Origin: a virus
Length of the DNA: 35,979 nucleotides
Reading direction: 5' to 3' (one strand)
IMG/VR virus record: IMGVR_UViG_3300041809_000527
Location: 1 to 35,979 of that record
Shown here: positions 1-35,979 of the stretch, piece by piece
Position numbering within the stretch: the first letter of the stretch is position 1
How the letters are laid out: each line of letters begins with the position of its first letter
Program-made: the position numbers and the translations under genes
Notes under the pieces: model-generated
Databases searched by the model: none
Seen by the model: only the letters and a program-made list of their open reading frames with translations
What the model was told of the DNA's origin: nothing

Positions 1-549
1 AAGCCATTTCGCAAGAGACACTAAAGGCCGAAATCAGCGTGTAGTCTCAACAGATTAATGCCAGTGCAACGGGGGAGCCGCGGCCGCTGCGCCGGCGCTG
101 CTATGCGTGGACGCGCCCGCGCCAGGCGCCCGGCGGGGGATCTCCGGGAGGGGGTGTGGCCCTCTTTCGGAAACGAATGCCGGTCTGGCGAACCCGGAAG
201 CCCTTCAACAATTGGGGGCAAATTTGCGATTCGGGGGTTTGCGTTTGCGGTTTCGGGTGGTTTTCGTGGGTGGCGAAGTTGGCTCGAAAATTGGGGGTAA
301 TTTTGGTTTTGGCGGGTGCTTGCGAGCGACCTGGTGTGGTGATAATTTGCGGGCGGTTGACAAGGAACAGAGACACGAAGACTTAACCCCCTCCCCCCTT
401 CAGGCTTCTGTTGCTGAAGTCCCTTCCTTTCGGCGCGCTCACGGATTCAACCGTAAGTGCCTGCGTTTATTCGCAGATCAGGGCTGGCCGCCTCCCCGCT
501 CGCTCCCCGTCATTCACCGGGTTGTTCTTGCGGACGGCTTATGGGGTCT
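1..549. other. G-rich left end, no convincing gene
   Basis: This stretch lies downstream of the minus-strand zinc-ribbon gene and has no reading frame that I can recognise. Positions 205-320 hold recurring T-runs followed by five Gs (TTGGGGG, TTCGGGGG) on the plus strand. A minus-strand frame at 101-376 opens with GTG and has a GGAGG-type run about 13 nt upstream, but its product is rich in Pro, Thr, Arg and Gln and looks like translated low-complexity DNA. A plus-strand frame at 107-709 overlaps a better minus-strand gene and is rejected. It could be an intergenic repeat or a regulatory region. Confidence 0.4.
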
Positions 550-936
550 TCAAGCAGAGCCGGCGTTGCGTCTGATTGGCTGGGGCGCTGGCTTCTCCGT
601 CACTGGTGACTCAGAGTTATTGGCGTTCCAGACTTTCCACCCGCGATTCGGCAGAGGCTTCCCGTCGGCATCTTTTCGCTTGGGGAAGAGGCTTCCTTTT
701 TTGGTCTGACCGATTGCGAGATTGGCTTGGCAATCCCGGCAATGGATCTCGAAGTAGTCGTTGTCGTCAACCGTGCGGACGCGGTACTGGAAGTTTTGGC
801 CCTGGCAGGCCCCGCACGATTCGTCGGATTCAAAGATTTCCTGGAGTTCGGATACGGCCTTGAAGATGGCTTTTGCGCCTTCGCCTTCGACCTCGAAGAC
901 GATTCGGCCGGACCGGGTTTTGTAGTGTGCTTTCAT
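550..936 (-). CDS. phage zinc-ribbon protein (early-region type)
   Basis: The 128-residue product has an acidic helical N-terminal part (residues 1-37). A treble-clef-like region follows with CGAC at about 42-45 and CRDC at about 68-71, then GQTKKGSLFPKR and a short tail ending in RNAGSA. The order of a CxxC pair, a Y/F-E-x-x-C-x-x-C pair and a G-Q-x-K-x-G-x-LFPKR stretch is familiar from small proteins of siphophage and podophage replication or recombination regions. Zinc or nucleic-acid binding is likely but the exact role is unknown. The upstream minus-strand frame ends with TGA inside its ATG (ATGA), which suggests translational coupling. The ribosome-binding site is weak. Real-gene confidence is high, function confidence low. 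Confidence 0.8.
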   Translation of the reverse strand: MKAHYKTRSGRIVFEVEGEGAKAIFKAVSELQEIFESDESCGACQGQNFQYRVRTVDDNDYFEIHCRDCQANLAIGQTKKGSLFPKRKDADGKPLPNRGWKVWNANNSESPVTEKPAPQPIRRNAGSA

Positions 937-1124
937 GTACCCGTTCCCGAAGTCTGGCGGCAGGCGAGCGGTGGCCGGATGGCGGCCCGATTAAAGAACT
1001 CGGCAACTTTTTCCTTGTCCGTTTTCTTGTGGGTTACCGGATGTCGCCATTTCGAGCAATCCGAAAGGTAAACGCTTCGTATGTCACTGTTTTCGATGAA
1101 GTCGGAGGATGGATTGCGAGCCAT
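933..1124 (-). CDS. small hypothetical protein
   Basis: This 63-residue frame starts at ATG 1124 and ends with a TGA that overlaps the ATG of the next minus-strand gene (ATGA), the arrangement used throughout this genome. Residues 15-42 carry Cys23, His28 and His33 among basic and aromatic residues (SDCSKWRHPVTHKK), which could bind a metal, but no family is recognised. The ribosome-binding site is poor. Support comes from the coupling and from its position as the first gene left of the divergent control region. A non-coding leader for the zinc-ribbon gene is the alternative. Confidence 0.4.
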   Translation of the reverse strand: MARNPSSDFIENSDIRSVYLSDCSKWRHPVTHKKTDKEKVAEFFNRAAIRPPLACRQTSGTGT

Positions 1125-1132
1125 TTTTCGGT

Positions 1133-1164
1133 CTCAAAGTCGGACGGCGGGCCGGGACTTTGAG
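1133..1164. promoter_or_regulatory. 9-bp inverted repeat, operator candidate
   Basis: CTCAAAGTC (1133-1141) and GACTTTGAG (1156-1164) form perfect 9-bp arms separated by 14 bp. They lie just upstream of the minus-strand gene starting at 1124, inside the divergent intergenic region. No T-run follows on either strand, so an operator or a leader hairpin fits better than a terminator. Confidence 0.5.
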
Positions 1165-1194
1165 CAACCGTCCCGCCTACCCCGATTTCGTGCG

Positions 1195-1212
1195 TCTTAC
1201 CCGTCGGTAAGA
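1195..1212. promoter_or_regulatory. palindrome with CTTACC/GGTAAG arms
   Basis: TCTTACC, a CGTC spacer and GGTAAGA give 7-bp arms in the divergent region. The same hexamers, in the opposite order, form the hairpin at 15922-15939 in the capsid leader. An operator for one of the small regulators is possible. Confidence 0.4.
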
Positions 1213-1263
1213 ACAGATTCAGTTTGCATCAGGTGTTCCCCCGAGTCAAGAGGAATCTTTGGG

Positions 1264-1272
1264 TGCTACTAT
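1264..1272 (+). promoter_or_regulatory. extended -10 promoter for the plus-strand small-gene run
   Basis: TGC followed by TACTAT (1267-1272) matches an extended -10 element. The -35 region (around 1243-1249) is weak, as expected for this class. The predicted transcript start is at about 1279, the A of the first ATG, so the message would be leaderless. Confidence 0.5.
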
Positions 1273-1278
1273 CGGCAC

Positions 1279-1425
1279 ATGAGTGAGGCCTCCGAACGCA
1301 AGCAGCGCACTTGGGCCGGAACGCGGGAGTTGGATCGCCGCGCGCTGGCTCTGCTGGCTCAGGGGATGAGCTTGGACGCGGCGTACCGGAAGGCGATGGA
1401 CGAAATGGAAGGAAAGGCTAAATGA
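1279..1425 (+). CDS. small basic/helical protein, first gene of plus-strand run
   Basis: The product has 48 residues: a charged N-terminus (MSEASERKQR) followed by a helix with a hydrophobic face (ELDRRALALLAQGMSLDAAYRKAMDEM). The -LxxGMSLDxAYRKA- part resembles a helix-turn-helix-like or DNA-binding segment of small phage proteins, but I do not assign a family. An upstream ATG at 1081 would add 66 residues of unlikely composition, so the ATG at 1279 next to a -10 box is preferred. Its TGA overlaps the next ATG (ATGA). Confidence 0.7.
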   Translation: MSEASERKQRTWAGTRELDRRALALLAQGMSLDAAYRKAMDEMEGKAK

Positions 1426-1583
1426 CACATTACACGAGGTCTACCGATGTGATTGAGGCTGCTTGCGGGGAACCGCTGGGTCAGGACGATCTTCTATTGC
1501 TCGCACCGGGAACCGGCACCGATTGCCCGAAGTGCTTAGAAGCCTTGAAAGACGAAAAGCCAACGGAAAAACAGCCGCAATAA
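1422..1583 (+). CDS. small protein with CPKC knuckle
   Basis: This 53-residue frame begins MTHYTRSTDVIEAACGEPL and ends EKPTEKQPQ. It carries Cys15 and a CPKC pair at residues 35-38, one of many CxxC proteins in the window. ATGA overlap with the previous gene and a GGAAAGG stretch about 5 nt before the ATG support it. It is acidic and soluble. Function unknown. Confidence 0.65.
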   Translation: MTHYTRSTDVIEAACGEPLGQDDLLLLAPGTGTDCPKCLEALKDEKPTEKQPQ

Positions 1584-1592
1584 AAATTCTTA

Positions 1593-1621
1593 TTGCATTT
1601 TTCTCGCGCTTACCGTATTCT
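1593..1621 (+). promoter_or_regulatory. sigma70-type promoter, near-leaderless
   Basis: TTGCAT (1593-1598), a 17-bp spacer and TATTCT (1616-1621) form a good housekeeping promoter. The start would fall near 1628, two bases before the ATG at 1630. The spacer ends in CTTACCG, the half-site seen in the palindromes at 1195 and 15933. Confidence 0.6.
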
Positions 1622-1629
1622 TGCAGCCG

Positions 1630-1812
1630 ATGGCAACCAAGTATGCAGAGCCTGGCTCGCGCCAGGTCAATGTAGCGGTCGCGGAGAGAATTTACCTGAA
1701 CGCGAAGGATTGCGCGCTGCGGGCCGGAATGCTGTTCCGCGCCTGGGTAGAACGGGCAATCAAAGAGCAGACCGAACGCGAGATCGCGCTGCGGAAAGAG
1801 GGCAAGTTGTGA
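1630..1812 (+). CDS. ribbon-helix-helix-like small DNA-binding protein
   Basis: The product has 60 residues from ATG 1630; an in-frame TTG at 1621 is less likely because it overlaps the -10 box. The pattern is a short strand (RQVNVAVAERIY), a helix (LNAKDCALRAGM), a turn and a second helix (LFRAWVERAIKEQTEREIAL), which is the Arc/MetJ ribbon-helix-helix layout. Such proteins dimerise and bind inverted repeats with the strand. If this is correct, the CTTACCG half-site in its own promoter makes autoregulation plausible. The fold call rests on pattern alone. The stop overlaps a GTG start (GTGA). Confidence 0.65.
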   Translation: MATKYAEPGSRQVNVAVAERIYLNAKDCALRAGMLFRAWVERAIKEQTEREIALRKEGKL

Positions 1813-1898
1813 CATTCCTGGCTGGTTTTATCGCCGGATTCATCCTGTGCGCCGCCATCACGGCCATCGCGCTCCGGTCGGGAGGACCGAACTTTTGA
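1809..1898 (+). CDS. 29-residue single-span membrane peptide
   Basis: The peptide starts MTFLAGFIAGFILCAAITAI and ends ALRSGGPNF. It is almost entirely one membrane span followed by a short polar tail. The GTG start overlaps the previous stop and has GAGGG about 8 nt upstream. Its own TGA overlaps the TTG of the next gene. A lysis-related or inner-membrane accessory role is possible but nothing specific is seen. Confidence 0.55.
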   Translation: MTFLAGFIAGFILCAAITAIALRSGGPNF

Positions 1899-2218
1899 AA
1901 ACGAGAACATGGGGAATCATAGCGTCTTTCCTGGTCTGTGTTGCAGTGCTGGGCGGCGTGCTGTACTGGATTTTCCGGCCGGTGTCGCATGAACTTCGCC
2001 TCATCCAGGACGAGGAGCGGCTGTCGGCGCAGTGGGCGGACCTGTCGAACGACATGAAGGGGCTGGTAGACAAGTTCAACGCGATGGACGCGGATAGGAC
2101 GCGCATCATCAACACGCTGAGGCATCTTTGCGAGTCCGAAAAAAAGACTGTCGGCCCCAATCAGATCACGCAGCGGCCCGGATGCGTGATGCCGCAACCG
2201 GGGGATCCGAAGAAATGA
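1895..2218 (+). CDS. membrane-anchored coiled-coil small protein
   Basis: The product has 107 residues from a TTG at 1895, chosen because GGAGG lies at 1881-1885 and the start overlaps the preceding TGA. One membrane span (residues 6-27, IIASFLVCVAVLGGVLYWIF) is followed by a charged helical region (32-80) and a Pro-rich tail. The N-in, helix-out form resembles inner-membrane spanins (Rz type), but no partner lipoprotein is nested here, so the similarity is only architectural. ATGA overlap with the next gene. Confidence 0.65.
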   Translation: MKTRTWGIIASFLVCVAVLGGVLYWIFRPVSHELRLIQDEERLSAQWADLSNDMKGLVDKFNAMDADRTRIINTLRHLCESEKKTVGPNQITQRPGCVMPQPGDPKK

Positions 2219-2412
2219 GTTGGCTGCTATTCAAACTTCGCTGGAACTGGCGTATCTGGCGGAATCGCTGCCCGGCGTGCAACTCCGACGCGCCCGCGCT
2301 CGATACCTGCTGGCTTTGCCACTATATCTACGGATACCCGGTCCCCCATTACGAGGAAGCGAAGGCGGTTTACCGCAAAGCGCTCTGCATCGCGCGCTGG
2401 AAGGAGGACTGA
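2215..2412 (+). CDS. small zinc-ribbon protein, Trp-rich N-terminus
   Basis: The product has 65 residues. The N-terminus is unusually Trp-rich and basic (MSWLLFKLRWNWRIWRNR). CPAC (19-22) and CWLC (32-35) then form a likely zinc ribbon, followed by a helical tail (YEEAKAVYRKAL). The ATG overlaps the previous stop; an upstream in-frame ATG at 2128 lies inside the previous gene and is rejected. Function unknown; nucleic-acid or protein contact is likely. Confidence 0.7.
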   Translation: MSWLLFKLRWNWRIWRNRCPACNSDAPALDTCWLCHYIYGYPVPHYEEAKAVYRKALCIARWKED

Positions 2413-2413
2413 A

Positions 2414-2716
2414 ATGGTCTGGTACTTTAACGTACTGCTTTGGTGCTTCTGGGTGCTCTGGACCGCCAACCCGGTTGCGAATCCACAATACCCGGCTCTG
2501 GTAGCGGAAGGATGGCCCTGCTGGGTGCAGGCCACGCCGGCCATTGGGGTTCCGAATGCGCAGGCGCCTGGAATGCCGCAACCGGCGTGCTGGTACGACC
2601 CGTCGAACACGAATAGCGGAACCGTCGGGCGCTTGCCCGAGTCCATGAGCGAGCCGGTTGCGATGGGGCCGGAAGGTCGCGCGGCGCCCGGTGGCGCAAT
2701 TGTCTCACGGAGGTAG
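2414..2716 (+). CDS. putative membrane or exported hypothetical protein
   Basis: The product has 100 residues, with an excellent AAGGAGG at 2401-2407. A Trp-rich hydrophobic N-terminus (residues 1-18) could be a membrane anchor. The rest is Pro/Gly/Ala-rich with two Cys (about residues 36 and 59) and looks disordered. Exported in the membrane-attached sense is possible. No family recognised. Confidence 0.6.
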   Translation: MVWYFNVLLWCFWVLWTANPVANPQYPALVAEGWPCWVQATPAIGVPNAQAPGMPQPACWYDPSNTNSGTVGRLPESMSEPVAMGPEGRAAPGGAIVSRR

Positions 2717-2718
2717 CA

Positions 2719-2895
2719 ATGCCGGCAGACGTAAACATCAGCCGGGAACGGTGGAACAAAATTCAGACTCAATTGGCAGCGGCGGAAGAACTGGCGGAGG
2801 CAGTTGAGGGGCATAGTGTTACTTACTGTCCGTGCCAGTCATGCGCGGCAATATCTAACGCGCTCGACAAGTATCGGGAGGCAACCAGGTGCTAA
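2719..2895 (+). CDS. small helical CPC-x2-C protein, copy A of a tandem pair
   Basis: The product has 58 residues starting MPADVNISRERWNKIQTQLA. A helix ending in AAEELAEA is followed by CPCQSC and a second helix (AISNALDKYREA). A CGGAGG sequence precedes the ATG. The next gene repeats the same plan (V-x-I-S-x-E-R-W, L-x-AAEE, C-x-C-x-x-C, AL-x-KY), so the two are tandem paralogues. The cysteines suggest a metal site. Function unknown. Confidence 0.7.
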   Translation: MPADVNISRERWNKIQTQLAAAEELAEAVEGHSVTYCPCQSCAAISNALDKYREATRC

Positions 2896-3074
2896 GTCCA
2901 GAGGCGGAGTATAACGTGAGTATAAGCCTGGAACGGTGGGAACAGGTGCAGAAGAAACTTGAAGCTGCCGAGGAAGTCGTAAGGGCTTTACAACTGTGGC
3001 TGACTGACCCGCGCGGCTGCCACTGCAACCTGTGCACCGCGCTCACCAAATACCTGGACGCATCCAATGGCTGA
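2889..3074 (+). CDS. small helical C-x-C-x2-C protein, copy B of a tandem pair
   Basis: The product has 61 residues from GTG 2889, with CGGGAGG at 2876-2882; it overlaps copy A by 7 bases. NVSISLERWEQVQKKLEAAEE matches copy A closely (quoted here as its shared blocks ISxERW and LxAAEE). CHCNLC and ALTKYLDA complete the correspondence. The linker between helix and cysteines is longer and Trp-containing. See copy A. Confidence 0.7.
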   Translation: MLSPEAEYNVSISLERWEQVQKKLEAAEEVVRALQLWLTDPRGCHCNLCTALTKYLDASNG

Positions 3075-3106
3075 ACTTTTCCCAGGCGAAGGAAAGGGAA
3101 TACCAA

Positions 3107-3484
3107 ATGGGCGCACTTTCTAGGATTTGGGAAAAACTTCGGGATAAGCCGTACAGGGATGCGTTCGTGGCATCGCAACTGAAGCGCGGCTTTGCCACCC
3201 AAACACGCGTTATGCTGAAGGACCGCCGCTGGACCCAAGCTGATCTCGCCGAACGCTCTGGATTGAAGCAAGGGGCGATTTCAAGGGCGTCAGACCCGGA
3301 TTACGGCAATCTGACTGTTAACACCATATTACGGATCGCATCCGGTTTCGATGTGGCCTACGTTGGACGGTTTGTTCCCTTCAGTGAGCTGGCCCAGCGG
3401 TACGAAAATCTGTCCGAATCTGCCCTAAGCGTTCCCAGCTTTGAAGAAGAGGCGCCCCCGCAGGAGCCTCTGGCCGGAAAATGA
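3107..3484 (+). CDS. XRE-family (lambda repressor-like) helix-turn-helix regulator
   Basis: The product has 125 residues from ATG 3107 (GGAAAGGGA upstream); an in-frame ATG at 3032 lies inside the preceding gene. Residues 43-80 carry the helix-turn-helix: WTQADLAERSGLKQGAISR, then a TVNTILRIASGF helix. The C-terminal part (VAYVGRFVPFSEL ... LSVPSFEEE) is shared by a known group of XRE proteins in bacteria and phages, where the same RFVPFSEL and VPSFEE blocks follow the DNA-binding domain. It probably controls the small-gene promoters. A 10-bp inverted repeat starts within its stop region and reaches to the next promoter. Confidence 0.85.
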   Translation: MGALSRIWEKLRDKPYRDAFVASQLKRGFATQTRVMLKDRRWTQADLAERSGLKQGAISRASDPDYGNLTVNTILRIASGFDVAYVGRFVPFSELAQRYENLSESALSVPSFEEEAPPQEPLAGK

Positions 3485-3569
3485 ACCGAGGCGAGATTGC
3501 AAGCCAACTCCAGCCGGAGGCGATGGTCCGGCAGCCTTAGGTTAAAAACTGCTTGGGAACTCGGTTCAT
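3481..3569. repeat. 10-bp inverted repeat bracketing the gap before a promoter
   Basis: ATGAACCGAG at 3481-3490 and CTCGGTTCAT at 3560-3569 are perfect reverse complements 69 bp apart. The first arm covers the XRE stop codon. The second lies directly upstream of the -10 box at 3578. Paired operators for the upstream regulator are a reasonable guess. Confidence 0.5.
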
Positions 3570-3570
3570 G

Positions 3571-3583
3571 TGCGAATTATAAT
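3571..3583 (+). promoter_or_regulatory. TATAAT -10 box, near-leaderless start
   Basis: A perfect TATAAT lies at 3578-3583. A weak -35 (TTGGGA, spacing 19) lies upstream. The predicted start is at about 3590, three bases before the ATG at 3593. A GGAG at 3584-3587 would then lie outside the message. Confidence 0.5.
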
Positions 3584-3592
3584 GGAGCCGAG

Positions 3593-3781
3593 ATGCCCTG
3601 GACAGAGCAACAAACCCGGTTCCTGCTTTCGGATGGATCTTCACTATCCGCCGAAAAGAAAGATGAAGTAAGGCAGGAGCTTCATGCGGACCCGTCCATC
3701 GGCCACCGAAAACCGGGACCGGCAGCAAACGCAAAAAGCATCGCGCGGTATCGAAGCTACCGGGCAAAGGAGAAGCAATGA
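3593..3781 (+). CDS. small phage protein (MPWTEQQ type)
   Basis: The product has 62 residues: MPWTEQQTRFLLSDGSSLS, a basic helical middle (EKKDEVRQELHADP), and a GHRKPGPA-type Lys/Arg-rich tail. Similar short proteins starting MPWTEQQ-x-RFLLS and containing a G-H-(R/K)-K motif occur just ahead of packaging genes in many tailed phages. Their role is not known to me. An upstream in-frame ATG at 3497 is rejected because it lies upstream of the promoter. ATGA overlap with the next gene. Confidence 0.7.
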   Translation: MPWTEQQTRFLLSDGSSLSAEKKDEVRQELHADPSIGHRKPGPAANAKSIARYRSYRAKEKQ

Positions 3782-3993
3782 CAGCCAAGACCCGCAACGC
3801 ATTACCCGATTCGGATTTCCTCGGTCCTGACCGCAGTTTTCCGGCGGGAGACGCCAAACATGCCAGATTAGCCATCGGCGGGGCGACCCGTGCCTACAAT
3901 GCCGGGAATATCAGCGAAGGGACCGAGGAACGCATCCAGGCGGCGGCGCGGAACCGGCTTGCACGGTACAAATCCAGCAGGAGCACAAAATGA
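3778..3993 (+). CDS. small phage protein with LPDSDF-x-GP-x-RSFP motif
   Basis: The product has 71 residues. The block ALPDSDFLGPDRSFPAGDAK followed by a basic helical region (TEERIQAAARNRLARY) belongs to a well-spread phage domain in which LPDS-x-F-x-x-P-x-x-R-x-(F/Y)-P-x-x-D precedes an Ala/Arg helix. It is often fused to or placed next to head-assembly proteins. Biochemical role unknown. AAGGAGAAG gives a good ribosome-binding site and the start overlaps the previous stop. Confidence 0.75.
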   Translation: MTAKTRNALPDSDFLGPDRSFPAGDAKHARLAIGGATRAYNAGNISEGTEERIQAAARNRLARYKSSRSTK

Positions 3994-4235
3994 AGAGGTG
4001 CACGCGGTGCGGCTCCGAACTCGATACATCGGGGCCACTCTGTCTTCAGTGCTTGGCGCTTATCGAATCATCCCGCCCTGAAGAAAGAATTCAGGCAGCC
4101 GTTCTCGCAGAACGGGAGCGCTGCGCAAAGATCGCGGAGGATACATCCAAAGCCTATGAGCTGCAAGATGCGGCATTCAATTCAGCGCGGGTGACAGCTT
4201 TGTGTATCGCGGAAAAGATACGGGGGGGCGTATGA
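3990..4235 (+). CDS. zinc-ribbon plus helical phage protein
   Basis: The product has 81 residues. An N-terminal zinc ribbon (CTRC at 4-7, CLQC at 18-21) is joined to a charged helix with ERERCAKIAED and ending ALCIAEKIRGG. The ERERCAKIAE helix is common in phage early proteins of unknown role. GCAGGAGC precedes the ATG; ATGA overlaps on both sides place it firmly in the operon. Confidence 0.75.
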   Translation: MKRCTRCGSELDTSGPLCLQCLALIESSRPEERIQAAVLAERERCAKIAEDTSKAYELQDAAFNSARVTALCIAEKIRGGV

Positions 4236-4423
4236 TTGTTCCCGCCACCCCGCGCGTCAACGCCATCCAGCAGGAGAAGGTCCGTGGTGCGCGCCTGCCC
4301 GGCGTGCCGAAGCTGCCCGCAATCCCGGCCATTGGCGTCAGCGGTGCTCCAAGAATGCCGCGCTATGCTTCTTTCCGCGCGCCGCGCACGGTTGGCGCGA
4401 TTAAAACACCGAGGGTGCCGTGA
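4232..4423 (+). CDS. small basic Pro-rich protein
   Basis: The product has 63 residues from ATG 4232, overlapping the previous stop. It has no acidic region to speak of and many Arg, Pro and Ala residues (for example PKLPAIPAIGVSGAPRMPRY), so it is probably disordered and could bind nucleic acid. It stands directly before the terminase, where a small terminase subunit might be expected, but it has no helix-turn-helix, so I do not call it one. Confidence 0.55.
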   Translation: MIVPATPRVNAIQQEKVRGARLPGVPKLPAIPAIGVSGAPRMPRYASFRAPRTVGAIKTPRVP

Positions 4424-4426
4424 CGA

Positions 4427-6868
4427 ATGCCTGCTCGTAGACGATTCCCCCGTCTGACTCCGGAGGACGCCCTCCGCGCCGCCGAAGAAACCATCCGCGC
4501 GATGGAAATCAAGGCCGACGCGGAGTACGCCGTCAGCGACCTGAAGTTTTTCCTCCAGTTGGCGTGGCCCACGCTCTCTCCTGGAATCCCATTCCAGGAT
4601 AATTGGCACGTGGATTGTCTCGCGGAGCACCTTACCGCGCTGGCTCATCGAGAAATCACCAGGCTTATTATCAACATCGCCCCGCGCAGCCTGAAATCAA
4701 CTATCCTCGTCGCCTTTCGCGCGTGGCGGTGGCTGGACGAAGCCGGTATCCCTTCCAGGGGCGTTCCTCCCGGAGTGACCGAGAAGTTCCTGGCCGCGTC
4801 CTACGGCTTAAACCTCGCCAAGCGCGATTCCCGGCGCACCAGAAACCTCATCAAGAGCCAGTGGTACCAGAGCCGTTGGGGAAAGAAATTCTCTATCGCC
4901 TTGGACCAGGACGAAAAGGGTCGCTTCGACAACGACAAGGGCGGCTTCAGTATGATCGCATCGGTCGAGGGCGGCGTCCTCGGAGAGGGCGGATCATGCC
5001 GTTTGATGGACGATCCGAATGACATTGAACGCATGGTGAAAGAGCCGGAAACCTACCCGCAGAATGTCCGGGAATGGTATTCGGCATCCATGTCCACGCG
5101 CTCGATCGACCCCAAGACGGACGTTGCGCTCTGCGTGCAGCAGCGGTCCAGCTTCGGTGCCGACCTGACCGAATACCTGGAAGAACTCGGCGGCTGGGAG
5201 AAGTGCGTGATCCCCTACGAGTGGAAAGGGAAAACCACCATCGGCCCGCTAGAATACCCAGACCCACGAACGCACCTTGGCGAGTTGATGTTTCCAGCAC
5301 GTCTCGGCCCCGAGGAAGTCGCCACCCTAAAGCGAGAACAGAAAACGCACTTCCCCGCGCAATTTAACCAGGAACCGCAGGCTGGGGGGAAAAGCGGGCT
5401 GAAACGCGAATGGTTCCAGTTCTATAATCCACCCGGCGCCGGCATAACCGATTCCGAAGGAAAACCGCGCCCGGTGCGCATTTCGCTTTCTGACGGAACC
5501 TTCGTTGAACGCATTCCGGTCGAGTTGCCGGCAGCTTTTGAGCAGGTAGTTCAGTCCTGGGACATGGCCTTCAAGGGAAACGAAGAAAATGATTTCGTCG
5601 CCGGCCACGTTTGGGCTCGTGTCGGATCGAATTGCTTCCTAATGGCTCGTGACCACGACCACCGGAACTTTCCAGAGACGCTGGCGGCCGTGCGGAGATG
5701 GGGAACGCTCTATCCGTGCCCCGAAAAACTGGTCGAGGATAAGGCCAACGGGCCAGCAGTGATCGCAACCCTGCAAAATGAGATCCCCGGCCTGATTCCA
5801 GTGAACCCCGAGGGCGGAAAATGGTCCCGCGTATCGGCGATCTCGGGCTATGTCGAGGCCGGGAACGTTTATCTGCCGAACCCCGACATTTTCCCGTGGG
5901 TGTGGGAATTGCTGGCGGAATTTGCAGCCGGCGCGTCGGCAAAGCATGACGACGACACGGATGCCATGAGCCAGGCTCTCAAGCGGCTGTACGATTCATC
6001 CGCCAGGACCGCAATTCCGGAGTTCCGGGTCACGCCGCGGCTGGGTGAGCCGGCGAATGCGGCGCACATTAGCAAGGAACCGGCGCCTCCATGGGCGCGG
6101 CGCTTCGTAGCCGCCATTCCAGGGCGTGCGGCGTTGTTCATGGCTGAGTTGCCGCGCGGTTGTATGCGCGTCGTCCGGGAATTGTCCCTGGACGGCATTG
6201 ACGCCTCAATTGCTGGCCGCGAAATCGGGCGCCGGATTCTTCCGGACCTTCGACAGGCTCAAAAAATAGTCGCCATGAAGCGCGCACCGCAGAAGCCATA
6301 CGATATTCTGCTTCCGAAGGTGGCTTTCGCTCCGGTCGAACCAATCGGGTGTTGGGCCGAAATGATGGAACACGCGCTGCTGGATTTCGAGCCGGAAAAC
6401 GGCGGCTGGGACGAGCGAAACGCGGCCCGCGAGACTTTCCGGACCTCCCGCGTCCGAACCGAGATGGTGGAGGAAGAGGATGCCGCGCTGGACCGGCTCC
6501 GCGCGTTATTGGCCTTCCGTCCGCCGGATTACCGCCCGCTGGATTATGAGCGCGACAAGGCCATGGCATTGGCGGAAGAGAACCTGGCCGAATATCACCG
6601 CTACATCGGCATGACCGAAGGAAAAGTCGTTGGGGATTGGCCAAAGTTGAAGATTTCCCCGGACTGCCCGCAATTGATCGCGCAACTCGGCGCATTCCGG
6701 CACGATCAAGACCCTCCTCCCTTCGTAGAGGCCCTATTGCTTGGCGTATGCGTGCCGCAGACCATGCAGAGTACCGAGGTCAAGGAGATGCGCTGGCCGC
6801 AGACCACGGCGGCTGGTAGCCGGTCACGCGGCGCGATGGGACGGCGATTTTCGCTCGGCCGGCGCTGA
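4427..6868 (+). CDS. terL: terminase large subunit with long C-terminal extension
   Basis: This is the DNA-packaging motor and nuclease that works at the portal. The ATPase part has a Walker A-like loop APRSLKST (about 85-92), a strand FLAASYG (121-127) and a Walker B-like LMDDP (193-197). The RNase H-type nuclease shows SWDMAFKG (about 377-384), VEDKANG (about 434-440) and HDDDTDA (about 506-512), giving the acidic triad. Known subunits of this type end near 450-550 residues; here about 270 more residues follow (about 540-813), with no motif I recognise and a charged helical middle (EEEDAALDRLRALL). The extension could be a fused small subunit, a portal-docking module or an unrelated domain. 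No separate small terminase was found in the window. Confidence 0.93.
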   Translation: MPARRRFPRLTPEDALRAAEETIRAMEIKADAEYAVSDLKFFLQLAWPTLSPGIPFQDNWHVDCLAEHLTALAHREITRLIINIAPRSLKSTILVAFRAWRWLDEAGIPSRGVPPGVTEKFLAASYGLNLAKRDSRRTRNLIKSQWYQSRWGKKFSIALDQDEKGRFDNDKGGFSMIASVEGGVLGEGGSCRLMDDPNDIERMVKEPETYPQNVREWYSASMSTRSIDPKTDVALCVQQRSSFGADLTEYLEELGGWEKCVIPYEWKGKTTIGPLEYPDPRTHLGELMFPARLGPEEVATLKREQKTHFPAQFNQEPQAGGKSGLKREWFQFYNPPGAGITDSEGKPRPVRISLSDGTFVERIPVELPAAFEQVVQSWDMAFKGNEENDFVAGHVWARVGSNCFLMARDHDHRNFPETLAAVRRWGTLYPCPEKLVEDKANGPAVIATLQNEIPGLIPVNPEGGKWSRVSAISGYVEAGNVYLPNPDIFPWVWELLAEFAAGASAKHDDDTDAMSQALKRLYDSSARTAIPEFRVTPRLGEPANAAHISKEPAPPWARRFVAAIPGRAALFMAELPRGCMRVVRELSLDGIDASIAGREIGRRILPDLRQAQKIVAMKRAPQKPYDILLPKVAFAPVEPIGCWAEMMEHALLDFEPENGGWDERNAARETFRTSRVRTEMVEEEDAALDRLRALLAFRPPDYRPLDYERDKAMALAEENLAEYHRYIGMTEGKVVGDWPKLKISPDCPQLIAQLGAFRHDQDPPPFVEALLLGVCVPQTMQSTEVKEMRWPQTTAAGSRSRGAMGRRFSLGRR

Positions 6869-6932
6869 TTCGCGTTATCATTGAACCGATTGGAGGTGTG
6901 CCATCGGCAGTCCAGCGTATTGGGGCAAACTG

Positions 6933-7364
6933 GTGAACTTTGAAGCCGCAGAGCGGAAGCCAATGCTCGTTCCTTTCGGATTATTCGGCCCATCAGACAA
7001 TCTTTCCTTTATCGCCACCGTAAATTCTGAGGCGCAGTTGTCGGTGGCCGCCGTCGCGTATGCGTCCGCACTTGTGATTGACACCTCCCTTGCGGACGTT
7101 ATCACGGTTCTGCTCACCGGGAACGTGGCATCAATGACATTGAATTACGCCGGATCTTCGGTGGTCCCGGTGGCCCAGCGGTTATGGATTCGCTTGCTTC
7201 AGGATTCAACTGGAGGTCGTACTGTTGTGCTTCCATCGAATCTGGAGTATGACGCTGGGTTCGCTGTGGACCCAGCGGCGAATCGCGCAACCGTGTTGCC
7301 GATTCAGTGGAATGGCACGGAATGGATTTTCTTCAGTGCCCCGTTCAGCGTGCCGGTCGCGTAA
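6933..7364 (+). CDS. beta-rich fibre/decoration-type phage protein
   Basis: The product has 143 residues from GTG 6933. The sequence alternates short beta strands (VITVLLTGNVASMTLNYAG, RLWIRLLQDSTGGRTVVLPS) and ends with PIQWNGTEWIFF. The L-x-L-T-G-N-V ... QD-x-TGG-x-(T/V) ... W-x-G-x-(E/N)-W pattern is a common tail-fibre or head-fibre domain in phages. The frame stays open upstream to an ATC at 6903, placed 6 nt after GGAGG (6892-6896), and the extra residues (GSPAYWGKLV) read well. A rare ATC start at 6903 is therefore possible. It converges with the minus-strand gene ending at 7365. Confidence 0.7.
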   Translation: MNFEAAERKPMLVPFGLFGPSDNLSFIATVNSEAQLSVAAVAYASALVIDTSLADVITVLLTGNVASMTLNYAGSSVVPVAQRLWIRLLQDSTGGRTVVLPSNLEYDAGFAVDPAANRATVLPIQWNGTEWIFFSAPFSVPVA

Positions 7365-9608
7365 TCACTTAAACGCGGGCACGTACAGCGTTGATCCGTC
7401 CGGCCCGATCATCTTGAGCCAGGTGTACGGCGCCGTGTTGGTGGTGGCTGGCGAGTTGGCACCCAACGCCGCAGATCCGCTGCCCGTAGCGCCTGGCAGC
7501 CCAAGCGATCCGGGATGGTTGCTACACTCTGGGGAGCTGTTCAGGCACGTGTCCGGGCCTAACTTAGTGGTTGCCCAGTTGCTCGAAAGATTCGCTGTAT
7601 AGCGGTACGCGCTGGAGCCGTAGAATACGTCGCCAAACGACACGATGGACGCGATGCTGCCGCCGTAGGCAATTTGTCCGTTAACCCAGTTGTTGTAATC
7701 CACTAGAGAGCCAATGTTCTGCTGAAACAACATCTGATACGCGTTGACATTTCCCTCAAAGTAGGAATTTGAAATAGTCACTCCGGAGATATTCTCGGCG
7801 AACAATCCCCATCCGCTTGTGATGGTCTGACCCGCGAAGGGGGACGCGCCGGAATTCTCATCGTCCACTCCAGCCATCAGCAAGATCTGTGCATAAGGAG
7901 AACTCCCAGGGCCAACTATGTTGACGTTTGCGTTGCACCCGCCAGCAGCTATCGTCACATTATTTCCTAGATAGATGTCCTCCATTCGCAGTATGTTGAA
8001 TGTGCCTCCAATACTGATGCCGTTGCAGGTGTTGGACGTGATCGATGATTTGTCCTTGATAGTGATCTCTTCATCCTCGTTGGCCGCCGAAATCCCGTTG
8101 GAAAATGCAATTACGGACACGTGGGATATGGTCGCCCGCACGACGTTGCTGAAATAAATTCCGTTCACGGTGGCGACGTTGGAGGAAAGATTCGGTCCAG
8201 TCATTCCAAAACTTCTCAGATCGAACGTGTTATTGCTTGTCACCGAACTGTTGGACGCATAGATTGCGCTTGAACAGATCGAACTGTTCATATTCGTAAA
8301 GCTCAAGGCGGTGGATTGAATCGTCCCATAGAGATCGTATCCCGCACCTTCCAGCCAAACTGCACCAGTAAGGGGAAGCGCAAGGCAGCCGTACATGGTA
8401 TATGTTCCGGCCGGAATGTAGACGCGATTTCCACTCACGCCGGCAACGTTGAGCGCTTCCTGAATTCCGGCGGTCGCGCTCTGAATTGTCCAGGCTCCCG
8501 AGTGCGAATTGGCCGGCGTGAACTTTACGGTCCCGGAAGACCCTCCCGAAGTACACGTTGCACCGCCGGTTGACATGACGGCTTCAGCCGTTCCAGTTCC
8601 GCCTGAAATATAGAACGTTTGAGTGGTAGACGTTCCGGTCACTCCTTGCGGACATGGCGTGAGCGTGACCGTGGCCGGCGTAGATGCCGTAAGGCTTCCG
8701 CCCGGTGCCTGTGCGCTCCAATTGTAGTTGGTGGAATTGAGGTAGGGAAAACTTGCGGCACAAGGTGCTCCAGAATCCGTTGCCCCAGCCGTGCCCCATG
8801 CCATGCAATTCCCCGAGGCGCCCAAGGCAGACGCCGCGACCGGCTTATTTCCGTTGCCGTACAGGTTCAACGAAATCGTATTGGCGGTATTCACAAGTGG
8901 GCTCGAAAATGTCAATGGGGCGCTATAGTCCATTCCGGCAATAGCAGTTGATGGGGTAGCTACGCTTCCCGATACAGCGATTTTCAGAAGTCCGCTCGTC
9001 AAAGATCCGATATTAACCGCGTTGGATGGTGCATTGGCCGCCTGGCTAACCCAATAGTAGCCAAGGGCATTCGCGCCTCCTCCTCCGCCCGAGCCACAGG
9101 GATTTCCCGAGTCAGTCAATCCGACCGATCCCCACTGAACGCAATTCCCCGAGACTCCCAACGCGCCCGCGGCGACAGGTTTGGAGCCGCTTCCCCACAT
9201 GCCAAGCGAGATCGTGCTGGATGTGTTTGCGAGTGGAGAATTGAATGTAAGCACCGGGCTGTAACTGAGCGCCGGGATATCCGCCGCAACGATGGCGCGA
9301 AATCCCGGTACGCCGCTCGAACCGTTTGGCGCTGCGTAGAAGAAATTCGCAGTTTGGCTGCCGAATGCTCCAGGAGCCACCGAAACGTAAGACGATCCGT
9401 TCCACACGCACCAAGAATAGGACGAGCCTCCTCCGACGCATGAACCAGGAGATAATGCCGTCGTGAACAGAAAGGGCTGATTCAGCGCTGGACTTACGGG
9501 AGGCGCCGTGAAAGCGAATTTCAAGTTTCGGATCTGGCTGTTCCAATCCACCTGCTGTGCAGGTAGCGGGATCGAAAGCACCAAGAGGGCCAACAGTTTC
9601 TTGCTCAT
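7365..9608 (-). CDS. secreted beta-helix tailspike-like protein
   Basis: The product has 747 residues from ATG 9608, chosen because the N-terminus MSKKLLALLVLSIPLPAQQ is a clear Sec signal peptide; an upstream ATG at 9701 would hide it. Residues 104-172 and about 226-284 are two copies of a module (L-T-F-x-S-P-L-x-N-T, KPVAA-x-ALG-x-SGNC, TDSG-x-PC). From about 381 a right-handed beta-helix of the pectate-lyase type begins (GIQEALNVAG, VYIPAGTYTM) with Asn/Ser-rich coils to about 660, then a Gly/Ser tail. It probably binds or cleaves a surface polysaccharide. It is the only minus-strand gene in the structural region, suggesting an exchangeable host-range unit. Whether the signal peptide is used is unknown. 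Confidence 0.85.
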   Translation of the reverse strand: MSKKLLALLVLSIPLPAQQVDWNSQIRNLKFAFTAPPVSPALNQPFLFTTALSPGSCVGGGSSYSWCVWNGSSYVSVAPGAFGSQTANFFYAAPNGSSGVPGFRAIVAADIPALSYSPVLTFNSPLANTSSTISLGMWGSGSKPVAAGALGVSGNCVQWGSVGLTDSGNPCGSGGGGGANALGYYWVSQAANAPSNAVNIGSLTSGLLKIAVSGSVATPSTAIAGMDYSAPLTFSSPLVNTANTISLNLYGNGNKPVAASALGASGNCMAWGTAGATDSGAPCAASFPYLNSTNYNWSAQAPGGSLTASTPATVTLTPCPQGVTGTSTTQTFYISGGTGTAEAVMSTGGATCTSGGSSGTVKFTPANSHSGAWTIQSATAGIQEALNVAGVSGNRVYIPAGTYTMYGCLALPLTGAVWLEGAGYDLYGTIQSTALSFTNMNSSICSSAIYASNSSVTSNNTFDLRSFGMTGPNLSSNVATVNGIYFSNVVRATISHVSVIAFSNGISAANEDEEITIKDKSSITSNTCNGISIGGTFNILRMEDIYLGNNVTIAAGGCNANVNIVGPGSSPYAQILLMAGVDDENSGASPFAGQTITSGWGLFAENISGVTISNSYFEGNVNAYQMLFQQNIGSLVDYNNWVNGQIAYGGSIASIVSFGDVFYGSSAYRYTANLSSNWATTKLGPDTCLNSSPECSNHPGSLGLPGATGSGSAALGANSPATTNTAPYTWLKMIGPDGSTLYVPAFK

Positions 9609-9664
9609 GGCTGAATTTTCCCATAGAATGAGAGACATGGTGAACACCGAAAGTCGGAGCAGCC

Positions 9665-9693
9665 GGGACGTGCGCTCGGAAGGCGTGCGTCCC
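9665..9693. promoter_or_regulatory. stable hairpin between divergent units
   Basis: GGGACGTGCGC (9665-9675) pairs with GCGTGCGTCCC (9683-9693) through 11 pairs, two of them G-T, around a 7-base loop. It lies between the minus-strand tailspike gene and the tRNA pair. No T-run follows, so an operator or an RNA processing signal is more likely than a terminator. Confidence 0.4.
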
Positions 9694-9715
9694 GCCGACA
9701 TTTCGCCAACTTTAA

Positions 9716-9790
9716 TGCGGGGTAGTTCAGCGGTAGAATGTCGCGCTCATAACGCGAAGGTCGTGCGTTCAAATCGCACCCCCGCACCCA
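9716..9790 (+). tRNA. tRNA-Met (CAT)
   Basis: A full cloverleaf can be drawn. The acceptor TGCGGGG pairs with CCCCGCA, the D arm is GTTC/GAAT, and the anticodon arm TCGCG/CGCGA carries loop CTCATAA (anticodon CAT). The T arm is GTGCG/CGCAC with loop TTCAAAT, and an encoded CCA follows. The anticodon stem lacks the three G-C pairs of an initiator, so an elongator Met or a lysidine-modified Ile tRNA is implied. The base before CCA is C, unusual for either. Phage tRNAs often supplement host decoding. Confidence 0.88.
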
Positions 9791-9798
9791 TTTATCCA

Positions 9799-9833
9799 TT
9801 CCAGCGCCCGTAATCTTTCGGGCGTAGCTGGAA
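9799..9833 (+). repeat. inverted repeat competing with the tRNA-Pro 5' half
   Basis: TTCCAGCGCCCG (9799-9810) can pair with CGGGC (9819-9823) and GCTGGAA (9827-9833), with GTA (9824-9826) bulged: 12 pairs around an 8-base loop. The right arm is the acceptor and D arm of the downstream tRNA, so this helix and the cloverleaf exclude each other. Confidence 0.6.
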
Positions 9834-9891
9834 GGTCGAGCCCCGCGCCTGGGACGCGGAGACGCGAGTTCGATTCTCGCCGCCCGGACCA
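9818..9891 (+). tRNA. tRNA-Pro (TGG), atypical
   Basis: The acceptor TCGGGCG pairs with CGCCCGG (first pair T-G). The D arm is reduced to three pairs (GCT/AGC) with GG in the loop. The anticodon arm CCGCG/CGCGG encloses CCTGGGA, anticodon TGG. The variable loop is AGAC, the T arm GCGAG/CTCGC has loop TTCGATT, and ACCA ends the gene. G72, A73, G35 and G36 agree with the known bacterial proline identity set. The base before the anticodon is C instead of the almost universal T33, and D-arm pair 13-22 is a G-G mismatch. It may be a functional oddity or a decaying gene. Confidence 0.72.
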
Positions 9892-9916
9892 ACCCTTTCC
9901 GTTTCAATGCCGTGAT

Positions 9917-9925
9917 TGCTATAAT
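9917..9925 (+). promoter_or_regulatory. extended -10 promoter TGC-TATAAT
   Basis: A perfect extended -10 lies at 9917-9925 just after the tRNA pair, with a possible TTTCCG -35 at 18-bp spacing. It is followed by CAGGAGA and ATG 9944. The same box-plus-RBS arrangement recurs at 17857. Confidence 0.7.
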
Positions 9926-9943
9926 CCCCGCAGGAGACACGCA

Positions 9944-10306
9944 ATGGCCAAAATGCCGCCGCCTGGAACCGAAGGGCATGGAGTCGCCATCATCATCGGG
10001 ACGCCGAAGGGAGGCGCTTCCAGCGACCGTATGCCCCCGCCAGGGATGCCCGACAAGGACCCCAATGGGAAAGCCAGCCGGGATGAAGCAGGCTTCGTGG
10101 GCGCGGAACAGCACTGCGTGGACTGCGAAAACTACGATGTGCAGACCGGCGACTGCTCGAAAGTGGAAGGTTCGATGGACCCCCAGGATGGATGCTCTGC
10201 CTATTTCCAGCCCGTGTCTGATTCCGAAGGCGACAATGATGCCGACGATAGCAACGGAGTATGGGGGGAGCCCGACAGCATGAACAATAGCGGGGAACCT
10301 TCGTGA
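9944..10306 (+). CDS. phage protein with HiPIP-like cysteine motif
   Basis: The product has 120 residues. After a Pro/Gly/Lys N-terminus (residues 1-55), it has HCVDCENYDVQTGDCSKVEG and MDPQDGCSAYF, giving Cys at about 58, 61, 71 and 84. This C-x2-C-(x9)-C-...-DP-x-x-x-C-x-x-(Y/F) pattern recalls high-potential iron-sulfur-like domains of small phage proteins found near portal genes. The C-terminus is very acidic (SEGDNDADDSN). Redox or iron-sulfur function is not proven. Its own promoter and a CAGGAGA site stand upstream. Confidence 0.75.
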   Translation: MAKMPPPGTEGHGVAIIIGTPKGGASSDRMPPPGMPDKDPNGKASRDEAGFVGAEQHCVDCENYDVQTGDCSKVEGSMDPQDGCSAYFQPVSDSEGDNDADDSNGVWGEPDSMNNSGEPS

Positions 10307-10827
10307 GCCTCTGGGGAAAATTTCATGATCGGGAAGAACGTGCGACCACGCTAGATGCCGCACTCCAGGCCAAAATTTCCGAGTGTCGTCAACTCACCGA
10401 ATCCTTGGATGACGCAGAGCGAGTCCTGGAACGCGAGCAGACTCGCCGCATCGCCGCCGAATCCATCGCGGAGGAGCGGCGCGCTGAAATCGAGCGCATG
10501 ACCGTGGAGTTGAAAGAACAGCGTGAGCAACTGAAAATCGTGATGAGTGAGCGGTTGAAAAGTCTGGATGCGCTGAACCTGAAACTCATGGAATCGCGTA
10601 TCGAGGAGAAGCCGCCGAACATGGAACAGTTCAAGCGAAGCGAGGAATCGGCGCATTCGGCCATCCAGACTATGCGCCGAATCCGAGAAAGTAACATGGC
10701 CATGGACATGGCGCTCATTACTCGGCTCCATCCAAATTTCCAGCGATTCGCCAAAAAACCAATCCCGAAGTCCAGTGCTCCGGAAGGAATTCCAATGAAC
10801 GAAGTGTCGGCAGGAGAGGGGATCTAA
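10303..10827 (+). CDS. coiled-coil phage protein
   Basis: The product has 174 residues from a GTG overlapping the previous stop. A long charged coiled coil runs from about 8 to 105 (heptads rich in Glu, Arg and Leu such as LEREQTRRIAAESIAEERRA). A conserved-looking block (SNMAMDMALITRLHPNFQRF) and a polar tail follow. It lies between the HiPIP-like protein and the lysozyme-like protein, ahead of the portal. A structural or chaperone role is possible; no family recognised. Confidence 0.75.
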   Translation: MSLWGKFHDREERATTLDAALQAKISECRQLTESLDDAERVLEREQTRRIAAESIAEERRAEIERMTVELKEQREQLKIVMSERLKSLDALNLKLMESRIEEKPPNMEQFKRSEESAHSAIQTMRRIRESNMAMDMALITRLHPNFQRFAKKPIPKSSAPEGIPMNEVSAGEGI

Positions 10828-11180
10828 TGCCCGCAAAGACGTTGCTCGCGCAGCTCATCGCCAAGCAGGAAGGATTTGGCGTTCCGGGAGCAAAGCCGAC
10901 CCGCGACCATAATCCCGGTGACCTGGAGCACGCTCCCGGAATTGCCGCATGGGATGGCGGGATTGGCATTGAACCCAGCGATGACCAGGGATGGGCGGAT
11001 CTGGAGCGGCAACTGACCCTCTATGCGGCGCGCGGCCTCACGTTGGCACAAATGGTATCCATTTATGGGCCGCCGGCCGAAAACAATACCGAATCGTACC
11101 TGAACTTCATTTGCGCGGGGCTGGGCCTGGGCCCGGAAGCGCCCGTAAGGGTTGCGCTCAGTCTGCCGGCACAGGAGTAG
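10827..11180 (+). CDS. lysozyme-like / virion-associated structural domain protein
   Basis: The product has 117 residues; the ATG shares one base with the previous stop. It starts MPAKTLLAQLIAKQEGFGVP and contains the block R-D-(H/N)-NPGDL, then D-QGWADLERQLTLYAARGLT and GPPAENNTESYLNFICAGLG. The order E-G-F, N-N/H-NPG-(D/N)-L, G-x-x-x-L-x-x-(Q/N), (Y/W)-x-P-x-x-(D/E)-NN-x-x-Y is found in phage muramidase-like and P5-type structural proteins. Glu15 is the likely catalytic residue if it is an enzyme. Its place before the portal suggests a virion-carried wall-opening protein, although no signal or membrane segment is present. Confidence 0.72.
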   Translation: MPAKTLLAQLIAKQEGFGVPGAKPTRDHNPGDLEHAPGIAAWDGGIGIEPSDDQGWADLERQLTLYAARGLTLAQMVSIYGPPAENNTESYLNFICAGLGLGPEAPVRVALSLPAQE

Positions 11181-11181
11181 C

Positions 11182-13587
11182 ATGGAGATCCTTGACCCCA
11201 ACGCGCCGCCGACTCCCAGCAAAGAAGAGTTGATTTCCCAACTCTCCAAACCGATTGCAACCGTTATGTCGGGCGAGATGGCGGATGAGAGCGACATCGA
11301 TAGGGTCTGGCTCCTGCGGATGGCGCACAAGAACTCTCTGTACTACCGCGACTTGGCGTATTTTGCACCCGCTCTCTATCAGGGTCTTGTGGATACGACT
11401 GGCGTGGACGGCTCCATTCTCCCGGACGATTCTTGGCAGGGAAACGGGGTATACGACTACACGCAGAACATCTATCGCGGATACTGCCGCAAGATGGAAG
11501 CGGTCCTCGGCACCCGCATCCCGAACGCGGTCGCAGTTCCGAACGATCCCAGCGACGAGAAGGACATAGCCGCCGCGCGGGCCGCAAACAATGCGGCTAT
11601 GTACGTGCGCCAGCAGTGCGAACTTCAGGTACAGATCCTCTGGCTGGTGTACAAACTATTCAACTTCGGAACCTCATTCTGGACACTCGAATGGGTCGAG
11701 GATGCCGAAAAATACGGCTGGAAAGAAATTCCCCAAAACGCCACGGAGCAATTGGGACTCGGTGGAGGATTCCAGTGCCCGCAGTGTGGTGACGTGGCTC
11801 CTGGAGATGCACGGCCGCCACAATGTCCACAGTGCGGCGGCGACATGAATAGCGCGGCCTACCAGGAGCCAGCCCAGGCAAACGTTCCAGCCGATCTGCC
11901 TCCTACCCGCGTTCCCAAGGGCGGCTTAGAAATCGATATCGCTGACGTTACCGAAGTGAGTGTCCCACTCGATACGGACGGCATGAAGGGAACGGACGCC
12001 TGCCTGTGGATTCGCCGGGAGCGCGAAAAGCACAAAGCCATACTGCTTCAAAAGTACGGCGATACGCTGCGTGAGGCAATCAAATCAGGCGACAACGCTT
12101 TCGAGAATGAGTCGGTTTCCCTCCAGTACGGCGAGAGTGTTCGATCATCAATGGCGTCTCCCATCGGCATCGTGCGTCCTAAGCGCGAAAACCGATGGAC
12201 CATTATCGAGGAGGACTGGACGCCGGCCATGTACGAAATGGTTGACGACAAGCCGAGCCGGAAACTTCTCAAGGAAAACTTCCCCGATGGCGTTCGCATC
12301 ACGGCGGTCAAGGGACACGTCATTGACCTGGAAAATCGGAAGCTCACGGACCACTGGCAGGCGTGCCAACCAGAGCCCACTCAGCGGATCATGTGTGAGC
12401 CACTGGGGCAGGATTGGGTCCAGACTCAGGATCTCCTGAACAATATCCTGAACCAGTGCGCCGAGACAATCGAGCGGTCCAACGAGCCAGGTTTTGCGGA
12501 TCCCACGCGCGTCGATATGGATGCTTGGCAGCGGCGCCGCGATAACCCAGGCGACCTGATCCCTGCCGTGCGTCCTCCGGGCGGCACGCTGGCGGACCTG
12601 ATCTATCGTCCTCAATCCCTGACCTTTTCGGAGCAGATTCCACCGTGGAGAGCCCAGGTGGAAGAAACGTCGCAGGACACTTCCGGGCTCACGCCGATTA
12701 TCTGGGGTGGCGACACGTCGGACCCGACTGCGCGGCAAAGCGAGTTGAAAACGAACGCCGCCATCCGCCAACTTTCCGTTATCTGGGTGATGGTCGGGAA
12801 GTCCCTGGAGAGCGTCTATGAAAAGGCGTGCAATCTCCTCGCCGAGCATGAGGACGGAGTTTTGGCGTTCTCCAAACAGCGGGCGAACGAATATGGCAAG
12901 TTTGACACGGTGATGGTGGCCATTGAGGACCTGAAGGGCGGCCATTACCATTTCGAGGCCGATGAAGCTATCCCGATGACATGGGGTCAGCAGCGTGACC
13001 TCCTGATGTGGATGCTGGACAAGCCGGCCGATATTCTGAAGGCGTGGGGCCTTGACGATCCGCTCAACATTTACGAATTCAAGGAATTGTTGGGAATGCC
13101 TGGGATGCACGTTCCGCATCTCGATCAACGCGACAAGTGCATGGATGTGATTGGCAAGCTCCTGGAGGGGGCGCCACAGCCGGGGCCGGTGAATCCCGAT
13201 GGGTCTGCCGGTCCGCAAGTTCCGTCCGTGCAGCCAGACTGGGAAGACGACGTGGATTTCTGCGCGAAATTAGTTGGACAATATCTCGTCAATAACTTCG
13301 AGCTTGCGGAGTCTAACCCGAATGGATACGCCAACTTGCAGTTGTACGGTCAGGCGTGCCAAAAGAAGGCGCAGCAGCCACCTCCGAAGCCGCCGATCAA
13401 GCCGAGCGTGTCGGTGTCGTTGAAGGGCTCAGACTTAGGATCGCCAGCCATCACCGAAGCGCTTCAGCAATCCGGTATTGAGCCCCCAGGCGTCCAAGCA
13501 CAGATTCAGCCGCCGCAGCCGAAGCCGGTTTCCGTGCCGATTCCGCAGCCGATTCCGGGCGCCATGCCGCCGCCTCCGGCCCAATAG
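11182..13587 (+). CDS. portal protein (P22-type, zinc-ribbon insertion)
   Basis: The product has 801 residues from ATG 11182 with CAGGAG upstream. It forms the dodecameric DNA gate at one head vertex. Support: length (podovirus portals run to about 700-800), position between terminase and scaffold, and the layout of helical wing and stem with NIYRGYCRKMEAVLGTRIPN near 90, TARQSELKTNAAIRQLS near 515 and a central crown/stem. At about 198-222 two CPQC pairs (CPQCGDVA, CPQCGGDM) form a zinc ribbon unusual in a portal. The C-terminus (about 730-801) is Pro/Gln-rich and probably disordered. It belongs to the run 9944-14400. Confidence 0.85.
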   Translation: MEILDPNAPPTPSKEELISQLSKPIATVMSGEMADESDIDRVWLLRMAHKNSLYYRDLAYFAPALYQGLVDTTGVDGSILPDDSWQGNGVYDYTQNIYRGYCRKMEAVLGTRIPNAVAVPNDPSDEKDIAAARAANNAAMYVRQQCELQVQILWLVYKLFNFGTSFWTLEWVEDAEKYGWKEIPQNATEQLGLGGGFQCPQCGDVAPGDARPPQCPQCGGDMNSAAYQEPAQANVPADLPPTRVPKGGLEIDIADVTEVSVPLDTDGMKGTDACLWIRREREKHKAILLQKYGDTLREAIKSGDNAFENESVSLQYGESVRSSMASPIGIVRPKRENRWTIIEEDWTPAMYEMVDDKPSRKLLKENFPDGVRITAVKGHVIDLENRKLTDHWQACQPEPTQRIMCEPLGQDWVQTQDLLNNILNQCAETIERSNEPGFADPTRVDMDAWQRRRDNPGDLIPAVRPPGGTLADLIYRPQSLTFSEQIPPWRAQVEETSQDTSGLTPIIWGGDTSDPTARQSELKTNAAIRQLSVIWVMVGKSLESVYEKACNLLAEHEDGVLAFSKQRANEYGKFDTVMVAIEDLKGGHYHFEADEAIPMTWGQQRDLLMWMLDKPADILKAWGLDDPLNIYEFKELLGMPGMHVPHLDQRDKCMDVIGKLLEGAPQPGPVNPDGSAGPQVPSVQPDWEDDVDFCAKLVGQYLVNNFELAESNPNGYANLQLYGQACQKKAQQPPPKPPIKPSVSVSLKGSDLGSPAITEALQQSGIEPPGVQAQIQPPQPKPVSVPIPQPIPGAMPPPPAQ

Positions 13588-13778
13588 TCGGGACAATCCC
13601 CGATTGCCACCATTGCCGCAGTTGCCGCAAGATGTAATTTGGGACCGGGTAAACTGACTGCGCGTTCCCATGGGGCAGATGGTCCGGTCCCCGCGAGGTT
13701 AAGTGCTGCCCAGCGCGGCGATTCCGGCAGCGCGGTCGTCACTGTTCGGATTTTGCAGGGAGAGTGAAGGAGAAGAAG
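13588..13778. other. short intergenic region
   Basis: This region holds a small hairpin right after the portal stop (TCGGG ... CCCGA, about 13589-13605) without a T-run. No frame with a ribosome-binding site was seen. It ends in AAGGAGAAGAAG, the ribosome-binding site of the next gene. Confidence 0.4.
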
Positions 13779-14069
13779 ATGCAGGAAGAACGTATTCGGG
13801 AAGTGCTGGAGAAGCAGTTGGCAGCCGACAATGAGCGCACGATGGGCATGAATCAGGCTCAGTGCGGGACGAACGCAACAATAGGAGGGGCGCTCGGAAT
13901 GGCGGCGAAAAATAGCCTGCGTAATCGCATTCACCGTAAGCTGATGAGCACGGAAGAGGCCAGGGAGCAACACAATCTCTTAGGCGAGTTGGAAGAACAC
14001 CTGCTCGACAAGCATCCGGACGTGGCGCGCATCTTGGAGTTGCTGGACCTAACTAAGGGAGCGCAGTAA
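13779..14069 (+). CDS. small helical charged protein
   Basis: The product has 96 residues from ATG 13779; AAGGAG lies at 13767-13772, which excludes the GTG at 13764. It is almost entirely helical and charged (MQEERIREVLEKQLAADNE ... HNLLGELEEHLLDKHPDVAR). A Gly/Ala stretch with GGALGMAAKNSLRNRI lies in the middle. Located between portal and scaffold. Head-assembly accessory by position only. Confidence 0.65.
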   Translation: MQEERIREVLEKQLAADNERTMGMNQAQCGTNATIGGALGMAAKNSLRNRIHRKLMSTEEAREQHNLLGELEEHLLDKHPDVARILELLDLTKGAQ

Positions 14070-14088
14070 AAACCGGAAACAGCCCAAA

Positions 14089-14400
14089 ATGTTCAAGCGC
14101 ATCCTCGCCAAGATCGTACTCGCACTCTCCACGCAGCCCGCATTCCGCGGCGCGGCGTCCAATGGATCTTCCAGCGATCCGATGAAGGTTCTGCGCCACG
14201 ATGAGATTGACGAAGCCGAGATCGAGACGGCATGTTTCGCCGGGAACTTTGCCAAGAGTGAGGATTACGTCGGCACGCGCGTTGCGTTCCAGGAGCAGTT
14301 GGCCATCATGCAGAACGCGAAGAACCGGCGATACCTGAATTCCTGCCTCGGCGGAGCGCAGGAAACGGAACGATTCATCGCGGAGAGGACGCGGGAATGA
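14089..14400 (+). CDS. small phage protein upstream of the scaffold
   Basis: The product has 103 residues with a short hydrophobic N-terminal helix (MFKRILAKIVLAL), then an acidic helical part (DEIDEAEIETACFAGNF) and ending NRRYLNSCLGGAQETERF. The block A-x-F-A-x-(D/N)-F-x-x-(S/A)-E-x-Y-V-x-TR-(V/L)-AFQ-E is familiar from phage proteins next to portals, role unknown. The ribosome-binding site is weak. The gene is followed by a stem-loop and a new promoter. Confidence 0.65.
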   Translation: MFKRILAKIVLALSTQPAFRGAASNGSSSDPMKVLRHDEIDEAEIETACFAGNFAKSEDYVGTRVAFQEQLAIMQNAKNRRYLNSCLGGAQETERFIAERTRE

Positions 14401-14411
14401 ATTTTGAAAAA

Positions 14412-14445
14412 CGGCCCGACCAGAGCGCTGCCGACGACCGGGCCG
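14412..14445 (+). terminator. stem-loop upstream of scaffold promoter
   Basis: CGGCCCG (14412-14418) pairs with CGGGCCG (14439-14445) around a 20-base loop that itself contains AGCGCT. No clear T-run follows. It may end or attenuate the upstream transcript before the new promoter at 14491. Confidence 0.4.
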
Positions 14446-14490
14446 CTTCAGCAAACGAGTCTGCCTGATCCTACCCCGAAATATCCCAAC

Positions 14491-14519
14491 TTGCAACGAA
14501 TCCCGTAAAGCGTTACCCT
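14491..14519 (+). promoter_or_regulatory. sigma70-type promoter, leaderless scaffold start
   Basis: TTGCAA (14491-14496), 17 bp and TACCCT (14514-14519). The start would be near 14526-14530, at the ATG at 14530. No ribosome-binding site precedes that ATG, so the message would be leaderless. Confidence 0.55.
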
Positions 14520-14529
14520 ACTCACAGAT

Positions 14530-15885
14530 ATGGCAGGAATTGCAGTAGGGATTGGCGATGTGGGCGCTGGCGCACCTCCCGGTGGCGCTGACAGCTATTC
14601 AGAACTCGGCTCTCTTTTGGGAGACGCCTACGATTCAGCAACCTCTGGCGAAGAAACGCCGGCCGGCGAAGCAGGCGAAGGCGGAGGACTGCCAAGTGAA
14701 GGCACGTCCGACGCGCCCGGCGGGGAAGCTCCCTCGTCCGCTTCCCCGCAAGAACCCCCCGGCACGCAGGAACAGCAACCGGGCCAGCAGCAGCCCGATG
14801 CCGCGCAATCGCCGTGGGCGCTCTCGCCGGACGGTAATTTCTATCAGGTTCCCAAGGCCGAACTGCCGCGAGTGCAGGGCGCTCTCCAGTTCCACCAGCA
14901 GGTAGGGCAGATTTTCGCCACGCCGGCAGAAGCTCAGATGGCATCCCAACAGGCGTTCGACATGCGAACCATGTACAACGACTGGATGTATGGCAACGAT
15001 GATGCCGTGCAGAGCGTGATGAACTTCTGGAGCGGTGCCCAGGCGACCGACCCGCAATCCCGCGCCGCGTTTTCCCGTTCGTTCGAGAAGATGCTTTCCG
15101 CCGCCCCCGGAGTTCTTCAGCGCACTAACCCGCAGGCGTACCAGAACTTCGTGCGCGCGCAGGGAAAATCGCTGGTGGATTCGCTCTACCAGAAAGCGGC
15201 GCAAAGCGGCAACCCGCAGGATCTGATCGACGCGCAATCCGTCGATTGGGGATTGAACGGCCAATACCAGAAAGAACTTCCGAAGGCCGACCCCGCGGCG
15301 CAGGAGCGTGCGAACTTCCAGCGCCAGCAGCAGGAGTTCAACCAGCGTCAGCAGACCGCCATGCAGCGCGACGTGGGGGCTTTCAACAACACTGCCGTGG
15401 AAGGCGCAAAGTACACGCAACTCAATGGAAAGATTGATGCTTTGCTCGCGCCAGTGAAAGGCAAGTATGGCGACGTTGCATTCAACGACCTGAAAGCCGG
15501 CATTCAGCGTGAAGTGATCGACACCCTGAAGGCATCCGAGTGGTTCACGGAGCACAAGCAAGCCTTCGATCAACTGATGGCCGATTACCGTATGACCTGG
15601 CAGAGCGGAAACCCCGGACAGGGCCTACAGCCGCGCGTTCAGGCGTACATCAGCGATTTTCTGTCCAGAGCAAACCGCGTGCTTCCATCCATCGCCGCGA
15701 AGCGCGTTAATGCTTCCACGCAGGCCCAAACCGGCAAGCAGAACGGCCGCCAAGTAGCCCCGCAGCAACGCGGCGCTACAGGTCGCCCATCCGCTAACCC
15801 GCAGGCCCCAGCAGGAAAAGACGGACAGCCCAAGCGTCTCACTTCCAACGAGTGGGACCAGCAATTTGCGGCGACTTTCCGGTAG
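14530..15885 (+). CDS. scaffolding protein
   Basis: The product has 451 residues. The first 95 are Gly, Glu, Pro and Ser-rich and acidic. The middle (about 115-370) is helical and rich in Gln, Ala and Phe, with no recognised enzyme motif. The C-terminus is basic (AKRVNASTQAQTGKQNGR ... QPKRLTSNEW), the typical coat-binding end of scaffolds. Position directly before the coat gene, acidity and length agree with known podovirus scaffolds, which guide shell assembly and then leave. No protease gene is seen nearby, so it would be recycled as in P22. Confidence 0.82.
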   Translation: MAGIAVGIGDVGAGAPPGGADSYSELGSLLGDAYDSATSGEETPAGEAGEGGGLPSEGTSDAPGGEAPSSASPQEPPGTQEQQPGQQQPDAAQSPWALSPDGNFYQVPKAELPRVQGALQFHQQVGQIFATPAEAQMASQQAFDMRTMYNDWMYGNDDAVQSVMNFWSGAQATDPQSRAAFSRSFEKMLSAAPGVLQRTNPQAYQNFVRAQGKSLVDSLYQKAAQSGNPQDLIDAQSVDWGLNGQYQKELPKADPAAQERANFQRQQQEFNQRQQTAMQRDVGAFNNTAVEGAKYTQLNGKIDALLAPVKGKYGDVAFNDLKAGIQREVIDTLKASEWFTEHKQAFDQLMADYRMTWQSGNPGQGLQPRVQAYISDFLSRANRVLPSIAAKRVNASTQAQTGKQNGRQVAPQQRGATGRPSANPQAPAGKDGQPKRLTSNEWDQQFAATFR

Positions 15886-15907
15886 AAGCCCGGCGCACTA
15901 TATCCGC

Positions 15908-15923
15908 CGTTCCACGTGAAACG
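15908..15923. promoter_or_regulatory. parS-like palindrome in the capsid leader
   Basis: CGTTCCACGTGAAACG contains GTTCCACGTGAAAC (15909-15922), which fits the conserved core GTTNCACGTGAAAC of the bacterial chromosomal parS sites bound by ParB. Thirteen fixed positions match, which would be expected by chance roughly once in a thousand windows of this size. No ParB or ParA gene lies in the window. No second copy was found by eye. Confidence 0.6.
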
Positions 15924-15939
15924 GTAAGTTTTCTTACCG
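15922..15939 (+). promoter_or_regulatory. GGTAAG/CTTACC hairpin
   Basis: CGGTAAG, loop TTTT and CTTACCG form a perfect 7-bp stem. It starts on the last C of the parS core. There is no T-run behind it, so termination is unlikely. It could be an operator with the same half-sites as 1195-1212 or an RNA element of the capsid leader. Confidence 0.5.
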
Positions 15940-15943
15940 CGCC

Positions 15944-15970
15944 GACTCCTCCGGTCTATTCAAAGGAGTC
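15944..15970 (+). promoter_or_regulatory. hairpin sequestering the capsid ribosome-binding site
   Basis: GACTCCT (15944-15950) is the exact complement of AGGAGTC (15964-15970), separated by 13 bases. The right arm contains the Shine-Dalgarno sequence of the capsid gene (AAGGAG at 15963-15968, ATG at 15978). Pairing would hide it, giving a translational switch. Confidence 0.55.
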
Positions 15971-15977
15971 TTCATAA

Positions 15978-17351
15978 ATGTCGATTACGGCCCAAACGGC
16001 GAATGTCATCCCGACGATGATGGAGCAAGTTCGCCCGAAACTCGCCTATTTCCTTGCTCAAAAACAGTCGAAATTCGCAAGTCTGTTCAACAAGGCCGCA
16101 GAAAAGCACAACGTCTCGGCTTTCACGGATGCCGCTTCCGGCGGCTCTCCCACCTACACCTATGGCGGTCCCGTCTTGGCGTGGCGCGTCCCGGTGCTCC
16201 TGAGCATTGGCGGCGACTACCAGGCAATCAGCCTAGACGGTGGCGACCTGGGAACTGGGTCCATGATGAGCACCGCCTTCATGGCCTTCGGGACCTTCGA
16301 GAACGATATTGGCTTCAACTTGCCGCTGCGCGCGATCTACGGATCCAAGGACGCCAAGCAGGCCATCACGAATGCGCTGCAATTCTCGCTCGGCAAGGCA
16401 ATCTCCGAAATGGCCCTCTACGACGAGATCGGCCTGTTCAACGATTCGACCGGGACCCTGGCGCAAGCCAACGGCACCGGCAGCCCCGTGATTTCGAGTT
16501 CGCAGGTCACCTACAACTTGGAATCGACCTTCGCTTTCAACCGCTTGCGAGGGGCCAACGCACTGGTGGACGTGTACAACACCTCCAATGTGCTGCAATT
16601 TGCCGGCGCCCGCATTGCCTCGATCAACTTCGCCAGCAATACCGTCACACTGAAAGGTGTAAGCACCTACACGCCGGCCAACACCGACCAGATCATGTTC
16701 CCGAACATGGGCCTCGGCGCCGCGGCGGGCTCCTACACCGCCGCCGCCGGATCCTGGCGCAACGGTATCTACACCTTCAACAGCACCACTTCGTCCGGTT
16801 CGCTCGGCGGCCTTGCCTACAGCACCGCTTACGAAATGGTGACCCCTGCCGTCAACGGCCAGAGCGGGTTCTACACCCCCTCTCTCCTGTACAGCGGCAA
16901 ATCCCAGTTGATCCAGCGGCGCGACGAGGAAGCCTACACAGGCGTAATCGGCGTCTGCCACATGGCCCAGCGCGTTTCCTGGTACCTCCAGGGAATCACC
17001 ATCTCGAACTGGTTCCGCGGGGCGTCCGACAAGATGATCGACATTGCCCCCGGCGGCAACGACTATGGCGACACGTTCATGGCCGGCGATGTGACCCACT
17101 ACGTCTCCCGCTATGCCGGCAAGGCCCGCGTGGACTGGCTGAGCCCCTCCAACTGGGGCTGGACCCAACTCCAGGACATCGACTTCATCCAGACTCCGGA
17201 AGGCCAGCGCATCTTCATCGGCCGATCTTCCAGCACCGGAAACCCCCAGGCTGGCTTCCAATTTTATTTGTGCAATAGCAGACAGCTATATTCCGTCGAT
17301 CCGGGATGTGCTGTTGTTTTCTATAGCTTAGCGATACCTTCGGGCCAATAG
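15978..17351 (+). CDS. major capsid protein
   Basis: The product has 457 residues with AAGGAG 9 nt upstream. It follows the scaffold, as coat genes do. The product is Gly/Ser/Ala/Thr-rich with the expected long N-terminal helix (residues 8-45), a beta-rich region and no signal or catalytic motif; the HK97 fold is inferred from context, length and composition. An insertion-like region (about 200-290, TLKGVSTYTP, GAAAGSYTAAAGSW) may project from the shell. Codon use is strongly biased to C/G-ending codons for codons 60-427, as in a highly expressed gene. It changes abruptly for codons 428-457 (TTT, TAT, TTG, AGA, CTA, TTA, ATA). A strong terminator follows at 17401. Confidence 0.88.
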   Translation: MSITAQTANVIPTMMEQVRPKLAYFLAQKQSKFASLFNKAAEKHNVSAFTDAASGGSPTYTYGGPVLAWRVPVLLSIGGDYQAISLDGGDLGTGSMMSTAFMAFGTFENDIGFNLPLRAIYGSKDAKQAITNALQFSLGKAISEMALYDEIGLFNDSTGTLAQANGTGSPVISSSQVTYNLESTFAFNRLRGANALVDVYNTSNVLQFAGARIASINFASNTVTLKGVSTYTPANTDQIMFPNMGLGAAAGSYTAAAGSWRNGIYTFNSTTSSGSLGGLAYSTAYEMVTPAVNGQSGFYTPSLLYSGKSQLIQRRDEEAYTGVIGVCHMAQRVSWYLQGITISNWFRGASDKMIDIAPGGNDYGDTFMAGDVTHYVSRYAGKARVDWLSPSNWGWTQLQDIDFIQTPEGQRIFIGRSSSTGNPQAGFQFYLCNSRQLYSVDPGCAVVFYSLAIPSGQ

Positions 17352-17400
17352 CGGAGTCCGTTCTGGACCAACCGCTAGGTTTTTGACAGTACTTGGAATC

Positions 17401-17436
17401 GGGGCCAGACTGGCGCTTCTAACGCCTTCTGGCCCC
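17401..17436 (+). terminator. strong terminator after the capsid gene
   Basis: GGGGCCAGA (17401-17409) pairs with TCTGGCCCC (17428-17436), and inside it GGCG pairs with CGCC. The stem is followed by TAAGCATTTTAG, only partly T-rich. Placement after the capsid gene and its stability make an intrinsic terminator likely, perhaps leaky or also protecting the 3' end. Confidence 0.72.
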
Positions 17437-17514
17437 TAAGCATTTTAGCTCCCGAACCGGGGATTCACCCGATTGTTATCCGCTCCCGGACGGCCCATCA
17501 TCAGGTGAGGCAAT

Positions 17515-17619
17515 ATGAGCATCACGGGCACAGAGCATGAGGATCATCCCGACTTCCATCAGCCGATAGAGTGGCCCGCTGTGGATGTTTTCATCTCGGT
17601 TGAAAGCGTGGATCAATGA
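17515..17619 (+). CDS. 34-residue acidic peptide
   Basis: The frame begins MSITGTEHEDHPDFHQ and ends VFISVESVDQ. CAGGTGAGG precedes the ATG and the TGA overlaps the next ATG (ATGA). It is His and acid-rich at the N-terminus. Its first four residues (MSIT) equal those of the capsid protein, but the rest does not, so this is probably coincidence. Function unknown. Confidence 0.5.
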   Translation: MSITGTEHEDHPDFHQPIEWPAVDVFISVESVDQ

Positions 17620-17864
17620 CTTCAAAGCAAATCAAGGAGATAGCGGACCGGCTGGCGGCATCGAACTGCACGAGGATCTTGTGCGGTACGGCAGCGCAGG
17701 AGATCGCGGCGGCACTCCACAACGCCTACGCGGAGGGATTTGAGGCTGGGCAGCGCGTTACGGCCGAGGGGAAGATCAAGAGTGGCGCTCCTGGTGCCCG
17801 ATCTTTTCCTGAATCTTTGGAGCGCGTGGACTGGAGCGGAGTCATTAAAGCGTCGGTGCTATAA
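17616..17864 (+). CDS. small hypothetical helical protein
   Basis: The product has 82 residues. Two helices (KQIKEIADRLAA and AAQEIAAALHNAYAEGFEAG) surround a CTRILCG segment, followed by a flexible tail. The A-x-ALHNAYAEGFEAG block is common in small phage proteins of unknown role. The start overlaps the previous stop. Its own stop codon TAA lies within the TATAAT of the promoter for the next gene. Confidence 0.65.
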   Translation: MTSKQIKEIADRLAASNCTRILCGTAAQEIAAALHNAYAEGFEAGQRVTAEGKIKSGAPGARSFPESLERVDWSGVIKASVL

Positions 17865-17865
17865 T
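17857..17865 (+). promoter_or_regulatory. extended -10 promoter TGC-TATAAT
   Basis: Same box as at 9917, again followed by CAGGAGA and an ATG (17886). The -35 region is weak. The box overlaps the end of the preceding gene. Confidence 0.65.
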
Positions 17866-17885
17866 CCGCACAGGAGAACGCGCCC

Positions 17886-18437
17886 ATGCGTAAAGCCGTA
17901 GTCCTTATCGTTTTGGCGGCCCTGGAGACATTTGGGCAGGTCCAAGCAGTGAATCAGGCACAGGGTCCAACCTCGAACAATTACGTCACCTATCTGGATA
18001 TCGGCTCGACGCCGCAGTACATCTGCGAGGCGCAAGCGGTCCAGCCGCTTACCACCTTCTACGTTTCGTCCTCTACCCTCACGCAGATCGCCGTTTCGTC
18101 CAACGTCGGCACGATCACGTTTGCCTCGACAAGCTATTTGTGGATCGGAGCGCGGATCACGGTCGCAGGGTCCGCGACCACAGCGCTCAACGGCACATAC
18201 AGCGTGACGGGGGTCTCGGGCTCGACGGCGACTATCGCCACATCCGGCGTGTCAAACGGGACGTACAACGACTCTACCCTGACGGTTTCAACGCGTGCCC
18301 CGCTGTTGAATTCTCTGGTCTGGGCAATCCAGGTCACGCAGTACTCGGGGGCCAATCAAATCGGACAGTACTGGGCTGGAACTCCAGGGCCTATTCCGCC
18401 AATGAATCTAGCGTGTTCGTCCAGGCACAACTACTGA
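17886..18437 (+). CDS. secreted beta-domain surface protein
   Basis: The product has 183 residues. MRKAVVLIVLAALETFGQ is a Sec signal peptide with likely cleavage around FGQVQA. Residues about 62-133 form an Ig-like module (IGARITVAGSATTALNGTYS ... VSNGTYNDSTLTV). Related modules sit as insertions in the proteins at 20253 and 22721. The C-terminal part is a single beta/loop region. A surface or virion decoration role in an envelope-exposed place is inferred; an exported host-cell-modifying protein is the alternative. Its own extended -10 promoter and CAGGAGA precede it. Confidence 0.75.
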   Translation: MRKAVVLIVLAALETFGQVQAVNQAQGPTSNNYVTYLDIGSTPQYICEAQAVQPLTTFYVSSSTLTQIAVSSNVGTITFASTSYLWIGARITVAGSATTALNGTYSVTGVSGSTATIATSGVSNGTYNDSTLTVSTRAPLLNSLVWAIQVTQYSGANQIGQYWAGTPGPIPPMNLACSSRHNY

Positions 18438-18444
18438 TTCGGGA

Positions 18445-18453
18445 TGGTATGAT
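18445..18453 (+). promoter_or_regulatory. extended -10 promoter TGG-TATGAT
   Basis: TGG followed by TATGAT (18448-18453) lies 26 nt before the GTG start of the holin-like gene; AAAGGG at 18461-18466 is between them. No good -35. Confidence 0.45.
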
Positions 18454-18478
18454 AAGCGCGAAAGGGTAAAATGCTCAC

Positions 18479-18775
18479 GTGGCCGACCACCTTCAGTACC
18501 CTTGCGAAGACCATGAGGCGCGCTTGCAACGACATACGGCATCTCTCGCCGCCCTTGAGGTGCAAATGAAAGACCTTATGGGAAACGGGCAACCTGGGCG
18601 CATTGCCACCATCGAGAAGCAGATCATGAGCCAGCAGAAGACACTCTGGATCGGGGTGGGAATTCTTTCGGCATTGCAGGTCCTCCACGCCAACGGGATG
18701 CTCAACCTCGGGAACCTGTTTCGCGCCTCGCAAACCCAGGACCAGCCGGCGGCAATCCATCAAGTCGTGAAATGA
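18479..18775 (+). CDS. holin-like coiled-coil/membrane protein
   Basis: The product has 98 residues from GTG 18479. A short amphipathic N-terminus (HEARLQRHTASLAALEVQMK) leads to MGNGQPGRIATIEKQI, then one membrane span (about residues 54-72, TLWIGVGILSALQVLH) and a polar tail. The coiled coil plus GNGQPG plus single span layout is that of small phage holin/XhlA-like proteins. Probably part of host lysis, with the lysozyme-like protein at 10827 as a possible partner. AAAGGG is the ribosome-binding site, spaced 12 nt. ATGA overlap with the next gene. Confidence 0.7.
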   Translation: MADHLQYPCEDHEARLQRHTASLAALEVQMKDLMGNGQPGRIATIEKQIMSQQKTLWIGVGILSALQVLHANGMLNLGNLFRASQTQDQPAAIHQVVK

Positions 18776-19488
18776 GCCATACCACTCCAGATCTCGACCG
18801 TCTCAACAATCTGCTAGGCCAAGAGCTTGGGCGCCGTCCTGATGGCCATCCAATCTTCGCGTGGAAAAACAGCGACGATCTGTTTTGGCCGGCATTTAAG
18901 ACGGGACGCTTTAAGACCGAAACTCGCCCTGTTGAACTTCCGATTATTGGGGGCCGCACGGAAATTGCCCACATGCAGATTCAGGTTCCCGAATATGCCC
19001 GCGACCGGCAGTTGCGCGCCCGTAATACCTGGGTGGTCACCAAATGGCTTTCGCCGGAAGATTTGATCTACGGAACCGACCGTCCGCACGGTGAACGCCG
19101 CGGCGATTTCGATGCAATCGACGCACGCCCCCGCCCTTCGCACGCAACCCTTCTGGAAATTTGGAATGAGCGTTATCCTGGCGCGGATTTTCCGGCGCAT
19201 GGATGGCGAGTGCCGACCGATGCAACCCTTCCGGGACGCGAAGGTGGCCCGCGAGAGCCCAACGAGATCGATACCAAGTGGTTTATTGCCTGCGTGAAGG
19301 AGCAGACCCGTCTCGGCTTTCAGGAACGCTTGCAGCAGCAACTTGACGGAGAGGACGCGGCTAACGCTGCTAAAAACAGCACGATTGAAGTGGAGATCCG
19401 CGACAGCTTCCCGGCATTTTTGAACCCGGTTCCAGGGAAGCGCTCAAACTTCGTTTCCTTCCCCTGGACGCGCAAGGATCGATTGTAA
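18772..19488 (+). CDS. hypothetical phage structural-region protein
   Basis: The product has 238 residues, start overlapping the previous stop. No family recognised. It is soluble and charged, with aromatic blocks (NTWVVTKWLSPEDLIYGTDR, LEIWNERYPGADF) and a C-terminus ending FPAFLNPVPGKRSNF and FPWTRKDRL. Located between the holin-like and adaptor-type genes. A virion or assembly role by position only. Confidence 0.7.
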   Translation: MSHTTPDLDRLNNLLGQELGRRPDGHPIFAWKNSDDLFWPAFKTGRFKTETRPVELPIIGGRTEIAHMQIQVPEYARDRQLRARNTWVVTKWLSPEDLIYGTDRPHGERRGDFDAIDARPRPSHATLLEIWNERYPGADFPAHGWRVPTDATLPGREGGPREPNEIDTKWFIACVKEQTRLGFQERLQQQLDGEDAANAAKNSTIEVEIRDSFPAFLNPVPGKRSNFVSFPWTRKDRL

Positions 19489-19497
19489 TGCTATCAT
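19489..19497 (+). promoter_or_regulatory. extended -10 promoter TGC-TATCAT
   Basis: TGC and TATCAT (19492-19497) overlap the end of the preceding gene. AAAGGAGAA and the GTG at 19518 follow, like the cassettes at 9917 and 17857. Confidence 0.55.
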
Positions 19498-19517
19498 TCT
19501 CAAAGGAGAACATTTAA

Positions 19518-20243
19518 GTGGCGAGATATCAGGCGGACGCAGCCTTTATATGCAGCATTTATCCCGGCAAGCTGCCGGTGATTCGCCGGAATTACGGCAC
19601 CAGCGTTCACGGAGAAGGCAAGGGAGCCAACCGTTCAACCACATTCAAGCTGGAGCCCGTCGCACGCGGCGAGAAGCCATTCGTGCTCCCCATCTATGAT
19701 TCCTTTGAAGAAATCCTGGATATTGCGGGGCTCTCGGCTGTGACTAACACGCCGAAAAAGCCACGCATCTCCAAGCCGGTGCCGGTTGAGGCCATTGTTG
19801 CCGACCTCCTCAAAGAGTGGACTGGCGGCCTGTTCAACGTGCCGGCCGGCGCCATGCCGGGAATCATACTGCTCAACCCCATGAAGGTCGAGTTGAAGAA
19901 ATTCGAGGCCGACAACTCCCTTCCAGGTCCGAATCCCGGCGAACTTCAGCAGATGATTGCGCAGCAGACAGCGTATTTCGAGTACCTTTTCAGCGAAGGC
20001 GAGCGTCTGGACGCGCAGAAGGAATGGAAGGAAATCACGGACACCATGAAGCTGGCGGCCGACTGGTTGGGCCACGCCCGTACATGGTCGCACCGTGCCA
20101 TCGCCCGCGATTCTTCGCCCTGCCCGCTTTGCACGGAGATCATTCCAAATGCGGCGGCGGTCTGCCCGCGCTGCCATCAGCAAATCCGGGAGCTTCCGCC
20201 AGAGATCGCGCGGCTGAATGCCGCGCTGCGCAAGACGGCGTAG
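19518..20243 (+). CDS. phage protein with C-terminal zinc ribbon
   Basis: The product has 241 residues from GTG 19518 with AAGGAG 9 nt upstream. The N-terminal part is beta-rich (residues 1-55, RNYGTSVHGEGKGANRSTTF). A helical middle follows, and at about 199-218 CPLC and CPRC form a zinc ribbon near the C-terminus (CPLCTEIIPNAAAVCPRCHQ). It is probably a virion or assembly protein, as neighbours are. The zinc ribbon makes a structural metal or nucleic-acid contact likely. Confidence 0.75.
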   Translation: MARYQADAAFICSIYPGKLPVIRRNYGTSVHGEGKGANRSTTFKLEPVARGEKPFVLPIYDSFEEILDIAGLSAVTNTPKKPRISKPVPVEAIVADLLKEWTGGLFNVPAGAMPGIILLNPMKVELKKFEADNSLPGPNPGELQQMIAQQTAYFEYLFSEGERLDAQKEWKEITDTMKLAADWLGHARTWSHRAIARDSSPCPLCTEIIPNAAAVCPRCHQQIRELPPEIARLNAALRKTA

Positions 20244-20252
20244 GAGGAAACG

Positions 20253-21236
20253 ATGGCCAATTGCTCAGTGCAGAACATCCTCGACGATGTGAGAGCGCTT
20301 CTGAGCGACACGCAAGTTGTGGGCGGCGAAGTTTTCACGAATAATTATTTGCTTGGCGTCACAGGCAGCGGGACTGCCGGATCTGGTTCCCTTTTTGGGG
20401 AACCGTACCGCACAATGTTTAGCAAGATCACAGGCGGCTCCAAGCGTGTTCAGCCGAACTGGCTCATCACAGTTCCCGCCAACACCACGGTAGTTATCCC
20501 TGCCACCTACGGCATCCTGGATTTCAGCGAACCGGAAATGCTGGAGGAGCGTGCTGCCGGAAGCGAAATTGCCATCGCCAGCACTGATACCAGCACGCCG
20601 ATCAACGTTACGTGCTCCTCGCCACATGGACGCGGCCCGAACGGTTCCCAGGTAGAGGGCGCGATCTCTGGCGTTGTGGGTTCCTACGCACCCTGGGGCA
20701 ATTGGTTCGCAACGGTTACCGGAGCCACTACATTCAGCCTCAATGGAAGCGGCAGCGATGGCGTTGCGGGCACGGGAGGGGCATTCTGGCCAAGCTCGCA
20801 GGTGCCATTCACCGAAGTCTATCCAACCGATCTGGTGGGCGCGCTCGACGGGGCGCCGGGAGCCTGCCTGGGCACCTATCTTTGGAGCAATAATCGCCTG
20901 CAATTTCGGGGCGCGACTCAAGCCGTGCAACTCCGCATCACGTACTACGCAAGCGGATCCGCGCCGACGAATCCGAGCTACGTCATCCCCATCGACAATT
21001 GCAGGGATTTCCTTGCGTGCGCCACAGCTTCCGCCGCCGCGCGAGCGAAGGGATGGATGCAGATGTCGGAATCGCTGCGCAATAAGGCGTATGGAGATCC
21101 GAGCCACCCCGAAGAACTGGCGCTCATCGATCTGTTCTATATGAGTCAGGTGCTTGCCGATCAGCGTGGCCCACAGAGACGCCAATTGCCCTTCCGAAAC
21201 CGCCGGTATCGCTACGGCAGTTATCTGTTGCGATAG
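20253..21236 (+). CDS. head-tail adaptor-type protein with Ig-like insertion
   Basis: The product has 327 residues, with a very good TAGGAGGAAACG before the ATG. The N-terminus (VQNILDDVRALLSDTQ, EPYRTMFSKI) matches the start of podovirus adaptor-type proteins that lie between portal and tail. The C-terminus (residues 245-327, DFLACATASAAARAKGWMQM and an Arg-rich tail RRQLPFRNRRYRYG) fits the same role. Residues about 108-183 form an inserted domain (INVTCSSPHG ... TFSLNGSGSDG) related to those at 17886 and 22721. It follows the capsid-region genes in the usual place for an adaptor. Confidence 0.7.
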   Translation: MANCSVQNILDDVRALLSDTQVVGGEVFTNNYLLGVTGSGTAGSGSLFGEPYRTMFSKITGGSKRVQPNWLITVPANTTVVIPATYGILDFSEPEMLEERAAGSEIAIASTDTSTPINVTCSSPHGRGPNGSQVEGAISGVVGSYAPWGNWFATVTGATTFSLNGSGSDGVAGTGGAFWPSSQVPFTEVYPTDLVGALDGAPGACLGTYLWSNNRLQFRGATQAVQLRITYYASGSAPTNPSYVIPIDNCRDFLACATASAAARAKGWMQMSESLRNKAYGDPSHPEELALIDLFYMSQVLADQRGPQRRQLPFRNRRYRYGSYLLR

Positions 21237-21250
21237 GGAACGCCCCACCA

Positions 21251-21259
21251 TGCTATCCT
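21251..21259 (+). promoter_or_regulatory. extended -10 promoter TGC-TATCCT with small leader hairpin
   Basis: TGC and TATCCT (21254-21259) stand 47 nt before the ATG at 21307. The leader holds CCCG/CGGG (21270-21273 with 21281-21284) and AAGGAGAAA. -35 weak. Confidence 0.5.
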
Positions 21260-21306
21260 TTGCTTGAACCCCGGCATTTTCGGGACTCTAAAGGAGAAAA
21301 AGACAC

Positions 21307-22710
21307 ATGGCCAACAAATTAGGAAATCTGACAGCCGCCATTCGCGCTCCGTTCGCAGGGAACCCGAATATTCCGGTCCCGTATCCGAGCGTGGCGTGCA
21401 GTGCGCTGAACGCCCCCGGCATTCCGTTCGAGTGGGCTTACGCCAACCAGTTTGAACAGCGATTCGCCAACGCGGCCGGCACGGATTACATTCACGCAAT
21501 GGCCGTAAACTCCAGCAACCAACTGCTGATAGGCGATGAATTGGCGCGGCAGGCGCGTGCCCATTTCACGTTTTCTCAGTACGTGACAGCGACCATCGTT
21601 TCGCAGATTTTCGCCACGATTCCATCAGCGTGTCGCGTCACGCAAATCCAGTTCATCTGCCACGTTGCGGGCTCCGTCAGCGGCGCCAGCAAGCCAACGC
21701 TCTACGTGGAGCACCTGACGAGTACACAGGCCCCAGGTTCCGGCGTGGCACTTTCGAGCACGGTGGACTGCCATGCGGCTACCGCCGACACACTGCAAAC
21801 TCTCACGCTCAATATGCCGACCACCGGCAATACAGACGATCCAAATCTGTATCTGGCAGTTGGCGACCGCTTGGGAATTGTGGTTGCCGGCACGACAACC
21901 GCCCTGGCCGGCGTCGAAGTCACCGTTACCGTGCAGCCGTTCAAGTCACAATTGGTGACGTTCAGCATTCCGCTGAACGCGGATATCCCGGCGGCCATGG
22001 CGATCTTCACCGCCAATCGGCCCTACATTCTAACCGCAGTTTCGTATTCGCACACGACCAAGGGATCTTCGGGTTCCGCGGTCACGATGCAGATCACTAA
22101 CGATCCAAGCGGGACGGCGCCGGGCGCCGGAACAGCGCTTTTGACCAACAACACCAATGCCGGGTTCGACTGTCGGGGCATAGCAAATACCGTTCAGGTG
22201 GGAGCACTCACGGCAACGGCGGCGAGCTTGCGGCTGGCAACCGGCGGCGCGCTTTCGTTCTCCATCACGGGAACCGCGACTGCTTTGGCCGGGATTTGCA
22301 TCACCCTGACCTTGCAGGCAACAAGCGCTGACCGCATCGAAAAAACCTTCTCACTGTTCAACGTCCACGGCCAAACGGACCTGACCGGGCTTTCCGCGCA
22401 GAATATCTGGACTGCCGACCGAGACTACGAAATCCTGGATATTCGGGAACGCCATGCGGTCGTTGCGGGTCAGGCAGGAACCATCAATGCCTATGTGGAC
22501 TCTGGCACGACTGCTCCCGGCGGAGGACAGGCAGTAGCCACCAGCGCGTTCGATTTGACGGCAACAGCCAATACGGCAGTTGCGGGGACTCTTCAGGTGC
22601 TCGGACTGCGCTTCCTGCTGGCCGGAGACCGGCTCTCGGTCAAAGTAGCGAGCGGCAGCGCGGCGAGTTGCCAAGGAGAACAGATCACGATAGCCCTCCA
22701 GCCTCGGTAG
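21307..22710 (+). CDS. triple-repeat beta-sandwich virion protein
   Basis: The product has 467 residues. After an N-terminal segment (1-75), three related beta modules of about 110-130 residues follow. They contain GSVSGASKPTLYVEHLTSTQ with GDRLGIVVAGTTTALAGVEV (about 120-215), GSAVTMQITNDPSGTAPGAG with GALSFSITGTATALAGICIT (about 250-335), and QAGTINAYVDSGTTAPGGGQ with GDRLSVKVASGSAASCQGEQ (about 385-463). Each ends with a T/V-x-I/V-x-L/V-Q strand. Repeats of this form are known in head-fibre, decoration and tail proteins. It precedes the propeller-like tail protein, so a tail or head decoration role is inferred. Confidence 0.78.
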   Translation: MANKLGNLTAAIRAPFAGNPNIPVPYPSVACSALNAPGIPFEWAYANQFEQRFANAAGTDYIHAMAVNSSNQLLIGDELARQARAHFTFSQYVTATIVSQIFATIPSACRVTQIQFICHVAGSVSGASKPTLYVEHLTSTQAPGSGVALSSTVDCHAATADTLQTLTLNMPTTGNTDDPNLYLAVGDRLGIVVAGTTTALAGVEVTVTVQPFKSQLVTFSIPLNADIPAAMAIFTANRPYILTAVSYSHTTKGSSGSAVTMQITNDPSGTAPGAGTALLTNNTNAGFDCRGIANTVQVGALTATAASLRLATGGALSFSITGTATALAGICITLTLQATSADRIEKTFSLFNVHGQTDLTGLSAQNIWTADRDYEILDIRERHAVVAGQAGTINAYVDSGTTAPGGGQAVATSAFDLTATANTAVAGTLQVLGLRFLLAGDRLSVKVASGSAASCQGEQITIALQPR

Positions 22711-22720
22711 GAGGTGGATC

Positions 22721-24952
22721 GTGGCTTATTTTCCCGGCAATACCAGTGAGATCGACATAACGAACTTCCAGGGGTCAGCCCAAGCGGTTGACCCCTATGT
22801 CCTTGACCTGGCGCATGGTCTTTATTGCCAGAATGCCGATTTCATTACGGGACCGGGTGCAAGTCCGCAAGTGCAGTGCATGACGCGCCGGGGATCCTCC
22901 CAGGTAGCCCAGATTCCGAACAGCGACGGTGGCATCCTGTCGATGTTCAAGTGGTACTTCAACAACGCTGGAACTCAGGATTGCTATGCCGTCTACTATG
23001 CCCCCTCGGTAGGAGCCAAGGCGTACAGCCAGCAATCCGCCTCATTTGTGGCTCTTGTGGCCGTGACGGGCGCCAAGTACCTCTCGTTTGCCACTGATGG
23101 TATCCGTGGATATTTCGCCTTCGGCGACGCCAGCGGGCGTTACAGTGCCAATTCCGGGTACATCTACAATGCCGCGACGGGCAATGCCGACAAGTTGTTT
23201 GCGCCTCCATTCGCAAGTTCCGCCGTGACGATCACGATAAGCTCAACAGGGGCCGGGAATGTGACCATTGGAACACACCGCATCGGGTTTCTCTACACGA
23301 CGAGAAATGGGTACAGCGGCCCTCTCTCTCCGATTTTCGGCAATCAATTCGCGCCCTCGGTCGTTACTGTCACATCTGGCGTATACCAGTCGTTCAACGC
23401 GGCCTTTGCGTTCTCCTCGGTTCCGACATGGATGACCCCAGGCGGCACGATTCAGGTTGTGATGAGTACGGCAGCCAACCCCAACGAGTTCTACGCGGTT
23501 CCCGGAACGATTACGAGTTTTCCCAGCACCCCTGGGACGGTTACGATCTCAGTGAGTATTTCAGACGGAGATTTGGCCGCTACTGGAAATAACGTCACCC
23601 AACAACAGAATCTGTTGGCATCCTCAATCAGCGGGACACCGCCATTCTATCCGAGTGCGATTTTCGCCTATTCTTCGCGCATGTGCTACGTGACCCTGGA
23701 TGCGGCAGGATTCCCGGTTGTCTACATTTCCGATCCGAGTAATTATCAATCCTTGAACGCCGGAAACAACGGGGTTTACCTTCAAGGGAAGGAGATCCCG
23801 GTCCACGGCTGTTCCATTGGACAGGTATGCTACATCGCAAGTCTTTCGGGCCTCTATGCGACCTCTGACAATGGCGGATACCCAGTCACTTGGACCCCCC
23901 CACAACGTGTGGACGGCTCGGTTGGGGTGCTCGCTCCATCGTGTTTACTGGCATCTGCCGGCCGGATTTTGCTGGCTTCCGAAAAAGGGCTTTTCTCTTA
24001 CAGTGGGGGCGCCTTCCCCCAGATTCCTCTTTCCTACTGGCAGGCGCCGGATTGGAACCGGATCAACTGGGCCGCGCCCACGCAGGTAAGCATCGTTGAC
24101 GATGGATTCGACCGCGTAGATCGCGTGATCGCTCCCCTCAATTCGTTGGTGACAAACGCCAGCAATACGAATCCAATTGTCATCACGACCGGCGTGAAGG
24201 TGGGGGCCGCGATTCAACCATACCCGCACCTGATCCAAACCGGCATGAGCGTTACAATCAGCGGAGTCGGTGGCAACACGGCGGCGAATACAACGGCGGT
24301 TGCAACCGTAACCGGACCGAATACGTTCACGATTCCGGTCGCGGGAAATGGGGCCTATACAAGCGGCGGAGTGGTGACACCGAACTCCCCCAACGCCGAA
24401 ATGTCGTGGAATTATTCGCAGGGCGAGCAGGCCGGTTCACTTCTCTATTCGCTGAACGCTTTCACTGCGTACGGACAGGGAGCATCCGCAACAATACACA
24501 ATATCGCAACGGATACCGATGAGGTTTGGTATGCGCCAGCGCAGAGCAATCCAGGAGGCATTATCCGGCGCGTTCTTCCCTCCGATTCGCCAATCTATCA
24601 GGACGTGGATCTCAGCGGCAGCGCCGCGGCTACCAGTTTTCTCTACGAAACCGGGATTGTGCCCGCTTCTGCCGATGAATCCACGACCCTGCACGACTAC
24701 CACGGAGCGCACTTGCGAGTTTCGGGAAATGGCAATCTGAACTTGACGGCCTACGGGATCGACCATCTGCGCAGCACCGTTCCCCCGGCAAGCCCCCTTG
24801 CCATTTCCGGCGCTCCGGGGCTCGAATACTTGGTTAAGTGGTGGTTGCGCTCAGAGCAGCAATCCCTTATGGTTGGGACCAATGCGGTGGGAGCCTTTGC
24901 CATCCTGGCATTCCTCCGTCTCTATTTCACGAATTCTCTGCCGATGCGATAA
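22721..24952 (+). CDS. tail hub / propeller-like virion protein
   Basis: The product has 743 residues from GTG 22721 with TAGGAGGTGG upstream. It is almost all beta, with repeated blade-like strands (for example VCYIASLSGLYATSDNGG, RILLASEKGLFSYSGG, DEVWYAPAQSNPGGIIRRVL), the composition of podovirus tail hub or stabiliser proteins such as those that follow the adaptor. At about 477-557 an Ig-like domain is inserted (PHLIQTGMSVTISGVGGNT, TFTIPVAGNGAYTSGGVV). A short hydrophobic end (AFAILAFLRLYF) closes it. The propeller fold is inferred, not shown. Confidence 0.75.
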   Translation: MAYFPGNTSEIDITNFQGSAQAVDPYVLDLAHGLYCQNADFITGPGASPQVQCMTRRGSSQVAQIPNSDGGILSMFKWYFNNAGTQDCYAVYYAPSVGAKAYSQQSASFVALVAVTGAKYLSFATDGIRGYFAFGDASGRYSANSGYIYNAATGNADKLFAPPFASSAVTITISSTGAGNVTIGTHRIGFLYTTRNGYSGPLSPIFGNQFAPSVVTVTSGVYQSFNAAFAFSSVPTWMTPGGTIQVVMSTAANPNEFYAVPGTITSFPSTPGTVTISVSISDGDLAATGNNVTQQQNLLASSISGTPPFYPSAIFAYSSRMCYVTLDAAGFPVVYISDPSNYQSLNAGNNGVYLQGKEIPVHGCSIGQVCYIASLSGLYATSDNGGYPVTWTPPQRVDGSVGVLAPSCLLASAGRILLASEKGLFSYSGGAFPQIPLSYWQAPDWNRINWAAPTQVSIVDDGFDRVDRVIAPLNSLVTNASNTNPIVITTGVKVGAAIQPYPHLIQTGMSVTISGVGGNTAANTTAVATVTGPNTFTIPVAGNGAYTSGGVVTPNSPNAEMSWNYSQGEQAGSLLYSLNAFTAYGQGASATIHNIATDTDEVWYAPAQSNPGGIIRRVLPSDSPIYQDVDLSGSAAATSFLYETGIVPASADESTTLHDYHGAHLRVSGNGNLNLTAYGIDHLRSTVPPASPLAISGAPGLEYLVKWWLRSEQQSLMVGTNAVGAFAILAFLRLYFTNSLPMR

Positions 24953-24953
24953 T
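24945..24953 (+). promoter_or_regulatory. extended -10 promoter TGC-GATAAT, leaderless
   Basis: TGC and GATAAT (24948-24953) overlap the end of the preceding gene. The predicted start near 24960 is two bases before the ATG at 24962, which has no ribosome-binding site. Confidence 0.5.
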
Positions 24954-24961
24954 CGTGTCAG

Positions 24962-25138
24962 ATGATTTCGCTGGCTCAATACGAAGACGACCGCGCTGAA
25001 GGAAAGCCCGCGATTCCAGCCGTTGCGTGCCCAGAATGCGGAGCGGAATTGTTCGATGACGTGGCTCCGATTTTCGTTGCCGGATGGCGTCGGCTGACGT
25101 GTCCGACATGCAAGTTCTCTAAGGTTGTGAGGGCGTAA
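24962..25138 (+). CDS. small zinc-ribbon protein
   Basis: The product has 58 residues, beginning MISLAQYEDDRAEG. CPEC (23-26) and CPTC (48-51), with DDVAPIFVAGWRRLT between, form a zinc ribbon; KFSKVVRA ends it. No ribosome-binding site, but a -10 box stands at the right distance for a leaderless message. Its stop lies one base before the next ATG. Function unknown. Confidence 0.65.
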   Translation: MISLAQYEDDRAEGKPAIPAVACPECGAELFDDVAPIFVAGWRRLTCPTCKFSKVVRA

Positions 25139-25139
25139 G

Positions 25140-26321
25140 ATGCCGGTCACGAGTCCCAGTTCGCAATCTCTCATCCCGGCCACGCAGCAGAACCCCGGTA
25201 ACGTGCGTCGCATTGCGCAAGGGTTTGTTTCCGGCACCGGCCAAAGTTCCGATCCTTCCCTCTGGACCAATAACGGCCAAGCGCTTCAGTCTGTACAGGA
25301 TCAGCTCGATAAGATCTGGACAGTGCTTCAGCAGTCCATTCCAACGCCAGATCCGATTCAGGTTGTGGACCCCAACGGGGCGTTAATCGCTGAAATTGGG
25401 GACATGGTAGATCCGTCAAACAACACGGCCTACCAAGGGATATGGGTAAACAATCTGTATGCGGGAGGTTCTGGGCCAGCCACTGCCGAGCTCATCGTCA
25501 CTCCCTCGGGAATCGCCGTTAACAATGTCACCATCACCGAAACCGGAAGCGGCGGAACAATTGTCATCAGTCCAACACAGCCCGAAATCCTACTCACGTC
25601 GAATGTCAGCGGAAATCCGACTATAACAATCACTCCCGCCGGCACGTATGGGCCAGAGATTCTGCTGCAAGGAACGGGAGGATGTGAGATTCTAATAACC
25701 ATTTTTGGTTCTTTGCAGCCCGAAATTTCGGTGTACGGCGGCACTGGAAACGGAGGTTCCACAATCTCCCCCGAAGAGATCACTATTCAAGGAACAGGGG
25801 CCGGCAATAGTCCGCAAATCCAGATTGAGAATCAGTCCATCCTGATCGTCAACAGCTTGGACCAGCAGACTTTCAAACTAACGTCGAATAATGCGCAGAA
25901 CGCTTGCACGGCTCTTTTCGAGAATGGTGCCGCAACCATTTCGGTCCTGATTGACACCACGGGAACCACCAACATTGCGATGAACGTGCTGGGGGGGGTT
26001 CTGAATATGGCAAGCGGAGGAGCTGCGATTGCTCAACTTGCCTACGAGGGGGTGGCCATCCTGAACAACTCAGCTCTCCTCTGCGCTGCACTGATAAACT
26101 CGTCCAACTCTGGATATCTCGTAGTCTCAAATTCTTCTGGCATAGGACAAATTACAGCATCCGGGTTAACCGGCAATCTGAACCTCACGGGAGTTTATCA
26201 GCAGAATGGGACCTCTGGCATTTCAGCCACGGCCACGCTTCGAGCGCTGACGCTCGCCGGATCGAATGGCAGCATCACCTTTGCTGGCGGAATCGCCACG
26301 GCCTATACGGCCCCCACATAG
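25140..26321 (+). CDS. tail fibre-like beta protein
   Basis: The product has 393 residues. N-terminal region with a predicted coiled coil (QALQSVQDQLDKIWTVLQQS, about 47-66), then a DPNGALIAEIGDM segment, then long Ser/Thr/Gly/Asn-rich beta repeats to the end, including PEILLTSNVSGN, PEILLQGTGG and PEISVYGGTGN, three similar units of 20-25 residues at about 145-205. The Cys-containing middle (NAQNACTALFENG) and the C-terminal strand-rich block suggest a trimeric fibre. Probably a virion surface or tail fibre. Confidence 0.7.
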   Translation: MPVTSPSSQSLIPATQQNPGNVRRIAQGFVSGTGQSSDPSLWTNNGQALQSVQDQLDKIWTVLQQSIPTPDPIQVVDPNGALIAEIGDMVDPSNNTAYQGIWVNNLYAGGSGPATAELIVTPSGIAVNNVTITETGSGGTIVISPTQPEILLTSNVSGNPTITITPAGTYGPEILLQGTGGCEILITIFGSLQPEISVYGGTGNGGSTISPEEITIQGTGAGNSPQIQIENQSILIVNSLDQQTFKLTSNNAQNACTALFENGAATISVLIDTTGTTNIAMNVLGGVLNMASGGAAIAQLAYEGVAILNNSALLCAALINSSNSGYLVVSNSSGIGQITASGLTGNLNLTGVYQQNGTSGISATATLRALTLAGSNGSITFAGGIATAYTAPT

Positions 26322-26326
26322 GAATT

Positions 26327-26542
26327 ATGCCACCCAAAAAGCTCACCCTTACGATCGATCAGACCATCGAATTTACAAAGACTTGCGCCGAGATGGATGG
26401 ATTCGTGGCCGGTGCCCAAGCCATGTCCGCACATCTCAAAAACCTATTGGTGCAATCCTTGGCGCAGAAGCAACCGGAAGCCCCTCCCGCGCAGCCATCA
26501 GGAGAACACCCTCAGGTGAATACCCCCCAACACCCGGATTAG
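26327..26542 (+). CDS. small helical protein with disordered tail
   Basis: The product has 71 residues: MPPKKLTLTIDQTIEFTK, a helix (FVAGAQAMSAHLKNLLVQSLA) and a Pro/Gln tail. The basic start followed by LTIDQTIEF could be a ribbon-helix-helix-like strand, but the second helix is not typical. Short AGGA ribosome-binding site. Function unknown. Confidence 0.6.
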   Translation: MPPKKLTLTIDQTIEFTKTCAEMDGFVAGAQAMSAHLKNLLVQSLAQKQPEAPPAQPSGEHPQVNTPQHPD

Positions 26543-26572
26543 GTTAAGATTCTCTCAGGAGGATTTTAGCCC

Positions 26573-27145
26573 ATGAGCCCGAGTGGCCCTGGCGGTTATC
26601 CGCAACAGCAGCAACAAAATCCATACGGTCAGCCGATGGCCAGATATCAGCGTGGAGGCGGCGGAATGCCTCCGCAGGGTGCTATGCCTCCTGGTGGGCC
26701 ACAGCAGGCCGGCGGAGCACCGATGCCTCGCGGCAATTTTCAGGGCATGGCTGGCCCACAACCGGGCCAGCAGCGGATGCCTCCGCCTTGGATGCAAGGT
26801 GGCCAAGGCGGCGCGGGCACCGCTCAACCGTCCGCTGGCGGGATCGCGTCTGGAACAGCGGCACCGGCAACCCAACCGCAACCGCAAATGCAGCAGCGAC
26901 CGATGTCTACGCAACCGCAAATGCAGCAGCAACCGCAAATGCAGCAGCGCCAGCCTGCTCCGTGGTTGCAGGGCGGCGGAGCACCGCAAGGCGCACAGCA
27001 GGGGATGCAGCGACCGATGTATGCCGGCCAAGGCGCGGGGCCGGGACAGCGCCAGCAGCAACAGGGTCCGCAACCACCGGCAAATCCACAAACCCAGAAT
27101 CAACCGATGCCTCCGCAGTGGCAGCGGCCTTATCAGACTTCGTAG
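26573..27145 (+). CDS. Gln/Pro/Gly-rich low-complexity protein
   Basis: The product has 190 residues with CAGGAGG before the ATG. Nearly all Gln, Pro, Gly, Met and Ala, no acidic residues to speak of, Arg scattered. Three copies of QPQMQQ come from an 18-bp DNA repeat (26879-26947). It is prion-like in composition and almost certainly disordered. It stands at the head of the internal-protein run and is followed by a TTG-started gene with a good ribosome-binding site. It may be a virion-internal or phase-separating protein. The frame is supported by the codon-level absence of stops and the ribosome-binding sites on both sides. Confidence 0.65.
   Translation: MSPSGPGGYPQQQQQNPYGQPMARYQRGGGGMPPQGAMPPGGPQQAGGAPMPRGNFQGMAGPQPGQQRMPPPWMQGGQGGAGTAQPSAGGIASGTAAPATQPQPQMQQRPMSTQPQMQQQPQMQQRQPAPWLQGGGAPQGAQQGMQRPMYAGQGAGPGQRQQQQGPQPPANPQTQNQPMPPQWQRPYQTS
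26879..26947 (+). repeat. 18-bp direct repeat, three copies
   Basis: CAACCGCAAATGCAGCAG occurs at 26879-26896, 26912-26929 and 26930-26947, the last two adjacent. It encodes QPQMQQ in the surrounding frame. The identity of the copies points to recent slippage or unequal exchange. Confidence 0.85.
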
Positions 27146-27154
27146 GAGGACACC

Positions 27155-28891
27155 TTGGGAGGCTACACTCTTCCGGTCCAAATCTCAAACGATCCGAGCG
27201 ACCCGACGCAGAATAACCCTTACGGTGTTTACGGGTACAACGGGTACGGTGGCTTCTCGCCCTATTCTGGCGGCATTGACAATTCTTCACAGAACTGGGG
27301 AACAGCGGTGGGCGCAGCAGGACAAGACGTAAGCCCAAGCGCCAGCATCTCCGATATCACAAGCGCTAACCGCAATCAGATTTCGACGGAGGGGAACGTC
27401 ATCGCCCAGCAGGGCGGCAACGAACTCAATTATTACGGCCCCCTTCAGCAGCAGTACACCGGAGCGGAAAACCAAGCTCTCAACGAACTGGAAGCCACTC
27501 CAGGGTTCACGCCGGATCAATCCGCCCAGATCAACGCAGACTATTCGCAGTTCAACACGACGCCGGATCAGTACAGCGGCATCACGAATACACTCGGAAC
27601 CGGCGTAGGCGCCGAAACCGGCTCTTTGACAAATTACGGCCAAAATGTTGGCCAGCAACTCGCCAACTACGAAACCAATTTGAGCGGAGAAGTCGGAAAC
27701 TATGACACGTGGACCGGAGCGGCCAATACCGCTTACGGACAGAATGTGAATGCCGCTCTCGGACAAGCTGGAACCGGCATCGGAACGGCCACCTCGGGGC
27801 TTGCAACCGGGCTCCAACAGGCGCAGGGAGCCTTTCAGCCACTCAATGCCGCGGTCAATAATACCGCTCTTGGTTTCGACCCGAACCAAACCGAACAACA
27901 ACTGACTCCCGCGCAACAACAAGCGATGGTGACAGCGGCCGGAACCACGGTGGGAAATCAGTTCCAGCAGGCGGAAGACACGCTGCAACAGCAAGCGGCG
28001 GCGCAGGGCAATACCAGCCCCGCCGCGCTCGCAGCGATGCGGCAACAGCTTGTCACCCAGGAAGCGGCTACCGCTGGCGACACCATGACCCAAGCGGCCA
28101 TTCAGGCTGAACAAGCAGGATTCCAGCAAGCGAGCTCCATCGAACAACAGCGCGAAGCTGCTACCCAGACACAGGCTGGATTGCAAGCAACCGCCGCGAC
28201 CACCGAGGAAGCGGCCGCGCAGGCGGCGGCGGCGCAGGCTGGCCAGACCAACGTAGCGGCGCAGGAATATCTCGCCGGCCAAGGAGTTGCCGGTCAGGAG
28301 GCCATCGGCGCAGAGAATGCCAACACAGCGGCGCAGGCTGGGGCGCAAGGCATTGCCGCCGCGAATACTATCGGCCAGGAGAACGTCGGTCAAGAGGCCA
28401 ATTACGGTCAGTTTGCGACCGGCGAGCAAAACACCATCACGGGGCAGAATTACAACAACGCCCTCACGCAAGCCCAAATGCAGTATCAGCAGGGCACCGG
28501 CAGCCAGCAGTTGACCTCTCAGGGGGCTCAGGCGGTCGGGAATGCGCAGCAGGCCGGCATGGCGTCCTATCGGTCCGGAGTAGCTGGCCAGGAGGCACAG
28601 GCGCAGCAGGGCGGCCAAGCGGCTGTACAGGCCGAGCAGGGGGCCTACGGAACGCAGACCAGCGGCATCAATCAGGCCACCCAAACGCAGGCCAATTACG
28701 CTATCGGTAAGCCCTCGCTCGGAGATCAACTTGCCAGCGGGTTAGTTCAGTCACTTTTCGCGGAAGGCGGCGTGGCAACCGAACCCACAATCGCCAAACT
28801 TGGCGAGCGCGGACCCGAAATGGTAGTCCCGGTGCCCCGGTACAAATCGCAACGAAAGTCGGAATATGACTCATTCGGGAAGGCGGCATAA
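27155..28891 (+). CDS. Ala/Gln-rich internal virion protein with tape-measure-like tail motif
   Basis: The product has 578 residues from TTG 27155 with TAGGAGGA before it. Residues 1-70 are Tyr/Gly/Ser-rich. From about 90 to 545 the protein is a helical, Ala/Gln/Gly-rich, largely repetitive region (EQQREAATQTQAGLQATAAT type), as in ejection or internal proteins. The end has FAEGGVATEPTIAKLGERGP then EMVVPV, a motif usually found at the C-terminus of tape-measure proteins (GG-x-x-x-x-P-T-I-A-x-x-GE-x-GPE-x-VVP). The next protein has the same motif. Likely carried in the head and ejected. Confidence 0.72.
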   Translation: MGGYTLPVQISNDPSDPTQNNPYGVYGYNGYGGFSPYSGGIDNSSQNWGTAVGAAGQDVSPSASISDITSANRNQISTEGNVIAQQGGNELNYYGPLQQQYTGAENQALNELEATPGFTPDQSAQINADYSQFNTTPDQYSGITNTLGTGVGAETGSLTNYGQNVGQQLANYETNLSGEVGNYDTWTGAANTAYGQNVNAALGQAGTGIGTATSGLATGLQQAQGAFQPLNAAVNNTALGFDPNQTEQQLTPAQQQAMVTAAGTTVGNQFQQAEDTLQQQAAAQGNTSPAALAAMRQQLVTQEAATAGDTMTQAAIQAEQAGFQQASSIEQQREAATQTQAGLQATAATTEEAAAQAAAAQAGQTNVAAQEYLAGQGVAGQEAIGAENANTAAQAGAQGIAAANTIGQENVGQEANYGQFATGEQNTITGQNYNNALTQAQMQYQQGTGSQQLTSQGAQAVGNAQQAGMASYRSGVAGQEAQAQQGGQAAVQAEQGAYGTQTSGINQATQTQANYAIGKPSLGDQLASGLVQSLFAEGGVATEPTIAKLGERGPEMVVPVPRYKSQRKSEYDSFGKAA

Positions 28892-28892
28892 G

Positions 28893-29432
28893 ATGGGCGG
28901 ATTCGCTGGAGCGTTGGGGCAGATCGGCACGGGTATTGCGCAAAACGCGGCCAATCGCTCTCCGGTATTTCGGGCGCTCTATCAGCGCTATCTGAGCGGA
29001 AGAAACCCCACGGGAACGCCACAGATGGCCAACAAGCCCGGTTACGGCCAAGTGGCCAATACTGCTGGGTGGACCATCAACGGGCAACCCTTGGGCGATA
29101 ACGCGCCAGCGCAAGGCCCTGGAGCAATGGGGCAGATTCCTGGCCCGACCGGCCCTCCCGGTGCCGATCCGATGGCGACCGATGTTGGTTCCGACATGGG
29201 CAGCGGAATCCCGCAACTCGCGGGGGGAACGCTCATCACGAAACCGACGATTGCCAAGATTGGCGAAGCCGGTCCAGAGGCCGTGGTGCCGTTGACTCCG
29301 CGCCCAGGGAACAAAATGCAGCCGGATATCATTGAGGGGCGCGTTGCCGCCCCGCGCGTTCCCGGCGTTCACTATTCTCGGTACAAGTCATTCAATCGCT
29401 TCGGCCCAAATGCTGGCGGAAACATAACTTAG
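28893..29432 (+). CDS. small internal virion protein with tape-measure-like motif
   Basis: The product has 179 residues from ATG 28893; an upstream in-frame ATG at 28866 lies in the preceding gene. Hydrophobic/Ala N-terminus (GGFAGALGQIGTGIAQNAAN), Gly/Pro collagen-like middle (about 65-105), then GGTLITKPTIAKIGEAGPEA and VVPL, the same motif as in the preceding protein. RYKSFNRFGP closes it. Ejection or tail-associated role inferred from the neighbour and the motif. Confidence 0.68.
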   Translation: MGGFAGALGQIGTGIAQNAANRSPVFRALYQRYLSGRNPTGTPQMANKPGYGQVANTAGWTINGQPLGDNAPAQGPGAMGQIPGPTGPPGADPMATDVGSDMGSGIPQLAGGTLITKPTIAKIGEAGPEAVVPLTPRPGNKMQPDIIEGRVAAPRVPGVHYSRYKSFNRFGPNAGGNIT

Positions 29433-31406
29433 ATGGGCACTTCATACTGGGGTCCACAATCCGACGATTCTTCGGTCTATCCGCAGAATTGGGATGACCC
29501 GTGGGCGCAACCGCTGCGCCCCCTAAACGGTACTGTCCCGCCGGCTACATTGGACTCTTCGGGAAGCTCGTTTGGGTTCCAGCCGGATGCCGACCCCTAT
29601 CAAGGCGCCGATTGGTGGCGAACGCCACTCCCCAATGGGTCTTTCAGCCCGCAGTTGACCTCTGGCGGGGCGGCTGGCACCGGCCAGACGGCGCAGCCCC
29701 AGGCGGACATGAGCACGAACGCTCCTAGCGCGGAGGCAGGCAAATTGCTTGCGGGCAACCAGCCTTCAATGCCGCCTCCGGACGTTAGCGCGTTGCCCAT
29801 GAACTATTTGCAACCGGCGCTTGGAGATCAGCCGCAGGGACCGCCCCCAATCCCGCAGAAGTCCATGCCGCCGCCTGGCACGGTCGATCCCGATAGCGGA
29901 TTGATAATCCGCGGACCCGATCCGAACGCAATTGCAGCGCGGCAGGCGCAAGCGAAAATGAGCCCGCTCGATTCGGCTGTCCAGCAGGCCGAACAACGGG
30001 TGGCCGCAGGACCTCCGCAACTCAATTCAAATTGGGCGCAACGGCTCGGCATGGCAATTCTCAGCGTGACGAAGTTGGCCCCAGCCGCTATGCAGATTGT
30101 CCACCCGCAGTGGACGCAACAGATGGCGGCGTACCAGCAGGCCGAAAAGGATCTCGGAACGCTTTCGAGTGCACAGGAAGCACAGCAGCGTGGCGCGTGG
30201 TATCAGGCGCAAGCCAATGAAGGAAAAGGACGTTATCTTCGAGTAGGGGATGGAGTCTTTGACCAACTCACCGGCCAGTGGGTTACCCAACCCACGAACA
30301 AGTCAAACCTCGTACCCGTCGATCCAGCGCGGGCGAAAGCACTGGGCATCGGTACTTTGGATGACGGAAAATACTACCTTCCCCAGCAGACAGCAATCGA
30401 GCTCCTGAAACTTGGAAATGCACCCGAGGGCGGCATTCACGTTCGCCCGACCGAGGCAACAAGCAAGATGGGATTCGTGCCAGACCCGAATTCTGGGCTC
30501 GTGTATATCCCCAAGGAAGGCGTTGGCGAGTATGTCGGCAAGGAACTTGCTGCGCCGCCAGCACCCAACGCCGAGAGTCAAAAACTGGCCCAGCAGAACG
30601 CTATCGCCAAGATGGAGATGGCTGGAGAGCAAATCCCCGCAGCAGCGTTTATGGATCAGTCAAAACTGATTTCTGCCATTCGTAACTCGAAAGTTTTGAC
30701 ACTTCCAGAAAAAGCAGCGGCAGTCGGCTATGAGGGCATTAATACTTCCCCTTCGTCGCAAGGTTCCGCTGCTACAATCCGCATTGAAGGTCGGATCGGG
30801 GCCTACATTGACACGCAGACGGGCCAGGCGGTCAGCATGAACGCCGAAGAGTTCAACGCCGCAAATCGTGGCGCTCCGGGGCGTTATGTCCAATCCACCG
30901 TGGCGGTTCCGGCGATGCAACGACACGCAACGTTTGCTGAGATCCAGAATGCAATCGACCAGGCCCGCAGTTCAATTCCTACACTCGGAAGCCTCGACGC
31001 GGGTTCCCGCGCCGAACTGGCAAACGCATTGGCGGATGAAACCGGCGGCAGAATGACGACATTTTTGAACGGTGCCGTCCAGACGACGATGAGCCCGGCT
31101 CAACGGAACGCTGTAATCGCCCTCAAAAACCTCAACGAGAGCGCACTTGCGTTGCGTAGCGTGCAGGGACTCGGGCAAGGGTCCGAACAGATGCGGAGGG
31201 CCATTCTAGCCACGCTTCCAACCGGCACAAGTCCCGATACCGCGTACATGCTGGACCAATTGAAAACCTTCGAGCGGTCGGTGCAAAAGCTCCATCAGGG
31301 AACGCCGGGGTTGGGTGGCCCGGCGGTCGTCGCGCCGTCTCTAGGCGGTGGGCGCGGCGGCGCCCTCACCCCCGATGATATCCGTAGGAGGCTCAGTGGC
31401 CGGTAG
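29433..31406 (+). CDS. large internal/ejection-type virion protein
   Basis: The product has 657 residues; the ATG follows the previous stop directly. N-terminal 150 residues are Pro/Gln/Gly-rich and disordered. From about 160 helical stretches appear (AIAARQAQAKMSPLDSAVQQ, WTQQMAAYQQAEKDLGTLSS), a beta-rich centre follows (YLRVGDGVFDQLTG), and a helical C-terminus ends with DDIRRRLSGR. No known domain. Layout and position agree with podovirus internal proteins, which are usually large, mixed and hard to align. It overlaps the next gene by 11 bases. Confidence 0.72.
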   Translation: MGTSYWGPQSDDSSVYPQNWDDPWAQPLRPLNGTVPPATLDSSGSSFGFQPDADPYQGADWWRTPLPNGSFSPQLTSGGAAGTGQTAQPQADMSTNAPSAEAGKLLAGNQPSMPPPDVSALPMNYLQPALGDQPQGPPPIPQKSMPPPGTVDPDSGLIIRGPDPNAIAARQAQAKMSPLDSAVQQAEQRVAAGPPQLNSNWAQRLGMAILSVTKLAPAAMQIVHPQWTQQMAAYQQAEKDLGTLSSAQEAQQRGAWYQAQANEGKGRYLRVGDGVFDQLTGQWVTQPTNKSNLVPVDPARAKALGIGTLDDGKYYLPQQTAIELLKLGNAPEGGIHVRPTEATSKMGFVPDPNSGLVYIPKEGVGEYVGKELAAPPAPNAESQKLAQQNAIAKMEMAGEQIPAAAFMDQSKLISAIRNSKVLTLPEKAAAVGYEGINTSPSSQGSAATIRIEGRIGAYIDTQTGQAVSMNAEEFNAANRGAPGRYVQSTVAVPAMQRHATFAEIQNAIDQARSSIPTLGSLDAGSRAELANALADETGGRMTTFLNGAVQTTMSPAQRNAVIALKNLNESALALRSVQGLGQGSEQMRRAILATLPTGTSPDTAYMLDQLKTFERSVQKLHQGTPGLGGPAVVAPSLGGGRGGALTPDDIRRRLSGR

Positions 31407-33477
31407 CTCCGTTCCTCTCGTACCTCCCGAACTCGCCGACATGGTGAATCAAGGAGTTTCCGCTGGAATGTCGAGCAGCGATATGGTGGGGGCTCTTTCG
31501 CAGCATCCAGTTTACGGATCCAGAGTCAGGGATCTGTTGAACTCCGGCGCGCAGCCGGATGACATTGTGAACGCCATTGCATCATCTCAAGCGCCGCCGT
31601 CCCCTCCGAAACAGTTCGTCCCCCATGCAACAGGCGGTCGGCTGAACGATCCGATAAACCGCAACCCGCCTTCTGGTATCGCGGGCGCTATCATGCAACC
31701 CTATGCCATGATGGGCAACGGCGCGGAGCGCATCTACAACGCGCAAGACCCTTCGGATGTGGCCGGCGGCATTTCTGACATTGCGCGAGGAGGGATGGCT
31801 TGGGGCGCCCCGGCGGTGCTGCCTGCCGCCCTTGCCGCCGCTCCAGTTGCCACGGCGGCTGGAATGGCTGGAGGCGCGATCGCTGGAACGGGAGCGGAAA
31901 TGGGCCTGAAGGCAATGGGCGCTCCGCAAGGGTTCGCCGAACTGGGGGGTACCGCTGCCGGAATAGGAGCGGGTGCATGGGCTGGATACGAAGCATCACA
32001 ACCGAAGGATTTGGGCCCGCATATCGCCGCAACAAGGGCGTGGGGATTCGAGAAAAACCCCAAGATTTTTGACGAACTCGTACCTCAGTACGGACAAGTC
32101 AAGTTGACTTCCGCCCTCTCGGATTTGAAGCCAGCAATGCAAGCCGGAAGCGGCCAAGTAGGTTCGCCGCAAGGGGGATGGGCTCTTGGGGCCGGCGCGC
32201 CCGCAACCACTGGCACGGGGCCGAGCGGAAGAATCGTTGGGCTCAATGGATTTGCCGCGAATGCGGACGGTGAAGGCCCTTTCTTCAACGAAGCAGTAAT
32301 TCGGCAGATACCGGGAGTCCTGGACGAGAACCGGGACGCTTGGGATCAATGGAAGGCCAGATCTGCGGGTCAGTATAGGGATGGAACGCCAGTTGTAAAT
32401 GCGACGGCCGCCGCACTCAAAAACACCATTTCAGATCCGCGTGCCCAGGCCATCGTGGATGAGGCGCAGAGAGTTTACGGGAAGAATCTTTCCGCTGATG
32501 AACTGGAATCTTTGCTGATCGAAAAAAATGCGGAGTTAAAGCAGTTCTATTCGCAAAATCCAGATGTACAAGCCGCTGCGGAAAGAGCGGGCGCGGATAC
32601 ACTGAAGTCCAAAGCTCTCCTTGAAGCGCAAGCGCGGGCGATCCGGGAAAGCCTCTACAATCTCATGGACCCGGAGGGCGGCGGTGCTGGCCCGCGTGAA
32701 CTTCAAGCTCGGTACGGCGCACTGAAAGCAATCCAGGATGCGGCAAATGATCCAGCAAAGAGGCAGGCAATCCTCGCCACTCACCCGGTTGACGTGCCAG
32801 AACAGGCGGTTGGCAGTGGGCAAATCAACCCGGTAGCCGCGGTTAAAGCGCGAAGACAGGACCCGGAGTGGCTGATTCAGTTCGCCCTCAACAATGCAGA
32901 GAATCCAAGCCCGCTTCCTGTTCCAACGAAGCCCTATCCGTTTAACCCCCGTGGACTGCCCGGAGCGTCTCGGGGGATAGGCGCACCACAAGTTGCCCCA
33001 TACAGTAGCGGAACAACTGGCGGGATGCCTCCTGCGTGGCAGGCAAACCAGTGGCAGAACGTCAACGGGCCGCGCCAGTTGCCAGCGGGTTCATATCCGT
33101 TCACGCAGGGAATCAGCGTGCCCGATCTGGCGGGAAACATTCAGCAGGGATATGGCGAGACGATCAGGCAGCCGCGAGGACTGCCAGCGGGGAGCCCGCA
33201 ATTCACTCAGGGGACGAGCGTTCCTGACATGACCGCACCAGCGCCCCAAATAGGAACTCCGCGCTTGGCTCCAGGGCAAAGCATTCGGCCTCCTTCGGAA
33301 TTGAGCGGACAGGCGGGCGATATCACCGATGTTATTCCGGTGCGGGACGCTCAAGGAAATATCTCCTACGCTCCGCGCGCAAGCGCTCCCCAGCCGCGCG
33401 TGACCCCTGAAACTTTGGCATCCCGGATGGCGCATCAATTCTATAAGCTGTTGGGAGGGCCGGGAGGTAGCCAATAG
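31396..33477 (+). CDS. ejection-type protein with glycine-zipper membrane region
   Basis: The product has 693 residues from GTG 31396, where TAGGAGG (31385-31391) is the ribosome-binding site; an earlier in-frame ATG at 31348 lies upstream and is less likely. Residues about 130-195 contain a Gly/Ala-rich hydrophobic stretch (PAALAAAPVATAAGMAGGAI, GGTAAGIGAGAWAGYEA) typical of membrane-inserting glycine zippers. The centre (about 270-460) is helical and charged, and the C-terminal third is Pro/Gly/Gln-rich with repeats LPAGSYPFTQGISVPD and LPAGSPQFTQGTSVPD. Probably forms part of a conduit in the host envelope when ejected. Confidence 0.72.
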   Translation: MAGSSVPLVPPELADMVNQGVSAGMSSSDMVGALSQHPVYGSRVRDLLNSGAQPDDIVNAIASSQAPPSPPKQFVPHATGGRLNDPINRNPPSGIAGAIMQPYAMMGNGAERIYNAQDPSDVAGGISDIARGGMAWGAPAVLPAALAAAPVATAAGMAGGAIAGTGAEMGLKAMGAPQGFAELGGTAAGIGAGAWAGYEASQPKDLGPHIAATRAWGFEKNPKIFDELVPQYGQVKLTSALSDLKPAMQAGSGQVGSPQGGWALGAGAPATTGTGPSGRIVGLNGFAANADGEGPFFNEAVIRQIPGVLDENRDAWDQWKARSAGQYRDGTPVVNATAAALKNTISDPRAQAIVDEAQRVYGKNLSADELESLLIEKNAELKQFYSQNPDVQAAAERAGADTLKSKALLEAQARAIRESLYNLMDPEGGGAGPRELQARYGALKAIQDAANDPAKRQAILATHPVDVPEQAVGSGQINPVAAVKARRQDPEWLIQFALNNAENPSPLPVPTKPYPFNPRGLPGASRGIGAPQVAPYSSGTTGGMPPAWQANQWQNVNGPRQLPAGSYPFTQGISVPDLAGNIQQGYGETIRQPRGLPAGSPQFTQGTSVPDMTAPAPQIGTPRLAPGQSIRPPSELSGQAGDITDVIPVRDAQGNISYAPRASAPQPRVTPETLASRMAHQFYKLLGGPGGSQ

Positions 33478-33478
33478 C

Positions 33479-34681
33479 ATGGGCGCAGCACGCACAGTCA
33501 CCGAACGCAGGGCCGCACGCTTGGCGCGCAAGAAATCCGCCCCCAGCGGAATGCCCGGAACGGGCGATGCCGGCGCGATCCCGCACACCGACGTCCCCAC
33601 ACAAGCCGTCACCGACCCCGTTACTCCGAAGATCGAAGACGACATGGCCGCTAGCGGCCTCCCGGTGGTTCGGGGAAACTCGAATTTGCAGCCGATGGTC
33701 CCACAGGGGCATCAAACCGTCTCCGCTGTAGGCCAGCAACTCGCAGCCCTCGGTGGTCCCGATGAAATCATCCCGGCTACGTCACGGCGCGCGGTGGAGA
33801 CGGCTTCCGATGTGGCGGACCAGACGGGTGCGGCGGTGGGCGATCCACAACCGGACCTGGAATCCCATGCTCTCGGCCAATTGGAGGGTGAGCCGAAAAC
33901 TCCCCAGGTAAAGCGTTACCTCGCGGACCTGATGAAGAAAAATCCGAACGGCCGCATTCCCGGCCAGGGGGCTATGTCCAACCGGCCGGGCGAGTCGTTT
34001 AACGAGTTTCGCACTCGCGTCTTAACGGCCACGCGCGGCCTGATGCAGAAGTTGTCACAGAACCCGACCGAACGCATCTTGGTTCCGACCTCTTCCCAAG
34101 TCATTAAGGTTGTACGTTCCTGGTGCGCGGCTGGATGCCCGGACAACTTTGCAATCGATCACCGTCCGATGCTCGCGGACGATACAGGGAAGCCCGGAGA
34201 TATTGAGCGTTTTTTCCCTAAGCCTGATGGCAAGTGGGAGTTGACGCCATTCAAGCCAGCGGACGCCAAAAACTTCCCCCCAGGCATCTATTTCATGCGC
34301 CACGGCGAAACCAGCGCTATCCAGGCGACGAACCCTTCCGCCGGCCAGAAGGCGCGGGCGCAGATCATCAGCCATATTCGGTCTGGAAACTTTCAAGGCG
34401 CAAAAGATGTGGCGACGAACGCGCATCGCGCGGGTCACCTTGGCGACAACGAGATCGAACAGGCCATCAACGAAGCGTTGCCAGGCGCGGATGATGCGGC
34501 GCGACTGCCGTCTGACCAACTGCTTGCGTCTTACAGCGCAGCGAATCCCAACAAGCGCGCAGAATTATCCCCGGCGTTTCAGCAGAGATTCAACCGGGAC
34601 ACTTTGGCGACAGTGAGCCCGGAAGCGCGCCATGCGCTGCAATCGCACCTCGGGAGGTTAGGAGTACGGCCATATAACTGA
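33479..34681 (+). CDS. histidine-phosphatase-like protein with displaced RHG motif
   Basis: The product has 400 residues, GGGAGG upstream. Residues 80-215 read as the body of a histidine phosphatase (phosphoglycerate mutase-like): AVGQQLAALGG, then TSRRAVETA (101-109), ALGQLEGEP, PGESFNEFRTRV (170-181) and a final ILVPTSSQVIKVV (200-212). The usual second histidine (VTHG) is missing there (VPTSS). The catalytic R-H-G is not at the start but at 274-276 in GIYFMRHGET, after FFPKPDGKWELTPF (245-258), which looks like the domain's normal last strand. This order suggests a circular permutation. At 63-68 a weak VVRGNS lacks the histidine and might be the original site. Residues 285-400 are helical and unassigned. 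Activity uncertain. It closes the ejection-type run. Confidence 0.72.
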   Translation: MGAARTVTERRAARLARKKSAPSGMPGTGDAGAIPHTDVPTQAVTDPVTPKIEDDMAASGLPVVRGNSNLQPMVPQGHQTVSAVGQQLAALGGPDEIIPATSRRAVETASDVADQTGAAVGDPQPDLESHALGQLEGEPKTPQVKRYLADLMKKNPNGRIPGQGAMSNRPGESFNEFRTRVLTATRGLMQKLSQNPTERILVPTSSQVIKVVRSWCAAGCPDNFAIDHRPMLADDTGKPGDIERFFPKPDGKWELTPFKPADAKNFPPGIYFMRHGETSAIQATNPSAGQKARAQIISHIRSGNFQGAKDVATNAHRAGHLGDNEIEQAINEALPGADDAARLPSDQLLASYSAANPNKRAELSPAFQQRFNRDTLATVSPEARHALQSHLGRLGVRPYN

Positions 34682-34699
34682 TACCGTAAAAGGGAAGCC

Positions 34700-35278
34700 A
34701 TGAGCGCAGAGACAAATTTTTATTTCGCTCCCTTGACGCCGATATTTTGGCAGCCGTCTGGCGGCTTATGGCTCCCAGCAACGCTGGATGCAAGCGGAAA
34801 CCTGAACGTTAACGTGCAGGCCGGTGCGGCGGGCGGCACTGCATCCAAAGACGAATCCGCATTTACCGCGGGATCATCCTACGGCACCCCGATCATGGGC
34901 TACGATCCGACCAGCGGCGAACTGCTGGTGGTTGGCCTTTCGGCTGGAACCCGCAACCTGGCGGCGGTCGCTACCCCCGTCACGTCTACCGCGTGCTCTA
35001 CGAACGCTCCGGCCACGGTGGGGACCAGCAGCGCGCAGGCCATCGCGGCGAATAGCAGCCGCAAGAAGCTGGTTCTCCAGAATGTCGGCACCACCGTGCT
35101 TTACGTGCTTTTGGGCGCTGGGAGCGCGAGCGCGACGAACTTCACATTTGCCCTTCCGTCTGGTGGATCTTCCAAAGATGGCACTTGTCCCGTTTACGTG
35201 GATACGATGTGGCAAGGCGCGGTTCAGTGGATCAGCAGCGCGGCGGGCGGAATAGGAGTGGCGAACGAATGCACGTAA
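34700..35278 (+). CDS. beta-rich surface/decoration-type protein
   Basis: The product has 192 residues; AAGGGAAG precedes the ATG. The C-terminal half has VGTSSAQAIAANSSRKKLVL, NVGTTVLYVLLG and a W-x-GAV-x-W-I-S-S-AAGG block, common in phage decoration and fibre-tip domains. The N-terminal half is Gly/Ala/Ser-rich (GAAGGTASKDESAFTAGSSY). No signal peptide. Likely virion decoration. The next gene starts within its end (overlap). Confidence 0.72.
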   Translation: MSAETNFYFAPLTPIFWQPSGGLWLPATLDASGNLNVNVQAGAAGGTASKDESAFTAGSSYGTPIMGYDPTSGELLVVGLSAGTRNLAAVATPVTSTACSTNAPATVGTSSAQAIAANSSRKKLVLQNVGTTVLYVLLGAGSASATNFTFALPSGGSSKDGTCPVYVDTMWQGAVQWISSAAGGIGVANECT

Positions 35279-35421
35279 TCGAGTTTCACGTCCAAACCGT
35301 GTGCTTGCTCGTAATCGCCTGGCGACTCTGCGAGCCGACGAAGCGACAGTTCAGCAACTGGCGCGAACGGCGGCGATTGCACCGGCAGCACATCAAGCAA
35401 CTGGAGGAAAGCGGCTTATGA
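35269..35421 (+). CDS. 50-residue membrane/basic peptide
   Basis: The frame starts MHVIEFHVQTVCLLVIAWRL. This short hydrophobic part is followed by a very basic helix (NWRERRRLHRQHIKQLEES). AGGAG precedes the ATG and it overlaps the previous gene by 10 bases. The stop overlaps the next ATG (ATGA). A small lysis regulator or membrane peptide is possible. Confidence 0.55.
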   Translation: MHVIEFHVQTVCLLVIAWRLCEPTKRQFSNWRERRRLHRQHIKQLEESGL

Positions 35422-35891
35422 GATTTCTCGCGGTTCTCGCGCTCTGTGTAGCGGCATGGGGACAGACGCCAGTAACGATTAAGGACCCAGCGAATCCGGC
35501 CAATCCAGGTACGGGCGTGGCGCCAGCGAGTACGGCCGCAACTTCCGGACAGCCGGCGGTCGTCGTGGCCCCATCCCCAAACACGCCTCTGCCGGCGGGC
35601 ACGAACGCCCTCGGAACGACGCTTCCGACGCCGGGATCGACTATCTATAGCGGCCAGCAAGCCGTGACGGGCACAGCGGCGGCCCTCCCGTCGCAGGCGG
35701 TCCACTACGCTTGCATCATCGCAATACCAACGAATGCCATCACAATCTACAGCGGCCCGTCCGGCATCACGACGGGCACGGGGTTCCCAATGACCGCAAA
35801 CTTCCCTGTCTGCATCGCTGTTACTAACCTCAACGTGCTGTACGTGGTCGCCTCTACGACAGGAGCATCGGTCGCATGGCTCGCTTACTGA
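35418..35891 (+). CDS. secreted beta-domain surface protein
   Basis: The product has 157 residues from ATG 35418, GGAGGAAAG upstream; an earlier in-frame ATG at 35301 would bury the signal peptide. MRFLAVLALCVAAWGQ is a Sec signal peptide. A Pro/Ala/Thr linker (residues 20-75) precedes a beta domain with GQQAVTGTAAALPSQAVHYA, AITIYSGPSGITTGTGFP and VTNLNVLYVVASTTGASVAW, a repeat type known from phage fibre tips and decoration proteins. Export is inferred from the signal only. Part of the terminal cluster of beta-rich proteins. Confidence 0.72.
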   Translation: MRFLAVLALCVAAWGQTPVTIKDPANPANPGTGVAPASTAATSGQPAVVVAPSPNTPLPAGTNALGTTLPTPGSTIYSGQQAVTGTAAALPSQAVHYACIIAIPTNAITIYSGPSGITTGTGFPMTANFPVCIAVTNLNVLYVVASTTGASVAWLAY

Positions 35892-35979
35892 TTCGAGGTT
35901 TCGGAGCAATCGCGTTGATCGTGCTGATCCTCTGCGCGCAGCAGGGGCCAATATCGACAGGTGGTGGAGGCGGCAGCAA
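35876..35979 (+). CDS. signal-peptide-bearing protein, cut by window end
   Basis: The frame starts with ATG 35876 (AGGAG about 12 nt upstream) and runs off the end. MARLLIRGFGAIALIVLILC is hydrophobic and AQQGP follows, so this is another signal peptide with the AQ ending, possibly near a lipoprotein-type Cys. Then GPISTGGGGGS. The rest is outside the window, so the function is unknown; from its neighbours it is probably a surface or fibre protein. Confidence 0.5.
   Translation, partial: MARLLIRGFGAIALIVLILCAQQGPISTGGGGGS

Follow-up and report, generated by a model that had tools for sequence, protein, structure and literature searches.

A probable circular permutation of a branch 1 histidine phosphatase domain in an uncultured phage

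Introduction

Enzymes of the histidine phosphatase superfamily share a mechanism in which the histidine of the RHG motif is phosphorylated, two arginine residues hold the phosphate and a second histidine assists. In branch 1 domains, the strand that carries RHG usually stands at the N-terminus. Domains with this canonical order also occur in phages, where they are represented by the family PHROG 12933 and by eight domains that were gathered by scans (L138, L144, L133, L137, L149, L150, L139 and L140).

Here, we describe P0001, a phage protein that resembles these domains in the loop following helix 1, in the GGES segment and, in most cases, in a short final hairpin. However, RHG stands in front in the canonical phage domains, and the second histidine is retained in the form of SHH, THH, THS or SHS. 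A similar picture emerges from the comparison with PF00300 proteins such as PhoE/YhfR (PDB 1h2e, 1ebb). P0001 shares with them the core sequence, the predicted fold, the RHG motif and the second arginine, but differs in the C-terminal location of the RHG strand, in Ser205 replacing the second histidine, in an extra N-terminal segment and in a helical tail.

The locus and the encoded protein

The window, that is the whole stretch of DNA analysed, comprises the complete IMG/VR virus record IMGVR_UViG_3300041809_000527 with 35,979 bases. It encodes a terminase, a protein that weakly matches portals and, on the + strand, late genes. Two adjacent tRNA genes, Met-cat and Pro-tgg, are located at 9716-9891. 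Furthermore, the products of the neighbouring genes at 27155-28891 and 28866-29432 both carry a PTIAKxGExGPExVVP-like stretch near their end, and the stretch of the latter protein weakly matches tape-measure families.

The gene for P0001 (33479..34681, like all parts described below on the + strand) encodes 400 amino acids (aa). Based on the ORF, a match to Pfam PF00300 and three homologues with 53-59% identity, it can be divided into an N-terminal segment, a putatively permuted histidine phosphatase domain and a helical tail. The motifs VVRGNS (aa 63-68), TSRRAVETA (aa 101-109), PGESFNEF (aa 170-177), ILVPTSS (aa 200-206), GKWELTPF (aa 251-258) and RHGET (aa 274-278) are all present in the translation of the ORF where the original prediction had placed them. 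The N-terminal segment (aa 1-60, 33479..33658) has a conserved TVTERR..RLAR element and a proline-rich stretch according to the alignment of the homologues, and it was mostly disordered with low pLDDT in a first AlphaFold2 model. The C-terminal tail (aa 286-400, 34334..34678) is conserved in the homologues and formed helices in the same model.

Family membership and homologues

PF00300 (His_Phos_1) matches aa 73-216 of P0001 with an E value of 2.3e-12 and 47.4 bits against a cut-off of 21.7, and homologues reach 58.2 and 55.5 bits. The match to P0001 spans only profile positions 25-158 of 194 and leaves the RHG part outside. The phage family PHROG 12933 matches aa 69-209, starting at profile position 24. 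The domain is thus confirmed as a member of branch 1 of the histidine phosphatase superfamily, with a core that lacks the N-terminal RHG strand. According to the profile alignment, the PGESFNEF motif (33986..34009) corresponds to the canonical GGESFxxF segment. The core ends with a hairpin of two strands (aa 242-258, 34202..34252; strands 242-247 and 253-258 in the model), and the canonical phage domains end likewise in the sequence comparison. RHG with the nucleophilic histidine is absent from the front of the domain and is found on the C-terminal side, after this last hairpin.

Two of the contigs that carry the three homologues of P0001 are 64-65 kb long, and the third has 17 kb. Two of them, L017 and L016, are 58-59% identical to P0001 over the full length and keep VRGNS, R104, PTSS and RHGET. 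The third one, L018 (L018:4935-5936, IMGVR_UViG_3300010403_000004), is 53% identical and retains PTSSQVI and RHGET. In this protein, a short unrelated stretch replaces aa ~63-132 with the frame intact; the lost segment had held the loop, helix 2 and R104, and no remains of it were seen in the other frames. In the tree, one clade unites the three intact permuted proteins, and it is not attached to a particular parent among the canonical phage domains. The closest canonical sequence by BLAST is L138 (33% identity to L017 over 166 aa). No further homologues were found in phage records, plasmids and genome contigs. Seven fragments of contigs that carry a related capsid gene contained none either, but they may not include this locus. 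Moreover, a scan of viral contigs for the motif RHGETxxxQA yielded no additional permuted protein, only the canonical L107. A comparison of P0001 with the sequences in the PDB was uninformative. The permuted family therefore comprises four sequences and is rare in the collections searched.

RHGET and PTSSQVI are invariant across all four family members, P0001 included. Synonymous sites are saturated among the homologues, and the proteins are still 53-80% identical, which indicates purifying selection on the permuted gene, the RHG segment included. Because RHGET lies in a block P-G-[IL]-Y-[FL]-M-R-H-G-E-T that is kept in all four proteins despite this saturation, it is no chance match. The P0001 gene is 58% identical to that of L017, compared with 44% and 30% for the two upstream neighbours.

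Profile evidence for a circular permutation

A profile built from the eight canonical phage domains matches P0001 twice. The core match covers aa 61-242 and corresponds to profile positions 20-182 (55.1 bits), and the second match covers aa 269-285 and corresponds to positions 3-19 (6.8 bits). The two matches tile the profile in swapped order without overlap, and the positions matched by the RHGET segment are exactly those that the core match leaves out. L017 and L016 show the same two-part pattern. The second match defines the segment GIYFMRHGETSAIQA (aa 269-283, 34283..34327), which would be the moved β1 together with the start of helix 1. It contains a strand in the model (aa 269-274) as well as RHGET (34298-34312) with R274 and H275. 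A linker of 10 residues (aa 259-268, 34253..34282), delimited from the sequence and the model, bridges the former C-terminal hairpin and the moved strand. On this alignment, it is nearly certain that the last hairpin is followed, via this linker, by β1 and the first part of helix 1, which include R274-H275.

The original prediction had proposed a circular permutation, and it gains support from the profile rotation that it had suggested as a check. The profile was rotated at 78 cut points and scored as a single domain against the three intact homologues. The optimum lies in one and the same column for all three proteins, between helix 1 and the RIRG loop. The rotated profile gave 70.6, 83.8 and 79.1 bits for P0001, L017 and L016, respectively, versus 55.1, 68.5 and 65.5 bits for the unrotated one, which is a gain of 13.6 to 15.5 bits; shuffled sequences did not exceed 0.4. 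Part of the gain comes from the mere presence of the motif; what is informative is that the two matches tile the profile without overlapping and that all three proteins share an optimum at a loop.

The segment VVRGNSN (aa 63-69, 33665..33685) marks the new N-terminal edge of the domain. In the canonical phage domains, RHG and helix 1 are followed by R-[IV]-R-G-x-x-[DN]-V-[PD], or by T-V-A-G in L139 and L140. P0001 VVRGNSNLQPMVPQG fits this loop, and GIYFMRHGETSAIQA fits the strand that precedes it; VVRGNS therefore represents the loop that follows helix 1 and reads RIRGxxDxPLT in canonical proteins. The earlier suggestion that VVRGNS is a dead RHG site was wrong, and a duplicated first strand, which had also been considered, is unsupported for the same reason.

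Predicted structure

The first AlphaFold2 run, which relied on the four homologues only, reached a pLDDT of 55, and its structural matches were unusable. For a second run with aa 50-300, rows of canonical domains were added after their β1 and C-terminal strands had been stripped, so that these rows did not tell AlphaFold2 where to place aa 269-274. An alignment in which the C-terminal strands of the canonical domains had been retained was not used, as those strands fell onto RHGET. The resulting model has a pLDDT of 87.8 and a pTM of 0.85. The fold is PhoE-like and aa 269-274 are confidently predicted as a strand (pLDDT of the ten-residue blocks 97 and 88), while aa 63-68 form no strand apart from one single bridge residue. 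Matches obtained with Foldseek and VIA-align were histidine phosphatases and phosphoglycerate mutases. VIA-align superposed aa 60-262 on residues 17-201/202 of PhoE (Z 16.4, rmsd 3.0, 178 residues). PhoE residues 1-16, among which RHG presumably occupies residues 8-10, remain without a partner in sequence order, and one strand of the model, bearing RHG, is left over. A vacant β1 slot is unlikely because β1 lies in the middle of the sheet in this fold, and we infer from the model that the leftover strand 269-274 fills this slot.

The model also bears on three other explanations. If VVRGNS were a degraded original first strand, the domain would have the canonical order plus an extra RHGET. The segment indeed precedes the core and contains R-G. 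However, it aligns with the canonical RIRGxxDxPL loop, it forms no strand in the model, and PhoE is matched structurally from residue 17 onwards, past RHG. The profile alignment and the start of the structural match rule out VVRGNS as a dead RHG, and a canonical order of the domain is hardly credible. RHGET could also belong to a second, truncated phosphatase copy or represent a linear motif outside the fold, next to a degraded core without β1. The fact that L018 retains RHGET with much of the core gone would agree with this explanation. However, the RHGET segment ends where the missing piece of the profile ends, no trace of the canonical helix 2 was found after it, with the tails scoring below most shuffles, and a pTM of 0.85 would hardly be expected for a core without its central strand. 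Thus, a truncated copy or linear motif is very improbable. The permutation itself may possibly have arisen by duplication, though no trace of such an event is left. Finally, the sequence evidence for the permutation would fit equally well if the RHGET strand acted in trans and completed the sheet of a neighbouring subunit by a strand swap in an oligomer. A linker of 10 residues would permit such a swap, and so would a virion protein that may occur in multiple copies, but the single-chain prediction is confident, with a strand pLDDT of about 88-97, and we consider the swap improbable. A circularly permuted branch 1 histidine phosphatase domain spanning aa ~61-283 is the best explanation overall and is probably correct.

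Active site and possible function

In the permuted domain, the moved strand would probably slot back in cis at the centre of the sheet, thereby rebuilding the phosphate pocket from R274, H275 and R104. The three residues are kept in the three intact homologues. R104 in TSRRAVETA (33779..33805) represents the second phosphate-binding arginine of the SxxxRAxxTA motif in the profile alignment; it is present in P0001, L017 and L016 and lost in L018. A phosphate-binding pocket in P0001 is plausible on this basis. The second catalytic histidine is absent. In the strand ILVPTSS (34076..34096), which aligns with the canonical vvtHsrn, its place is taken by Ser205 within the invariant PTSSQVI. The replacement of this histidine by serine had already been noted for P0001 and holds for all homologues, which makes normal turnover by P0001 doubtful.

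The domain could still be an active phosphatase, in which Ser205, Ser206 or water replaces the second histidine. The conservation of R274, H275 and R104 in the intact homologues, the invariance of PTSSQVI and the higher conservation of the gene relative to its neighbours would be in line with activity. However, the second histidine belongs to the canonical active site and R104 has been lost in L018, and we regard an active phosphatase as a tentative option. The absence of aa ~63-132 including R104 from L018 shows that a loss of the pocket is possible in one phage, and a purely catalytic reading leaves unexplained why RHGET has been kept there. As the most likely function, we lean with some reserve towards a domain that would bind a phosphorylated ligand and turn it over to a small extent or not at all; a phosphatase with weak or altered activity would come next and is possible.

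The acid-phosphatase-like proteins of fleas are animal proteins that belong to another branch of the superfamily. In the flea saliva, such proteins lacking one or two presumed catalytic residues are described to serve as binding proteins (PMC10728186). Like P0001, they are superfamily relatives that miss catalytic residues, and they provide a precedent for reuse in binding; unlike for P0001, a permutation is not mentioned in the abstract of that work (PMC10728186).

Phage relatives and the link to portal proteins

In L138:16-2154 (IMGVR_UViG_3300046740_000617), the canonical domain is fused to the C-terminus of a Mu-type portal protein (PF06074, Portal_Mu). The ORF L144:2-3044 (IMGVR_UViG_3300010362_000244) starts with a canonical domain and further on matches the C-terminal portion of a portal protein (PHROG 12082, 503-700). 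The ORF directly before it looks like the rest of the portal, and the portal gene of L144 may be split by the histidine phosphatase domain. Moreover, L139:1171-6570, which lies on the same contig as L107, is part of a very long phage protein with a frame of ~3,790 aa in L107. In this protein, a canonical histidine phosphatase domain occurs together with a 2'-5' RNA ligase/2H phosphoesterase domain, in which it resembles polyvalent proteins. The word phosphatase is absent from a 2017 survey of polyvalent proteins (PMC5512222).

The late position of the gene and the joining of canonical relatives to portals suggest that P0001 is a virion or ejected protein, which we consider rather likely. A more far-reaching proposal, in which the C-terminal nucleophile strand closes in cis, Ser205 stands in for the second histidine and both form a working but chemically altered site for phosphotransfer in a phage virion protein with a previously undescribed permutation of the fold, seems unlikely as a whole.

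Meaning for the superfamily

The histidine phosphatase family is known; the literature covered, which is a part of the whole, yielded no work joining circular permutation or permuted forms with histidine phosphatases and no earlier description of the permuted topology in the superfamily. Papers on phosphoglycerate mutase and circular permutation were judged unrelated by their titles and abstracts, one of them by its passages. At the level of the sequence, the rearrangement of P0001 is real and selected, and it occurs in a small group of uncultured phages. The RHG strand bears the nucleophile of one large phosphatase superfamily, and its N-terminal place serves to recognise the members. From a permuted member it is evident that the fold can tolerate being opened here. 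Moreover, standard profiles can miss the part of the active site that has moved, or make a permuted protein seem inactive. Since canonical phage relatives exist, a natural before-and-after pair is available for studying the effect of the permutation and of the loss of the second histidine on folding and catalysis. Finally, the findings indicate that histidine phosphatase domains have been used repeatedly in the portal and late proteins of phages.
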